Below, piece by piece: positions 1-56,373 of a DNA stretch of 56,373 bases; position 1 is the stretch's first letter, and each line of letters starts with the position of its first letter. The notes below the pieces were generated by a model. The model was given only the letters and a program-made list of their open reading frames with translations. It was not told where the DNA came from and made no database searches. The position numbers and the translations under genes were made by a program. The stretch is from contig CALWAV010000145.1 in the NCBI GenBank assembly GCA_944375745.1, positions 1-56,373 on the forward strand, read 5' to 3'. Origin of the DNA: an uncultured Merdimonas sp. (lineage in GTDB: Bacteria > Bacillota > Clostridia > Lachnospirales > Lachnospiraceae).

Positions 1-308
1 ACGCCCGGCACAAAAAGCTCCCAGATTCCCAGAGGCTCCAGCCGCTTCATTTTATGGCTTTCCTCATCCCATCCATTAAAATCCCCGATCACATGAACCT
101 CCAGCGCATGGGGCGCCCAGACCGCGAAATAGACTCCCTGCTTTCCTCTGCAGACGGTCTGATGAGCTCCCAGCTTCCGGAAAATATCATAATGATTTCC
201 CTGGCCGAAGAGGTATTGATCCAGATCGGTCACAAAGCAGGCAGGAGCTCCCCGCCTGCCCCCTGCTTTCTTTCCGTCTCCCGCGCTTTTCGTTTTCTTC
301 TTTTCCAT
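1..308 (-). CDS. glgB: 1,4-alpha-glucan branching enzyme GlgB, N-terminal part (cut by window edge)
   Basis: Only about the first 102 codons lie in the window; the gene runs off its left edge. After a short Lys/Gly-rich leader the protein reads YLFGQGNHYDIFRKLGAH, then GVYFAVWAPHALEVHVIGDFNGWD, the typical start of a branching enzyme: the N-terminal carbohydrate-binding module (CBM48) that precedes the GH13 catalytic barrel. The family forms alpha-1,6 branches in glycogen. The ATG at 308 follows GGTGAG and lies only 5 bases after the stop of the upstream GH13 gene, so the two are almost certainly cotranscribed. The catalytic domain is not visible, so activity cannot be judged. Confidence 0.88.
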   Translation of the reverse strand, partial: MEKKKTKSAGDGKKAGGRRGAPACFVTDLDQYLFGQGNHYDIFRKLGAHQTVCRGKQGVYFAVWAPHALEVHVIGDFNGWDEESHKMKRLEPLGIWELFVPG

Positions 309-313
309 AACTC

Positions 314-1672
314 TCACCCCTGTTTTACTGTAAATACCGCGCTTCCGTAAGCGGGCATCTCCCATATGATTTTTCCGTTTTCCACGGCTTTTTTCTCACC
401 TGTCAGGCCCTCCTCGGCCTCGTTCCCCGGAACCGGGCAGGGAATCTCAAAATGAGCTTCCGCGCTGTCGTTGTTCACAGCCACGACCACCGCTTCTCCG
501 TCCAGGATTCTGGCAAAGGCATACTGGCGGTTCGTCAGCAGCAGCTCCCGGTAGACGCCGTCCGCCAGCGCCTTCTCCCGGGCGTGAATCTGTCCCAGCT
601 TCCGAATCAGTTCCGGAAGCTCCGGAACCGGCGGATTTTTCTCCAGCTCTGCCAGATCCAGGCAGGGACGCAGAGCGTCATCGCTGGCTCCCTCTTTCCG
701 TCCTTCCACGCCCCATTCACTTCCGTAATATACAGAAGGAATACCGGGAAGCGTGTACAGCAGCGTGTAGACAGACCGGAGAAATCCTTTTTCATTCAGC
801 TTGCAGGCAATCCGGTCCACATCATGATTGTCCACAAAGGAGTAAAGGCGGCAGCCTCTGTAAATTCCTCCATTGGCGTCAAACTGGCGGCGGATGGTAT
901 GGGCAATTTCAAAATAGTTGTGGTCATTGTGGCCGGAATAAAGCCCTTTCCACAGTTCATAATTTGTGACGGAATGAAGCATCTCATCATTCACCCAGCG
1001 GGCATAGTCTCCATGGATCACCTCGCCCATCAGCCAGAAATCTTCTTTCTTTTCCGCTGTGGCCCTGCGCAGTTCCTTCATAAAGTCAAAGTGCAGACAG
1101 TCCGCGCAGTCCAGACGGATTCCGTCAATGTTAAACTCATCAATCCAGAACCGCACCACATCCAGCAGATAACTCCTTACCTCCGGATTCTGCAGATTCA
1201 GATTTGCCAGCTCATAGCAGTTATGCCAGGCTCTGTACCAGAACCCGTCGTTATAGGGGCTGTTTCCCTGAAAATTCACATCCTGGTACCAGTAACGGTA
1301 CGGAGAATTCTCCCGGTTTTTCTGAATGTCCTGAAAGGCGAAAAACTCACGACCCGTGTGATTGAACACGCCGTCCACCACGACCCGTATTCCGCTTTCA
1401 TGGCACCGGTCCACAAAATGCCGGAAGTCTTCATTGCTGCCCAGACGGCTGTCCACCTTTTTATAATCCTTTGTATCGTATCCATGGCTGGTGGATTCAA
1501 AAAGCGGTCCGATATAAACCGCGGTAAACCCGGACTCCTTCATATGATCGATCCATGGATCCAGGTTGTTAAGCCTGTGCACCTCCTCTTCTCCCTGCCG
1601 GTTCTTCGGCGCTCCCAAAAGCCCCAGCGGGTAAATATGATAGAAAATGGCTTCTTCATACCATTTTGACAT
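314..1672 (-). CDS. GH13 alpha-amylase-family glycosidase, cyclomaltodextrinase-like
   Basis: A 452-residue single-barrel GH13 enzyme that should hydrolyse alpha-1,4 glucosidic bonds in maltodextrins in the cytoplasm (no signal peptide). The conserved blocks are present: region I DGVFNH (100-105), region II GIRLDCAD with nucleophile Asp188, region III GEVIHG with acid/base Glu217, and region IV FVDNHD with His283-Asp284. It lacks the long N-terminal module of neopullulanases, which puts it with compact intracellular glycosidases. The start has a strong GGAGGAGG Shine-Dalgarno. It lies between a TetR regulator and glgB on the same strand, suggesting a small alpha-glucan operon. Exact substrate is not decided by sequence. 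Confidence 0.88.
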   Translation of the reverse strand: MSKWYEEAIFYHIYPLGLLGAPKNRQGEEEVHRLNNLDPWIDHMKESGFTAVYIGPLFESTSHGYDTKDYKKVDSRLGSNEDFRHFVDRCHESGIRVVVDGVFNHTGREFFAFQDIQKNRENSPYRYWYQDVNFQGNSPYNDGFWYRAWHNCYELANLNLQNPEVRSYLLDVVRFWIDEFNIDGIRLDCADCLHFDFMKELRRATAEKKEDFWLMGEVIHGDYARWVNDEMLHSVTNYELWKGLYSGHNDHNYFEIAHTIRRQFDANGGIYRGCRLYSFVDNHDVDRIACKLNEKGFLRSVYTLLYTLPGIPSVYYGSEWGVEGRKEGASDDALRPCLDLAELEKNPPVPELPELIRKLGQIHAREKALADGVYRELLLTNRQYAFARILDGEAVVVAVNNDSAEAHFEIPCPVPGNEAEEGLTGEKKAVENGKIIWEMPAYGSAVFTVKQG

Positions 1673-1738
1673 AAATCTTTCCTCCTCCGATTTCTTTTCA
1701 CACAGCCGGCCTTCCGCCGGAAAATTCCCTCTGAACTT

Positions 1739-2323
1739 TTAAGAATAAATGCCGTGCATAAACTGATGCACCAGGGCCTCAATCTCCTGCTCGGAAATGT
1801 CAAGCCCTTTTATTTCTTCTGTTTCATGCTTCATGATCAGATACAGAATCACCAGGCCGATAAAACCCAGGGAAAACTGCAGCTGTCTCCCATGCATATT
1901 TCCCAGGTCATCCGCGGCCGCGTTAAAAACTCCCTCGATCTCCTTCTGCAGCCGGAACACCAGAGGCCGTACAGCCTGATAGACCTCGCTTTCCCTTGCG
2001 GAGTAATATTGAGCCACAAACAAAATAGAAAATTTCGGCTCTTTCCTGGCAAAATCCGCCACTACCCGGGCCGCCGCGCACAGGGTCTCCTTCAGATCTC
2101 CGCGGTAGACGCAGGCCCGATGGAGTTCTTCCAGAAACGGTTCTCCCCGGCTTGTCAGGAGTTCTTCCAGAAGGCCGTATTTACTTTTGAAATAGTAATA
2201 AAGTGTGGGCTTGGTGACTCCGGATTTCTCCGCAATCTCCTGAACGCCCACCGCGTCATAGCCTCTGGCATAAAAAAGCTCCAGTGCCGTCTCAAGAATC
2301 CGTTCTCTGTTGTCCACAGGCAT
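1739..2323 (-). CDS. TetR/AcrR family transcriptional regulator
   Basis: A 194-residue regulator. The N-terminal helix-turn-helix reads ILETALELFYARGYDAVG, then VQEIAEKSGVTKPTLYYYFKSK (about residues 9-46), a textbook TetR DNA-binding domain. The C-terminal ligand-binding half is divergent, as usual, and does not reveal the effector. The gene is first in a minus-strand run ahead of the GH13 glycosidase and glgB (66 bases to the next start). A perfect 16-base palindrome sits inside its own promoter, so autorepression is expected. Whether it senses a sugar or a toxic compound is unknown. Confidence 0.9.
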   Translation of the reverse strand: MPVDNRERILETALELFYARGYDAVGVQEIAEKSGVTKPTLYYYFKSKYGLLEELLTSRGEPFLEELHRACVYRGDLKETLCAAARVVADFARKEPKFSILFVAQYYSARESEVYQAVRPLVFRLQKEIEGVFNAAADDLGNMHGRQLQFSLGFIGLVILYLIMKHETEEIKGLDISEQEIEALVHQFMHGIYS

Positions 2324-2373
2324 CCTTCTTTCTGTCTTGTGCCGTATTTTCCGCTGTGTTTTATTCTGCTTTC

Positions 2374-2402
2374 ATTGTATACCGAACGGTATAAACTGTC
2401 AA
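2374..2402 (-). promoter_or_regulatory. sigma-A promoter of the tetR-GH13-glgB run, overlapping a TetR operator
   Basis: On the minus strand TTGACA (2402-2397) and TACAAT (2379-2374) are 17 bases apart. The spacer holds the perfect palindrome TATACCGAACGGTATA (2378-2393), two 7-base arms around AA, a form typical of TetR-family operators. Binding would cover the spacer and the edge of the -10 box, fitting autorepression by the adjacent regulator. Confidence 0.78.
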
Positions 2403-2445
2403 GGCTTCTATTAGAAATGTACCCTAAGTTGACAAGGGTATTTGT

Positions 2446-2474
2446 TTGACATTTAAAAATACTGCCCCTATAAT
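2446..2474 (+). promoter_or_regulatory. consensus sigma-A promoter of the PfkB kinase gene
   Basis: TTGACA (2446-2451) and TATAAT (2469-2474) with exactly 17 bases between, a perfect match to the housekeeping consensus, 55 bases ahead of the kinase start. The TetR operator lies more than 50 bases upstream, so control of this promoter by TetR is possible but not required. Confidence 0.85.
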
Positions 2475-2529
2475 GTATCTATATTCAAAATAATTGTTCG
2501 GAAAACTACTAAAATGAAAGGATTTTCTC

Positions 2530-3462
2530 ATGATTTTATCAGTGACCTTAAACCCCTGCATTGACAAAACCATCTACCTGGACAGGCTGGAGGTGGGCGC
2601 CTATAACCGGGTCAAAAATTCCCGGAGCGACCTGTCCGGAAAAGGCCTGAACGTGAGCACCGTCCTCCATCATCTGGGAGAGGACACTCTCTGCATGGGA
2701 CTCAATTTCCGCAACAACGGCAACCTTCTGGAGCAGACCCTGAACAGGCGGGGACTTAAAAATCATTTTGTCTACGCGGACGGCTCCATCCGCACCAATA
2801 TCAAGCTGTTTGATCAGTCCACCCATGTCATGACTGAAATCAATGAGGCTGGCCCCCATGTCTCCTCTGCAGCCATCGACAAGCTGATCGATGAGATTGA
2901 CGCCCGCCTGGAGCATACGCACATTCTTGTGCTGAGCGGAAGCGTGCCGCCCGGAGTGCCCGCCGATATCTATCAGCGGCTCATCCGCATGGCGCACAAA
3001 AAAGAGGTAAAAACCGTACTGGATACCGCAGGAGAACCTTTTCGTCTGGGACTGCAGGAAAAGCCTTTTCTGATCAAGCCCAACAGTCTGGAATTTGAGC
3101 AGGCATTTAAGGAGGAGCTGAAGGCCGGAAAAGGCCCTCTGGAAATTGCCCGCCAGGTGGTGGACAGCGGCATTCCCTATCTCTGCATTTCCATGGGCGC
3201 CGACGGAGCTCTGCTTCTGGACAGTGAACACGCCTACCGGGCGAAGGCGCTCCCTGTGGAAGCCAAAGGGCTGACTGGAGCCGGAGATTCCATGGTGGCC
3301 GGCATGTGCCGGGCCCTCCGGAAGCATCTGGGCTCCGAGGATATGCTCCGATACGCCATGGCCGCCGCTGCCGGATCTGTCCGCCAGGAAGGCACCCTGC
3401 TGGCGGGAGACGCAGATGTGGAAGAGCTTCTGCCCCAGGTGGAAATCGAAGTGATCGCATAA
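2530..3462 (+). CDS. fruK: 1-phosphofructokinase-type sugar-phosphate kinase (PfkB/ribokinase family)
   Basis: A 310-residue cytoplasmic kinase of normal length for the FruK/LacC group. It begins MILSVTLNPCIDKTIYLD, carries the substrate-binding GKGLNVSTVLHHLG block (about 38-50), and ends with the PfkB signature GLTGAGDSMVAG at 247, in which Asp253 is the expected catalytic base. The family phosphorylates fructose-1-phosphate or tagatose-6-phosphate with ATP. No fructose PTS gene or FruR lies beside it, so the substrate remains open. It has its own near-perfect promoter and an AAAGGA ribosome-binding site, and is followed after 88 bases by a small secreted-protein gene. Confidence 0.82.
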   Translation: MILSVTLNPCIDKTIYLDRLEVGAYNRVKNSRSDLSGKGLNVSTVLHHLGEDTLCMGLNFRNNGNLLEQTLNRRGLKNHFVYADGSIRTNIKLFDQSTHVMTEINEAGPHVSSAAIDKLIDEIDARLEHTHILVLSGSVPPGVPADIYQRLIRMAHKKEVKTVLDTAGEPFRLGLQEKPFLIKPNSLEFEQAFKEELKAGKGPLEIARQVVDSGIPYLCISMGADGALLLDSEHAYRAKALPVEAKGLTGAGDSMVAGMCRALRKHLGSEDMLRYAMAAAAGSVRQEGTLLAGDADVEELLPQVEIEVIA

Positions 3463-3550
3463 TTTTTTTCTATATTATGAATGGATTTCTTCTCTCCAAT
3501 CGTATTGTAAGTGAAACCGGAAATGGTTATCACAGAATGGAGGGAAAAAT

Positions 3551-3907
3551 ATGAAGAAAATATTGGCAGGTGTCCTGACAGCCGCGGCGGTTCTTTCCAT
3601 AGGAGGCGTCGGCGTCTTTGCGGCCGGTCCCGGTCTCAGGGCACATCATCCGGAAGCTTCCGTAACCGCAGAGTGCGGACATTCCGGCTGCGGAGCTGTG
3701 TGCAGATACGCGGACGGGGACAAGGTCTGCACATATGCGGATGAGGACGGCGTCTGCGGATATGTGGATGAAGACGGCGATGGTGTCTGCGATTACCACA
3801 ATGACAGCTGCGGTACAGACGGATATACCCATCATGCCGGAGAGCATCACGGATACAGTTTCCACGGAGGACATATTTCAGACCGTTTTTCTGAAATATG
3901 TCCTTAG
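3551..3907 (+). CDS. small secreted Cys/His-rich protein with DxDGxC repeats, 3' end probably disrupted
   Basis: A 118-residue product with a clear Sec signal peptide (MKKILAGVLTAAAVLSIGG, cleavage near AAG at about 26). The mature part has units such as YADGDKVC, YADEDGVC and YVDEDGDGVC, which resemble calcium-binding DxDxDG loops paired with cysteines, then a His-rich stretch (THHAGEHHGYSFHGGH). A GGAGGG site precedes the ATG. From about 3862 the DNA reads in another frame as an ECF sigma factor, so the last 15 or so residues (SDRFSEICP) are probably not the original C-terminus. Such proteins often accompany ECF sigma loci in Lachnospiraceae; a metal-related role is inference only. Confidence 0.6.
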   Translation: MKKILAGVLTAAAVLSIGGVGVFAAGPGLRAHHPEASVTAECGHSGCGAVCRYADGDKVCTYADEDGVCGYVDEDGDGVCDYHNDSCGTDGYTHHAGEHHGYSFHGGHISDRFSEICP

Positions 3908-4571
3908 TTCTATTGTCTTTGAAAATGAAGAACACGAAAAAGCCTGGTTCATCCGGGTTACCATCAACGCCTGCAGGGATCTGCTGAAAAGCTTCTTCCG
4001 AAACCGTACAGTGTCTCTGGATCAGGTGCTGGAACAGCCCGCCCCGCTGCCCTCCGGACACCGGGAGGTGCTGGAAGCGGTTCTGTCGCTTCCCGAAAAA
4101 TATAAGGATGTGATTTACCTGCACTACTACGAAGGCTATACTGCTCCCCAGATCAGCCGGATTCTGAAGAAAAACGTAAACACAGTCTATACGCTCCTGA
4201 CCCGCGCCAAGCCACTGCTGTGCGAAAAGCTGGCAGATTCACTGGATCTGAAATATCTGGATTATGTGGAAGCGCTTAATCAGATTCTGGAAGACGAGGA
4301 TATCGTCAGACTTCTGTCTGAGAATAGAATCATGACGATCTCCGTGACGGGAGACGATGAGGACCAGTGCACCAGAGTTCTCTCCAATGTACAGTCCTGC
4401 ACAGAGAATCGTGGGGATATTCACTGCTATTCCGAGAACGGGCATGGCGGCCGGCACCGCTATGAAGCTGAATCTGACTATGAGCCCGGCCAGCCCACAA
4501 ATACCGATGCCTCTTCAGGCCATCATAGAGAAGGGCATGGCCGCCACGGACATACACAGGGGCATGAATAA
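3867..4571 (+). pseudogene. fused remnant: ECF sigma factor lacking region 2 start, joined to anti-sigma-like domain
   Basis: From 3867 the frame reads EDIFQTVFLKYV, FENEEHEKAWFIRVTINACRD and LPEKYKDVIYLHYYEGYT followed by ISRILKKNVNTVYTLLTRAK: sigma region 2.3 onwards and a complete region 4 of an ECF sigma factor. The first 50 or so residues (regions 2.1-2.2) are missing; upstream the frame only crosses the secreted-protein gene and has no ribosome-binding site. At about 4235 it passes without a stop into LDLKYLDYVEALNQILEDED and ENRIMTISVTGDDEDQC, which resembles the extracellular part of RsgI-like anti-sigma proteins, and ends in a His/Gly-rich tail. The anti-sigma N-terminus and membrane segment are absent. 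The anti-sigma assignment is from memory of the family and is moderate. Confidence 0.6.
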
Positions 4572-4608
4572 AACGATGCCGGAAAGCCTGGACTGCGCGC
4601 AAGAGGAA

Positions 4609-4633
4609 CTGTCTCAGACCTGTTCTGAGACAG
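4609..4633. repeat. perfect 10-bp inverted repeat between convergent genes
   Basis: CTGTCTCAGA (4609-4618) and TCTGAGACAG (4624-4633) form a 10-bp stem with a 5-base loop at the convergent ends of the sigma remnant and the MATE gene, whose stop codon lies inside it. No T-run follows on either strand, so termination is uncertain. Confidence 0.5.
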
Positions 4634-5984
4634 CCTTCTGGCGCGCCGCCAGAATTTTCGGAAAGAAATACAAAAATAATACACTTGTCATGGCGGCGGC
4701 TGCCACATCAGCCGCCGGCTCCGCATAGAACGCTGCCTGGGCCGACAGGAGCGCCGGCAGAAGCAGAAGAGCTCCCAGATAGATGCATTTGCGGAATACG
4801 GAGCAGAACAGCGCCAGCTTCACCTGTCCCAGCGCCGTGGTCTCATCCACCAGCGGATACTGTACCGCAAGCGGTATAATCATTGCCGTAAAGATTTTTA
4901 TGTATCTCACAGACCGGGCCATAATCTCCGGCTCCTTTGTAAACAGCCGCACATACAGCGGTGACACCGTATAGGTCACGAGCATCATAAACGCGCAGAA
5001 GCCCACGCACAGCAGCACGATGCACCGGAGAGCCTTTTTGATCCGGTCCCCGTCGCCCATCCCGTAATTGAAGCTGATCACAGGCTGGCTTCCCAGAGTG
5101 ATGCCTCCCATGGGCATGGTGATGAGCAGAAGATAACTCTGTACAATAGTGGCGCAGGTCACAAGGGTATCTCCCTCTCCCGGTCCGCCGTACCGCTGCA
5201 GCACCGTGTTCAGGACAATCAGAAGAATACTGTCGCTGGCGATAATCAGGAACGGCGAAAGACCGAATGCCGCAATTCTCTTTACCGCTTTCCACTGAAA
5301 GCCTCCCCATCCCAGCCGGACCGGCATCCTTTTGCTGCAAAGAGCCAAAAGCACAAACGCGCAGGAGGCGATCTGAGAGATCACCGTGGCGATGGCCGCC
5401 CCTGCCACTCCCATATGGAATATAAAAATGAAAACGGGATCCAGCACAATATTCAGCACAGCTCCCAGCATGACTGTCGCCATCCCCAGTCCCGAAAATC
5501 CCTGGGCAATCAGAAAGCTGTTCATGCCGCCGGCCATCAGAGCGAAGAAGGTTCCCGCCGTGTAGATGGTCATATAGGTATCCGCGTATCCGAAGGTAGC
5601 CTCGCTTGCGCCGAACCACATAAGAAAATGCTCCCTGGAAAACAGAAACACCGCTGTGAGGATCACAGACAGCACAAGAAGCATCAGAAAACCATTGTTT
5701 AAAATTTTTCTGGCCTCTCTGGTGTTTCCCTCACCCATGCGCATGGCCATAATCGGAGAGCCTCCCATTCCCACCAGAGAGCCAAAGGAAGACAGAAGCG
5801 TCACAATGGGCCCGCAGACACCCACGCCTGCCAGAGCCAGATCGCCGACTCCGGCGCCTATGTAGATACGGTCCACAATGGAATAGAGAACGTTTACCAG
5901 CTGCGCCAGCATCGTGGGAACCGCAAGCCTCAGCACCAGCGGCAGTACCGGATCATGGCCCAGATCATTTGTATGTTTCATCAT
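4614..5984 (-). CDS. MATE family efflux transporter
   Basis: A 456-residue, 12-helix membrane protein. It opens with NDLGHDPVLPLVLRLAVPTMLAQLVNVLYSIVDRIYIG, the hallmark of clostridial MATE exporters, followed by GVCGPI and the usual GGSPIMAMRMGEG loop near the second helix; the second bundle repeats the pattern. MATE proteins export cationic drugs or metabolites using sodium or proton gradients. The ATG pair at 5984 has no visible Shine-Dalgarno because a strong palindrome lies directly upstream. It is on the same strand as the TPR/P-loop gene and 51 bases downstream of it. Substrate unknown. Confidence 0.92.
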   Translation of the reverse strand: MMKHTNDLGHDPVLPLVLRLAVPTMLAQLVNVLYSIVDRIYIGAGVGDLALAGVGVCGPIVTLLSSFGSLVGMGGSPIMAMRMGEGNTREARKILNNGFLMLLVLSVILTAVFLFSREHFLMWFGASEATFGYADTYMTIYTAGTFFALMAGGMNSFLIAQGFSGLGMATVMLGAVLNIVLDPVFIFIFHMGVAGAAIATVISQIASCAFVLLALCSKRMPVRLGWGGFQWKAVKRIAAFGLSPFLIIASDSILLIVLNTVLQRYGGPGEGDTLVTCATIVQSYLLLITMPMGGITLGSQPVISFNYGMGDGDRIKKALRCIVLLCVGFCAFMMLVTYTVSPLYVRLFTKEPEIMARSVRYIKIFTAMIIPLAVQYPLVDETTALGQVKLALFCSVFRKCIYLGALLLLPALLSAQAAFYAEPAADVAAAAMTSVLFLYFFPKILAARQKAVSEQV

Positions 5985-5990
5985 AAGTTT

Positions 5991-6012
5991 GGCTGCTCCC
6001 GCGGGAGCAGCC
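5991..6012. terminator. 22-base perfect palindrome between the TPR/P-loop gene and the MATE gene
   Basis: GGCTGCTCCCG followed directly by its reverse complement CGGGAGCAGCC. A T-run follows only on the plus strand, whereas the neighbouring genes are on the minus strand. It sits six bases upstream of the MATE ATG, so it could end upstream transcription or mask MATE translation initiation. Confidence 0.5.
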
Positions 6013-6035
6013 TTTTCCTGCCTTTCTATACTGTT

Positions 6036-8573
6036 CTATTTTTCAAAATCCTTTTCCAGAAGAATCAGCCGGCCTGTTTCATCCATACGGCTCTTCTTCG
6101 TCCTGCCGAACAGGCCCTTTTTGCCCCGTCTCTCAATGGCCTCATCCACCATCTCCTTGACCTCAGACACATTAACCAAATGATCGCTGGTCTGGCTGTT
6201 TCCAATCCGGTTGTACAGGGCCAGCACTGCCATCTCATCCAGCACACAGCCCTTCTCCTGGGCATAGGACTCTCCGAAGGCCACAAGCTCTTTGTTGGTA
6301 AATACCGGGATGTCGATCGTGCGGGTAAACTTGGCTCCCAGACTCTCACAGCGGACGAAAAGCTTCTGAATCTCTTCCTTCTCATCTTCCAGAATCACCA
6401 GAAGACCGCCCGTCTTTCGAGTCATGGCATGAGAGAGCTGCACAGCTGTCTCTGTCTTCAGATTTCCTGCCTTTTCTATCAGAAGGGCTCCGCCTCCCAG
6501 CTTCCCGATCACATCCGACACATGCTTTCCATTCAAGCTGTCCGCGGAAAGCTTTGCCATCTTCGCTCCTTTGACCCGTCTCTGTTTCTGAAGAGCTTTT
6601 ACAATGTCAGCTGCAAGCGTAGACTTTCCGTTTCCGCGTTTTCCTGTAATCACGATATTGCCCACCAGAGAATCTTCCCGGCGGTCCTTCCGCATTCTGT
6701 CTTCCTCCAGAAGCTCTGCCAGCTGCCTGTTCATGCCGCGCACAGAGGTGAAGTAGGCAAACAGCTTTTTCTGCTCCTCTGAGAGCTGTCCGGGCGGAAG
6801 GGTGGAAATGGTCTCCTCCAGCGTCTTCTCCAGATTCTCCAGCATCGGCGAGGGGGCCTGTGCCTCCCGGCCTGCTGTCTGCTTTTCCGCCGGCTCCGCC
6901 CCTTTCGAAGCGGCTTCCGCCTGCATGTTCTTTTTCCGGGTTTCTCCAGGAGCAGAGGCCTGTCCGGCCCCAGCCTCCAGGGCTCCGCTCTCCTTCGAAG
7001 CCGTTTTCTTCTGGGATGTTTCTTCCAGACGATCTTCTTCCAGAGACTTTTCTTCCAGAATGTCCAGAATTTCTCCCGGGCCCCGGGTCTCCTCCAGTAT
7101 ATCCAGAATCTCCCCCGGCTCCTTAGCCGCAGAAGACATGGCGGCTGTCTTATCCGCTCCGTCTGCCCTGTCCGCGCTTTCTGCCCTATCTGCGCTGTCT
7201 GTCTTCTGCTCCGCCTTCTTCCCTGTATCCAGAGGCTCCAGCTCCACATGAACCTTCACCGGAATCCGTCCTTCGATTTCCTCAATCAGGCGCTGAATCT
7301 CCTCCGGGACTGTGGTCTTGACCTCCACATTCAGATCAGGCAGCTGGCCGGTGGCGCGGAGATGCTCCCGTTCCTTCCGGCGTTCCTCATCTCTCTTTTT
7401 AGCCTCCTCAATGGCGGCCTCTGTCTGCTTCTTCTTTTTCTCCCAGTCATTCAGGATATCTTCTATGCTGAGCTGGCCGGTAATCTGCCGGTCCAGCACG
7501 TTTTCTTCCATGTCAAAGGTCAGCTGGCCGCTCTCGTTCTGTCCCAGGAATCTGGGAATCTGTCCCGTGTCCTGCGAGGCTTCCGGCCAGGATGCAGAGG
7601 AATCTTCTGAAGAGCTTCTGCCAGTCTCCTGTCCCCCCTGAGGCTGAGTCCTGCCGGTATCCGGCACAGGCTCCCCGGCAGTCTCTTTCCTGGCTGAAAC
7701 TGCCTCTGCAGTCTCAGATTCTGCCGCCTCCCCGGCAGCAGCAGCCTTTACAGGCGCCGGACTCTCCGCAGCAGTGTTGGTCTCTGGTGCCTCAGGGCTT
7801 TCTTCCGTGGAAGTTCCTTCCTGCTCCTGCTCTTTCTCTTTTTCCGACTTTTCTTTCTGAATCAGATCCTGCAGTCCCTCCGCAAGAGCCGCCTGCAGAT
7901 TCGTAGTATTAAACTGATCCATATTCACCGGGCGGACCTTGATTTCATCTGCCTGGGGCACCTTGACCATCTGGCGGTATTTCTCCTCCTGGGAAGCCGT
8001 CAGCGGCTGAATCCTCATCTTCAGCTCCATGGCCTTGATCACATATTCGCCCTCACTGAACCAGAGAATCAGATCGTCGCACTCCTCCACACATTTGGAA
8101 AGCATGCCTGCCCTGTAATACAGCTCCGCCAGCTCATAGGCCCACTGCTCCTGGTACTCGCGACTCTTGTACTCCTCCAGAATCGCGATCTGATCCTCGA
8201 TGGGAGCTTCCCGTCCTTTATAAATCTCATATTTCAGCACATACCGTCCCAGATCATGGGGCGCCAGCCGCACAAACTCCTTGTACAGCTCCACCGCGTC
8301 ATCAAAATCTTTCATCTTGACCGCTGTCTCCGTCATCTTATAGACAATCATCCGTCCGATAGGAGCGCAGTCATAGGCAATATTCAGAATCTCATAGCAG
8401 TCCTCATAACGCTCTGTCTTCTCATACGCCTCGGCCACCTCTAGAAGCAGTCCCACATTCCGGACCTTCCGCCAGTCAATGGAATCCGCAATCTTTGCCG
8501 CAGTCTCATAATCTCCCTTTTTCAGCAGCTTCTCCAGCTGCTCTGTCTTTATCTGAAATTCATATTTATCCAA
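6036..8573 (-). CDS. large TPR-domain protein with disordered middle and C-terminal P-loop domain, function unknown
   Basis: About 845 residues. The TTG at 8573 is preferred as start because GAGGTGG lies just upstream and the next codons read DKYEFQIKTEQ; an in-frame ATG at 8600 has no such site. Residues 1-200 are TPR-like helical repeats (KKGDYETAAKIADSIDW and YEDCYEILNIAYD). The middle 400 residues are Glu/Ala/Ser/Thr-rich and probably disordered. The C-terminal 200 residues form a P-loop domain with Walker A GKRGNGKST; the Walker B position reads ALLIEKAG, lacking the usual DE pair. It could be an assembly or scaffold ATPase; no function can be named. Confidence 0.75.
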   Translation of the reverse strand: MDKYEFQIKTEQLEKLLKKGDYETAAKIADSIDWRKVRNVGLLLEVAEAYEKTERYEDCYEILNIAYDCAPIGRMIVYKMTETAVKMKDFDDAVELYKEFVRLAPHDLGRYVLKYEIYKGREAPIEDQIAILEEYKSREYQEQWAYELAELYYRAGMLSKCVEECDDLILWFSEGEYVIKAMELKMRIQPLTASQEEKYRQMVKVPQADEIKVRPVNMDQFNTTNLQAALAEGLQDLIQKEKSEKEKEQEQEGTSTEESPEAPETNTAAESPAPVKAAAAGEAAESETAEAVSARKETAGEPVPDTGRTQPQGGQETGRSSSEDSSASWPEASQDTGQIPRFLGQNESGQLTFDMEENVLDRQITGQLSIEDILNDWEKKKKQTEAAIEEAKKRDEERRKEREHLRATGQLPDLNVEVKTTVPEEIQRLIEEIEGRIPVKVHVELEPLDTGKKAEQKTDSADRAESADRADGADKTAAMSSAAKEPGEILDILEETRGPGEILDILEEKSLEEDRLEETSQKKTASKESGALEAGAGQASAPGETRKKNMQAEAASKGAEPAEKQTAGREAQAPSPMLENLEKTLEETISTLPPGQLSEEQKKLFAYFTSVRGMNRQLAELLEEDRMRKDRREDSLVGNIVITGKRGNGKSTLAADIVKALQKQRRVKGAKMAKLSADSLNGKHVSDVIGKLGGGALLIEKAGNLKTETAVQLSHAMTRKTGGLLVILEDEKEEIQKLFVRCESLGAKFTRTIDIPVFTNKELVAFGESYAQEKGCVLDEMAVLALYNRIGNSQTSDHLVNVSEVKEMVDEAIERRGKKGLFGRTKKSRMDETGRLILLEKDFEK

Positions 8574-8658
8574 TGATTTCCACCTCAGCCGTCCTGTCAA
8601 ACCACCATATTTTGTTGCTTTTCAGCCTTCTTTGTCAAAATATGCTATAGTTAGGTTT

Positions 8659-8687
8659 AGTGTATCACAGGGCACTTTCCTTGTCAA
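8659..8687 (-). promoter_or_regulatory. probable sigma-A promoter of the TPR/P-loop gene
   Basis: On the minus strand TTGACA (8687-8682) and TACACT (8664-8659) are 17 bases apart, about 85 bases ahead of the TTG start. The -35 is perfect; the -10 matches 4 of 6 positions. Confidence 0.55.
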
Positions 8688-8765
8688 AAAAAATCTTCCT
8701 CTCCGGAAAGCCTCTATAAGCCTGCTGCAAGCCTTTTTCCTGCTTTCAGATAACAGCAGAAGCCA

Positions 8766-8797
8766 GCAGACGGCCCTGCTTAAGCAGGGCTGTCTGC
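8766..8797 (-). terminator. strong hairpin downstream of degV
   Basis: GCAGAC then GCCCTGCTT, mirrored by AAGCAGGGC and GTCTGC with one G-T mismatch: a 32-base hairpin 20 bases after the degV stop. No clear T-run follows on the minus strand, so it may be a weak terminator or an mRNA-stabilising 3' hairpin. Confidence 0.5.
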
Positions 8798-8816
8798 CGG
8801 CTCCCCTCATGTATCT

Positions 8817-9686
8817 TTATTTGTTCAGAATTCTGGTAGCTCCGATGGCAAGAGAGCCGTCACCAATATGACAGGATACGCTTAAGGACAGCGGATCCAC
8901 ATAACCTACATGATATCCCGGGAAGGCTTCCTCTACTTCCTTTTTGAAGTCCATGGCCTCTTCATAATTGTTTGTATGAGCGATATCCAGATATACCTCA
9001 TGGGCGTCCACGCCGCCGAAACGGGTCTCAATATCCTTTCTTATAGCCTCGAGCATGGTCTGGCGCGCCTGGCGCATGGTTCTTGCCTTGGAAAAAGAAT
9101 CCAGTCTCTCTCCCTGAATCGTCAGCACAGGCTTAAGCCGCAGCATGGTGCCGATAGCCGCCACCGCAGGAGTGATACGTCCGCCCTTCTTCAAGTATTT
9201 CAGCGTGGCCACGGTAATATAGATACTGGAATCCATCCGGGTCGCCTCCAGAACTTCCCGAATCTCCCGGGCGCTTTTCCCTTCTCCAGCCAGCCGGATG
9301 GCCTCTTCCACAGAACGGAGCTGGGTAATGGAAATCCGGTGATTGTTCACCACCTGCACCCGTCCGTCAAAATCATCCGCCAGAGCGATGGCCGTCTGGC
9401 AGGATCCTGACAGGCCGCTGGACATGGGAATATGCACAATTTCATCATATTCCTTCAGAAGATCCTTCCAGAGTGTCAGAACAGACTCCGGGGACGGCTG
9501 GGATGTGGCAATATCCGCATCCTGTTTCAAATATTCATAAAACTCTTCCTGAGTCAGATTGATTCCTTCAAAATATTCTTTCCCATCGATCGTAAAAGGC
9601 ATCGGCAGAACCGAAATTCCCATTTTCTCTGCCAGCTCCTGGGTAATACCGCTGTTGCTGTCTGTTACAATCGCTACCTTACTCAC
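8817..9686 (-). CDS. DegV family fatty-acid-binding protein
   Basis: About 289 residues. The GTG at 9686 is the best start: GGAGAGG lies 5 bases upstream and the protein then begins SKVAIVTDSNSGI, the canonical DegV opening. Further family features are IVHIPMSSGLSGSCQTA, LKYLKKGGRI and the C-terminal GDGSLAIGATRIL. DegV/FakB proteins hold a single fatty acid and pass it to a fatty-acid kinase for phospholipid synthesis. No fakA is in the window. It has its own promoter and follows spoVAE on the same strand. The fatty-acid role is from the family; the actual ligand is unknown. Confidence 0.88.
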   Translation of the reverse strand: MSKVAIVTDSNSGITQELAEKMGISVLPMPFTIDGKEYFEGINLTQEEFYEYLKQDADIATSQPSPESVLTLWKDLLKEYDEIVHIPMSSGLSGSCQTAIALADDFDGRVQVVNNHRISITQLRSVEEAIRLAGEGKSAREIREVLEATRMDSSIYITVATLKYLKKGGRITPAVAAIGTMLRLKPVLTIQGERLDSFSKARTMRQARQTMLEAIRKDIETRFGGVDAHEVYLDIAHTNNYEEAMDFKKEVEEAFPGYHVGYVDPLSLSVSCHIGDGSLAIGATRILNK

Positions 9687-9767
9687 TAAAACCTCTCCTT
9701 CCGCATTCACTGTTTCACACAAAACTGCCCTCAGCAGCTAAAGTCTTCCATTATGCCGCTGAGGGTA

Positions 9768-9796
9768 AGTATAACAGCTTGAAAAGGAAAAGGCAA
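9768..9796 (-). promoter_or_regulatory. probable sigma-A promoter of the degV gene
   Basis: On the minus strand TTGCCT (9796-9791) and TATACT (9773-9768) are 17 bases apart, in the gap between spoVAE and degV. It would make degV expression independent of sporulation. Confidence 0.55.
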
Positions 9797-9801
9797 GCTT
9801 T

Positions 9802-10158
9802 CTATTTCTTCATCTTAGGCTGAAAAACAAGGCTTGCCAGATAGCCGAACACAAGGGCCGCGCAGATCCCCGCCGCGCTGGCTGTGAAGCCTCCCTTAAA
9901 GATTCCCAGAAAGCCATCCGTGTCCACAGCTTCCTTTACTCCCTTCCACAGAGTATTTCCGAATCCCAGCAGCGGAACTGAGGCCCCTGCTCCGGCAAAT
10001 TCCTGAAAAGGCCCGTAAAGCCCCAGCGCTCCCAGCACTGCCCCGCTGCAGACAAGCAGCACCATAATGCGCCCCGGCATCATTTTCGTCTTCTCCATCA
10101 GAATCTGCACCAGCGCGCAGACCGCGCCTCCCACCAGAAATGCTTTCAGATAATCCAT
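9802..10158 (-). CDS. spoVAE: stage V sporulation protein AE (SpoVAE)
   Basis: A 118-residue membrane protein with about four hydrophobic helices. It reads MDYLKAFLVGGAVCALVQIL, then KTKMMPGRIMVLLVCSGAVL and GASVPLLGFGNTLWKGV, matching SpoVAE (SpoVAEb type). The family sits in the spore inner membrane and takes part in dipicolinic acid uptake during sporulation and release during germination. It lies 108 bases downstream of spoVAD in the usual order. Length is normal for the family and nothing appears broken. No promoter is obvious in the gap, so cotranscription with spoVAD is likely. Confidence 0.92.
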   Translation of the reverse strand: MDYLKAFLVGGAVCALVQILMEKTKMMPGRIMVLLVCSGAVLGALGLYGPFQEFAGAGASVPLLGFGNTLWKGVKEAVDTDGFLGIFKGGFTASAAGICAALVFGYLASLVFQPKMKK

Positions 10159-10266
10159 ATTGTTTCCTCCTGTATGAAATCCGCCGGCTTCCCACGGAAA
10201 CCAGACTGTTCCCCGGGCGCGGCACCTGCCGGCCTCCGGCGTTCCGCGCCGCGCGCTGACAACACA

Positions 10267-11283
10267 CTAACAGTGTTCAATAACAACCGCATGGGCGATT
10301 CCCGGAACGCTCTGCCCTTCATTATAGCTGACTGTGGAAAGCAGCGCCCCTGTAGGCACAAACAGAATCCTTTTCCACTGGCCCTTCTCAATCTTCGGCA
10401 GCAGATAAGCCGCCAGCGTCACCGCGGAGCAGGCGCAGCCGCTTCCGCCCGCATGGGTATCCTGGGTCTCCGGGTCAAAAATCAGCATGCCGCAGTCCTG
10501 ATGCCTGCCCTCCAGATCATATCCCCGCTCCGAGGCCAGCTCCAGCAGAATCTTCTGCCCCACGCTTCCCAGATCTCCGGTCACGATACAGTCATAATCG
10601 GAGGGCTGGCGCCCGAAATCCTCCAGATGGGTGCAGATGGTATCGCAGGCCGCCGGAGCCATGCAGGCCCCCATATTCATGGAATCCTTCAGGCCGTAAT
10701 CCACCACCTTTCCCGGAGTCGCTCCCGTAATCCGGGCCTTCCCGCCGCTGTGGGCCAGAACAAAAGCTCCGCTTCCCGTAACCGTCCAGGTGGCGGACAG
10801 CGGCCGCTGTCCGCCGTACTCCAACGGATACCGAAACTGCTTCTCCGCGCTGCCGAAATGGCTGGAGGTCAGGGCCAGCACCGCATCCGAATACCCACCC
10901 TGCACCGTCATTGCCCCCAGCATCAGCGCCTCCCCGATGGTAGAGCAGGCCCCATACAGGCCAAACAGCGGAAGCTTCAAATCAATGACTCCGAAAGAGG
11001 TGGCAATCAGCTGCCCCAGCAGATCACCCGAAAAAAGATACCGGACCGGCGGCACTCCCGGCCCCGCCTTCTCCATGGCCAGCCTGGCCGCCTTCTTCTG
11101 CAGCGCGCTCTCCGCCTCCTCCCAGGAAGCCTGTCCCACCATCGGGTCCTCCTCCACCTGGTCAAAAAGCGCTCCCAGCGGCCCTTCACTCTCCTTTTTC
11201 CCCACAACAGAAGCCGCGCTCACGATGTGAGGCGGCTCCCGGAACTGAATACTCTGTTTTCCTATGATTGTCTCTGCGCTCAA
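10267..11283 (-). CDS. spoVAD: stage V sporulation protein AD (SpoVAD), dipicolinate-binding
   Basis: A 338-residue protein with thiolase-like fold signatures: FGLYGACSTIGEALMLGA around 130-150, then TSSHFGSAEKQFRYP, TGDLGSVGQKILLEL and HAGGSGCACSAVTLAAY. SpoVAD binds dipicolinic acid at the outer face of the spore inner membrane. The start is the TTG at 11283, preceded by GGAAAGG; no better ATG lies in frame. In most spore-formers spoVAD directly follows spoVAC; here spoVAC is 4.25 kb away, and a forespore-type promoter candidate lies 37 bases upstream of this start. The protein looks intact. Confidence 0.93.
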   Translation of the reverse strand: MSAETIIGKQSIQFREPPHIVSAASVVGKKESEGPLGALFDQVEEDPMVGQASWEEAESALQKKAARLAMEKAGPGVPPVRYLFSGDLLGQLIATSFGVIDLKLPLFGLYGACSTIGEALMLGAMTVQGGYSDAVLALTSSHFGSAEKQFRYPLEYGGQRPLSATWTVTGSGAFVLAHSGGKARITGATPGKVVDYGLKDSMNMGACMAPAACDTICTHLEDFGRQPSDYDCIVTGDLGSVGQKILLELASERGYDLEGRHQDCGMLIFDPETQDTHAGGSGCACSAVTLAAYLLPKIEKGQWKRILFVPTGALLSTVSYNEGQSVPGIAHAVVIEHC

Positions 11284-11319
11284 TGTTCCTTTCCGTCCTT
11301 TCCCCAGCTCTTACGCTGT

Positions 11320-11348
11320 TATTTTATCCAAGCATCATTATTTTATGC
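11320..11348 (-). promoter_or_regulatory. candidate forespore (sigma-F/sigma-G) promoter for spoVAD-spoVAE
   Basis: On the minus strand GCATA (11348-11344) and GGATAAAATA (11329-11320) are separated by 14 bases. Both boxes fit the sigma-F form GYWTA and GGNNANANT; the usual spacing is 15. It is placed to restore forespore expression to spoVAD, which is now cut off from the main operon promoter. Confidence 0.5.
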
Positions 11349-11403
11349 TCGGAGGGAGGGAAATATGACGGGGTTCTCTTTAATCTTTTCAGCTATTTCT
11401 ATT

Positions 11404-11740
11404 TTACTCACTTGGCACAGTATCTGCTCCTGCTGCTTTTGCAGGGAGGCCGTATTGGCTGGAAATTTTATTTTTTTTAATATTTTGAGCAGTCCGTTTA
11501 AACATAAGCTTTCTCAGCAGGTTTGGTTTCCCTATTTTCACTTTGCTTCCATCATAGGAGAAATTTGTTTTACTGATTCCATTTTCAAGTTTTTCGTTAT
11601 ATTCCTCAAAAACAACTTCGCATTGCTCTTCTGTGATAGCCCGCACTTCCATACCTATAATCTTATAGAAAGTATCACTTTGAAAGGAAAATCTGTAAAG
11701 CACAGGATATTCATATTCCAGCAGCTTAACAACAGCAACA
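11404..11740 (-). pseudogene. unrecognised coding remnant downstream of the truncated PTS gene
   Basis: An open frame of about 110 codons reads EYEYPVLYRFSFQSDTFYKI, GMEVRAITEEQCEVVFEEYN and KPNLLRKLMFKRTAQNIKKN, ending ADTVPSE. It has a protein-like, Lys/Glu-rich composition but no start codon or ribosome-binding site nearby; its frame enters from the out-of-frame 3' end of the PTS gene. It may be the C-terminal remnant of another gene joined by deletion. I do not recognise the family. The stretch is A+T-rich compared with spoVAD next to it. Confidence 0.4.
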
Positions 11741-12853
11741 TTAGCCGGTCTTTTTATATTTTTCTGTCTGTTTGACAGTTTCTGATATTCCCTTCTTATC
11801 TTTATCTTTCTGTACGGCTGCAATCGCAAGCGCTGTTCCGCCTGCCGCCATATTTCCAATTAATGCCGTCGGAAGCTTAATGGGATCATATCCCATTGCG
11901 GCATGCAATTCTGCCTGAAGATTGGCTGTAGCTTTGTCAAGACCAAGCATAACAATATAAGGATTCAATACTGCGAATACAGTCACGGCCAGCCAGCCCG
12001 CTCTGTCCATCATAGCTGTCATAATCATTCCTACATACCGGCTAACCCATGTCCCAATCGGTCCTAAGAAAACCAGCGTTGCAGGAACTACAATCAACAT
12101 GGAAATCAGAGGCTTCAGTGTATAGCTAATGGATTCTGGCAGTATCTTCTTTAACAGTTTGTCGATATAGTACATCAAGCCCAATCCCATCACCACAGGA
12201 AGAATACTGTTGTTATAATCCACCTGAGGAATGGATAAACCAAAAATAGAAAGGCCGGCAACATTGCAGATATTCGGATGGATCAGAATCGCTCCCAGCA
12301 AACCTCCCAGTACAGGTTCCAGTTTCAATCTCTTTGCTGTCGCGTAACCAATCCAGATGGGCAGCCAGTTAAATCCGGCTCTGAATATATTCAACAGCAC
12401 ATCTACAGTCGGATTCTCTCCCATCCCGAAGTAATTTATCATCAAATTTCGGATAGCCAGAATCAGTCCTCCAACAATCAGAGCTGGAACAACCGGCATA
12501 AAAATAGAAGCACTGAAACCGCCTACTTTATGCATATAATACAAGAAGTCTTTTTTCTCATCATCGCCACCCGCAGGCAGATTTTCTTTTCCGTGGCTCT
12601 TTTCATCGTATCCGGAAACCTCCAGAAAATCATTATATGCTTCATTGACATTTGGCCCGATAATCACCTGTACCTCTCCGCCTTTTGCAACTACACCGGC
12701 CACCTTATCCGCCGCTTTGATTGCATCTATGTTTACCAGACTTCTGCTTTTATAAACGATTCTTAATCTCGACGCGCACCGTTCCACAAAAACAATATTA
12801 TCAAGTCCCCCAACATTTTCTAAAACAACTTTAGACATCTCCCGATAATTCAT
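11741..12853 (-). pseudogene. PTS EIIBC permease of the glucose/glucoside superfamily, C-terminally truncated
   Basis: Start ATG at 12853, with AAGGAG five bases upstream. Residues 1-80 are an EIIB domain with the phosphorylated cysteine in VERCASRLRIVY. Residues 110-365 are an EIIC domain with GGFSASIFMPVVPALIVGG, PVLGGLLGAI and GNMAAGGTALAIAAV. The normal continuation after ALAIA and a Lys-rich turn, including the GITEPALYG motif and the last helices (about 80-100 residues), is missing; the reading ends with an unrelated Lys-rich tail. At 370 residues it is short for a B-C protein. Glucoside or glucose-type sugar transport was the likely original role. Confidence 0.7.
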
Positions 12854-13013
12854 ACCTTCTCCTTTCATTGATTGCGCAGTCATCGTCGCTTATGTAATAT
12901 ACAGGATTGGACAAACACATATTTACAAATTATCGAGCTCACTGTACTTATGCTTTCTGCTTCTGGCCAAAAAGCAGCATGCCCTATTCCTTATTACCCC
13001 ATTCCCCCATTTG

Positions 13014-13454
13014 TCAGTCTATCGTTTCAAAAATAATGTCGTTTCTCTTCACCTCTCCTTCAGAATGCAAAATTTGTATTTTCTTATTTAGGCATATGAT
13101 TATCAACGAATCATCATATCCTTTCCTTCTGATATAATCCCAATTTACAATTGAGAGCAGCGTATTCTCAGATACCTTGTCCCCTATCTTCACCTTGGAT
13201 TTAAACGGTTTTCCATTAAGTTTAACCGTATCTACCCCCATATGAATCATAAACTCGGAGCCATCTTCCGCTTTTATCCCTATGGCATGCCCCGTCTCAT
13301 ACAGCATTATTATCTCTCCTGCAACTGGTGCATATACTTTAGATTCTTTCGTCTTTACTGCCGCTCCATCACCTATCATTTTTTCAGAGAAAACTTCATC
13401 CGGCACATCTTCTATCCTGATCAGCCTGCCATTTAAAGGGCTTTTTACTTTAAC
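13014..13454 (-). pseudogene. PTS EIIA component (glucose/Crr family), 5' end replaced
   Basis: From about 13451 the frame encodes a full EIIA(Glc)-type domain: KVKSPLNGRLIRIEDVPDEV, FSEKMIGDGAAV, LYETGHAIGIKAEDG and FMIHMGVDTVKLNG, with both histidines of the active site (the phosphorylated one in MIHMGVDT). Upstream the frame stays open, but only as antisense of a DeoR-type gene on the other strand, and no ribosome-binding site or start is convincing. The original start and its promoter seem to have been deleted. It precedes the EIIBC gene by 160 bases; together they would have formed a complete glucose-class PTS. Confidence 0.65.
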
Positions 13455-13827
13455 GGAATTAGCTCGAAAAGAAAATGTAGAGCTCCTTATTGTTGGAGGG
13501 CTGTTGAGCAAAAATGACATGATTATTTTTAGTGAAGAATCTGCTAAATTCATCCATAAGCAGACCGCCAACATTGCATTTATTGGTACAAGTTTTGTCA
13601 GCTGCAACAACGGATATACCTTGTTTAAACGTGCCGATAAAGAAATTAAAAAAGCATATATGCAGATTTCTGATAATGTTTACTGCGTTGTGGATTCCAG
13701 CAAATTCGAGCAGAAAGCGCTTACAAGACTTGCTCGGGTTTCGGAAATGCCTAATTTAATTACAGATTCCTGTTTGGATGATGAATTAAAGGCTTTATAC
13801 ACACAAAATAATTTCAACATTATATAA
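13447..13827 (+). pseudogene. DeoR-family regulator, C-terminal sensor half only
   Basis: About 126 codons match the DeoR sugar-phosphate sensor domain: LARKENVELLIVGG, then NIAFIGTSFVSCNNGYTLF, VYCVVDSSKFEQKAL and MPNLITDSCLDDELKALY, ending in the family-typical NFNII. The N-terminal winged-helix domain and first part of the sensor (about 120 residues) are missing. Upstream the frame runs only through the antisense of the EIIA gene. A regulator divergent from a PTS is a common layout, so a single deletion removing both 5' ends and the shared promoter explains this head-to-head join. Confidence 0.75.
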
Positions 13828-13837
13828 AAATGATATT

Positions 13838-13907
13838 AAAAAGGAGACAGTCCAGTGAAAGTTCAAGGCTTTAGAAAACCTGAATTTCACAGAACTGTCT
13901 CCTTTTT
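13838..13907. terminator. long bidirectional terminator-like stem-loop
   Basis: AAAAAGGAGACAGT (13838-13851) pairs perfectly with ACTGTCTCCTTTTT (13894-13907). An inner imperfect stem, GTGAAA...CAAGG with CCTGAATTTCAC, folds the rest. T-runs follow the stem on both strands, fitting a terminator shared by the DeoR remnant and the symporter gene. A small hairpin-type mobile element is an alternative. Confidence 0.65.
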
Positions 13908-13989
13908 AACATCAAGAGTCAAAAATCAGCATTAACCGACAATCCACAATAATTTTTTCAATATTCTTTTCAGTATTCCCGCGGCTTCT

Positions 13990-15387
13990 TTAATCCTCCA
14001 CCACCGGTACCGGTTCCTCGTCCCAGGCATCCAGATCATTGATATACTTCTTTGTCTCCTTCGAAATCACATTGGACAGAAGGAGGACTGCAATCAGGTT
14101 CGGAATGGCCATCAGGGCATTCAGAATGTCCGCGATATCCCACACCATATCCAGCGCCACTACAGGAGCGATGGCTGCTACAATCACATAGAGAGCCCGG
14201 TAGGGAATCAGTCCCTTCTTGCCGGCAAAATACTCTACCGCGCGCTCTCCGTAATAAGCCCAGCCAAGGACAGTAGAAAAGGCGAAGCAGATAATTCCAA
14301 GAGTCAGAACAACCGGTCCGAAATAGGGAATCTGGCCGAAGGCAAGGGTAGTCAGAATGCCGCCATCGGTAATCTCACCCATGTTGATGGCAGGATTTTT
14401 CATAATCGTTGTCACCAGCACAAGGCCTGTCATCAGGCAGACCACTACCGTATCCCAGAAGGTTCCTGTGGAGGATACCAGAGCCTGGCGTACCGGATTT
14501 CTGGTCTGAGCAGCTGCAGCCGCAATGGGCGCAGAACCCATACCGGATTCATTGGAGAACAGGCCTCTGGCGGTTCCGTAGCGCATGGCAGTCATGATTC
14601 CGGTTCCCACCAGGCCGCCTGCTGCCGCGCCCGGCTGGAAGGCCAGTCTTATAATGGTCTTAATAGCCGGAATGATAAAATCATAGTTGATTCCCAGAAT
14701 AATGATACAGCCCACCACATAGAAAACAGCCATAAAGGGAACCAGCTTCTCGCATACATTTGCGATGGATTTGATGCCGCCGAAGATTACCACGCCGGTC
14801 AGCGCAGCCACGATCAAGCCCACAATCCATCCCTGGATTCCCACGTTTTCTTCCACAATATTAGCGATAGCGTTTACCTGGGTAGCGCAGCCGATTCCGA
14901 AGGAAGCGACTCCCGCGAACACGGCAAACAGCATGCCAAGAACCGCGCCAAATTTCTTCCATTTCAGTCCTCGGGAAAGGGCGTACATGGCGCCGCCCTG
15001 CATACGTCCGTCCTTTTTCTTCACCCGGTATTTTACGGCAATCAGAGACTCCGCGTATTTTGTGGCAATGCCGAAGACGCCGGAAAGCCAGCACCAGAGC
15101 ACCGCCCCCGGGCCGCCCAACGCGACCGCCGTACCTACGCCTACAATATTTCCTGTGCCGATGGTAGCTGCCAGAGCCGTAGTCAGAGCGCCGAAATTCG
15201 ACACTTCTCCCTCAGCGTCCGGATCCTTTGTCACAGAAAGCTTGATTCCCTTTGTAATGGATTTCCACTGAATAAAGCCTGTCTTGAACGTCATAAACAC
15301 ATGGGTGCCCAAAAGCAGAAGGATCAGCCACCAGCCCCAGACTGCGTCATCGACCGCAGTAATGATATTTCCTATCGTTTCCATCAT
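13990..15387 (-). CDS. alanine/glycine:sodium symporter (AGCS family)
   Basis: About 465 residues, start ATG at 15387 with an AGAGGGA site upstream. About 10-11 membrane helices. Family signatures are present: GALTTALAATIGTGNIVGVGTAVALGGPGA (family motif near residue 75), FSNESGMGSAPIAAAAAQT and AFSTVLGWAYYGERAVEYF. AGCS carriers import alanine or glycine with sodium across the cytoplasmic membrane. The gene lies between spoVAC and the broken PTS genes, so it is part of the DNA that separates spoVAC from spoVAD. Its GC content resembles the chromosome more than the PTS segment does. It appears intact. Confidence 0.92.
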   Translation of the reverse strand: MMETIGNIITAVDDAVWGWWLILLLLGTHVFMTFKTGFIQWKSITKGIKLSVTKDPDAEGEVSNFGALTTALAATIGTGNIVGVGTAVALGGPGAVLWCWLSGVFGIATKYAESLIAVKYRVKKKDGRMQGGAMYALSRGLKWKKFGAVLGMLFAVFAGVASFGIGCATQVNAIANIVEENVGIQGWIVGLIVAALTGVVIFGGIKSIANVCEKLVPFMAVFYVVGCIIILGINYDFIIPAIKTIIRLAFQPGAAAGGLVGTGIMTAMRYGTARGLFSNESGMGSAPIAAAAAQTRNPVRQALVSSTGTFWDTVVVCLMTGLVLVTTIMKNPAINMGEITDGGILTTLAFGQIPYFGPVVLTLGIICFAFSTVLGWAYYGERAVEYFAGKKGLIPYRALYVIVAAIAPVVALDMVWDIADILNALMAIPNLIAVLLLSNVISKETKKYINDLDAWDEEPVPVVED

Positions 15388-15444
15388 AAGCGTTCCCTCT
15401 CTCTCCTCCGGTCCGCCTGAAGCCAGCCGGATGTTTTCTCTTAC

Positions 15445-15476
15445 GAAAAAAGAGCATCGGCAAACTGTCGATGCTC
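15445..15476 (-). terminator. intrinsic terminator between spoVAC and the symporter gene
   Basis: On the minus strand GAGCATCG and CGATGCTC form an 8-bp stem with a 9-base loop, followed by seven T (7 A on the plus strand, 15445-15451). It should end spoVAC transcripts. A weak promoter candidate (TTGCAA 15527-15522, TAAACT 15504-15499, 17-base spacer) lies upstream of it, so it might also attenuate symporter expression. Confidence 0.72.
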
Positions 15477-15535
15477 TCCTCCACGTCACCATGATATAAG
15501 TTTAATGCAGTATAGAGAAAATTGCAAATATTTTT

Positions 15536-16033
15536 TCACATTACTCCCGCCAGCTTCAGCACCCAGTACGCCAGCCCCAGGAGCCAGCTGGTGAAGATGC
15601 CGTACAGAATCACCGGACCGGCTATGGTAAAAATCTTGCAGCCGATTCCAAAGACCTGTCCTTCCTTCTGATACTCAATGGCAGGCGCCGCCACGCTGTT
15701 GGCAAAGCCTGTGATAGGCACCAGCGCTCCCGCGCCTCCCCACTTTGCGACAGCCGGAAAAATGTTAAAGCCGGTAAGGACAACACTCAAAAGGACCAGA
15801 AGCACAGAGCACCAGGCTCCGGCTGCATCCTTATCCAGTCCCATAGATCCGGCAAAATTCAATACCGCCTGTCCAATGCAGCAAATCAGGCCCCCTGTCA
15901 CAAAGGCTTTTGCCATCTGGGCTCCCAGACTGTGGGTAGGCGTCACCTGTTTTACATATTCGTTGTACTTCTGTTCTCCTTCTGAACTGAGCTGTACCTG
16001 ATCTTCTTTTCCATGTTCCATAAATTCATTCAT
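15536..16033 (-). CDS. spoVAC: stage V sporulation protein AC (SpoVAC)
   Basis: A 165-residue membrane protein. A hydrophilic N-terminus with YNEYVKQVTPTHSLGAQM is followed by four helices, including AFVTGGLICCIGQAVLNFA and GFNIFPAVAKWGGAGALVPITGFANSV, the most conserved SpoVAC stretch. SpoVAC behaves as a mechanosensitive channel in the spore inner membrane and is needed for dipicolinate movement. It follows spoVAB after 104 bases. Normally spoVAD would come next; instead there is a terminator, a symporter and broken PTS genes. The first ATG at 16033 has AGGAGG 13 bases upstream; a second ATG four codons in is an alternative. Confidence 0.93.
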   Translation of the reverse strand: MNEFMEHGKEDQVQLSSEGEQKYNEYVKQVTPTHSLGAQMAKAFVTGGLICCIGQAVLNFAGSMGLDKDAAGAWCSVLLVLLSVVLTGFNIFPAVAKWGGAGALVPITGFANSVAAPAIEYQKEGQVFGIGCKIFTIAGPVILYGIFTSWLLGLAYWVLKLAGVM

Positions 16034-16137
16034 CGTTTTCGTCTGCTCCTCCTGTCCCTGCCTGTTTCAGCCTGCTCCAGCCTTTTCCTCTCTCCGCCTG
16101 TTTCAGGTCTTTTCCGATTTTCTCTGTATCCGCCTGT

Positions 16138-16554
16138 TTAAAAACGGAAATAATAAAAAATCAAAGAACCGGCAGTCCGGCCCAGAGCCATGCTTATAAT
16201 CACCAGCTCCAGACCCCGGCGGAAATTCACCCGTCTGGAAAAAATCGGGATAATATTGATAATTTCCGTCAGCGCCATGGCCCAGGCTCCCACAAAAATA
16301 CCGGCAAAAATTCCGAAAATACCAGCTCCCGCATCCCCAAACGGCAGGGGAAACCGATAGATACTGATCAGATTTCCAATGATGCCGCCTGCCGCCACCG
16401 CATCTTCATATAAGAGAATCTGCCGTGCTGTGTGAGTCTGATCCGCAAACTCCGCCACCAGTCCCAGAGCGATAATCAGGGCAAAAAGGCCGCCTGCCAC
16501 AGCCAGGCCGCTGCACAGTCCCACCACTGCCATCAGAAGTTCTTTCCACCACAT
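16138..16554 (-). CDS. spoVAB: stage V sporulation protein AB (SpoVAB)
   Basis: About 138 residues, taken from the ATG at 16554, five bases after the spoVAA stop; a longer in-frame start would overlap spoVAA heavily. The protein has four hydrophobic segments and the SpoVAB block YEDAVAAGGIIGNLISIYRF, followed by IFAGIFVGAWAMALTEIINIIP and LGRTAGSLIFYYFRF. SpoVAB is a membrane partner of the SpoVA dipicolinate channel, found in Bacillus and in clostridia that keep the long version of the operon. The tight spacing with spoVAA indicates translational coupling. Confidence 0.85.
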   Translation of the reverse strand: MWWKELLMAVVGLCSGLAVAGGLFALIIALGLVAEFADQTHTARQILLYEDAVAAGGIIGNLISIYRFPLPFGDAGAGIFGIFAGIFVGAWAMALTEIINIIPIFSRRVNFRRGLELVIISMALGRTAGSLIFYYFRF

Positions 16555-16558
16555 TTCT

Positions 16559-17215
16559 TTAGCCCTCTTTCCGGTTTTCCTGTCTGTGCGCGCCATTCCG
16601 GTCCGCCGTCTTAATCAGCGTTGTATTGACGTCATCCTCATAAAGGCGCATTTCCACCTCAATCGGCGTAGGTTCCTTACTCAGCCGCCTGCCTCCGATA
16701 TGATTGAAAAACGCGATAATGCCCGCGGACAAGCCCAGGGAGTAAGTCAGTTCCAGAATCGTAAAGCCATCCGACTCCCGGCCTGTCAGCAGCATATAAA
16801 ACTCCTCAAACAATCTGACTGTAGACACATCATTATTAAAAGCCATGATGGAAAAGGCAGAACCGAAAAAGCAGATCAAGCAGACCAGCGCCGCCTTTGC
16901 AAAAATAAGAAAGCCGCTTTCCTTCGGTTTCGTGGAATATTCCACCACAAAGTCCTCTTCGCCCAGGTTCTGTATCTCCAGGCCGGGATAGACCGCCTGA
17001 ATCTTTTCCACCACATCCATCACCGAGAGCACCGCCCGGGCCGCGCAGGTATGCTTTCCCGCCCTGACCCGTTCAAAGGTGTAAAGCTTTTCCGTCTTCA
17101 GTCTGTTGATCACACCCGAATCCGAGCACCGCATCTCGGCAGCCTCTCCCAATGTCAGAGTCCTGTTATAGGTCCGGATATTCTTTTCCAGCTTCAGATA
17201 CAGCGTACCGCTCAT
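16559..17215 (-). CDS. spoVAA: stage V sporulation protein AA (SpoVAA)
   Basis: A 218-residue protein. The soluble N-terminal domain begins MSGTLYLKLEKNIRTYNRTLTLG, a SpoVAA-type domain, and continues with AVLSVMDVVEKIQAVYPGLEI. Two membrane helices follow (LIFAKAALVCLICFFGSAFS and LELTYSLGLSAGIIAFFNH), with the family motif VSTVRLFEEFYMLLTG between them. It overlaps the upstream small gene by ATGA and is followed by spoVAB. Its role in the SpoVA channel is accessory. Length is normal and no defect is seen. Confidence 0.88.
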   Translation of the reverse strand: MSGTLYLKLEKNIRTYNRTLTLGEAAEMRCSDSGVINRLKTEKLYTFERVRAGKHTCAARAVLSVMDVVEKIQAVYPGLEIQNLGEEDFVVEYSTKPKESGFLIFAKAALVCLICFFGSAFSIMAFNNDVSTVRLFEEFYMLLTGRESDGFTILELTYSLGLSAGIIAFFNHIGGRRLSKEPTPIEVEMRLYEDDVNTTLIKTADRNGAHRQENRKEG

Positions 17216-17448
17216 AAAAATTCCTCATCGAGCCAGCCGTCTTCTGTTGCCCCTTCCTGAACTTCCTGAATCTCCTGAACCTCCCGCGCCTCCTGCGCTG
17301 TCATCATCCCACGGTCCTCATAATAAACAAGGGTTCCATCCGTAATGGTCTTCTCCTCCTCTTTCCCGGAAAAATACCAGATCATCCCGAATACAGCCGC
17401 CGCCAGCACAATAGAAATCAGCCATATACGATACTTCGTATGATTCAT
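17212..17448 (-). CDS. small single-pass membrane protein at the head of the spoVA operon
   Basis: A 78-residue protein with one N-terminal membrane helix (IWLISIVLAAAVFGMIWYF) and an acidic Glu/Gln-rich tail. A strong TAAGGAGG site precedes the ATG, and its end overlaps the spoVAA start by four bases (ATGA), so the two are translationally coupled. It is the first gene after the forespore-type promoter at 17594-17622, which suggests forespore production and a role linked to SpoVA proteins. I do not recognise the family. The topology suggests the acidic tail lies outside the membrane, probably in the intermembrane space of the forespore. Confidence 0.65.
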   Translation of the reverse strand: MNHTKYRIWLISIVLAAAVFGMIWYFSGKEEEKTITDGTLVYYEDRGMMTAQEAREVQEIQEVQEGATEDGWLDEEFL

Positions 17449-17458
17449 CCCGATTGCC

Positions 17459-17580
17459 TCCTTACCCCCAGGGATTCTCTCCTGGCTTCACCTTACCCCC
17501 CAGGGGGTCTTCTCTCTCAGCTTCGCTGAGATTCACCTTACCCCCCAGGGGGTCTTCTCTCTCAGCTTCGCTGAGATTCA
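17459..17580 (-). repeat. 45-bp perfect tandem duplication plus a decayed third copy in the spoVA leader
   Basis: Two identical 45-bp units lie at 17491-17535 and 17536-17580; 17459-17490 looks like a shortened, diverged third copy. In the transcript each unit carries the hairpin CTCAGC-GAA-GCTGAG, a CCCCCTGGGGG palindrome and a TAAGG Shine-Dalgarno-like stretch. All copies lie between the forespore promoter and the first spoVA-operon start, so they are transcribed as leader RNA. Confidence 0.85.
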
Positions 17581-17593
17581 CCTTATGACATGT

Positions 17594-17622
17594 AGTATTT
17601 CCCGGGAGGACGGAAAATATGC
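17594..17622 (-). promoter_or_regulatory. forespore (sigma-F/sigma-G type) promoter of the spoVA operon
   Basis: On the minus strand GCATA (17622-17618), 15 bases, then GGAAATACT (17602-17594). Both boxes and the spacing match the sigma-F consensus GYWTA-N15-GGNNANANT, and the AATACTA core also suits sigma-G. The position, ahead of the spoVA genes, is as expected, since spoVA is a classic forespore operon. Confidence 0.72.
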
Positions 17623-17624
17623 CG

Positions 17625-17832
17625 GATTTTTCTAAAATGAAAAAACTGCCGTGACATACGCCTGGCGGTTTCTGTTATCCCAGTGTCCGGCTTCTCGTGG
17701 ACAGCTGTATGGATCAGGCGGACCGCTTTTTGGTCCGTCCGGAGACATACAGCTGTCCATGAGACGTCCGAACACAGGATACAGAACCCGCCAGGCGCGC
17801 TCACAGCAGTTGAATTCCATTTTATAAAAATC
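17625..17832. repeat. 208-bp imperfect inverted-repeat element (MITE-like or structured RNA)
   Basis: Two arms of about 87 bases (17625-17711 and 17746-17832) are imperfect reverse complements. Well-matched blocks include CGCCTGGCGG with CCGCCAGGCG, TATCC with GGATA, and the perfect 13-base pair GGACAGCTGTATG (17699-17711) with CATACAGCTGTCC (17746-17758). The 34-base loop itself folds as CGGACC...GGTCCG (17719-17737). The element fills the gap between the ABC ATPase stop at 17839 and the spoVA -35 box at 17622. It has no convincing coding frame. Confidence 0.75.
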
Positions 17833-17838
17833 TTAATC

Positions 17839-18591
17839 TTACACGCTTGTCTTCCGGAACCTGGAGAGAAACTCCTTCGTCTTCTCACTCCTGGGCGCGG
17901 CGAAAATCTGATCCGGCGATCCCTCTTCCTCAATGACTCCATCAGACATATAAATCACATGGCTGGACACATCGCGGGCAAAAGCCATCTCATGGGTCAC
18001 CACCAGCATGGTCAGGCCTTCCCGGGCCAGCTCTTCCATAACTGTCAGCACCTCGCCTACCATCTGCGGGTCAAGGGCAGAGGTTGGCTCGTCGAAAAGC
18101 AGAACCTCCGGCTCCATGGCAAGAGCGCGGGCGATGGCCACACGCTGCTTCTGGCCTCCGGACAGCTGCCGGGGCTTGGCGTTCATGAAAGATTCCATGC
18201 CTACCTTTCTCAGGTAATGAATGGCATTTTCATGGGCCTCTTCCTTTTTCTTCTTTGCCACCTTCACCTGTCCGACGATACAGTTATCCAGCACCGTCAT
18301 ATTGTTGAACAGGTTAAAGCTCTGGAACACCATGCCCACCTTGGCCCGGTAAGCCGGCACGTTCATCTTCGGATCGGTGATATCCTGTCCGTGGAACAGA
18401 ATCTGGCCGCCGCTTGGCTCCTCCAGAAGATTTACACAGCGGAGCATTGTGGACTTACCGGAACCGGAAGCTCCGATGATGGAGACCACATCGCCCTTGC
18501 AGACTTCAAAATCGATATCCTTCAACACTTCGTGGTTTCCGAAGCTTTTGCTCAGATGGGATATTTTTAAGATTTCCTCTCCCCGGCTCAT
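17839..18591 (-). CDS. polar amino-acid ABC transporter, ATP-binding protein (GlnQ type)
   Basis: A 250-residue ATPase that powers amino-acid import. Walker A is GASGSGKST (40-48), the signature is [15 protein letters not shown], Walker B is [12 protein letters not shown], and the switch histidine lies in VVTHEM, in the correct order for the PAAT family. The ATG is preceded by a GGAGGAAG site and overlaps the permease stop by four bases. It is the last gene of a binding protein-permease-ATPase operon. The 208-bp inverted repeat begins 7 bases after its stop and could act as the 3' end structure. Substrate (glutamine, cystine, arginine or other) is not decided. Confidence 0.94.
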
Positions 18592-19397
18592 GATCTCTTC
18601 CTCCTCTCCGCTCTCTTCTCTATATTTGATGTGCGGAGCTGATCTCCGATACCCATGGTATCTACCAGCTCATAATTGGCGTCGCCGTCCATCTTCCGCT
18701 CCCAGATCCGCAGCAGACGGGAGCATACAACAGTCATAATCAGGTATACCACCATAACGATCGTCGCTGACTCAAAGTAGGTATACAGCGCGCCGGACAC
18801 ACTTCTGTGAACGGCAAACAGCTCTGTAACGCCGATGGAGAACAGCACGGAGGTATCCTTGATATTGATAATCAGGTTGTTTCCGATCTGGGGCATGATA
18901 TTGCGCAGAGCCTGGGGCAGAATCACATAGCACATGGTCTGCACATGGTTCATGCCGATGGCCTTCGCGCCCTCTGTCTGGCCCGGATCGATGGAAATGA
19001 TTCCTCCGCGGACAGACTCCGCCATATAGGCTCCTGTATTAATGGATACGATCAGAAACGCTGAGGACCACATGCCCAGCTGAATGTCAAAGACCTGGGA
19101 CATACCATAATAGATAAATGTGGCCTGTACAATCATGGGCGTTCCGCGGAACAGCTCCACGTAACATTTCATAACCGCCTTTACCACTCCCAGCACGCCC
19201 CGTTTTGCCAGGCTGTCGCGCTTTTTATCCACCGGAATGGTCTGTATCACACCAACGACAAAGCCGATCAGGCAGCCGATCGCCGTGGATACTACCGCAA
19301 TCGCCAGCGTAGTCCCCGCGCCTTTCAGATAAGAAGGACCGTACTGCTGCAGCAGATATATAATTCTTTCAAAAAAATTCATCTGAGAAACACTCAT
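18588..19397 (-). CDS. polar amino-acid ABC transporter, permease protein
   Basis: A 269-residue HisM/GlnP-type permease with about five helices. It shows the PAAT N-terminal [21 protein letters not shown] and the EAA loop [33 protein letters not shown], where the ATPase docks. A 30-residue segment with [18 protein letters not shown] is a cytoplasmic loop longer than in short family members. It overlaps the ATPase gene by four bases and follows the binding-protein gene after 30 bases. It forms the membrane channel for the solute delivered by the neighbouring lipoprotein. Confidence 0.93.
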
Positions 19398-19427
19398 TTT
19401 CGGTTCACGGCTCCCTTTCTCTTATCC

Positions 19428-20342
19428 TTACTCAGACAGCGGCTGAACGGAAATCGCCTCGTCCATCATGCTGTTGAAATCGTCTACGGTCATCTGGGAC
19501 AGTACGCTGTTCATAGCGTCCAGAAGCTCTGTATTTCCCTTCTGTACGGAGATTCCGATATTGATCTCTTCCTCGGAAACCTCAAAATCATCATCTGATC
19601 CGGCAAAATCCAGAAGCTTCAGATCCGGATAAGCTACAGTCGCGGCTGTACCTGTGGGCATATCTGTCACGACCAGATCCACACGTCCGCTCTCCAGAGC
19701 TACCAGCATGGCCGGAGCAGACTCCTGAGCTGCCTGAATGTCAGCATCCTGAATCTGGGGCAGGCATACGTCATACCAGATGGTTCCCAGCTGGGAGGTG
19801 CAGCTTGCTCCTGCCAGATCCGCCACGCCCTGGGCGTCCGCATAGGGGCTGTCCTCTTTTACCAGGGTAACAATCGTCGCATAGTAATAAGGTTCTGTAA
19901 AGTCTACCATTTCAAGACGCTCTGAGGTGATGGACTGGCCTGCAATCGCGCAGTCTACCGTTCCGGACTGTACAGCCGGTACCAGAGAATCCCAGTCAAG
20001 CTTTACAATCTCAAGATCATAGCCAATCGCCTCCGCAATATGCTTTGCCATCATAACATCATAGCCGTTTGCATAGTCAGAGCTTCCGCTGATGGCGACC
20101 GCTCCGTTGGAATCTTCCGGCTGTGTCCAGTTGTAGGGAGCGTAAGCACACTCCATGGCTACTCTCAGTACCTTTTTCTCTCCGGAATCTGCCGTCTCCT
20201 CAGCAGACGCGTCCTCGGAAGCAGTGCTGTCTGTCTCTGCAGTATTGCTTTCCGTATCAGAGCCGCTGCCTGAAGAGCCGCAGGCTGTCAGTGACATGGC
20301 AAAAACTGCTGCCATCATCAGTGCAAGCAATCTTTTTTTCAT
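19428..20342 (-). CDS. amino-acid ABC transporter substrate-binding lipoprotein
   Basis: About 304 residues from the ATG at 20342, which follows AGGAGGG. The N-terminus is a lipoprotein signal (KKRLLALMMAAVFAMSLTAC; lipobox LTAC), then a Ser/Thr/Glu-rich linker. The mature domain is a type 3 solute-binding fold: LRVAMECAYAPYNWTQ, NGYDVMMAKHIAEAIGYDLE, VDCAIAGQSITSERLEMVDFTEPYYY and DLVVTDMPTG. It captures an amino acid outside the membrane for the adjacent permease/ATPase. Its operon has a consensus promoter and a leader with a 12-bp hairpin. Confidence 0.93.
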   Translation of the reverse strand: MKKRLLALMMAAVFAMSLTACGSSGSGSDTESNTAETDSTASEDASAEETADSGEKKVLRVAMECAYAPYNWTQPEDSNGAVAISGSSDYANGYDVMMAKHIAEAIGYDLEIVKLDWDSLVPAVQSGTVDCAIAGQSITSERLEMVDFTEPYYYATIVTLVKEDSPYADAQGVADLAGASCTSQLGTIWYDVCLPQIQDADIQAAQESAPAMLVALESGRVDLVVTDMPTGTAATVAYPDLKLLDFAGSDDDFEVSEEEINIGISVQKGNTELLDAMNSVLSQMTVDDFNSMMDEAISVQPLSE

Positions 20343-20374
20343 AACTTTACCCTCCTGTTTTTCAGACTGTAAGA

Positions 20375-20424
20375 AACAGGGCTTCACTCCAGCCGCTCTT
20401 ATCGGATAGATATGAAACCCTGTT
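20375..20424 (-). promoter_or_regulatory. leader hairpin ahead of the amino-acid ABC operon
   Basis: In the transcript AACAGGGTTTCA and TGAAGCCCTGTT (11 of 12 pairs) enclose a 26-base loop, between the promoter and the binding-protein start. It is not a recognised riboswitch and has no clear T-run, so a role in attenuation or mRNA stability is only possible. Confidence 0.45.
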
Positions 20425-20435
20425 GTTTCCTGCAC

Positions 20436-20464
20436 ATTATAGCCCCTGAACTGCGGTTTTTCAA
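20436..20464 (-). promoter_or_regulatory. sigma-A promoter of the amino-acid ABC transporter operon
   Basis: On the minus strand TTGAAA (20464-20459), 17 bases, TATAAT (20441-20436). It gives a leader of about 90 bases and separates this operon from the upstream sporulation operon. Confidence 0.78.
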
Positions 20465-20538
20465 GTTCTTTTTGCAAAATAAGCGAAAAACCGCGGAAAA
20501 AATACGGAAATCGGGAGCCCGCGGAAAAATCCGCCCTG

Positions 20539-21267
20539 TCAGGGCCGGTTTCCCCGCACCTTTTCCTTCAGCCCCGAAAGGATCTTTTTCTCCAGTCTGG
20601 ATACCTGCACCTGGGACATTCCAAGCTCTTCTGCCACCTGGGTCTGGGTTCTGTCATAAAAGAACCGCAGGACAATCAGACGGCGCTCCCTGGGCTCCAG
20701 AGAAGCCAGAAGCTGCTCCAGCAGCAGCCTGCGCAGAAGCTCCTCCTGTTCGTCTCTGCCCTGCTCCACCCGTTCCATCAGGCTTAAGCCCTCGCTGTCT
20801 CCCTGACACACAATTTTCTGCAGGGACTCCACCTCTGTGCTGCTGTCCATGGCCTGGACCAGCTCCTCCGGCTCCACCTTGAGCCTCCGGGCCAGTTCTT
20901 CCACCCCCGGCTCTTCTCCCCTCTCCATCAGGATCTGCTCACGCAGTCTGGCCGCCTTTACCGCCAGCTCCTTCAGAGAACGGCTGACCTTGATCATACT
21001 GTCGTCCCGCAGGAAGCGCTTGATCTCCCCGGCGATCATCGGAACAGCATAGGTGGAGAAGCGGACGCCGAAATTCAGGTCAAACCTGTCCGCTGCTTTC
21101 AAAAGGCCGATGGCCCCTATCTGAAACAAATCCTCTGCCTCCACGCCTCTGCCCAGGAAGCGTTTCACCACATGGTGGACAAGTCCCATGTTTTCCTCTA
21201 TCAGTGCCTCCCTTGCCTCTTTATCTCCGTCCTGTGACCTCCGAATCAGCTCCTCTGTGCGGTCCAT
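20539..21267 (-). CDS. sigF: RNA polymerase sporulation sigma factor SigF (SpoIIAC)
   Basis: A 242-residue sigma factor of the SigF/G/B group. Region 2 shows ENMGLVHHVVKRFLGRGVEAEDLFQIGAIGLLKA and FGVRFSTYAVPMIAGEIKRFLRDD; region 4 ends TQTQVAEELGMSQVQVSRLEKKIL, the DNA-reading helix. As third gene after spoIIAA and spoIIAB, it is SigF, the first forespore-specific sigma factor, which would read the spoVA-type promoters seen here. It lies 3 bases after the spoIIAB stop. The small GCCCT/AGGGC hairpin followed by TTTTT at its end could be a weak terminator. Confidence 0.94.
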   Translation of the reverse strand: MDRTEELIRRSQDGDKEAREALIEENMGLVHHVVKRFLGRGVEAEDLFQIGAIGLLKAADRFDLNFGVRFSTYAVPMIAGEIKRFLRDDSMIKVSRSLKELAVKAARLREQILMERGEEPGVEELARRLKVEPEELVQAMDSSTEVESLQKIVCQGDSEGLSLMERVEQGRDEQEELLRRLLLEQLLASLEPRERRLIVLRFFYDRTQTQVAEELGMSQVQVSRLEKKILSGLKEKVRGNRP

Positions 21268-21270
21268 GGG

Positions 21271-21699
21271 TCATTCCTCCTGCTGCCGGATCCGCTTCTT
21301 CATAATGACAGCCGTTCCCTTCCCCGGCTCTGATTCCACCTTCACCTCATCCATAAAAGCTTCCATAAACAGAAATCCCATTCCTGACCGGTCCAGCTCC
21401 GGGCGGGTGGTATAGAGCGGTTCCATGGCCTTCTCCACATCCGGGATCCCCACTCCCTGATCCCTCACCTCAAGCCGCAGCCACTCCCCGTCAATCTCTC
21501 CAGCGATGAGGATTTTATGTACCTCTCCCCCATAGCCGTGGATGATGGCATTGGTCACAGCTTCCGAGACGGCCGTCTTCACATCCGCCACCTCCTCCAT
21601 ACTGGGGTTCATCTGGGTCATAAAAGCAGCCACCGTCACCCGGGCAAAGGCCTCATTGGCCGATATACTGTCAAATTCCAGGCGCATCTCATTTTTCAT
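21271..21699 (-). CDS. spoIIAB: anti-sigma F factor SpoIIAB
   Basis: A 142-residue GHKL-type kinase and anti-sigma factor. It carries the N box in TAVSEAVTNAIIHGY, the G1 box in VRDQGVGIPDVEKAMEP and the G2-like block RSGMGFLFMEAFMDEV. SpoIIAB holds SigF inactive and phosphorylates SpoIIAA on serine using ATP. It overlaps the end of spoIIAA by four bases (ATGA) and is followed closely by sigF, the standard spoIIA arrangement. Length is normal and all key motifs are present. Confidence 0.94.
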   Translation of the reverse strand: MKNEMRLEFDSISANEAFARVTVAAFMTQMNPSMEEVADVKTAVSEAVTNAIIHGYGGEVHKILIAGEIDGEWLRLEVRDQGVGIPDVEKAMEPLYTTRPELDRSGMGFLFMEAFMDEVKVESEPGKGTAVIMKKRIRQQEE

Positions 21700-22013
21700 T
21701 CTTCTTTTCCTCCCTGCATCCTCTCTACCGGAATCACCTTCATCACACCGGACAGCAGCAGAATCCGTTCCACCCTGTCCCGGACCTGCACAGCCCGCAC
21801 CTGGCCCCCCAGGGCCTGCATTATCTTATACCGGCCCATAAGCATTCCTATTCCAGAGCTGTCGCAGAAAACCGTCCCGGAAAAATCAAAGACGATCTCC
21901 CGGATATCCCTTGTCTTCACCAGCTCATCCGCCTGGGCGCAGATCAGAGCCGCGCTGTGATGATCCAGCTCCTCCGGAACCCGGATTCGAAGAGTCCTGT
22001 CCTCCACCCTCAT
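21696..22013 (-). CDS. spoIIAA: anti-anti-sigma factor SpoIIAA
   Basis: A STAS-domain protein of 105 residues from the ATG at 22013. The key motif is VFDFSGTVFCDSSGIGMLMGRYK; the first Ser of DSSGIG (Ser52) is the site phosphorylated by SpoIIAB. Unphosphorylated SpoIIAA frees SigF. Upstream in-frame ATGs at 22082, 22073 and 22061 would add a basic segment (KRKKSRGGGRG); two of these have reasonable ribosome-binding sites, so the true start is uncertain. The shorter form matches family length. The operon starts just after the terminator of the TPR gene, but I could not identify a sigma-H promoter. Confidence 0.88.
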   Translation of the reverse strand: MRVEDRTLRIRVPEELDHHSAALICAQADELVKTRDIREIVFDFSGTVFCDSSGIGMLMGRYKIMQALGGQVRAVQVRDRVERILLLSGVMKVIPVERMQGGKEE

Positions 22014-22107
22014 GAGGGGCTCCGGGCCCCTGCCGCCTCCCCGGCTCTTTTTTCTTTTCATGCTTCCTCTCATCTCTTTCATCCCTCCATTTTTTATAAT
22101 TGTCCGT

Positions 22108-22143
22108 AAAAACAAAACAGGGACATACCTTTCGGTATGTCCC
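22108..22143 (-). terminator. intrinsic terminator of the valS-to-TPR operon
   Basis: On the minus strand GGGACATACC-GAAA-GGTATGTCCC, a perfect 10-bp stem with a GNRA-type loop, followed by TGTTTTGTTTTT. It lies 26 bases after the stop of the zinc-ribbon/TPR gene and separates it from spoIIAA. Confidence 0.88.
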
Positions 22144-22169
22144 TTGCTTCAGGGTTTCTCTTAAGTTTT

Positions 22170-23741
22170 TTACTGGGCCTGGCCGGCTGTGCCGGCGCCT
22201 GCGTTTATGCCTGCAGCATCTGCGCCGGTTCCCGTACCGGTATTCGTGCCGGTGCTGCCAGTTCCAGTACCGCCGGTTCCCGCGCCTGTGGCGCCAGTGC
22301 CGGTTCCTGTATCAGTTCCGGTATCTGTGCCGGTGTCCGTCTGGGACACGGTCTGCTGCAGCCGCGCTATGGCATTGTTTGCGTAAGTGGCTCTCTGGGT
22401 GCCCGGATGGGTATCCGCGAATCTCTGGAACATGTCCAGAGCCTCAGCGTTCTTTCCCAGGTTTTCGTAAGACCGGGCCAGATAATACAGAGCGTAGCCA
22501 TCGTCATAATCCTGCTCGTAATCTACTACCTGAGAAAGATTTGTGACGGCCTCCTGGTAATTCTGGGCGTCATAAGCCGCTGAGCCTGCCTCATACAGAG
22601 CCTGCACCTCATCTGCGTGAAGGCTTCCGTAAATTTGATTGTAGATGGCTCTCGCATTGTCAGAGAGCTGATCCGGATCCACCTGATCCAGAGCTGTGGA
22701 AGCGCTCTCCGTATCTCCCGCCTGGAAACTGGTATAAGCGTCAATCAGAAGCTCATAGCTTCCGCCGGTCTCTTCCTGCTGCTGAGTATCCTCTTCTGTG
22801 CCGCTGCCCTGAAGAGCGTCCAGCTGGCTCTGCAGCTCATTGACCTCTGCCTGCCGGGCAGCCAGCTGATCGCTGTACTCCCGGATCTGGTCCGCAGTCT
22901 CGCTGCGCACCGACTGCACCTTGGCAGGAAGGGCCAGGAACCACATGAGAGCCACGCCTACCACCAGGCCAATGAAAATATTCAAAACTACATTGACGCC
23001 GGTGTTCTCCTTATAGGAAGCCGGCATGATAATGGTCTCGTTTCCACTGGTATAGGAGATAATATCCGGATTCTTTCCGTCTTTTTTCTCCTTCTCCTCC
23101 TTCTGGCTTCCGCCTGAGGCCGGCTTGCCGGCCAGCTGCTCCAGCTCAGCCTGATAATGGAGAGACACACTGTCGGTTCTGTCGATGGCCAAGGCTCTTT
23201 TCAGTTCCCGCCCCGCTCTGTCATACTCCTCTGTTCTGATATAGAGCAGCGCCAGAAGCTGATGGGCCTTCACCAGCTTGGGATTCAGGGAAAGCACCTT
23301 TTTCAGCTGGATGATCGCCAGGTCCTCACTGCCCTGCTGGCAGTACAGCAGGGACTGATTGTATTTTTTGATCGTCTGATTTATGGTATCCAGTCTCGCC
23401 GGATTCGCCTGAATCGCGTTGATATACTCGTCCGCGATATTTTTCTCCGGCTCCAGATTCTTGCTGATGATCCACTCGGTCAGGGCGGAAACCACATCTC
23501 CCACCTCGAAGCAGATCAGCCCCAGAAGATTTCTGGCCTGTATATTGTTTTTATTAAGCTCCAGACTGTAGCGGAGATCCGCCGCGGCTCCCGAAAGGTT
23601 CCGCACCGTCGCCTTCTCCAGTCCCATATTGTAATAGGTATTGGACAGCCGGATGAGTCTGTTATAAATCCGGATTTCCGTTCCGCAGGAGCTGCAGTAG
23701 CCGGGATCCGTCAGCACCGCTCCACATTTGATACAACGCAT
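22170..23741 (-). CDS. zinc-ribbon, TPR-repeat membrane protein with Thr/Gly-rich tail
   Basis: A 523-residue protein. Residues 1-22 are a zinc ribbon (CIKCGAVLTDPGYCSSCG). About 40-210 are TPR repeats facing the cytoplasm. A single membrane helix (VVLNIFIGLVVGVALMWFLAL, near 255) leads to a coiled coil (REYSDQLAARQAEVNELQSQL) and a second set of TPR repeats outside (ALYEAGSAAYDAQNYQEAV, YALYYLARSYENLGKNAEAL). The last 60 residues are repeats of T, G, D and A. It may be an envelope assembly scaffold. It is the final gene of the valS-ltaS-folC run. The family is familiar in clostridia, but its function is not known to me. Confidence 0.78.
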   Translation of the reverse strand: MRCIKCGAVLTDPGYCSSCGTEIRIYNRLIRLSNTYYNMGLEKATVRNLSGAAADLRYSLELNKNNIQARNLLGLICFEVGDVVSALTEWIISKNLEPEKNIADEYINAIQANPARLDTINQTIKKYNQSLLYCQQGSEDLAIIQLKKVLSLNPKLVKAHQLLALLYIRTEEYDRAGRELKRALAIDRTDSVSLHYQAELEQLAGKPASGGSQKEEKEKKDGKNPDIISYTSGNETIIMPASYKENTGVNVVLNIFIGLVVGVALMWFLALPAKVQSVRSETADQIREYSDQLAARQAEVNELQSQLDALQGSGTEEDTQQQEETGGSYELLIDAYTSFQAGDTESASTALDQVDPDQLSDNARAIYNQIYGSLHADEVQALYEAGSAAYDAQNYQEAVTNLSQVVDYEQDYDDGYALYYLARSYENLGKNAEALDMFQRFADTHPGTQRATYANNAIARLQQTVSQTDTGTDTGTDTGTGTGATGAGTGGTGTGSTGTNTGTGTGADAAGINAGAGTAGQAQ

Positions 23742-23758
23742 AAATTCCTCCTCTGACG

Positions 23759-23908
23759 TTAAAACCGGCTGCCGCCCTTCATTTCCTTCAGCATCTCATC
23801 AAGAAGATCCGCCATGTCTTTCGGCTTGTTGTTATATACGTTTTCCTCCACCTGCTCTACTTCCAGGCTGGGATGAAATCTCTTAAGTTCCTCTTCAAAA
23901 TCAATCAT
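23759..23908 (-). CDS. 49-residue acidic small protein overlapping folC
   Basis: A short gene with a GGAGGA ribosome-binding site. Its ATG (23908-23906) overlaps the folC stop in ATGATTGA, so it is translationally coupled. The product starts MIDFEEELKRFHPSLEVEQV and contains MADLLDEMLKEMKGG: acidic, helical and without a membrane segment. It ends 17 bases before the zinc-ribbon/TPR gene start. I do not recognise a family. The good start signals and tight placement make it likely to be real despite its size. Confidence 0.68.
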   Translation of the reverse strand: MIDFEEELKRFHPSLEVEQVEENVYNNKPKDMADLLDEMLKEMKGGSRF

Positions 23909-25205
23909 GTGCAGTCCTCCTTTTCTCCAATATGCTCTTTATGCTTCCCACCAGATACAGGGAACCGACACAGAACAGGATGCCGTCCCCCTTTTCCTTC
24001 AGGGCCTCTTCAAAGGCCTCTTCCACATCCGGAATAGCTGTGACCTGCTTCTGGCCAAACTCCCGGAACAGTGCCTCCGGCTCCTTCACGTCCACGCTCC
24101 GGTAGCCGCCCACCTCTGTCACGATGACCCGCTCCAGACGGAGCTCTCTGCAGATCGTCTCTATCATATGACGGTAATCCTTATCGCCCACCGCCGCGAA
24201 CAGCAGTGTCACCGGATCATCCGCCTCCAGCCGTCTGGCTGTCTTTACAAACTCCTCTACTCCGGCCTCGTTGTGGGCGCCGTCAATGATGACGCCCGGC
24301 AGCACCGTCTCCATTCTTCCCTGCCAGCGCATGGCCGCGATTCCTTCCCGGATCACTTCATTGGTAAAGATGCCTTCCTGATCCATGACGCGGACCGCCG
24401 TCACTGCCTCGGCGGCATTCTTGACCTGATACTCCGCCACACTGGAAATGGACAGCCGGATACAATCATAATACCCACAATCAATGCAAAAATCAATATG
24501 TTTCTTTGTGGTTTTGGAAATTTTATACATTTTTGGAGTAATGCCGTACGCAGGCGCATGCATCTCTTCCGCCTTTTTCCGAATCACTTCCGCCGACTCC
24601 GGACAGGAAGCGTCATATACCACGGGCACGCCTTCCTTGATAATGCCCGCCTTCTCTCCCGCGATCTCAGCCACCGTATTTCCCAGATATTCCGTATGGT
24701 CCAGGCTGATGGAGGTGATTACAGTCACCAGCGGATGAGCCACGGAGTTGGTGGCGTCCAGCCGGCCGCCAAGCCCTGTCTCCAGCACCAGATACTCCAC
24801 TCCTGCCTTCTGGAAAATTTTCATGCCGATGAGGAACAGTAGCTCAAAATAGGTGGGATGGGAATATCCCTCTTTCTTCATTTCCTCCACACAGGCCATA
24901 ACAGTCTCGAAAGCCTCCAGGAACTCCTCATCGCTGACCTGCTCCTCATCAATCTCAAAACGCTCATTGATCTTCACCAGATGGGGGGAGGTAAACAGCC
25001 CCGTCCGCTTTCCGGCAGTTTTCAGCATGGAAGCCAGAAAAGAGCAGACAGAGCCCTTTCCGTTGGTTCCCGCCACATGAAGGATTTTCATGCTTTCCTG
25101 GGGACTGCCCAGCCTTTCCAGAAACGCTCTGGTGTGATCAAGAGAATTCTTTTTCGTAAACTTCGGTGTCTCATCTATATAGGCCACCGCTTCCTGATAT
25201 GTCAT
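23901..25205 (-). CDS. folC: folylpolyglutamate synthase / dihydrofolate synthase FolC
   Basis: A 434-residue Mur-ligase-type enzyme that adds glutamate to folates (and often to dihydropteroate). It has LGSPQESMKILHVAGTNGKGSVCSFLASML (P-loop GTNGKGS near 48), FTSPHLVKINERFEI and the central SISLDHTEYLGNTVAEIAGEKAGIIK, ending with DGAHNEAGVEEF and an Mur-ligase C-domain. Activity is cytoplasmic. It overlaps the upstream sulfatase gene by four bases and the downstream small gene by eight. Length and motifs are normal. Confidence 0.95.
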   Translation of the reverse strand: MTYQEAVAYIDETPKFTKKNSLDHTRAFLERLGSPQESMKILHVAGTNGKGSVCSFLASMLKTAGKRTGLFTSPHLVKINERFEIDEEQVSDEEFLEAFETVMACVEEMKKEGYSHPTYFELLFLIGMKIFQKAGVEYLVLETGLGGRLDATNSVAHPLVTVITSISLDHTEYLGNTVAEIAGEKAGIIKEGVPVVYDASCPESAEVIRKKAEEMHAPAYGITPKMYKISKTTKKHIDFCIDCGYYDCIRLSISSVAEYQVKNAAEAVTAVRVMDQEGIFTNEVIREGIAAMRWQGRMETVLPGVIIDGAHNEAGVEEFVKTARRLEADDPVTLLFAAVGDKDYRHMIETICRELRLERVIVTEVGGYRSVDVKEPEALFREFGQKQVTAIPDVEEAFEEALKEKGDGILFCVGSLYLVGSIKSILEKRRTAHD

Positions 25206-27343
25206 GCTGCTTCGCCTGTCCCTTCTTCTGTGTCTGTTTCCGGCAGGGAGTTCTCCGGCTCTGTGCCGGGAGCTTCCTCTTCCGGTTCCTCATAATGGAA
25301 GCTGTAGGTATTTCCCTCGCTCAAGACCCTTCTGGCCTTGCCAGGAGCCAGCTGCTTTACCGCGACTTCCGCATCCTGCTGGAGCACGGTCTTTTTCAGC
25401 CTCAGCACATGGTCATTGATAAAGGAAGTGCTCTGATACTCTCCGTCCACATAAACCTTTGTGGCCGTGGTAAAGTTCTGTCCGAACACATAAGTGGTTC
25501 CTTCCAGGGCCACCACATTGCGGATCACCGGCTGATGGATGCCCATCTGCATGTCCGTAGGTTCAAAAGGACTGTCTCCATCCATGCCATAGGCATATCG
25601 CTCTCCGTAAAGCAAATCGTACTGGAGAAGCTCCATGTCCGGCAGATACCATTTTGTCTTCCGGCGGGCCTGATGATACTGCATCATGATTCCCTCATGG
25701 ATGTCCAGCTGATCCAGCACCTCTGCCGCAATCTGATAAGAGCACAGGGTCTGATCCTTTTTCTCCAGACCGATATTATCCACGATTACATAGCTGGTGT
25801 CAAAGAGATACCGGTTGGTCACGTCCTCCACGGTAAGCCCCAGCGTAGGCAGATGATCGCCGTACATTACCAGCACATAATCCTCGCCGTAAGCATCCAG
25901 GGCATCAATCAGATCCACAATGAACTGATCCATCTCATGAAGCTGATTTACATAATATTCCCACTGGTTATTCTTTTCTTCTGTCTCGGCTCCTGTCACC
26001 TGAATGGCCGGATCCTCCAGAACCTTTTCTGTGGGATACTCCCCGTGTCCCTGCACGGAAATGGTATAAATGAAATCCCGGCGCGCCGTGGAATCCAGGC
26101 AGTCCAGAATATGACTGATGAGCACCTCATCCTTCAGCCAGCCGTTTTCCGTGGTATTTGACACATCCATGTACTCTTTGGAGGTATAGGTGTCAAAGCC
26201 CAGGTTTTTGAACACATCCGCCCGGCTGTAGAAGGTGGCCTTATTGTTGTGGATGGCGTGGGCCGCATAACCCACTTCCTTCAAATCATAGGCCACGCTC
26301 TCGCAGGTGGTCTCCTTTAAAATCGTCTTGTAGGGATATTCTCCCGGGCCGAAATAGCGCAGGTTCATTCCCGTAATACACTCAAATTCCGTATTGGCCG
26401 TTCCGGCGCCCACGGAAGGCACCTTGAAAGCTCCTGAAGAATATTCCTCCATCAGTCTGTGGAAATTCGGAATGGGATCCTCGGAAAACTCCAGAAACTC
26501 CACTGTAGTAGGATCGAAAAAGGTCTCCAGCTGAAGCATGATAATATTGGGCTTTTCCGAATCATTGTCCTCATCCGCCAGCGTCTCTTCGTCCCGGTCC
26601 ACAATGGCCCGGATGGAGCCTTCCGAATAATTGTAGGGCTCATCCATTCCCGTAGCCAGCAGGCTGCAGAAGAAACAGTAAGGCAGGCCGTAGTCCTCAT
26701 AGGCAAAGGCGATATTTCCGAAATAGGTAGACAGCACTCTCTGCTCCAGGCAGAGTCTGGTGGCGCCGGCAAACAGGCCGATCACCGCTGCCACAGCCGC
26801 CAGATTCAGGGGCCAGCGGATCTTTTTCTGGTATTTGGGCGCGTACTTCCACAAAAGCACAAGGATCACAATTCCCAGAACCACTCCGCCTATTTTCAGA
26901 ATCAGCTGGACCGGTGACATGTAATTTTTCACCACATCCAGCGCATCCGTAATCAGGTGCAGATCCTGTCCCGTAAAGGGCGTCACCCGGCTGGAAAGAA
27001 TCGTTCCGTTTATGATTCCCAGCACCAGCCAGAAAAAGGCGATCAGGAGGCGCATGAAAATTCTGCGCCTCACCAGATACACCAGCATGAAGCTCATGAA
27101 AATCATGAAGCTGTTGTAAGCATACGCGGCTGTGCTTTCTGTCATAAACGTCCAGGCCGCAGCCACCGAATGACGGGACACCGCCTCCATCACAAAATAA
27201 ATCATCCAGGACATCAGCGCGTGCAGCACCAGAGAAAACCGGTTTGCAATCGCGATGGGCTTCTGGAGAGGTCCTCTCCACCTCTCAAAGAGCCTGATCC
27301 AAAATGTTCTAAAGCCCCCCAGCCATTTCTTAAACTTTTTCAT
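25202..27343 (-). CDS. LTA synthase-family sulfatase with C-terminal IPT/TIG-like domain
   Basis: About 713 residues from the ATG at 27343. Five membrane helices occupy the first 210 residues, then an extracellular alkaline-phosphatase-type domain starts at PNIIMLQLETFFDPT (about 265). The SVGAGTANTEFECITGM block holds the likely catalytic Thr (about 315), and VMYGDHLPTLG supplies metal ligands. The family transfers glycerol phosphate to build lipoteichoic acid or related polymers. Unlike compact LtaS, it has an extra C-terminal beta domain (VVALEGTTYVFGQNFTTATKVYVDGE) resembling IPT/TIG folds, plus an acidic tail. It sits between valS and folC. Confidence 0.85.
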   Translation of the reverse strand: MKKFKKWLGGFRTFWIRLFERWRGPLQKPIAIANRFSLVLHALMSWMIYFVMEAVSRHSVAAAWTFMTESTAAYAYNSFMIFMSFMLVYLVRRRIFMRLLIAFFWLVLGIINGTILSSRVTPFTGQDLHLITDALDVVKNYMSPVQLILKIGGVVLGIVILVLLWKYAPKYQKKIRWPLNLAAVAAVIGLFAGATRLCLEQRVLSTYFGNIAFAYEDYGLPYCFFCSLLATGMDEPYNYSEGSIRAIVDRDEETLADEDNDSEKPNIIMLQLETFFDPTTVEFLEFSEDPIPNFHRLMEEYSSGAFKVPSVGAGTANTEFECITGMNLRYFGPGEYPYKTILKETTCESVAYDLKEVGYAAHAIHNNKATFYSRADVFKNLGFDTYTSKEYMDVSNTTENGWLKDEVLISHILDCLDSTARRDFIYTISVQGHGEYPTEKVLEDPAIQVTGAETEEKNNQWEYYVNQLHEMDQFIVDLIDALDAYGEDYVLVMYGDHLPTLGLTVEDVTNRYLFDTSYVIVDNIGLEKKDQTLCSYQIAAEVLDQLDIHEGIMMQYHQARRKTKWYLPDMELLQYDLLYGERYAYGMDGDSPFEPTDMQMGIHQPVIRNVVALEGTTYVFGQNFTTATKVYVDGEYQSTSFINDHVLRLKKTVLQQDAEVAVKQLAPGKARRVLSEGNTYSFHYEEPEEEAPGTEPENSLPETDTEEGTGEAA

Positions 27344-27383
27344 AATTCTCTCTCTTTTATACTTTCGCAGTGCAGGAACCCCG

Positions 27384-30023
27384 CTATTTTTCAAGCGCTG
27401 CCAGGTGCTCCTTCACCTGTTCCATCATTTGTGTGTATTTCGCAAGCTTTTCCTTTTCCTCGTCAACCTTGCTCTTGGGCGCCTTGCTCATGAATTTCTC
27501 ATTGTTCAGCATGCCGTTTACACGGGCAAGCTCCTTTGTCAGGCGCTCCTCTTCCTTCTTAAGCCGTTCCAGCTCCTTCTCCAGATCCACCAGCTCCGCA
27601 AAGGGCATGTAAACCGCGGCGTCCGGAATCAGGGCCGATACGGCGTCCTCTCCGATTCCAGCCTTATCTGCCTGGACGGTTACAGAGCTTGCGTAAGCCA
27701 GAGTGGCGAAGAACAGGCTGCTGCGTTCAAAGACGCCGCGCACCTTCTCATTCTCAGACACCACAAAAACCTGAGCCTTTTTGCTGGGCGGCACGTTCAT
27801 GGAAGAACGGGTGTTGCGGATTGCCCGCACCGCTTCCTTAATAAGCTCGAGCTCTTCCTCTTCCTCCACGAAGTTCCACTCTTTCTTATATTCCGGCCAG
27901 GACGAAATCATGATAGATTCCTCGCCGGTCAGATTCCGGTAGATCTCCTCTGTAATGAAGGGCATATAGGGATGCAGAAGCTTCAGCGCGTTTGTCAGCA
28001 CTGTCTTCAAGGTCCAGAGAGCCGCCGCCTTGGTCTGGTCTTCTTCGCTGTAGAGACGGGGCTTTACCATCTCGATATACCAGTCGCAGAATTCCTCCCA
28101 GATGAAATCATAGAGCTTCTGCACGGCGATTCCCAGCTCATACTTGTCCATATTTACAGTCACATCCTGAGCCAGCTTATTTACCTTGGAAAGAATCCAT
28201 TTGTCAGCTCCGGTCAGCTCTTCCGGACTCATCTGCTCCGGAACCTCCGCCTTCTCAATGTTCATCATGATGAAACGGGAAGCGTTCCAGATCTTGTTTG
28301 CAAAATTGCGGCTGGCTTCCACACGCTCCATATAGAAACGCATGTCATTTCCAGGCGCGTTTCCGGTCACCAGCGTGAAGCGCAGAGCGTCCGCTCCGTA
28401 CTGGTCGATGATCTCCAGGGGGTCGATGCCGTTGCCCAGGGACTTGCTCATCTTCCGGCCCTGGGAATCCCTTACCAGTCCGTGAATCAGCACGTGATGG
28501 AAGGGGCATTTTCCGGTCTGCTCATAGCCGGAGAATACCATACGGATAACCCAGAAGAAAATGATATCATAGCCTGTCACCAGCACGTCTGTGGGATAGA
28601 AATAATCCAGGTCCTCTGTCTTATCCGGCCACCCCAGAGTGGAGAAAGGCCACAGAGCAGAGGAGAACCAGGTATCCAGCGTATCCGGGTCCTGGGTGAA
28701 ATGGGTGCAGCCGCACTTGGGGCATACCTTCGGCATTTCCTTATCCACCACAATCTCGCCGCACTCGTCACAGTAGTAAGCCGGAATCCGGTGGCCCCAC
28801 CAGAGCTGTCTGGAAATACACCAATCACGGATGTTTTCCAGCCAGTGGAGATAGGTCTTGTCAAAGCGCTCCGGCACAAAAGTCAGATCGCCGTTCTTCA
28901 CTGCCTCGATGGCCGGCTTTGCCATCTCCTCCATCTTTACGAACCACTGCTGCTTAATCATGGGCTCTACGGTGGTGCCGCAGCGGTCATGGGTTCCCAC
29001 GTTGTGCACATGGTCCTCTACCTTTACCAGAAGGCCCAGCTCATCCAGCTCTTTTACGATAGCCTTTCTGGCCTCGTAGCGGTCCATGCCCTGATATTTT
29101 CCGCCGTTCTCATTGATGGTGGCGTCATCATTCAGTATATTGATCTCCGGCAGGTTGTGGCGCTTGCCCACCTCAAAGTCGTTGGGGTCGTGGGCCGGCG
29201 TAATCTTTACTACGCCTGTTCCGAATTCCTTGTCCACATAAGCGTCCGCGATTACCGGAATCTCCCGGCCCACCAGGGGCAGAATTACAGTCTTTCCGAT
29301 GATATCCTGGTAGCGCTCATCATCCGGGTTTACAGCCAGAGCTGTATCGCCCAGCATGGTCTCCGGTCTGGTGGTAGCGATCTCTACAAACTGATCGCTG
29401 TCCTTAATGGGATAATTGATATGCCAGAAATGGCCTGCCTGCTCTTCGTGCTCCACCTCCGCGTCGGAAATGGAGGTCTTGCAGACCGGACACCAGTTGA
29501 TAATCCGGGAGCCCTTGTAAATGTATCCCTTCTTATAAAGACGCAGGAATACTTCCTGTACTGCTCTGGAGCATCCCTCGTCCATGGTAAACCGCTCTCT
29601 GTCCCAGTCGCAGGAGGAGCCCAGCTTCTTCAGCTGATCCACGATGGTGCGTCCATACTCCTCGCGCCACTGCCAGGTTCTCTTCAGAAAGCCTTCCCGG
29701 CCCAGTTCATTTTTATCGATTCCCTCTTCCTTCAGCTGGTTGATAACCTTGACTTCAGTGGAAATGGAAGCATGGTCCGTGCCCGGAATCCAGAGCGCGT
29801 TGTAGCCCTGCATTCTCTTATACCGGATCAGAATATCCTGAAGGGTATTGTCAAGGGCGTGTCCCATGTGAAGCTTTCCCGTAATATTGGGCGGGGGCAT
29901 CACAATCGTAAAGGGTTTTCTGCTCCGGTCCACTTCCGCGTGGAAATATTTCTTTTCCAGCCAGTCAGCGTAGATCCGGTCTTCCATCTGCTTCGGATCG
30001 TAGGTCTTTGCCAGTTCTTTCAT
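27384..30023 (-). CDS. valS: valyl-tRNA synthetase
   Basis: An 879-residue class I synthetase from the ATG at 30023 (AGGAGG nine bases upstream). The HIGH motif is HMGH (52-55) in [17 protein letters not shown], the KMSKS motif is intact in [17 protein letters not shown], and the C-terminus forms the valyl-specific coiled coil ([15 protein letters not shown]). It charges tRNA-Val. An editing domain is present ([19 protein letters not shown]). Expression is controlled by the T-box leader upstream. It heads a run with the LTA-synthase-like gene, folC, a small gene and the TPR gene. Confidence 0.96.
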
Positions 30024-30129
30024 TCCTTTGCTCCTCCTGTTCGTTTTCCAGCCGCCTAAGAAAACGGCCTTTTTTGTCTGTCCTGCGCGGTAAGCCTGTT
30101 TTTCTTCCGGAAAAATCGGGCCTCCCGGG

Positions 30130-30451
30130 AAAAAATAAGACGCCCTTTTCCAAAAAAGGGCGTCAGTCAATGCGCGGTACCACCTTACTTCATACGCGGC
30201 CTTCTGCCGCATATCTCATTTCCCGTTAACGCCGGGCCAAACGTGGACGGCTACTTCTCCTTCACCATCCCGGCTCCAAAGCTACCTTCCGCAGCGACTG
30301 TTCCCCGGCGGTCTTCCAGCCTCTGGACCGCCCTCTCTGAGTGATGTCCCCCTCTGCGTACTCCTCTTCTTCCATGCCTTTTTCATTTTCACGAAGCTTC
30401 CTGTCCGAAAGCGCCGATATTTTTGCTCCGACAAAATTCATCTGCCAGCTG
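30130..30451 (-). ncRNA. T-box riboswitch leader of valS
   Basis: The transcript contains the T-box core AAGTAAGGTGGTACCGCG (30190-30173), the sequence that pairs with the uncharged tRNA 3' end, followed by the terminator GACGCCC(T)n...GGGCGTC (30164-30139) and TTATTTTTT. A Stem I region with AGAGAGGGCGG and matching GACCGCC lies upstream. Uncharged tRNA-Val is expected to favour the antiterminator and let valS be transcribed. I could not fix the specifier codon by eye; valine specificity is inferred from the gene. Confidence 0.9.
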
Positions 30452-30457
30452 AGGGTA

Positions 30458-30486
30458 AATATAGCAGGCTTTTTGCCGCTTGTCAA
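30458..30486 (-). promoter_or_regulatory. sigma-A promoter of the T-box/valS operon
   Basis: On the minus strand TTGACA (30486-30481), 17 bases, TATATT (30463-30458). It overlaps the last codons of the upstream phosphoesterase gene and gives a leader of about 430 bases. Confidence 0.8.
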
Positions 30487-32054
30487 GTCTTCTGAATCGT
30501 ATATTCATCATACACTGTCCAGGTATCCACCAGGTAGGCCCGCAGATGAAGCTCCGTGTCCGTCACATCAAACCGGAGGGCCACAGGCACATGGGGCTGT
30601 CCCTCGAATACCAGATTTCCGTTGGGGACCACTTCCCGGTAAATGCTGCCGCTGGCCGTGCTGCAGGTCACATGCATGGTGCCCTCCGGGTTCACCGCCA
30701 CGCCGCCGGTGGAATAATCATAATCCCCCACACGCTCACACTCCCGGCCTGTAAAGGCGGAGCGGGAATAGGCCGCATCATGGCCGGAAATCACCAGATC
30801 AATGTCATTGTCCGCGCAGATGTAAGCCAGGGACTCGCGGATCCAGGGATCCATCTCCTCCTGATACTTTTCCACGCTGCTGTAGGCAGGATAATGCTGA
30901 ATGATAATCCTCCATTTTGTATCCGGATGGGCTGCCACCACCTCCGGCACATACTGTTCATGAATATCGGTCATCTGGCTGGTACAGCTGTTCAGCACGA
31001 TAAAGAGCACATCGCCCCGGATAAAGTAATAATCCCCGTTTCTGTCTCCATTGCTGTTTCCGTACTCTTCAGACCGGTTGGGCACATTAAAATGCTCATA
31101 GAAATAAGGGCCCGCCGGATAGCCGTATTCCTCGATAGAGTCCTCATTGGCCACATCGTGGTTGCCCACCACGGGAACCAGCGGAATCTTGTAAAGTCCC
31201 AGATGCTCCAGAAAGCCCGTATACTGATCCGGGTTTCCAAAGGCGCCCACCTGATCGCCTGCATGTACCAGGAACTGAGCTTCCGGCACATAGCTTGTAA
31301 GGCGGGTCACCGCCTTGTCCCAGTCATCGACAGTTTCCTGCATCTCATGATTCTGGGAAATGCCGATTTCCGCGTCAGAGGCCACCAGAAAGGTAAAGCC
31401 CTCATCTGTATTCACATCCGGCACTGTATACTGATATTCCGGCGACCATCCTCCGGCGTCATTTCCCACCTGATAAGCATAGGTTGTCCCGGGCGCCAGT
31501 CCCGTAACCACTGCTTTATTCACATAATATCCCGGCAGCGTAACCGACGCCGCGCATTCTGCCGTAAAGGTCTGAACCTCCCCGCTCTGGGTATTCCGCC
31601 AGCTCACCTGGCCTGCCTGGGCGCTGGGCGACATCCAGTTCAGACGGATCTCATCCTCCGTGCCACCCACATTCAGAGACAGATTTTTGATTGGCGTCGT
31701 GTTCAGAAGGGGCGCGCTGCTGTAATCCACAGTATAGGAGGCTTTCGCCTCTTCCTCCGAAACGGTCTGATTCTGTGCCGCCGCTTCCTGAGCCTCCTTT
31801 TCGGCCTGCTCCTGCGCTTCCTTCTGAGCTTCTGCCTCTGCCCGGGCCTCCGCTTCTGCCTGAGCTTTTGCTTCTGCTTCCGCCTGAGCTTCCGCTTCCG
31901 CCTGAGCCTGCTCCTCAGCCGCCTGCTGCGCCGCGGCTTCTGCCGCCTTCCGGGCCTCAGTACGGGCCTTCAGCGTCCATGCCGCCGCTATCACCAGCAG
32001 AAGGAGCACTGCGGAGGTAATCAGGGCCCGTCCCCCTTTTCCTCTCTTTTTCAT
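30483..32054 (-). CDS. membrane-anchored metallophosphoesterase, purple-acid-phosphatase-like
   Basis: A 523-residue protein. A signal anchor (ALITSAVLLLLVIAAAW) is followed by about 70 residues of Ala/Glu/Gln repeats (AEAEAQAEAEAKAQAEAEA), a long helical or coiled-coil stalk. A fibronectin-like domain comes next (LNVGGTEDEIRLNWMSP; GLAPGTTYAYQVG). The phosphoesterase core shows HAGDQVG, VVGNHD, IIIQHYPAYS and SGHDAAYSRS. It would hydrolyse phosphate esters outside the cell. The gene appears to be transcribed alone; its end overlaps the valS promoter. Length is usual for the class except for the stalk. Confidence 0.85.
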   Translation of the reverse strand: MKKRGKGGRALITSAVLLLLVIAAAWTLKARTEARKAAEAAAQQAAEEQAQAEAEAQAEAEAKAQAEAEARAEAEAQKEAQEQAEKEAQEAAAQNQTVSEEEAKASYTVDYSSAPLLNTTPIKNLSLNVGGTEDEIRLNWMSPSAQAGQVSWRNTQSGEVQTFTAECAASVTLPGYYVNKAVVTGLAPGTTYAYQVGNDAGGWSPEYQYTVPDVNTDEGFTFLVASDAEIGISQNHEMQETVDDWDKAVTRLTSYVPEAQFLVHAGDQVGAFGNPDQYTGFLEHLGLYKIPLVPVVGNHDVANEDSIEEYGYPAGPYFYEHFNVPNRSEEYGNSNGDRNGDYYFIRGDVLFIVLNSCTSQMTDIHEQYVPEVVAAHPDTKWRIIIQHYPAYSSVEKYQEEMDPWIRESLAYICADNDIDLVISGHDAAYSRSAFTGRECERVGDYDYSTGGVAVNPEGTMHVTCSTASGSIYREVVPNGNLVFEGQPHVPVALRFDVTDTELHLRAYLVDTWTVYDEYTIQKT

Positions 32055-32200
32055 AGTTCTCTCCTCTTTTGATTTGAAACTTTTTCTTCTACCAGAATAT
32101 CAGAAAGCCCTGACGCTTCTTACTGATGCTTCAGAGCAATACTACTGTAACATTATATTGCGGCGGGGGCAAGAAAATGATGGGGCATTAAGAAAACTTT

Positions 32201-32238
32201 AAAAAATACCGCCTGACTTCTTCTCAGAAATCAGGCGG
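32201..32238 (-). terminator. intrinsic terminator downstream of trxA
   Basis: On the minus strand CCGCCTGA and TCAGGCGG form an 8-bp stem (32238-32209), followed by TATTTTTT. It lies 16 bases after the trxA stop and closes the trxB-trxA unit. Confidence 0.85.
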
Positions 32239-32254
32239 CGTCTGCCTATCTCTT

Positions 32255-32566
32255 TTACGCTTCGTCTTCAATCATCTTGATAATAACCGGCTTCTGCTGG
32301 AGTCCGGTGGTGCGCTTCAGCTCCACGCCGTCCCGCATCAGGATCAGGGTCGGATAACCGGATACCTCATACTCCTCTACCAGTTCTTTATTCTTGTCAA
32401 AATCCACTTTCAAAATGTTTACCTTGTCGCCGCAGGTCTTGTCCACATCGTTCAGCACGAAAGACAGCATCTTGCAGGGACCGCAGGTGCTGGAAAAGAA
32501 ATCAGCCAGCACAAGGCCTTTATCTACTTCCTGACGGAATTCTTCCTGTGTTACTTCCTTTAACAT
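32255..32566 (-). CDS. trxA: thioredoxin
   Basis: A 103-residue thioredoxin with the active site CGPC at 28-31 (ADFFSSTCGPCKML) and the cis-proline in SGYPTLILMRDG. The residue before the motif is Thr rather than the usual Trp (STCGPC in place of WCGPC), a form common among clostridial thioredoxins. It reduces protein disulfides in the cytoplasm and is recharged by the product of trxB, 74 bases upstream. A terminator follows. The two genes lie directly downstream of the arylsulfotransferase gene. Confidence 0.93.
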   Translation of the reverse strand: MLKEVTQEEFRQEVDKGLVLADFFSSTCGPCKMLSFVLNDVDKTCGDKVNILKVDFDKNKELVEEYEVSGYPTLILMRDGVELKRTTGLQQKPVIIKMIEDEA

Positions 32567-32640
32567 AATTGATTCTCCTCTTTTCCCAATGGCCTCCCGC
32601 CGGCCCGGACAGGCCGGCGGCGTACGCCGTTTACCGCATT

Positions 32641-33558
32641 TTAAAGATTCTGTACATAGTGAGCCGCGCTCTGGGCCGCGATGGCGCCGTCCGCGCAGGC
32701 TGTGATAACCTGACGGAGATTTTTGGTGACGCAGTCTCCCGCTCCGAAAATTCCCGGAATCTTCGTCTTCATCATCGCGTCCACTTCCACATAGCCCATC
32801 TGATTCAGAATTCCCAGGTTTTTAAAGGGCTCGGTGGTGGGGGTCAGTCCGATGTACTCGAAGACCTGATCACAATCCACCTTGTTCTCTTCACCGGTCT
32901 TTGTGGACTTGAAATGAATGCCGCGGATTTTGCTGTCGCCGTAGAAGCCCAGCACATCCTGGTAGGGATAAATGGTCACATGATCCATGGCGCGCAGCTT
33001 GTCGCAGGCCATGGGATCCGCCGTCAGATCAAACATGGTAACGATGGTCAGAGACTTCACTATATCCGCCAGATAGATGGATTCCTCCACCGCAGAGTTT
33101 CCTCCGCCTACTACCACCACGTCCTTGCCCCGGCAGGCTGCTCCATCGCAGATGGCGCACCAGCTGATGCCGTGTCCCGCGTACTGCTTTTCGTTTTCCA
33201 CGCCCAGCATCCGGGGTCTTGTGCCTGTGGCAATGATGATGGATTTGGCGGTATATACCTTGTCCTCCTCCACGCAGCATACCAGCTTCTCGCCGTTCTC
33301 CTCCCGGATTTCCTTTACGGTCCGGTAGTCAAAGGCCACGTTCAGCTCCTGGGTATGCTGGTACATCTGAATGGCCAGCTCCGCCCCGTTGATGGTTCCC
33401 ATTCCTGTATAGTTCTGAATCTCATTTGTGTTGATAATCTGGCCGCCCGGAGCCAGTTTGTCCAGCATCAGCACAGACAGGTTGGCTCTCGCCGCGTAGA
33501 TGGAGGCAGTCATTCCCGCAGGGCCGCTTCCTATAATAATCAAATCATAATCTGCCAT
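32641..33558 (-). CDS. trxB: thioredoxin reductase
   Basis: A 305-residue low-molecular-weight flavoprotein. The FAD-binding GSGPAG lies at 10-15, the redox-active cysteines are Cys134 and Cys137 in SWCAICDGA, the NADPH-binding site is VVGGGNSAVEE, and the C-terminal FAD contact is GIFGAGDCV. It transfers electrons from NADPH to thioredoxin. It precedes trxA and follows the arylsulfotransferase gene by only 58 bases without a visible terminator, so readthrough from the PTS operon is possible. Confidence 0.95.
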   Translation of the reverse strand: MADYDLIIIGSGPAGMTASIYAARANLSVLMLDKLAPGGQIINTNEIQNYTGMGTINGAELAIQMYQHTQELNVAFDYRTVKEIREENGEKLVCCVEEDKVYTAKSIIIATGTRPRMLGVENEKQYAGHGISWCAICDGAACRGKDVVVVGGGNSAVEESIYLADIVKSLTIVTMFDLTADPMACDKLRAMDHVTIYPYQDVLGFYGDSKIRGIHFKSTKTGEENKVDCDQVFEYIGLTPTTEPFKNLGILNQMGYVEVDAMMKTKIPGIFGAGDCVTKNLRQVITACADGAIAAQSAAHYVQNL

Positions 33559-33616
33559 TTTTCTTTACCTTCTTTATTTTTTACCGTAAATCCGGAGTTT
33601 CCTCTTATCCGCAGGC

Positions 33617-35488
33617 TTATTCGCAGCGGATCTGAATTCCGGTGTCATACTTCTTGTCGTCCACAATCACCCGCACATCGAAGGTGCCTTTCAGGCCCGC
33701 TTTGTTGACGCTTAAGGTGATGCTTCTCGGGTCATTCTCAATAAAAGTGCCGCAGCACAGAGCATTAAATTTGTTTTTCGCAGTGGAAATGAAGTAGCCG
33801 TGCTCTTCCTCTCCGTTTTCCAGCATCAGCATTACCAGCTGGCCGCCCTCGAAAATAGCCTTGAAGGTGAAACGGTCCTCCTCCTCAATGATCTGAGCCT
33901 CATAGCGGTAGGACAACAGTTCGCCGCAGGGTTCCATGGGAATCAGCGTATCGAATTCCGGCGTCACGCCCATTTCGCCCAGACGGATTCCCTCTCCCAG
34001 AGGAAGGTTGTCCTGATCGTGGTACAGGGGCAGCTTCTCAGCCCGATAGAAGTTTCCTTCGATCTTCATTTCCATGATCACTTTTCCATCCAGCACTTCC
34101 ACAGTGATGCTCTCCGCACGCACATTGGGGTCATCCTTCATCAGCGCCGCCGGCTTCTCAGAAGCATGCTCGCCGTAATACTGGATTCCGCCGGAGTGGA
34201 CCAGATAATGTCCTTCCCCGTAGTACTCCACATTTCCGATATAGGAGGAGAAGAACTCCTCTCCCCGCTCCTTGCCGTACTGCCAGAGCTGCTCGATGGT
34301 CATATTTTCCTTATTGATCCGGTAAAGCACTCCTCTGGAGAAATTGTCCTTGTTCAGGCGGAATTTTTCCCGGATCTTGGAACGGTAATGGCCGTTGTCA
34401 AAGCACATCACATCTCCGTTGGGCGTCACCAGGCAGGCATGCTGCTCATAGGGCCAGTCGAAATCTCCCTCGCCCACGGGCTTAAAGAAATATTTCAGCT
34501 TTTCCTCCGGCCAGGTCTCCGGATCGCCCAGAATCCAGTTCAGCTTTCCGGTCTCATAGTCAATGTTGATCAGGCTGTCTGTGTGGCGGCCGGACAGGGT
34601 GATAGAATCCGTGTTTTTGTCATACCACAGGGCATTGTTGTGGAACCAGTCTCTGTCCGTATAGCCGCCCGAGGGCCCTTCTCCCGGGGTCAGGCAGTCC
34701 TTTAAGTCCCATCTCTTCTTTATTTTTCCGGTCTCCCGGTCCAGAAGGACAATCACGTCCTCCACCGTCACATAATCCGGATCCTCCGAGAGCACCAGAA
34801 TGTCTCCGTTTTCCATCTCCCACTGATCGTGGTGGTAGCCGCCCGGAATGGAATATTCCTTCACAATCTTGCCGGCCATGGTCATCTCATAGAGGCCCGA
34901 CATGTAATAGGGCATCTGAAGCACCCGCTCCGTTCCGATCAGGAAGTTGCCGTTTTTCAGGCGCTTCAGGTCAAACACCACCGGAACCGTCAGATGCCAG
35001 CGGACATCTCCCCGGTAATCAAAGCCGGTGGCCAGAGCGTTCAGAGACGGCGTCACGAATATCAGGTCCTGAGAAGTATATTCCGGTTCCGTCTTCATAT
35101 AGCACAGCTTCGGAGCGTCCCCGCTCAAAGGCTCTGTCTTTATGGTAATCTCATGGGCGCGCCCTTCGTAAGCTCTGAGCTCCACCCGGTTTTCACAGTC
35201 TGCGTACAGTCCCAGGACAGGGAGCACATGCTCCTTTGCCCTGGGGAAGGTATGTACGATATTTCCCCGTTCTTCTTTTCCGTATACCGTCATCGTAATG
35301 GCTGTCTCTTCCTCTGTGGTAAAAAGCACCACAGCCGCCAGAGGGTTGATCAGATACGGATTCAATTTTATCAGCGGCTTTTCAAGGGTGTACTCACCGC
35401 TTTTCCACTCTGCCAGCATCTGCTTTTCGGCTTCCGCCTGTCTCTTAATCAGACTTTCGCTGAAGCTGTAAGAAATCTTGTCTGACAT
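33617..35488 (-). CDS. assT: arylsulfate sulfotransferase (PAPS-independent, AssT family), predicted cytoplasmic
   Basis: About 623 residues from the ATG at 35488 (GAGGAGAC upstream). It resembles the beta-propeller AssT enzymes, which move a sulfuryl group from one phenolic ester to another phenol without PAPS. Expected active-site residues are seen: His-His in GGYHHDQWEMENGD (219-220), His283 in RDWFHNNALWYD, Arg301 in LSGRHTDSL and His350 in WPYEQHACLV. The 18-residue spacing between His283 and Arg301 equals that known in the E. coli enzyme. There is no signal peptide, unlike the periplasmic proteobacterial enzymes. It sits 28 bases after a SorC regulator in a PTS operon. Confidence 0.85.
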   Translation of the reverse strand: MSDKISYSFSESLIKRQAEAEKQMLAEWKSGEYTLEKPLIKLNPYLINPLAAVVLFTTEEETAITMTVYGKEERGNIVHTFPRAKEHVLPVLGLYADCENRVELRAYEGRAHEITIKTEPLSGDAPKLCYMKTEPEYTSQDLIFVTPSLNALATGFDYRGDVRWHLTVPVVFDLKRLKNGNFLIGTERVLQMPYYMSGLYEMTMAGKIVKEYSIPGGYHHDQWEMENGDILVLSEDPDYVTVEDVIVLLDRETGKIKKRWDLKDCLTPGEGPSGGYTDRDWFHNNALWYDKNTDSITLSGRHTDSLINIDYETGKLNWILGDPETWPEEKLKYFFKPVGEGDFDWPYEQHACLVTPNGDVMCFDNGHYRSKIREKFRLNKDNFSRGVLYRINKENMTIEQLWQYGKERGEEFFSSYIGNVEYYGEGHYLVHSGGIQYYGEHASEKPAALMKDDPNVRAESITVEVLDGKVIMEMKIEGNFYRAEKLPLYHDQDNLPLGEGIRLGEMGVTPEFDTLIPMEPCGELLSYRYEAQIIEEEDRFTFKAIFEGGQLVMLMLENGEEEHGYFISTAKNKFNALCCGTFIENDPRSITLSVNKAGLKGTFDVRVIVDDKKYDTGIQIRCE

Positions 35489-35516
35489 GGTTGTCTCCTC
35501 TCTGAGCGGCCTTCTT

Positions 35517-36491
35517 TCAGCCGCCCTGGGGGCCCACAAGCTTCTCCGCGATCCGGCTGTCCGTAATCAGACAGTCAATCAGCTTTCCCCGGAGAGCCCC
35601 GCAGATTGCGTGCGTCTTGTCTACGCCTCCCGCGGCCGCAATCACCCGTGGACCGTTTTTCAGTTTTTCAAATGGAATTCCGATTATCTTGTCGTTGATG
35701 GGATCCTGCAGCTTATTTCCGTCCCGGTCAAAGAAATAGCCGCAAAGGTACCCCACCGCTCCCTTTTTGATCAGGTCCCGCTTCTTCTGCTCCGTCAGAT
35801 ACCCTGCCCAGCTGTTCAGGGAACCGTCCAGAGACACGTCCGCGATTCCGGTAAGCACATAATCCACCCGATTAATTTTGTCCAGAGCCTTCTGTATCAG
35901 CTGCTCCTTCATCAGCTCCCTGCGCACAATATCACTGTTGACATACATGGGAGCATAAAGCATGGTGGCTGTGCCCTGAAAGGTATGGGCCATCCGCTGG
36001 ACCAGCGAGGTCACGTCCAGTTCCTGGCTGTTGTAGGCATCCGTGGAATTTCCCACCAGCTGCACCACCTGAATCTTCCTGGGTGATGAGGGCTTCAGCT
36101 GCCGCACTGTCTGATACATGGTCCTTCCCCAGGACAGTCCGATCATATCTCCGTCCTTCAGGATGTCATCCAGATAGCTGGCCGCCATCTCACCGATCCG
36201 TTTGATGGAAATATCCGTATTCTGGCTGCTGTAAAGGTCTGTGACCACCAGGGCTTCCTTCAGGCCGAACCTGCGCTTCAGCTCAGACTCCAGACGCATG
36301 GACCGCTTCAGCGGATAATTGATGTGAAATTCCACGATGCCTTCCTCCCGGGCAATCCGAAGGGCCCGGGATACCTTGGCCTTGGAGAAGAACAGCATGT
36401 TGGCAATATCCAGCTGGGACATTCCTTCCACGTAATACATCCGCGCGATCTCCGCAATCACAGCCAGTTCTTCGTCGCCAATCTGTCTCAT
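35517..36491 (-). CDS. SorC family (sugar-binding) transcriptional regulator
   Basis: A 324-residue regulator. The N-terminal helix-turn-helix is IARMYYVEGMSQLDIANMLFFSKAKVSRAL (about 13-43). The C-terminal part is a SorC/DeoR-type sugar-phosphate sensor with GLSWGRTMYQTV, VQLVGNS and the C-terminal IAAAGGVDKTHAICGAL. Members bind phosphorylated sugars and control adjacent uptake operons. It is cotranscribed with the IIC and IIB genes upstream and the sulfotransferase downstream, so it probably regulates its own operon through the palindromes ahead of the IIC gene. Confidence 0.9.
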   Translation of the reverse strand: MRQIGDEELAVIAEIARMYYVEGMSQLDIANMLFFSKAKVSRALRIAREEGIVEFHINYPLKRSMRLESELKRRFGLKEALVVTDLYSSQNTDISIKRIGEMAASYLDDILKDGDMIGLSWGRTMYQTVRQLKPSSPRKIQVVQLVGNSTDAYNSQELDVTSLVQRMAHTFQGTATMLYAPMYVNSDIVRRELMKEQLIQKALDKINRVDYVLTGIADVSLDGSLNSWAGYLTEQKKRDLIKKGAVGYLCGYFFDRDGNKLQDPINDKIIGIPFEKLKNGPRVIAAAGGVDKTHAICGALRGKLIDCLITDSRIAEKLVGPQGG

Positions 36492-36539
36492 TCCTGTTTC
36501 TTCTCCTTTATTTCATCTTTCTTCTGCCAGTTTCTTCCG

Positions 36540-36824
36540 TCAGTCAGCGATTCCGCTTTCCTTCAGCTTCGTCTCCAGCTCCTTCTTGTTCATCAGGTTC
36601 TTCAGGCCGATGATCTTGGTTCCTTCCTTCACCTTGAAGCTGTCTACAAAGTTTTCTCCCACTACAATCAAATCGTAATCGTGTGCCGTGGACTTTGCCT
36701 CGTCTATGCTGGTATGATGAATCGTGTGCTCCACGCCCAGTTTCTTCAGTACATTTGAACAGTTCATTTTCAGAAGCTGTGAGCTTCCCATTCCGCATCC
36801 GCATGCAACCAGTACTTTTAACAT
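36540..36824 (-). CDS. PTS EIIB component, ascorbate/galactitol (UlaB/SgaB) type
   Basis: About 94 residues from the ATG at 36824. It begins MLKVLVACGCGMGSSQLLKM; Cys8 in the CGCGMGSS loop is the residue phosphorylated by EIIA. The rest (YDLIVVGENFVDSFK, IIGLKNLMNKKEL) matches lactose-fold IIB proteins that partner with UlaA-like permeases. It lies 45 bases after the IIC gene. No EIIA gene of this class is in the operon, so phosphate must come from an EIIA encoded elsewhere. Confidence 0.88.
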   Translation of the reverse strand: MLKVLVACGCGMGSSQLLKMNCSNVLKKLGVEHTIHHTSIDEAKSTAHDYDLIVVGENFVDSFKVKEGTKIIGLKNLMNKKELETKLKESGIAD

Positions 36825-36869
36825 TTCGTTTACTTCCTTTCTCAAATGAAAATGCGTTTAGTTTACAAA

Positions 36870-38315
36870 TTAATCCTCGTCGTCCATGCCAAGGTTGAAA
36901 TAATTTTCCTTATTCTTGCGGTACTGCACCTGGGGAATCACCAGCATGGCAATGATGCACAGAACCGCGCCGGGTACCATCAGATACTTGATTGCCACAC
37001 CCATGGCCGGCCACAGGGTCGCCCAGTCAAGGTTGCCTACATAGCCGCCGAAGCTTCCCATCTGGAACAGGTTGATGGCAAAAGCGCTGCCCAGAACCTG
37101 CAGAAGGCCGGAGCCCACGCAGCAGGCAATCAGAGCCTTCATGCCGCCCTTCATGTTGGCGTACAGACCGATAGTCGCGTTGTCATAAAACAGAGGCACG
37201 AAGCCCGGAATAATCATCAGCGGGGACTTGAATACCAGCAGGCCCACAATGGCGATAAGCTGGCCCACAGCTCCGAACAGGAAGCCCAGGGTAACCGCGT
37301 TGGAATCTCCGAAGGAGTATGTGGCCGCGCAGTCCACTGCCGGCAGAGAGCCCTTCAGGATAGAACCGGAAATACCTTCGAAGGATTCTACCATCTCGCC
37401 TACGAACATACGGATACCGGTCTTCAGCACAACCAGAGATACCGCGAATGACGCGCAGCGCTGGAAGATATATACCGGGAAGGACAGGCCCGCTGTATAA
37501 TTGGAGGCGTCAAGCTCTTTCAGCAGATCGGAACCGAGAATCACCATAATCGTTCCGAAGAACAGAAGCATAATCAGAGTCGTGGAAACCACATAATCGT
37601 CCAGAACCTTCATGGCTCCGCCCAGCTTCAGCTCTTTCTTGTGCTCCTCGCCGTCTTTCTTCTTTCCCTTGAAGAACTTTCCGAAGCGGTACGCAAACCA
37701 TACGCCCAGCATCTGCTGATGGCCGATGGCAAAACCGGAACCGTCTGTCAGCTCCTGTGTAGCCTCTACAGTCAGGTTGGAGAATACAGACCAGTAGGTT
37801 CCGCACAGAAGGCCTACCAGAACGATTCCGCCCATGTTTCTCAAATCCGGAATCAGGAAGAAAATAATCCAGGTCGCTACGGTGGACTGCTTTACCATAA
37901 TGTGTCCTGTGGTAAACAGTGTACGCACCTTCGTATATTTCCGGAAAAATACCAGGATAATGTTCCAGACAAAGGCAATCAGCAGCGTGATCATGGCAAA
38001 GGAGGTGGTCACGCCGATGCTCTCCAGAGCGCTCTGGGCCGCTGTCAGGCCGAAATTCGGGTCAATGACTACCGCGTTCATGGCCCATTTCTGCTGAATG
38101 CCGTCCAGCAGCGGCTGTACGGTATTCTTCAGAGAGCTGGCACCCAGCTGAAGAATCATGTAACCCACTACAGTACGGATAAATCCCGCGGCAATTTCAT
38201 ACCATTTCCTCTTCAGAAGCGCATAACCTGCCACTACGATAAGGCCGATAAAGATAGCTGGCTGTGCAAACACATTGTTAAACAGCACATTCCAGATATT
38301 AATTATTACATTCAT
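36870..38315 (-). CDS. PTS EIIC permease, ascorbate (UlaA/SgaT) family
   Basis: About 481 residues from the ATG at 38315 (GGGGAAAG upstream). It has roughly 11 membrane helices. Family features are VFAQPAIFIGLIVVAGYALL at the start, RTVVGYMILQLGASSL, GFAIGHQQMLGVWFAY and GISGSILKGSLPAVDCAATYSFGDSNAVTLGFLFG. UlaA-type permeases import ascorbate or other sugar acids and alditols while the partner EIIB phosphorylates them. It is the first gene of the operon with IIB, SorC and the sulfotransferase. Substrate is unknown; none of the ula catabolic enzymes is nearby. Confidence 0.9.
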   Translation of the reverse strand: MNVIINIWNVLFNNVFAQPAIFIGLIVVAGYALLKRKWYEIAAGFIRTVVGYMILQLGASSLKNTVQPLLDGIQQKWAMNAVVIDPNFGLTAAQSALESIGVTTSFAMITLLIAFVWNIILVFFRKYTKVRTLFTTGHIMVKQSTVATWIIFFLIPDLRNMGGIVLVGLLCGTYWSVFSNLTVEATQELTDGSGFAIGHQQMLGVWFAYRFGKFFKGKKKDGEEHKKELKLGGAMKVLDDYVVSTTLIMLLFFGTIMVILGSDLLKELDASNYTAGLSFPVYIFQRCASFAVSLVVLKTGIRMFVGEMVESFEGISGSILKGSLPAVDCAATYSFGDSNAVTLGFLFGAVGQLIAIVGLLVFKSPLMIIPGFVPLFYDNATIGLYANMKGGMKALIACCVGSGLLQVLGSAFAINLFQMGSFGGYVGNLDWATLWPAMGVAIKYLMVPGAVLCIIAMLVIPQVQYRKNKENYFNLGMDDED

Positions 38316-38452
38316 ATCTTTCCCCACTTTCTGGTGTTGTCACCGCCGTACACTGGCTGACAGAAGCTGGCGGCCAGGCCTCATCCTTTTCTTTTCCCGG
38401 TCTGTCTGCCGATACGGCTCATTTGCATATTTCATTCACACGTGTTACCTGT

Positions 38453-38481
38453 ATCATAGTTGATATTTGAAATTTCGTCAA
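38453..38481 (-). promoter_or_regulatory. sigma-A promoter of the PTS-SorC-AssT operon
   Basis: On the minus strand TTGACG (38481-38476), 17 bases, TATGAT (38458-38453), about 140 bases ahead of the IIC start. A GAAATTTC palindrome (38469-38476) lies in the spacer. Confidence 0.7.
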
Positions 38482-38546
38482 TTATTTGACGAGATTATGA
38501 AATTAATTTCATTTTACAGGAGAAGATTTGTGAAATTAGATTCATG
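38469..38546. promoter_or_regulatory. array of three GAAATT-type palindromes, candidate SorC operators
   Basis: GAAATTTC (38469-38476), the perfect 16-base palindrome ATGAAATTAATTTCAT (38497-38512) and GTGAAATTAGATTCAT (38531-38546) are centred 32 and 34 bases apart, about three helical turns. A separate palindrome, CGTCAATTATTTGACG (38476-38491), overlaps the -35 box. The layout fits cooperative binding by an oligomeric regulator; SorC-family proteins are usually tetramers. Confidence 0.55.
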
Positions 38547-38640
38547 TGTCAAAAAACATCTCTCTTTTTTATGCATATTGCACAATTATTTATCAGTAAA
38601 CTATGCCGCACTGAAGCAGGAAAGTCTTTTCCTGTGAAAG

Positions 38641-38687
38641 AAAAGACAAAAGAAGCAGGAGCAGCCCTTTATGGACTGTCCTGCTTC
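38641..38687 (-). terminator. intrinsic terminator downstream of the metK operon
   Basis: On the minus strand GAAGCAGGACAG pairs with CTGCTCCTGCTTC with one bulge, followed by the T-rich CTTTTGTCTTTTC. A second small hairpin, GTCTTTTC/GAAAAGAC (38624-38647), lies just beyond. Apart from these, 38547-38778 holds nothing I can call. Confidence 0.68.
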
Positions 38688-38778
38688 CCGCTGTACCATT
38701 TCGTTTCTGTTTTCTGTTTTCTGCTTTTCCGTCTTATATTTTTATTCTGCGCCTTCCGGCTCCGGCCGCTTACCGCGC

Positions 38779-39186
38779 TTACCCGCGGCGTCCGGCAAAA
38801 TGCGGACGGCTTTCCGCAGCGCAGTAATAATACCAGGTCTTTCCGCAGGCCTCCTCCGGATGATCCTTATCGTCCTCCGGAATGAAAATTTCCTCCGTGC
38901 AGAAATCCTGTTTCTTCAGAAACAGCACATGATGCTCCGGCTTGTCAAACTGGAAGAACCACTCTTCCCAAGGATGATCCTTCTGCAGAAGCTCCGCCGG
39001 CGGAACCGCGTGAATCACATAGGCATCGCGGATCCCTTCCACAGAGCAGGGAATCTTTCTCCAGGAATAGGAAGCGTAAAGCTCCTCTGTCTCAGGGTCC
39101 AGGCCTCCGAAAATCTTCCCGCAGTCATATCCCAGCGCCTCCAGCGCTTCGGTTATACCAAGACTTTTCAGTTTCTCCAGCAGCAT
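38779..39186 (-). CDS. conserved-looking hypothetical protein downstream of metK
   Basis: About 135 residues. The ATG at 39186 is preferred because GGGAGGG lies nine bases upstream. The product starts MLLEKLKSLGITEALEALGY and includes DPETEELYASYSWRKIPC and WEEWFFQFDKPEHHVLFLKK. It has no membrane helix or signal peptide, contains several Cys and aromatic residues, and ends in a basic tail. It follows metK by 30 bases on the same strand and is closed by a terminator, so the SAM riboswitch probably also controls it. I do not recognise the family; an S-adenosylmethionine-linked role would be guesswork. Confidence 0.65.
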   Translation of the reverse strand: MLLEKLKSLGITEALEALGYDCGKIFGGLDPETEELYASYSWRKIPCSVEGIRDAYVIHAVPPAELLQKDHPWEEWFFQFDKPEHHVLFLKKQDFCTEEIFIPEDDKDHPEEACGKTWYYYCAAESRPHFAGRRG

Positions 39187-39216
39187 AAGCATCATCCCTC
39201 CCATGTTTTATGGTCT

Positions 39217-40404
39217 TTATAAATATTTCTTCAGCTCTTCCGCCTTGTCCGTCTTCTCCCAGGAAAGATCCAGGTCTGTGCGTCCGAAGTGGCCGTAGGC
39301 GGCAGTCTGGCGGTAAATCGGTCTTCTTAAATCCAGCATGCGGATGATTCCCGCCGGACGGAGATCAAAATTCTCCCGGATAATCTCCACCAGACGATGG
39401 TCGGAAAGCTTTCCGGTGCCGAAGGTGTCCACATTGATGGAAGTGGGCCGAGCCACACCGATGGCATAGGAGAGCTGAATCTCGCACTTGTCGGCCAATC
39501 CCGCTGCCACGATATTTTTAGCCACATACCGGGCCGCGTAAGCCGCGGAACGGTCTACCTTGGTGCAGTCCTTTCCGGAGAAAGCTCCGCCGCCGTGGCG
39601 GGCCATGCCGCCGTAGGTGTCTACGATAATCTTGCGGCCGGTCAGTCCGCTGTCTCCGTGGGGGCCTCCGATGACGAAGCGTCCCGTGGGGTTGATATAA
39701 AACCGGGTGTTCTCATCCACCATATCTGCCGGAATCACCGGATCAAACACATATTTGCGGACATCCTCGTGAATCTGCTCCTGAGATACCTCTTCGCTGT
39801 GCTGGGTGGAAAGCACTACCGCATCCAAACGGCTGGGCTTCCCATTCTCATCATATTCCACGGTCACCTGGGATTTTCCATCGGGGCGAAGATAGGGCAG
39901 CGTGCCGTCCTTGCGGACCTTCGTCAGCTGGCGCACCAGCTTGTGGGCCAGCGCGATGGGATACGGCATCATTTCCGGCGTCTCATTTGTGGCATAGCCG
40001 AACATCATGCCCTGATCTCCCGCGCCGATAGCCTCAATCTCATCGTCAGACATCAAATGCTCCTTGGCCTCCAGCGCCTTGTTCACGCCCATGGCAATAT
40101 CCGGAGACTGCTCATCGATGGCTGTAATCACCGCGCAGTTGTCCGCGTCAAAGCCATATTTTCCCCGGTCATAGCCGATATCCCGGATCACGTCCCGGGC
40201 AATCTTCTGAATGTCCACATAACCCTTTGTAGTAATTTCTCCCATAACCAGAACCATGCCTGTGGTCGTGGCTGTCTCGCATGCCACACGGCTCATGGGA
40301 TCCTGCTCCAGAAGAGCGTCCAGAATCGCGTCAGAAATCTGATCGCAGATTTTGTCCGGGTGGCCTTCCGTTACAGATTCTGATGTAAATAACAGTTTTT
40401 CCAT
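39217..40404 (-). CDS. metK: S-adenosylmethionine synthetase
   Basis: About 395 residues from the ATG at 40404, after which the protein begins [27 protein letters not shown]. Signature blocks [12 protein letters not shown] and [19 protein letters not shown] are intact, as is the C-terminal [16 protein letters not shown]. It makes S-adenosylmethionine from methionine and ATP in the cytoplasm. The upstream leader contains a SAM-I riboswitch, giving feedback control by its product. A small hypothetical gene follows in the same unit. Confidence 0.97.
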
Positions 40405-40461
40405 TTTCTTTTTCCTCTCCTCTTTTCCTTTTGTTGTCCGCACTGCTCATGGCTTACGCGC

Positions 40462-40613
40462 AAAAAAAGAGGTCCGCAATGAGCGGACCCGTTATATTCT
40501 GATAACCAAATCCTCTTATTGTTCGATTAAACTCGCTCAGGCTGGCACCTTCCGCTTCGCGGGGTTGCCGTGACTTCACAGATCCTTTGTATCTCCATCA
40601 CTCTGAATAAGAG
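40462..40613 (-). ncRNA. SAM-I (S-box) riboswitch with terminator, upstream of metK
   Basis: The aptamer (40613-40513) begins CTCTTATTCAGAGTGATGGA, contains GGATCTGTGAAGTCACGGCAACC and AAGGTGCCAGCCTGAGCG, and closes with AATAAGAG; P1 pairs CTCTTATT with AATAAGAG. The expression platform is the terminator GGTCCGC-TCATT-GCGGACC (40489-40471) followed by TCTTTTTTT. Bound SAM should favour termination and lower metK expression. Confidence 0.95.
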
Positions 40614-40652
40614 AGAATTCTTACAATATTCAATTTGCCTACCATGTGCTAT

Positions 40653-40681
40653 AACATACACCAGCCGCGGGGATTTGTCAA
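40653..40681 (-). promoter_or_regulatory. sigma-A promoter of the metK riboswitch transcript
   Basis: On the minus strand TTGACA (40681-40676), 17 bases, TATGTT (40658-40653). It overlaps the end of murA and lies about 40 bases upstream of the aptamer. Confidence 0.7.
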
Positions 40682-41970
40682 CCCACTCTCAGACGAAACT
40701 TCTGAAGTTCCCGTTCACTGGATACTTTTTCTATCTCAGCACCCAGTCCCCGGAGCTTTTCATCAAAGCGCTCATAGCCGCGCTCGATATAATGGATGTC
40801 GTCCACAATGGTGATTCCGTCAGCAGCCAGGCCCGCGATGACCAGAGCCGCGCCTGCCCGCAGGTCCGGACTGGATACCTGGGCTCCTGTGTAGCGCTCC
40901 ACGCCCTCGATGATCGCTGTGTTGCCTTCCACTTTGATATTGGCTCCCATACGCGCCAGCTCATCCACATATTTGAAACGATTTTCGAAAATGCTCTCTG
41001 TCACGATGCTGCTTCCCTTGGCCAGAGCCAGCGCCGCCGTAATCTGCGGCTGCATGTCAGTCGGAAATCCCGGATAGGGAAGAGTCTTCACATTCGTGCA
41101 CTTGAGGCCCTTGGCACAGACCACGCGCACCGCGTCGTCCAGCTCTTCAATCTCGCAGCCGATCTCCAGAAGCTTGGAGGTGGCCGCTTCCAGATGCTTT
41201 GGAATCACGTTCTTTACGGTCACATCGCCTCTGGTGGCCGCAGCAGCAAACATAAAGGTTCCTGCCTCGATCTGGTCCGGAATAATGGAATACTCCGTAG
41301 AATGAAGGCGCTCCACTCCGTGAATACGGATAATGTCCGTACCTGCGCCCTTGATATTGGCACCCATGCTGTTCAGGAAGTTGGCCACGTCCACCACATG
41401 GGGCTCCTTGGCCGCGTTTTCAATCACGGTATTGCCATCCGCCATGGAGGCTGCCATCATAATATTGATGGTGGCTCCCACGGAAACCACATCCAGATAA
41501 ATATGGCTTCCCCGCAGTCTCTCTGCCTTTGCCTCAATGAAGCCGTATTCAATCTTCACATCAGCCCCCAGCGCCCGAAAGCCCTTCAGGTGCTGGTCAA
41601 TGGGACGGCTTCCGATATTGCAGCCGCCCGGCAGCGGAACCTTCGCCCGCTTATACTTTCCAAGCAGCGCGCCCAGCAGATAATAGGACGCCCGAATCCG
41701 CTTGATATACTCGTAATCTACACTAAAGTCCCCGATCTGGGAACCATTTATCTTCACTGTATGGCGCTCTTTGCGTTCCACATACGCGCCGATCTTCTGC
41801 ATAGCTTCCAGCAGGACATTGATGTCCCGCACATCCGGAAGGTTTTCCACTACTACTGTCTCATCTGTCATAATCGCTGCCGCGAGAATCGCCAGCGCCG
41901 CATTTTTCGCGCCGCCGATTTCCACCTCGCCGACGAGCGGGCTGCCGCCTTTAATCACATACTGATCCAT
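40678..41970 (-). CDS. murA: UDP-N-acetylglucosamine 1-carboxyvinyltransferase MurA
   Basis: A 430-residue enzyme from the ATG at 41970 (GGGAG upstream). It opens MDQYVIKGGSPLVGEVEIGG and AKNAALAILAAAI, and carries the active-site Cys117 in PLPGGCNIGSRPIDQHL, the residue targeted by fosfomycin. Later blocks EAGTFMFAAAATRGDV and YPGFPTDMQPQITAALALA are also typical. It catalyses the first committed step of peptidoglycan synthesis, adding enolpyruvate to UDP-GlcNAc. Spore-formers often have two MurA copies; which one this is cannot be decided. It seems to be a single-gene unit with its own promoter. Confidence 0.96.
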   Translation of the reverse strand: MDQYVIKGGSPLVGEVEIGGAKNAALAILAAAIMTDETVVVENLPDVRDINVLLEAMQKIGAYVERKERHTVKINGSQIGDFSVDYEYIKRIRASYYLLGALLGKYKRAKVPLPGGCNIGSRPIDQHLKGFRALGADVKIEYGFIEAKAERLRGSHIYLDVVSVGATINIMMAASMADGNTVIENAAKEPHVVDVANFLNSMGANIKGAGTDIIRIHGVERLHSTEYSIIPDQIEAGTFMFAAAATRGDVTVKNVIPKHLEAATSKLLEIGCEIEELDDAVRVVCAKGLKCTNVKTLPYPGFPTDMQPQITAALALAKGSSIVTESIFENRFKYVDELARMGANIKVEGNTAIIEGVERYTGAQVSSPDLRAGAALVIAGLAADGITIVDDIHYIERGYERFDEKLRGLGAEIEKVSSERELQKFRLRVG

Positions 41971-42145
41971 AACTACTCCCAGCTCTTTTTCTTGGTTCTG
42001 TTTTCCGTTAACTGTATCATCTATGATATATTCCATGCCGCTGTCCCGCTGTCTTTTCTTTCATACTGAAGCCTGCGGAACAGGGTTTCCTGATATCTAT
42101 CCTGTCTGTTTTCAGCCAAAACTATTCCTGTTTTGGTCTTTAAAT

Positions 42146-42173
42146 AGTATAACACAATCTTTTGATTTGTAAA
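42146..42173 (-). promoter_or_regulatory. probable sigma-A promoter of murA
   Basis: On the minus strand TTTACA (42173-42168), 16 bases, TATACT (42151-42146), giving a leader of about 170 bases. The rest of the gap 41971-42413 holds nothing coding; an isolated TATAAT on the plus strand (42338-42343) could serve the HAD gene but has no good -35. Confidence 0.62.
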
Positions 42174-42413
42174 TACCTGATCTCAGGAACAAAATGCCGA
42201 AAAACGCGGTAAAAATCAGGCTTTTTTCTTCTTCCATATTATAGCACAGCCTTCCCCGGCTGTCATTTTACAATTCTGTTTCGTATCTTTTACATTTTGC
42301 AGACACTCTCCTGCTTCCCTTCTTTTCCAAAAGAAGCTATAATGAAATGAGACAGCCGCGCCGCCAGCTGCGCTGCGGCGCGGATACGATTTCGAACCAG
42401 TGAGGAGGACATT

Positions 42414-43232
42414 ATGAAGCCTTTATTTTTCATCGATTATGACAATACCATTTTCAGCCACCGGACCTGGTCCATTCCCGAGGACGGCCTCCGTACCCTG
42501 GAAAGCCTGAAGGCAGACGGTTTCCGGGTGATCCTGGCCAGCGGCCGGGCTTTCCGGAGCAGCCAACTGCCCGAAGATTTCCAGGGGCGTTTTATGCCGG
42601 ACGGGCTTGTCAGCGCCAACGGCGCACTCATCGAGGCGGAAGGAACTCTGATCTGGGAAAAATATTTCGACCCGGATCTTCAGAAACGGATTCTGGATTA
42701 CGTGGTGGAAAAGGGCTACTGTCTCATTTCCAATTACGGGGGCAGCTGGTGCACCTCAAATCTGGACCGCTTCCTGTCTCTGCCTTCCAACAAGCACCGC
42801 AAAATCCAGCCCCAGGGCGGGGAAGCCTTTCTTTCCCTGTATACGAGCCGCCGTCCCTCTTTTTTCCTGGCAGATACCAAAGAGGCCATCGCGGATGTCC
42901 AGGCCCATTTCCCGGAAACACGCCTTCTGTACATGGGCGATGAGATGGGCGGGGCCGACATTATTCCCCGGGAAAACGGCAAGGATATGGGCGCTGCCCG
43001 GATTCTGGAATATTTCCACGCCTCCTGGGAGGACGTCATCGCCATCGGAGACAGCATGAACGACGTGGATCTGATCAAGGCGGCCGCCTTCGGCATCGCC
43101 ATGGGCAATGCCATGCCGGAAGTCCAGGCCGCGGCAGACTATGTGGCAAAGGATATCGATGAAGGCGGCCTGGCGGACGCCGCGGCCCGAGCGCGGCAGT
43201 GGACTGCCGGCGCCCGTCACCTGTCCCCATAA
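42414..43232 (+). CDS. Cof-type HAD family phosphatase
   Basis: A 272-residue HAD hydrolase. Motif I is FFIDYDNTIF, with nucleophile Asp8 and general acid Asp10. Motif II is the Ser of LASGRAF, the cap domain spans about 85-180, and motifs III-IV appear as ENGKDMGAARIL and AIGDSMNDVDLIKAA. Cof-type enzymes dephosphorylate sugar phosphates or other small metabolites in the cytoplasm. The ATG follows GTGAGGAGG. Its 3' end overlaps the convergent DUF3786-like gene by 16 bases. Substrate unknown. Confidence 0.92.
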   Translation: MKPLFFIDYDNTIFSHRTWSIPEDGLRTLESLKADGFRVILASGRAFRSSQLPEDFQGRFMPDGLVSANGALIEAEGTLIWEKYFDPDLQKRILDYVVEKGYCLISNYGGSWCTSNLDRFLSLPSNKHRKIQPQGGEAFLSLYTSRRPSFFLADTKEAIADVQAHFPETRLLYMGDEMGGADIIPRENGKDMGAARILEYFHASWEDVIAIGDSMNDVDLIKAAAFGIAMGNAMPEVQAAADYVAKDIDEGGLADAAARARQWTAGARHLSP

Positions 43233-43891
43233 GGCCGTTTTGCATCCGTAAGCCCCGACTCCTCCGTCAGCCTGCGAAACAAGTCGTCTCCCACACAGAC
43301 CACCGTCTCTTCGTGGAGAAAATCCGTAATATCCGCGTCAAACAGGATATTGGCCTGCGCCGGGAACTCATCATCTCCGTCCCAGAAAATAAACTGAAGC
43401 GGCATGCAGTCAAAAGCCTGAATCTGATACCCCGCGTCCCCCTGAGGCAGAGGTTTTCCCCGCAGGGCTTCGCAGGCCCTGCGAAGCTCCGGCAGATGTC
43501 CGTCAAAGGTCCGGGCCGCCGCATCCAGAATATTGCGCTTAAAGGCCGCGTCAAAGGGCGCCGCCCGCTTCACTTCCCGGAAAGGCACAAATTTCCCCGA
43601 CACCTTTGCGTGCGGTTTTGAATAATAAAACAAGTGATAAATGGCCATTACCGTGTTAAAGGGGAGCCTTCTCTCCGGATCCTCTTCCAGCGCCACCATT
43701 CCCGTCCTCTGATCCAGCCGGTAACGCTGGCCGAAATAAGTAATAAACTGGGCTGTCTCATCCCCTTCCAGATGAAACCTTTCCTTCAGCTCCTTCCGAT
43801 CCATCTCCAGGTACTTTTCTCTCCAGGTATCGCAAAGCGCCAGATACCGGTCGCTTTTCTTCTCCGGAGTATCCGCAAATTTTTCTCTCAT
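43217..43891 (-). CDS. DUF3786-like protein of unknown function
   Basis: A 224-residue soluble protein. The C-terminal half shows FVPFREVKRAAPFDAAFKRN, CMPLQFIFWDGDDEFPAQAN and ILFDADITDFLHEE, the pattern I associate with DUF3786 proteins, which in other anaerobes are found with corrinoid or Fe-S proteins. None of the usual metal-binding Cys clusters are seen. The ATG at 43891 has an AGGAGAAG site. It converges on the HAD phosphatase and stands apart from other genes. Family assignment is by motif recall; function is unknown. Confidence 0.65.
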   Translation of the reverse strand: MREKFADTPEKKSDRYLALCDTWREKYLEMDRKELKERFHLEGDETAQFITYFGQRYRLDQRTGMVALEEDPERRLPFNTVMAIYHLFYYSKPHAKVSGKFVPFREVKRAAPFDAAFKRNILDAAARTFDGHLPELRRACEALRGKPLPQGDAGYQIQAFDCMPLQFIFWDGDDEFPAQANILFDADITDFLHEETVVCVGDDLFRRLTEESGLTDAKRPYGDR

Positions 43892-43986
43892 TTCTTCTCC
43901 TCCCGGCCGGGGCTGGCAGTCCTTCTTCCGCTTTCTACTGCTTCCTGCTTACTTCTGCCTGCCAGCCCGCCTGATTTCGCCTTTGT

Positions 43987-44391
43987 CTAAAAAATTCCTC
44001 CGCATCTGCGGTCCCGTCTCCTGCAGCGGCGCTGGTACATCTCATTCAGGAGCATCACCGTCACAAAATCCTCCATCCAGTTTCTCCCTGATGTTTCCTG
44101 CATCATTACGTCGTCCTGATAGGCCTTTTTATCCAGCTTCTCATAAATCCGGCGGCTCAGACGGCGGAGCAGAAGCTTGTCGGGATACTCGTCAAACATA
44201 AAACTGCCCTCATATTCCATTTGATCGCAGGCCTCTTCTACCAGCGGCTGAATCTGTCGAGCCAGGGAAGGATACAGTTCCTGAAACCTTCTCCGATCGC
44301 GTGTTTTTTCGTCCGCCCAAGGCAGGAAAGGGTAAAACGGATATGACTGATAAGAGTTGAAAGGGAACCTGGGCTCGTCATAAAAATTCAT
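43987..44391 (-). CDS. conserved-looking hypothetical protein, Tyr/Pro/Phe-rich N-terminus
   Basis: About 134 residues from the ATG at 44391 (AAAGGAT upstream). The N-terminus is rich in Phe, Pro and Tyr (FPFNSYQSYPFYPFLPW), like some spore-coat or envelope proteins. The helical body follows: YPSLARQIQPLVEEACDQME, YEGSFMFDEYPDKLLLRRLS and NWMEDFVTVMLLNEMYQRRC, ending in a Cys/Arg-rich tail. No membrane helix. A sigma-A-type promoter lies upstream, which argues against strictly sporulation-specific expression. I recall similar clostridial proteins but no named function. Confidence 0.66.
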   Translation of the reverse strand: MNFYDEPRFPFNSYQSYPFYPFLPWADEKTRDRRRFQELYPSLARQIQPLVEEACDQMEYEGSFMFDEYPDKLLLRRLSRRIYEKLDKKAYQDDVMMQETSGRNWMEDFVTVMLLNEMYQRRCRRRDRRCGGIF

Positions 44392-44495
44392 AAAAATATC
44401 CTTTTTGTAGCAGTATATGCAAAAATCTATCTGCTGTGACAGAGTCCTTCGTGCTCCCACGTTCCCGCGCAGCCCCGGAGCACATTTTTGTTTTC

Positions 44496-44524
44496 AGTAT
44501 AATCGGTTTCACCCCGGCTGGCAA
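44496..44524 (-). promoter_or_regulatory. sigma-A-type promoter of the Tyr/Pro-rich hypothetical gene
   Basis: On the minus strand TTGCCA (44524-44519), 17 bases, TATACT (44501-44496), about 100 bases ahead of the start at 44391. Confidence 0.55.
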
Positions 44525-44651
44525 GAGCAGCCTCTTTTCGTTTTTCTATATTCCACATCCGTCTTTACCGGCCCTGCCACATGCTCACTCATGCTCATAA
44601 GACGGAAAATTTACCAAAATTATATCTCTGCCAGCATCAAACGCTTGCATC

Positions 44652-44864
44652 TTGCCAACTGCTGTGCTACTTTTATACTGTAAGTTTCTTACATTCATTT
44701 ACTGCCAGGCTCTCTGTTCCTGCGCAGTCCCAAATCTTCCCGAGAAAGCAGTTTCCGCTTTCCCGATTCCCAGACAAACAACAGTCATACAGAAAGGAAA
44801 GGATGCCCGGAAGGAAATCTTATCTGAAGTTTGCCTTGCAGACAAACCCGCAAAAATCTATAAT
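44652..44864 (+). promoter_or_regulatory. two sigma-A-type promoters upstream of the Rpn-family gene
   Basis: TTGCCA (44652-44657), 16 bases, TATACT (44674-44679); and TTGCAG (44836-44841), 17 bases, TATAAT (44859-44864). The second would start RNA only about 13 bases before the GTG at 44884, inside its Shine-Dalgarno region, so the first is the safer candidate. The region 44525-44883 contains nothing else I can call. Confidence 0.5.
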
Positions 44865-44883
44865 GAAAGGAGAAACAGACCGG

Positions 44884-45798
44884 GTGGCAGAAAAGCGGTA
44901 CGATTTCAAAGACAGGCAAAAGATAAACCGCAAATACAAAGACAGGCTGTTCCGCTTCGTCTTTCAGAATAAACAGGATTTGCTGGAATTGTACAATGCC
45001 ATAAACGGAACTGACTATCAACATACAGAAGATTTGAAAATCACTACACTGGAGGATGTACTATATCTCGGCATGAAAAACGACCTGTCCTTCCTTCTGG
45101 GAGCATCCATGAACCTGTACGAACACCAGAGCACATGGAACGAAAACATGCCCCTGCGAGGCCTTCTCTATTTCGCGGAGCTCTATCAAAACTACCTGGA
45201 AGAGAACGGATACCGCCTGACCGGAACCGGGAGAAGGCTTCCCCTTCCGTTCCCCAGATATGTGGTTTTCTATAACGGCACCAAAGAGGAACCTGACCAG
45301 ACTCAGCTTCTGCTTTCGGATTCTTTCCCGAAACAGGACTCAGGAAAGCTTCCCTGTCTGGAATGCAGAGCTGAAATCCTCAATATCAACCGGGGACACA
45401 ATCAGGCAATTATGAATCACTGCCGCAGGCTCAAAGAATATTCTGAGTTTATAGAGGAGATCCGCCAGAACCTGAACAAAGGGCTGCAGCTGGAAGACGC
45501 AGTAGAACTTGGAATCGATGCCTGCATAAAACGGGGAATATTAGCCGATATTCTGACCAAAAGTAAAACGGAGGTGCGTAAAATGCTGTTGACAGAGTAT
45601 GATGAAAAAGCGGAACGGGAATATCTTCAGAAAGAAGCATTGGAAATAGGTCTGGAGGAAGGCCTTCAACAGGGCGAGGACCGGGTCAACCGGCTGATCG
45701 CGCTTCTTCTGAAGCAGAACCGCATGACGGATATTGAAAGAGCCGTAAAAGATCGGGAATATCAGAAAAAACTGTTTCAAGAGCTGGGCATTCAATAA
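44884..45798 (+). CDS. Rpn family PD-(D/E)XK nuclease / putative transposase
   Basis: About 304 residues from the GTG at 44884 (AAAGGAG upstream); ATGs at 44803 and 44863 are in frame, and the first also has a good site, but family similarity begins at AEKRYDFKDRQKINRKYKDRLFRFVF. The nuclease core is seen in LGMKNDLSFLLGASMNLYEHQST (Asp, Glu-x-Gln) and LPCLECRAEILNINRGHNQ. The C-terminus is a helical tail with LGIDACIKRGILADILTKSK and a Lys/Glu-rich end. Rpn proteins are DNA endonucleases linked to recombination; they lack terminal repeats, and none is seen here. Confidence 0.82.
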   Translation: MAEKRYDFKDRQKINRKYKDRLFRFVFQNKQDLLELYNAINGTDYQHTEDLKITTLEDVLYLGMKNDLSFLLGASMNLYEHQSTWNENMPLRGLLYFAELYQNYLEENGYRLTGTGRRLPLPFPRYVVFYNGTKEEPDQTQLLLSDSFPKQDSGKLPCLECRAEILNINRGHNQAIMNHCRRLKEYSEFIEEIRQNLNKGLQLEDAVELGIDACIKRGILADILTKSKTEVRKMLLTEYDEKAEREYLQKEALEIGLEEGLQQGEDRVNRLIALLLKQNRMTDIERAVKDREYQKKLFQELGIQ

Positions 45799-45944
45799 TT
45801 TGAAGCGTTTTCAGAGTTTTTCCGCAGGCTCTGGCCTGGCCCTGCGGATTCATACATAAATTCCTGCTTTTCTCCGCAGAAGGCCGCAAAAATCTGCGAA
45901 AGCCCGCCTAACTCTGCAAAAATGAAATGATCCCAATACCACAG

Positions 45945-45973
45945 GAGGCCGCGGGGTTCCACCCCGCGGCCTC
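45945..45973. repeat. GC-rich hairpin downstream of the V-ATPase operon
   Basis: GAGGCCGCGGGG and CCCCGCGGCCTC form a perfect 12-bp stem with a 5-base loop between the convergent Rpn and atpD genes. No T-run follows on either strand; it could be a factor-independent 3' end or a stability element. A weaker CCGCAGG/CCTGCGG hairpin (45822-45847) follows the Rpn gene. Confidence 0.55.
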
Positions 45974-46025
45974 ACGGCACCTTTACGATACTTTATGACA
46001 TTTCCATACTATTTCTATACTATTT

Positions 46026-46691
46026 CTATGCCTGCTGTCTCTCTTTATAGTGATGCGCTTCCTCCAGCATCATATCCTTCACCTTCATCAGCCGGATCTG
46101 GGTACTTCTCTCATTTTCATCCAGCTTCATTGTGATATATTTGATATTCTGCTGGGCCTCCGGAATAATCACATGCTCCAGAGCGTTTACCCGGCGGCGG
46201 GTCTTTTCGATCTCAGCCGCCATCAGCTGGCAGGCCTTTTCCCGCTCTGCCAGAAGCAGCATATCCGGAAGAATATCCGCCAGGGATTTGACAGCCGCGT
46301 CCAGGTCTCCGGACGTAAACGCGTATCCATAGGAATAAATGTCATTGCTGTCGGCGGTTCTGGTCTTATACTCAAACACCGGAATGTCCACACTCATGAC
46401 GTTCCGCGTGGAGGTCTCCAGATACACTTCCTGTCTGGGGGCCATAAAGGCCACACGCAGGCTTTCCTCAGACATACCCGCCTTCGCAATCACAAAGTTT
46501 GCGTTTGCGGCCCGGATGCCCGCCTCCACCTTTTCACGCAGGGCCATATTTTCACGCACCAGATCCATGAACTGGCGCATCAGCTCGTCCCGCTTATCCT
46601 TCAGAAGCTTGTGGCCCCTGGTGGCCGTCGCCAGCCGCTTCTTCTGCCTTGTCAGCTCCATCCGGGTCGGCGTCACTGCCGCAGATGCCAT
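46026..46691 (-). CDS. atpD: V/A-type ATP synthase subunit D (central stalk)
   Basis: A 221-residue coiled-coil subunit that forms the rotor shaft. It starts MASAAVTPTRMELTRQKKRLATATRGHKLLKDKRDELMRQF, the conserved D-subunit opening, and ends with a second long helix (KACQLMAAEIEKTRRRVNALEHVIIPEAQQNI, then STQIRLMKVKDMMLEEAHHY). It is the last gene of the ATPase operon, 77 bases after atpB. Length is normal. Confidence 0.95.
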   Translation of the reverse strand: MASAAVTPTRMELTRQKKRLATATRGHKLLKDKRDELMRQFMDLVRENMALREKVEAGIRAANANFVIAKAGMSEESLRVAFMAPRQEVYLETSTRNVMSVDIPVFEYKTRTADSNDIYSYGYAFTSGDLDAAVKSLADILPDMLLLAEREKACQLMAAEIEKTRRRVNALEHVIIPEAQQNIKYITMKLDENERSTQIRLMKVKDMMLEEAHHYKERQQA

Positions 46692-46768
46692 GGTCTCACC
46701 TCATTTCAAACCAAATATAACTCCTCATATATCTGCATATCTATCCGCACTGAGTCAGAAGCACAGCA

Positions 46769-48142
46769 TCAGCTCCTGCCATAGTACATATCCAGATATT
46801 TGTCATCAATTCTCTTCAGCTCGCTCCTGGGCAGAATCGACAGCAGCTTCCAGCCGATATCCAGCGTCTCCTCGATGCTGCGGTCTGTCTGGTAGCCCTG
46901 GTTCACATACTGTTCCTCAAAAGCATCCGCGAACTTGGCGTAAATCAGGTCAATGTCTGACAGAGCCGCCTCGCCCAGAATCACCATCAGCTCCTTGGCT
47001 TCCTTGCCCCGGGCATAGGCCGCGAAGAGCTGGTTCATGGTGTTGGAATGGTCGGCTCTGGTCTTGCCTTCGCCGATACCCTTATCCTTCAGACGGGACA
47101 GGGAGGGCAGCACGTCGATGGGCGGCTGTACGCCCTTCCGGTACAGGTCACGGCTCAGGATAATCTGGCCCTCGGTGATGTAGCCTGTCAGGTCGGGAAT
47201 GGGATGAGTCTTGTCATCCTCGGGCATGGTCAGAATGGGGATCAGCGTAATGCTTCCCTTCTTGCCCTTCTGCCGGCCGGCGCGCTCGTACATGGTAGCC
47301 AGGTCCGTATACAGGTAACCCGGGTAGCCCCGGCGTCCCGGCACTTCCTTGCGGGCCGCGGATACCTCACGAAGAGAGTCCGCATAGTTGGTAATATCCG
47401 TCAGGATGACCAGCACATGCATATCCTGCTCAAAGGCCAGATACTCCGCGGCAGTCAGCGCCATACGCGGCGTAGCGATGCGCTCTACCGCCGGGTCGTT
47501 TGCCAGATTGATGAAAAGGATGGTACGGTCAATGGCGCCCGTCTCCTTGAAGCTCTGGGTAAAGAAGTTTGCTTCCTCAAAGGTAATACCCATGGCCGCG
47601 AAAACAACGGCAAAAGGCTCCGTGGTTCCGCGCACTTTAGCCTGGCGGGCGATCTGAGCGCCCAGCTGGGCATGGGGCAGACCGGAAGCAGAGAAAATCG
47701 GAAGCTTCTGGCCTCTTACCAGCGTATTCAGCCCGTCAATGGCTGAGATACCGGTCTGGATAAACTCGTTGGGGTAATCTCTGGCTACCGGGTTCATGGG
47801 CAGGCCGTTGATGTCCCGGCGCTCCTCCGGCAGAATCTCCGGTCCCTTGTCGATGGGACGGCCCAGACCGTCAAAGACACGGCCCAGCATATCGGAAGAC
47901 ACGCCCAGCTCCATGGTTCTTCCCAGGAAACGCACCTTGCTGTTTGACAGGTTGATGCCTGCCGCGTTTTCGTAGAGCTGCACCAGAGCGTTGGTTCCGT
48001 CCACCTCCAGCACCTTGCAGCGGCGGATCTCTCCGTTCGCCAGCTCGATCTCTCCGATCTCGTCATAAGTCACATGGTCCACACCCTGAACCAGCATCAA
48101 CGGGCCGGCAACTTCCTGGATCGTTCTGTATTCCTTTGGCAT
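46769..48142 (-). CDS. atpB: V/A-type ATP synthase subunit B (non-catalytic)
   Basis: A 457-residue subunit. It begins [19 protein letters not shown] and has [36 protein letters not shown] and [19 protein letters not shown] in the place where the catalytic A subunit has its P-loop; the missing GKT confirms the B role. Later signatures include [20 protein letters not shown] and [20 protein letters not shown]. It alternates with A in the head hexamer. It starts directly after the A stop. Confidence 0.97.
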
Positions 48143-49912
48143 TTAGAAGTCCTCCTTCCCGACAGTCTCCGCGATCTCGGCGGCAAGCTCCGCCATCACC
48201 GCGTCATATTCTTTATGGATATTCTCATTGGTAGTATATTTGTAACGGCCGATCCGCTCCCGGACTGCCATTTTCAGCAGATCGTTCACAGAAGAGCCCT
48301 TTTTCAGCGCCTCCGTACACTGCTCGAAGAACGCGAGCACCAGCTTCATCATCAGATACTGCTTCTCCAGCGGCGTATAAGTGTCAACCTCGTGGAAGGA
48401 GTTCTGATGCAGGAAATCCTCGCGGATGGAGCGGGCCGCTTCCATTTTCAGGCGGTCCGGAGCGGACAGGGCGTCCATACCTACCATCTTCACGATTTCC
48501 TCCAGCTGGGCCTCTTCCTGCAGCAGCGACATAAGCTTCTGGCGCAGCTCCATCCAGTCAGGAGCCACATGCTCATTGAACCAGTCTCCCATGTTGTCCA
48601 CATACAGGGAATAGCTGGTCAGCCAGTTGATAGCCGGGAAATGACGCTTGTAAGCCAAAGAGGAATCCAGTCCCCAGTATACCTTCACGATACGCAGGGT
48701 CGCCTGGGATACAGGCTCCGAAATATCGCCGCCGGGCGGAGACACAGCTCCGATCACGGACAGTGCTCCCATACGGCCATCTTTTCCCAGGGAAACCACA
48801 CGGCCGGCCCGCTCATAGAACTGAGCCAGACGGGAACCCAGATAAGCAGGGTAGCCTTCCTCGCCGGGCATCTCCTCCAGACGTCCGGACATCTCACGGA
48901 GAGCCTCAGCCCACCGGGACGTGGAATCTGCCATCAAGGCTACTGAGTAACCCATATCACGGAAATATTCCGCAATGGTAATGCCTGTATAGATAGAAGC
49001 CTCACGGGCCGCCACAGGCATATCGGAGGTATTCGCAATCAGCACGGTACGCTCCATCAGAGAACGTCCCGTCTTCGGATCCTTCAGCTCCGGAAATTCG
49101 TTCAGTACATCCGTCATCTCATTTCCGCGCTCACCGCAGCCGATGTAGACCACGATGTCCGCCTCAGCCCATTTCGCCAGCTGGTGCTGAATCACTGTCT
49201 TTCCGGAACCAAAGGGCCCCGGCACGGCAGCCACGCCGCCCTTGGCAATGGGAAACAGGGCATCAATGACACGCTGTCCTGTGATCAGCGGCATATCCGG
49301 CGGAAGTTTCTCCGCGTAGGGACGGCCCTTGCGGACCGGCCAGCGCTGCAGCATAGTCAGCTCCTTATCCCCATCCTTTGTGGAAAGCACGGCAATTACC
49401 GCGTCCACCGTATATTCTCCGGCGCAGATGGATTTCACGGTTCCGGACACCTCCGGCGGAACCATGATCTTCTGCGTCACACTTTCCGTCTCCTTTACGG
49501 TTCCCAGCACATCTCCCGGCTGCAGCTCATCGCCCACAGCCACGGAAGGCACAAAATTCCATTTCCGGTCACGCTTCAGGCTCGGCACCTCCACGCCCCG
49601 CTTCAGATTATTGCTGCCGGTTGTCTTCAGAATATCATCCAGCGGACGCTGGATTCCATCGAAAATGCTTCCGATGAGGCCCGGTCCCAGCTCAACAGAC
49701 AGGGGCACATTCATGGACTCCACCGGCTCTCCCGGTCCCAGTCCCGAGGTCTCCTCGTAAACCTGGATGGAAGCCTGATCCCCATGCATCTCTATGATCT
49801 CGCCGATCAGACGCTGAGAGCTTACGCGGACCACATCAAACATGTTCGCGTCCCGCATGCCCTCTGCAATGACCAGCGGTCCTGCTACTTTCTTAATCGT
49901 TCCTGTACTCAT
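48143..49912 (-). CDS. atpA: V/A-type ATP synthase subunit A (catalytic)
   Basis: A 589-residue catalytic subunit. It contains the typical A-subunit insert ([21 protein letters not shown]), the P-loop [13 protein letters not shown] near residue 235, the Walker B region [22 protein letters not shown] and the Glu-containing [15 protein letters not shown]. It hydrolyses ATP, or makes it, to turn the central rotor. It follows atpF by 37 bases. The length matches the bacterial A-subunit family. Confidence 0.97.
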
Positions 49913-49949
49913 TTAAAGGAATCTCCACCTTTCTGCCCCACAGGACATC

Positions 49950-50267
49950 TTATTTTGAAAACAATATATCCGATCCCACAGCCTGCTCCACGGATTTGCG
50001 CACGCTTTCCACGCCCCGGCCCGTATTGCCGGACACGCCCGGAATCAGTATAATGGCGGGAAATACCCGCTCTCTGTATTTTTCAATGACGCCGTCCAGC
50101 TGGTCTGCCAGCTTTTCCGTCACATAGACCACCGCATAGCCGCCGCCTGCCAGCTCATGAAGCTTCTTCGCCGCTTCCTCCGGATCCTCCTCCGGGAAAA
50201 TGTCGAGCCCCAGGGCGGCAAAGCCATAGATGCTGTCGTAGTCTCCCAGCACTGCAATCTTATACAT
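49950..50267 (-). CDS. atpF: V/A-type ATP synthase subunit F
   Basis: A 105-residue Rossmann-like subunit attached to the central stalk. It starts MYKIAVLGDYDSIYGFAALG and includes GGYAVVYVTEKLADQLDG and FPAIILIPGVSGNTGRGVESVRKSVEQAVG, the conserved end used to contact subunit D. It overlaps the atpC gene by 8 bases, so the two are translationally coupled. Confidence 0.93.
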   Translation of the reverse strand: MYKIAVLGDYDSIYGFAALGLDIFPEEDPEEAAKKLHELAGGGYAVVYVTEKLADQLDGVIEKYRERVFPAIILIPGVSGNTGRGVESVRKSVEQAVGSDILFSK

Positions 50268-51231
50268 ACATTTCCCTTACCCTTTCCCGGATCGCGGCCT
50301 CCGGCATGCCGGTGCGCTTTCCTGACAGAATGATCCGCACAGTCTTAATCTCATTTTCCCGGGCCAGCGCGTAGGCCACCAGCGGCCCCACAGAAAAAGG
50401 ATTATACTTCTGAGGCTTCATAGCCTCGATTACCTGGTTATCGCACCAGCGGTCAAATTCCGACTGGGACACCGCCAGAGCGTCCGCCGCTCCCGCGTAA
50501 GCAGTGCCTTTCAAACAGGTCTGCAGCTCCTGCTCTCCTGCTGCCGCGGCAGCCGCAAGCGCTTCCACAGACAGTGTGGCGCAGGGCGCCAGCGCCCGCA
50601 GAATAAACTCCTCGGACTTTCCCGTCTTCTGGCAGCGGGCCGCAATCCGAATATCCGCCGACGCCACCATGGACTCCGCGTAATCCTGCAGCACCGGAGT
50701 CTTGGACTCCTGTCCCGCCCGGTACACCGCTTCCAGAGCCGCCCGGTCCACAATACAGTCGCAGAGCTGGCCGTCCCTGGTGTGAAGCAGAGTCTCGAAG
50801 GCCTCACGGGCCGCCCCTGCCATATATTCCGGCAGAGCGTCAAAATCCTTATTCCGGACCGCGGCCAGGATTTCTTCCGCGGAAGGATCGGTGTCATGAT
50901 AATAAATGTGATCCATCCGGGCGCCGGTGCACACCTCTTTGACCGCCGCCTTCAGATTGTGAAAGACATTCGGGTAATCCAGAAGCCGGAACACGGACAT
51001 ATCCGGCGTCAGCTCCCGCATCACCTCCCAGGTCTTGTCACGCTCTCTGGAGAGAATCGCTTCCCCGTCCCGGAACGTATCCGCATCTCCCCAGCCCTTC
51101 TCCGCCAGAAAACCCACACAGGATTCATAATCCGGCCGGGCCAGAAGCTGCTCAATGACAGCGTCTGAAAAGAGTTTTGTTTCCTTGGCACGAATCCGCG
51201 CGACCGCGTATACGTAATCCATATCTGACAT
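50260..51231 (-). CDS. atpC: V/A-type ATP synthase subunit C (AC39 family)
   Basis: A 323-residue helical subunit that links the central stalk to the proteolipid ring. It begins MSDMDYVYAVARIRAKETKLFSD, contains LDYPNVFHNLKAAVKEVCTG, and ends AYALARENEIKTVRIILSGKRTGMPEAAIRERVREMYV, the conserved C-subunit terminus. It lies between atpE and atpF in the normal order. Sequence in the middle is divergent, as usual. Confidence 0.93.
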   Translation of the reverse strand: MSDMDYVYAVARIRAKETKLFSDAVIEQLLARPDYESCVGFLAEKGWGDADTFRDGEAILSRERDKTWEVMRELTPDMSVFRLLDYPNVFHNLKAAVKEVCTGARMDHIYYHDTDPSAEEILAAVRNKDFDALPEYMAGAAREAFETLLHTRDGQLCDCIVDRAALEAVYRAGQESKTPVLQDYAESMVASADIRIAARCQKTGKSEEFILRALAPCATLSVEALAAAAAAGEQELQTCLKGTAYAGAADALAVSQSEFDRWCDNQVIEAMKPQKYNPFSVGPLVAYALARENEIKTVRIILSGKRTGMPEAAIRERVREMYV

Positions 51232-51254
51232 ATCTCTTACCTCCCTTCCGGTCT

Positions 51255-51848
51255 TCAGGAAAACAGCTGCCTGGCAACCGTATCCTGCAGCGTCTCCTTC
51301 TGGCTGGAAAACAGGGCCCGGAAGGTACAGTTTTCTTCGATTCCTCCGTAAATCAGAAGGAAGCCGTTTTCAATGGGAGCCGCCTCCGTCTTCAGGCGCA
51401 GGCTTCCCTTATGTTCCGAAGCGATCTTTCCGATCTCCTTTTCAAAGCCGGCAGGAAGACGCTTCAGATCTCTTTCGGAAAAACAGATTTCCCCATCCAT
51501 GGGCTGGGCATACCTTTGCAGCAGCCGGCGGAGCAGGTCGAAATACGCCCCGTCCTCCAGGCCGTCCAGCTTCTCATAAGCCTTCTCCAGCACTCCGGCC
51601 ACCACTTCCTGCTTCGCCTGGAGCAGAATCATTCTGCGCTTCATATCCGCGGAGGAACGGGCGCGCTCCAGATAGCGGGCCGCATCCTCTTTGGCCTGGC
51701 TTTCAAAAGCTTCTCCGAGAGCCTCGCACTCCGCTTCCGCCTGAGCCGCGATTTTTTCCGCCTCTTCTCTGGCAGCCGCAAGACGGCTCTCAGCCTCAGC
51801 CTTCGCTTCTTCCTGAATCTGGCCAATCATTTTATCCAAGCCTGTCAT
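51255..51848 (-). CDS. atpE: V/A-type ATP synthase subunit E (peripheral stalk)
   Basis: A 197-residue subunit. The N-terminal 80 residues form a long charged helix (MIGQIQEEAKAEAESRLAAA, then EEAEKIAAQAEAECEALG) that pairs with subunit H. The C-terminal head reads LEDGAYFDLLRRLLQRYAQP and GFLLIYGGIEENCTFRALFS. It connects the head to subunit I as a stator. It follows atpK after 34 bases. Confidence 0.92.
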   Translation of the reverse strand: MTGLDKMIGQIQEEAKAEAESRLAAAREEAEKIAAQAEAECEALGEAFESQAKEDAARYLERARSSADMKRRMILLQAKQEVVAGVLEKAYEKLDGLEDGAYFDLLRRLLQRYAQPMDGEICFSERDLKRLPAGFEKEIGKIASEHKGSLRLKTEAAPIENGFLLIYGGIEENCTFRALFSSQKETLQDTVARQLFS

Positions 51849-51882
51849 ATTTTCAGCTCTCCTTGTCTTCTCAATCTATTCT

Positions 51883-54380
<2,498 letters not shown>

Positions 54381-54455
54381 ATACATCCCTCCTTCCTGTC
54401 ATGTTAATCTTTCTGTCACATCCGGCTGCTTCAGGCCGGCAAGCCGGCAGCCGGC

Positions 54456-54767
54456 TTACTGCACCAGCGCCTCCAGCACGGCCTCCACCGCTTTCTCTTC
54501 GCTGCGGGCCGCCAGAGACTTCAGCGCGGCCGCTTCCCGGACCGCCTTCTCTTCCTCAGCGGCAAGAAGCTTTTCCCCTTCTGCCTTCGCCTGCTCCATC
54601 CTGGCCGCAGCCGCGGCCTTCGCCGCTTCCAGCGCCTCAGCCTTCCGCTTTTCGGCATTCTCCTTCGCTTCCTTCAGAAGCTCCGCGCCATCCTGGCCGG
54701 CCTGCCGCAAAAGCTCGTCCGCCTGGCCTTCCATTTTCTTTACAGCTGCCACAGCCTCTTCTATCAT
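54456..54767 (-). CDS. atpH: V/A-type ATP synthase subunit H (peripheral stalk, AhaH/GvpG-like)
   Basis: A 103-residue, Ala/Glu/Lys-rich single helix (IEEAVAAVKKMEGQADELLR; AEALEAAKAAAAARMEQAKA). The ATG at 54767 follows AGGTGGTGAG. The composition and position at the head of the operon match subunit H, the partner of E in the peripheral stalk. The strong composition bias makes sequence comparison weak; the call relies mainly on position and helical character. Confidence 0.85.
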   Translation of the reverse strand: MIEEAVAAVKKMEGQADELLRQAGQDGAELLKEAKENAEKRKAEALEAAKAAAAARMEQAKAEGEKLLAAEEEKAVREAAALKSLAARSEEKAVEAVLEALVQ

Positions 54768-54832
54768 CGTCTCACCACCTGTCTTCTTTCCCGGCTGCCA
54801 AATCATGGCTGCCATTCCAGATTATATTTGTA

Positions 54833-54861
54833 TTTATACTCTACCTGTTTTCCAACGTCAA
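54833..54861 (-). promoter_or_regulatory. sigma-A promoter of the V-ATPase operon
   Basis: On the minus strand TTGACG (54861-54856), 17 bases, TATAAA (54838-54833), about 65 bases upstream of the subunit H start. It is the only clear promoter before the nine-gene operon. Confidence 0.75.
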
Positions 54862-54908
54862 GCTAATTTTCCGTTAAAAACTCACGAAGTCAGACAATTC
54901 CTTCTTAT

Positions 54909-56144
54909 CTAAATAGCATCCCTCTCTGCTTTTCGTTTTATCCGTTCATCTCTCTTTTTTATCATGATCAGATACACCAGCAGAAACAGCAGCGCCATCT
55001 GCAGACTCATGAGCGAATAATCCATGCTCATGATAACCAGCAGTGCCAGCCAGGTACAGAGCATCAGAAAGCTCCTGCCCTTCACCAGCGTATAAATTAC
55101 GATGGCCAGAAACAGCAGAATAAAGCAGATGCCCACCGGGATGGAAAAACGCAGGATTTGATTCAGGAACACGTTATGGGCGTTGTTGACGCCGAAATAT
55201 TCCGTCACCCACATCTTGGACGGCCCGAAACGCATGCCCCAGCCTTCCGGATATTCCTTAATGATTTCCAGGGCTGTCTTCCAAATCGGAATCCGGCTGC
55301 CCAGCGTGGACAGATCCCGTTCCTTCAGGATCCCGTAAGCCACCGCGCCGCCCACGGCAGCCAGAGCGGCAGCCGCTCCCAGGAGCCAGAGCCTCAGGCG
55401 GAACTTTCTCCAGTCCACCAGATCCAGCAGAGCGCCGGCCAGCACCAGCACGCCGCCCGCGATTCCCGTCCAGGAATGAGTCAGCACCAGGCAGACCAGC
55501 AGCACTGCCAGGCTCGCGCAGAAGGTAAAGCGGTTCCGGAATTTCTTCCGGTAAGCGAGAAAGAAAGCGAGAAACGCCGTCAGCATCAGGGCATACTCAC
55601 TCTTATGACTGTAAATCCAGTAATGCCTCGCCTCATAATAACCTTCCGGGAGCCTGTCAAAGATAAACTGATTATTGCAGATCAGGAAATTCGAATATCC
55701 CATCAGATAATACAGAATACTTGCCACATTCGATAAGACAATACAGTGAATCAGGAAACGGATATTATCCTGCTTTCCTCCGTCCGGCTTCAGCCGGAAC
55801 CGGATGAGAATCCCCAGAAAGAGAAAAGCGACGGTATTATTGATCTGTTCCCAGTACCAGTGCAGGTACGTATGATTGTAATAAAGGGAAAATGCGTTAT
55901 AGAGCAGAAGCAGGCCCATATAGCCCGCGGCCGCGGGCGTCACGGGAAAAAGCTTTTTTCCGTTCCACAGAAGCTGCAGGATCAGATACAGGACCAGCAG
56001 AAAATAGGCCCAGGAAAAGCCTTCATAGTAGCTGAGCTCATACACATCCACGCGGGGACTGTAAAATGCCGGAAACAGCAGCATCAGCACAAAGGCGCCT
56101 TTTAAAATCCAGGAATCTATCTCATGTTCCTTTAGCCAATTCAT
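54909..56144 (-). CDS. O-antigen ligase / polymerase-like membrane protein
   Basis: A 411-residue protein with about 10-12 membrane helices. The large extracellular loop and its surroundings carry LGSRIPIWKTALEIIKEYPE and GVNNAHNVFLNQILRFSIPVG, the RxxxW and H-N-x-x-L pattern of the Wzy_C/O-antigen-ligase family. Such proteins polymerise or attach surface glycans. No glycosyltransferases are next to it in the window; the right flank is cut. It has a good promoter and an AAGGAG ribosome-binding site. Exact polymer unknown. Confidence 0.85.
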   Translation of the reverse strand: MNWLKEHEIDSWILKGAFVLMLLFPAFYSPRVDVYELSYYEGFSWAYFLLVLYLILQLLWNGKKLFPVTPAAAGYMGLLLLYNAFSLYYNHTYLHWYWEQINNTVAFLFLGILIRFRLKPDGGKQDNIRFLIHCIVLSNVASILYYLMGYSNFLICNNQFIFDRLPEGYYEARHYWIYSHKSEYALMLTAFLAFFLAYRKKFRNRFTFCASLAVLLVCLVLTHSWTGIAGGVLVLAGALLDLVDWRKFRLRLWLLGAAAALAAVGGAVAYGILKERDLSTLGSRIPIWKTALEIIKEYPEGWGMRFGPSKMWVTEYFGVNNAHNVFLNQILRFSIPVGICFILLFLAIVIYTLVKGRSFLMLCTWLALLVIMSMDYSLMSLQMALLFLLVYLIMIKKRDERIKRKAERDAI

Positions 56145-56200
56145 CCGGGACTCCTTTCATCAATCATCATTTTCAGTAAAATTCTCTGCCTTGTCTGTCT

Positions 56201-56229
56201 ATTATAGCTCAGAGCCAGGTTCCGGACAA
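56201..56229 (-). promoter_or_regulatory. sigma-A promoter of the O-antigen-ligase-like gene
   Basis: On the minus strand TTGTCC (56229-56224), 17 bases, TATAAT (56206-56201), about 55 bases ahead of the start. Confidence 0.62.
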
Positions 56230-56314
56230 GAGAGAAGTATGAAAAACTCTTACATGCCAGCCTGACGAGTTCTTTCGCTTCCACAGACTACGGTGTGAAC
56301 TGTAATATTAAGGT

Positions 56315-56343
56315 TTGACAAACACTGACAGATCTTTTATGAT
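56315..56343 (+). promoter_or_regulatory. sigma-A promoter for a plus-strand gene beyond the window
   Basis: TTGACA (56315-56320), 17 bases, TATGAT (56338-56343), followed by AGGGGAG near the window end. It suggests that a divergent gene starts just outside. Confidence 0.62.
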
Positions 56344-56373
56344 ACAAAGAGAATCAGGGGAGTTTTCGGCGCA

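What the first reader, a model, noticed from the sequence alone, without database searches (positions are those of the whole stretch)
32255..38546. Ascorbate-type PTS, SorC regulator, arylsulfate sulfotransferase and thioredoxin pair in line: possible uncharacterised system
IIC, IIB, SorC and a PAPS-independent sulfotransferase are tightly spaced behind one promoter, and trxB-trxA follow after 58 bases with no visible terminator until after trxA. The sulfotransferase lacks a signal peptide, so it would act on cytoplasmic phenol sulfates. A PTS importing a sugar acid or glycoside-like conjugate, with sulfate transfer inside the cell, would be a new link between PTS transport and sulfuryl chemistry, relevant for gut sulfate conjugates. 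No EIIA and no sugar-catabolic enzyme are in the run, which is odd for a normal PTS operon.
Basis: partly seen in the sequence, partly recalled or inferred. Interest (0 to 1): 0.8.

Follow-up and report, generated by a model that had tools for sequence, protein, structure and literature searches.

The report
Thioredoxin-linked sulfotransferase operon with sugar-acid importer
A Merdimonas-like bacterium carries a six-gene operon that probably imports a sulfated sugar acid, perhaps sulfated vitamin C, and strips off its sulfate as sulfite using a dedicated thioredoxin pair, which would be a new way to use organic sulfate.

Summary
The operon is real: IIC-IIB-SorC-AssT-trxB-trxA, minus strand. 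In the genus this AssT and this IIC occur side by side in the same 10 of 16 genomes; 15 PTS-type loci keep the order, 14 with trxB-trxA. A palindrome, TGAAATTAATTTCA, precedes 13 of the 14 that could be checked. AssT is a cytoplasmic-type arylsulfate sulfotransferase with intact active site. Its steadiest partner is thioredoxin: 88 of 129 similar AssT genes (at 66 of 103 loci) have a thioredoxin and thioredoxin reductase nearby, against 0 of 13 distant AssT. The 61 linked TrxBs of the main type form one clade (100/100) across three phyla. Sulfite reductase AsrABC joins at 18 loci, all Trx-linked. I infer that AssT passes the sulfuryl group to a thiol and thioredoxin releases sulfite, as in APS/PAPS reduction but without ATP. 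The permease is a UlaA paralogue whose ascorbate pocket is largely kept but has Y87N, M410N and Q139K; UlaG is present in 14 of 15 such genomes (36 of 397 in the family). L-ascorbate 2-sulfate is the leading candidate substrate. No activity was tested. Eight paper searches of an open-licence library found no such link.

The parts
38498..38511 (.). palindrome TGAAATTAATTTCA, putative SorC operator
   Evidence: Exact in 13 of the 14 PTS-type upstream regions that could be checked; absent in Olsenella L158; L148 is truncated. Of 352 loci, the 29 with a match all carry this operon's IIC. Expected 0.01 per window with up to 1 mismatch.
38453..38481 (-). promoter TTGACG-17-TATGAT
   Evidence: TTGAC, spacer, TATnAT found in the same 13 of 14 upstream regions.
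36870..38327 (-). PTS EIIC, UlaA paralogue (EIIC-GAT); likely start ATG 38315
   Evidence: PF03611 309.5 bits. Ascorbate-IIC equivalog NF006919 352.1 bits, below its cut-off of 380. 4rp8/5zov E about 1e-83. Pocket Y87N, Q139K, M410N.
36540..36824 (-). PTS EIIB (UlaB-like), ATG at 36824
   Evidence: PF02302 62 bits, scanned from 36821; sequence.
35517..36491 (-). SorC/DeoR-type regulator with sugar-binding domain
   Evidence: PF04198 234.1 bits.
33617..35488 (-). cytoplasmic-type, cluster II-like arylsulfate sulfotransferase (AssT), catalytic His350, C-terminal part with invariant Cys578
   Evidence: PF05935 340.9 bits; alignment to 3elq/4p04; model mean pLDDT 84.6; top Foldseek hit 4p04 E 1.2e-25; His350 and Cys578 in 129 of 129.
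32641..33558 (-). dedicated thioredoxin reductase (CAIC)
   Evidence: PF07992 155.7 bits; member of the AssT-linked TrxB clade, split 100/100.
32255..32566 (-). dedicated thioredoxin, motif TCGPC
   Evidence: PF00085 86.5 bits; none of 65 AssT-linked thioredoxins with a readable motif has Trp before the first Cys.
32208..32239 (-). intrinsic terminator after trxA
   Evidence: 14-pair stem then T-run.

Best explanation
The operon is a unit for taking up and reductively desulfating an organic sulfate. The PTS (IIC-IIB, with EIIA borrowed from the ula operon) imports and phosphorylates an anionic ascorbate-like substrate; L-ascorbate 2-sulfate is the leading candidate. In the cytoplasm AssT takes the sulfuryl group onto His350, as in E. 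coli AssT (His436). Instead of giving it to a phenol, it passes it to a thiol: the dedicated thioredoxin, perhaps via Cys578 of AssT. The second thioredoxin cysteine expels sulfite and TrxB re-reduces the disulfide. This is the chemistry of APS/PAPS reduction, but the ester arrives already activated, so no ATP is spent on activation. Sulfite then goes to a sulfite reductase (AsrABC in many related clusters), and ascorbate 6-phosphate goes to the Ula pathway. SorC controls the operon through TGAAATTAATTTCA. Shown: gene run, conservation, dedicated TrxB clade, AssT active-site residues, altered permease pocket, ula genes. Inferred: single transcript, thiol transfer, sulfite as product, shared EIIA, substrate identity, operator function. 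Rough odds: Trx functionally coupled to AssT 0.85; sulfite as product 0.6; sulfated ascorbate as PTS substrate 0.4.
For: Trx link: of 129 distinct AssT at least 44% identical to the window's, 88 (at 66 of 103 loci) have TrxB and Trx within 6 kb on the same strand, 0 of 13 distant AssT do, and 10 loci around the genus UlaA paralogue hold no TrxB/Trx hit. 61 linked TrxBs from Bacillota, Olsenella and Desulfobulbaceae form one side of a split from 20 other TrxBs of the genus at 100/100. Sulfite: AsrABC, over curated cut-offs in the one representative scanned, lie within 9 kb of 32 AssT at 18 loci, all Trx-linked; a TauE sulfite exporter lies beside AssT in L309. Chemistry: the catalytic His aligns with the position mutated in 4p04 (H436N), present in 129 of 129; related enzymes are active on pNPS (PMC11576661). 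Substrate: ascorbate-contact residues H135, H194, Q195, R288, D314 kept in 15 of 15, with Y87N and M410N in 15 of 15 and Q139K in 14 of 15. UlaG in 14 of 15 PTS-type AssT genomes against 6 of 20 other AssT genomes, 36 of 397 in the family and 28 of 140 in Olsenella's family. Another ascorbate-type IIC with N87/K139/N410 lies beside a sulfatase (L346), and L157 has a sulfatase and EIIA around its operon.
Against: 41 of 129 lack the full Trx pair nearby (second paralogues, truncated contigs, and several loci of other families); L157 shows none beside its PTS-type AssT. In the genus AsrA (46-48% identity) is found in 5 of 10 genomes with this AssT and 3 of 6 without, and not in the window's own genome (83% complete), so the sulfite sink there is unclear; each of the 16 does have a NIR_SIR protein. 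Cys578 is invariant with or without Trx, so it is not Trx-specific, and it lies in a low-confidence loop of the model; no distance to His350 could be measured. Olsenella keeps Gln139 and lacks the palindrome. M410N alone also occurs in L337, an IIC whose neighbours show no AssT or sulfatase by eye, and the sulfatase-linked IIC of L346 has lost Q195 and R288. [quoted passage not shown] Known AssT acceptors are phenols and other hydroxy or amino compounds. No expression or enzyme data exist here.
Confidence: 0.5

Rival explanations
1. AssT acts as an ordinary sulfotransferase inside the cell, moving sulfuryl groups from imported sulfates to phenolic acceptors (detoxification or salvage); TrxB-TrxA only keep AssT cysteines reduced.
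For: Related enzymes transfer sulfate from pNPS to phenol and catechol (PMC11576661). Invariant Cys578 could need reduction.
Against: A dedicated, diverged TrxB clade is more than cytoplasmic cysteine upkeep should need. AsrABC co-occurrence (32 of 88 Trx-linked AssT, 0 of 41 others) implies sulfite. The passages I saw report purified relatives active with pNPS and phenol and mention no thioredoxin.
Confidence: 0.25
2. The Trx pair serves ascorbate redox (dehydroascorbate recycling) and the operon is a second ascorbate-use system in which AssT handles a minor conjugate.
For: IIC is a UlaA paralogue and ula genes co-occur.
Against: The same TrxB clade sits beside AssT in clusters without a PTS (74 of 114 non-PTS AssT have a Trx pair), while 10 loci around the genus UlaA paralogue hold no TrxB/Trx.
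Confidence: 0.08
3. The PTS imports another sulfated or anionic sugar acid or glycoside, not an ascorbate derivative; the AssT-Trx part works as proposed.
For: IIC misses the ascorbate equivalog cut-off (352.1 against 380) and three pocket residues differ. The neighbouring sulfatases of L157 and L346 carry SGSH_C (N-sulfoglucosamine sulfohydrolase) domains.
Against: Five polar ascorbate-contact residues are kept in 15 of 15. UlaG is present in L151, L157 and L158 too, naive joint chance 0.0016 if the three are independent and L151 and L157 share the family base rate; the kinship of L151 to the genus is not told.
Confidence: 0.3
4. Neighbouring but separate functions; the gene order is inherited without functional meaning.
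For: Most PTS-type loci come from one genus-level group.
Against: The order recurs in L157 and in Olsenella (Actinomycetota), the palindrome is conserved and private among the loci held, and Trx-AssT linkage occurs with two different Trx types.
Confidence: 0.04

Closest known systems
Cluster II PAPS-independent arylsulfate sulfotransferases (D. hafniense, H. effluvii ASST)
   Same: Same family, no signal peptide by eye, catalytic His at the same place (H350 here; H351 in the published numbering); 60% identical to an AssT of the H. effluvii genome (L183).
   Different: Seen in print as biocatalysts. The 2026 review calls the physiological role poorly understood and its text holds no mention of thioredoxin. 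Here tied to a PTS, SorC and a dedicated Trx pair.
E. coli AssT-DsbL-DsbI (cluster I)
   Same: Same propeller fold and active-site residues; also encoded with a thiol-redox pair.
   Different: Periplasmic, with a disulfide made by DsbL; here the disulfide loop is missing and the partners are reducing (TrxB/TrxA).
PTS L-ascorbate system UlaABC
   Same: IIC and IIB are homologous; five polar ascorbate-contact residues kept.
   Different: Y87N, Q139K, M410N; no EIIA or UlaG in the operon; below the ascorbate-IIC equivalog cut-off.
APS/PAPS reductase with thioredoxin (CysH)
   Same: Proposed chemistry (recalled): sulfuryl to thiol, sulfite released by thioredoxin.
   Different: No PAPS-reductase domain among the six genes; the donor would be an imported ester rather than ATP-made APS/PAPS.
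AsrABC anaerobic sulfite reductase operons
   Same: AsrABC lie near AssT at 18 related loci.
   Different: Not in the window's operon, and AsrA not found in its genome.
Cpz4 of caprazamycin biosynthesis (9kf4)
   Same: Related fold, PAPS-independent.
   Different: Biosynthetic sulfation; distant sequence (E 0.04).

Membership tests
AssT (PF05935) | Pfam score over gathering cut-off | tested here: met
   340.9 against 24.2
AssT (PF05935) | catalytic His (E. coli His436) and active-site His/Asn/Arg | tested here: met
   H350, H219/220, H283, N285, R301; alignment to 3elq and the H436N mutant 4p04; H350 in 129 of 129
AssT cluster II | groups with D. hafniense-type enzymes | tested here: inconclusive
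   Placed there by His position, length, no leader and 60% identity to an H. effluvii AssT; no published cluster II sequence was aligned
AssT (PF05935) | transfers sulfuryl from aryl sulfates | not testable with these tools
   Shown for five relatives incl. one of H. effluvii in PMC11576661; which Hungatella paralogue that is was not checked
E. coli-type AssT (cluster I) | signal peptide and disulfide (Cys418-Cys424, numbering recalled) | tested here: not met
   No leader by eye; the Cys-containing loop of 3elq is a gap in the query
PTS L-ascorbate permease (UlaA) | NCBIfam equivalog NF006919 cut-off 380 | tested here: not met
   352.1; the genus ula paralogue scores 402.3
PTS L-ascorbate permease (UlaA) | ascorbate-contact residues (PMC6048161) | tested here: not met
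   H135, H194, Q195, R288, D314 kept; Y87, Q139, M410 changed, as well as S59 and F362 in 14 of 15
Thioredoxin / thioredoxin reductase | domain, CGPC and CAIC motifs | tested here: met
   PF00085, PF07992; sequence
Thioredoxin / thioredoxin reductase | NCBIfam equivalog cut-offs TIGR01068 and TIGR01292 | tested here: not met
   86.7 against 96.8 and 314.4 against 343.45: diverged members
APS/PAPS reductase | PAPS-reductase domain | tested here: not met
   No such Pfam match in the six genes
APS/PAPS-reductase-like chemistry | thioredoxin-dependent sulfite release | not testable with these tools
   Inferred from the gene context only
SorC/DeoR regulator | PF04198 over cut-off | tested here: met
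   234.1 against 27

The most novel reading that the evidence does not exclude
Cluster II AssT enzymes are thioredoxin-coupled organosulfate reductases: gut-type and sulfate-reducing bacteria use ready-made aryl or enol sulfates as pre-activated sulfate, releasing sulfite without ATP and feeding it to sulfite reductase. In this operon the substrate is L-ascorbate 2-sulfate, imported by a PTS permease re-tuned from the vitamin C transporter.
Probability: 0.35. Interest if true: 0.92.

Novelty: new variant of a known kind. Interest (0 to 1): 0.78.

Why it matters
The physiological role of bacterial PAPS-independent sulfotransferases is described as poorly understood in a 2026 review (PMC13426309, passages). 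A dedicated thioredoxin pair, with AsrABC at 18 related loci, gives a concrete, cheap test: does donor plus AssT, TrxA, TrxB and NADPH yield sulfite? If so, host and dietary sulfate conjugates (phenol, drug and perhaps vitamin C sulfates) would be direct, ATP-free sources of sulfite and sulfide, and a PTS would be a route for a sulfated vitamin.

Tried and rejected
Chance neighbourhood: rejected, AssT, IIC and TrxB lie together in the same 10 of 16 genus genomes and the order is kept in all 15 PTS-type loci, a set defined by having IIC beside AssT. Trx pair as unrelated neighbour: rejected. Trx for ascorbate redox: disfavoured. A Trx-specific cysteine in AssT: Cys578 is invariant in all 129 and gapped in the alignment of all 13 distant ones, so it does not discriminate; Cys362 is Cys in 81 of 82 Trx-linked and 21 of 30 other proteins of the first alignment, but several Trx-linked phylum loci have V or L there. 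AsrA presence did not track AssT within the genus. The structure tool gave no coordinates, so the His350-Cys578 distance stayed open. Of ten paper searches, eight bear on the link and turned up no paper linking AssT to thioredoxin, PTS or AsrABC as far as listings and the passages I opened show; two searches were on ascorbate sulfate and UlaA. The library holds open-licence PMC papers only, so this is no proof of novelty.

Counts and selection: one search used distinct ORFs of 480-800 aa from the window, L116-L146, L147-L226 and L307-L326; L107-L115 were left out as duplicates of named loci, and fragments, fusions and shorter or longer frames were dropped. Only the best 80 of 314 relatives were held; family and phylum searches were samples (397 and 398 genomes). 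Fisher values ignore relatedness. The TrxB tree dropped one outlier (L176_14361), and its 20 comparison TrxBs come from the genus alone. The UlaG base rates count the centre genome or its genus-mates too. An earlier count said TCGPC in 60 of 61; the right count is 59 of 60 CGPC-type, the other being ACGPC.
Full report
What is there. On the minus strand of the window lie, in order, a PTS IIC (38327/38315-36870), IIB (36824-36540), a SorC regulator (36491-35517), an arylsulfate sulfotransferase AssT (35488-33617, 623 aa), a thioredoxin reductase (33558-32641) and a thioredoxin (32566-32255), with gaps of 28 to 74 bases, a promoter-like site upstream of IIC (a second one inside sorC) and one terminator after trxA.

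Conservation of the operon. Of 16 genomes of the genus, 10 carry a close AssT orthologue (77% identity or more), and in the same 10 the IIC orthologue (84% or more) and a TrxB (64% or more) are adjacent. The closest named relatives are labelled uncultured Merdimonas sp., a genus of Lachnospiraceae; others are unclassified Lachnospiraceae or Clostridia and one is Olsenella sp. An285, of another phylum. In all there are 15 distinct PTS-type loci; all 15 keep IIC-IIB-SorC-AssT and 14 continue with TrxB-TrxA; the exception, L157, has an EIIA there instead. A perfect palindrome TGAAATTAATTTCA lies upstream of IIC in 13 of the 14 with enough sequence; Olsenella L158 lacks it and L148 is truncated. 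The same 13 keep the promoter elements. Among 352 loci the palindrome occurs only in loci holding this operon's IIC (29 loci, many of them repeats of the same place). It is probably the SorC operator; binding was not tested.

What AssT is. It aligns with E. coli AssT (3elq) and with 4p04, whose H436N change falls on window His350; the loop with the E. coli disulfide is missing. The AlphaFold model (mean pLDDT 84.6) matches E. coli AssT first (E 1.2e-25). By the place of its catalytic histidine, its length and 60% identity to an AssT of Hungatella effluvii I place it with the Desulfitobacterium/Hungatella enzymes, cluster II of the review PMC13426309 (section 6 read); no published sequence of that cluster was aligned. 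Five of those enzymes were active on pNPS (PMC11576661, section 24 read and passages). One cysteine of the C-terminal part (Cys578) is present in 129 of 129 proteins at least 44% identical to the window's and gapped in all 13 distant AssT.

The partner that recurs is thioredoxin. Of those 129 distinct AssT, 88 (at 66 of 103 loci) have both a TrxB and a thioredoxin within 6 kb on the same strand; none of 13 distant AssT do, and none of 10 loci around the UlaA paralogue of the genus holds either. The 61 linked TrxBs of the main type come from Lachnospiraceae, Erysipelotrichaceae, Olsenella, Selenomonadales, Desulfosporosinus and Desulfobulbaceae among others (record titles), are all within 6 kb of an AssT, and are split from 20 other TrxBs of the genus with 100/100 support. 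Of 65 linked thioredoxins with a readable motif, none has Trp before the first cysteine (59 TCGPC, 1 ACGPC, 5 CHVC; that the canonical motif is WCGPC is recalled).

Sulfite. All three AsrABC genes lie within 9 kb of 32 AssT genes at 18 loci, all 32 among the 88 Trx-linked and none among the 41 others. In the representative scanned they pass NCBIfam cut-offs (371.5/324.1, 333.5/288.6, 439.9/323.15), and siroheme genes follow in several. One further AssT sits by a TauE sulfite exporter. The window's genome shows no AsrA; like each of the 16 genomes of the genus it has a NIR_SIR protein, in its case 29% identical to AsrC. Of 114 AssT without the PTS, 88 have a DASS/CitMHS-like transporter within 6 kb and 58 also an Fnr-like regulator within 9 kb, on either strand; the three transporters scanned match these families with mixed scores, below the NCBIfam DASS cut-off.

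Mechanism proposed. AssT works by ping-pong sulfation of its histidine (for E. coli AssT; PMC13426309), and the Eubacterium A-44 enzyme does not hydrolyse its donor, so an acceptor is needed. A dedicated cytoplasmic thioredoxin is a fitting acceptor: sulfuryl to thiol, then sulfite out, as in APS/PAPS reduction (mechanism recalled). This would make an aryl or enol sulfate a ready-made activated sulfate. The step from His to thiol is inferred.

The substrate. The genus carries a true ascorbate operon elsewhere (in L290/L295: UlaG 609.7 against 306, an EIIA-like protein, IIC 402.3 against 380, IIB, an L-ribulose-5-phosphate 3-epimerase, AraD/UlaF-like); in the window's genome its contig begins inside IIC (L305). 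The window IIC is a paralogue of that UlaA (about 48%). At residues listed as ascorbate contacts for UlaA (PMC6048161, passages), AssT-linked IICs keep H135, H194, Q195, R288 and D314 (15 of 15) but have Asn at 87 and 410 (15 of 15) and Lys at 139 (14 of 15), where E. coli UlaA and all 18 UlaA-type IICs with those columns have Tyr, Met and Gln. An intermediate (L337) has Asn only at 410. Smaller residues plus a positive charge suit an ascorbate with an added anionic group. UlaG is present in 14 of 15 PTS-type AssT genomes (the miss is the window's own) against 6 of 20 AssT genomes chosen for a non-PTS locus, 36 of 397 family genomes and 28 of 140 in Olsenella's family. In L346 another IIC with N87/K139/N410, though without Q195 and R288, is next to a sulfatase. 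L-ascorbate 2-sulfate, an enol sulfate reported in brine shrimp cysts (PMC6191929, passages) and measured in human metabolomics (PMC11322087, passages), fits best; the first of these papers holds that mammals contain only free ascorbate. The missing EIIA and catabolic enzymes would then be supplied by the ula operon.

Limits. No expression, transport or enzyme data; most PTS-type loci are from one genus-level group; 41 of 129 similar AssT lack the Trx pair; Fisher tests ignore kinship; the paper library is partial.

Verdict. The dull reading, AssT beside an unrelated PTS and housekeeping thioredoxin, is made very unlikely by the comparisons. The best reading is a thioredoxin-coupled organosulfate-using operon: a new variant of a known enzyme family now, and a new kind of pathway if sulfite release is shown.

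Noticed in passing
window 32641-33558: trxB is only 67% identical to that of the nearest sister (L147) although IIC is 99% and AssT 96%; it groups with TrxB of L150, L151 and L153, as if the allele had been replaced inside the operon.
   Followed up: partly
L346:275-3354: Ascorbate-type IIC with N87/K139/N410 beside a sulfatase (PF00884, SGSH_C) and a PRD regulator with EIIA, without AssT in the 12 kb held.
   Followed up: partly
L157:3747-6986: A second IIC-IIB pair and a sulfatase directly upstream of the IIC-IIB-SorC-AssT-EIIA run.
   Followed up: partly
L130, L132, L133: AssT paralogues beside DASS-like transporters, UPF0261 and PEP-hydrolase-like genes, without a Trx/TrxB pair.
   Followed up: no
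L118:3397-14112: Cluster of Hungatella hathewayi (same place as L182): Fnr-like regulator, DASS-like transporter, TrxB, TrxA, two AssT, AsrABC, then siroheme genes; looks like a complete organosulfate-to-sulfide unit.
   Followed up: partly
L141 (G000:C15): The window's genome has a second, distant AssT (25% identical) in a different setting.
   Followed up: no
L135:6151-14785: Four AssT genes in tandem in one genome, with leader-like N-termini by eye.
   Followed up: no
L325 / L256 (G000:C68): A NIR_SIR protein, 29% identical to AsrC, beside a flavin disulfide-reductase-like protein (by eye); each of the 16 genus genomes has at least one NIR_SIR match.
   Followed up: no
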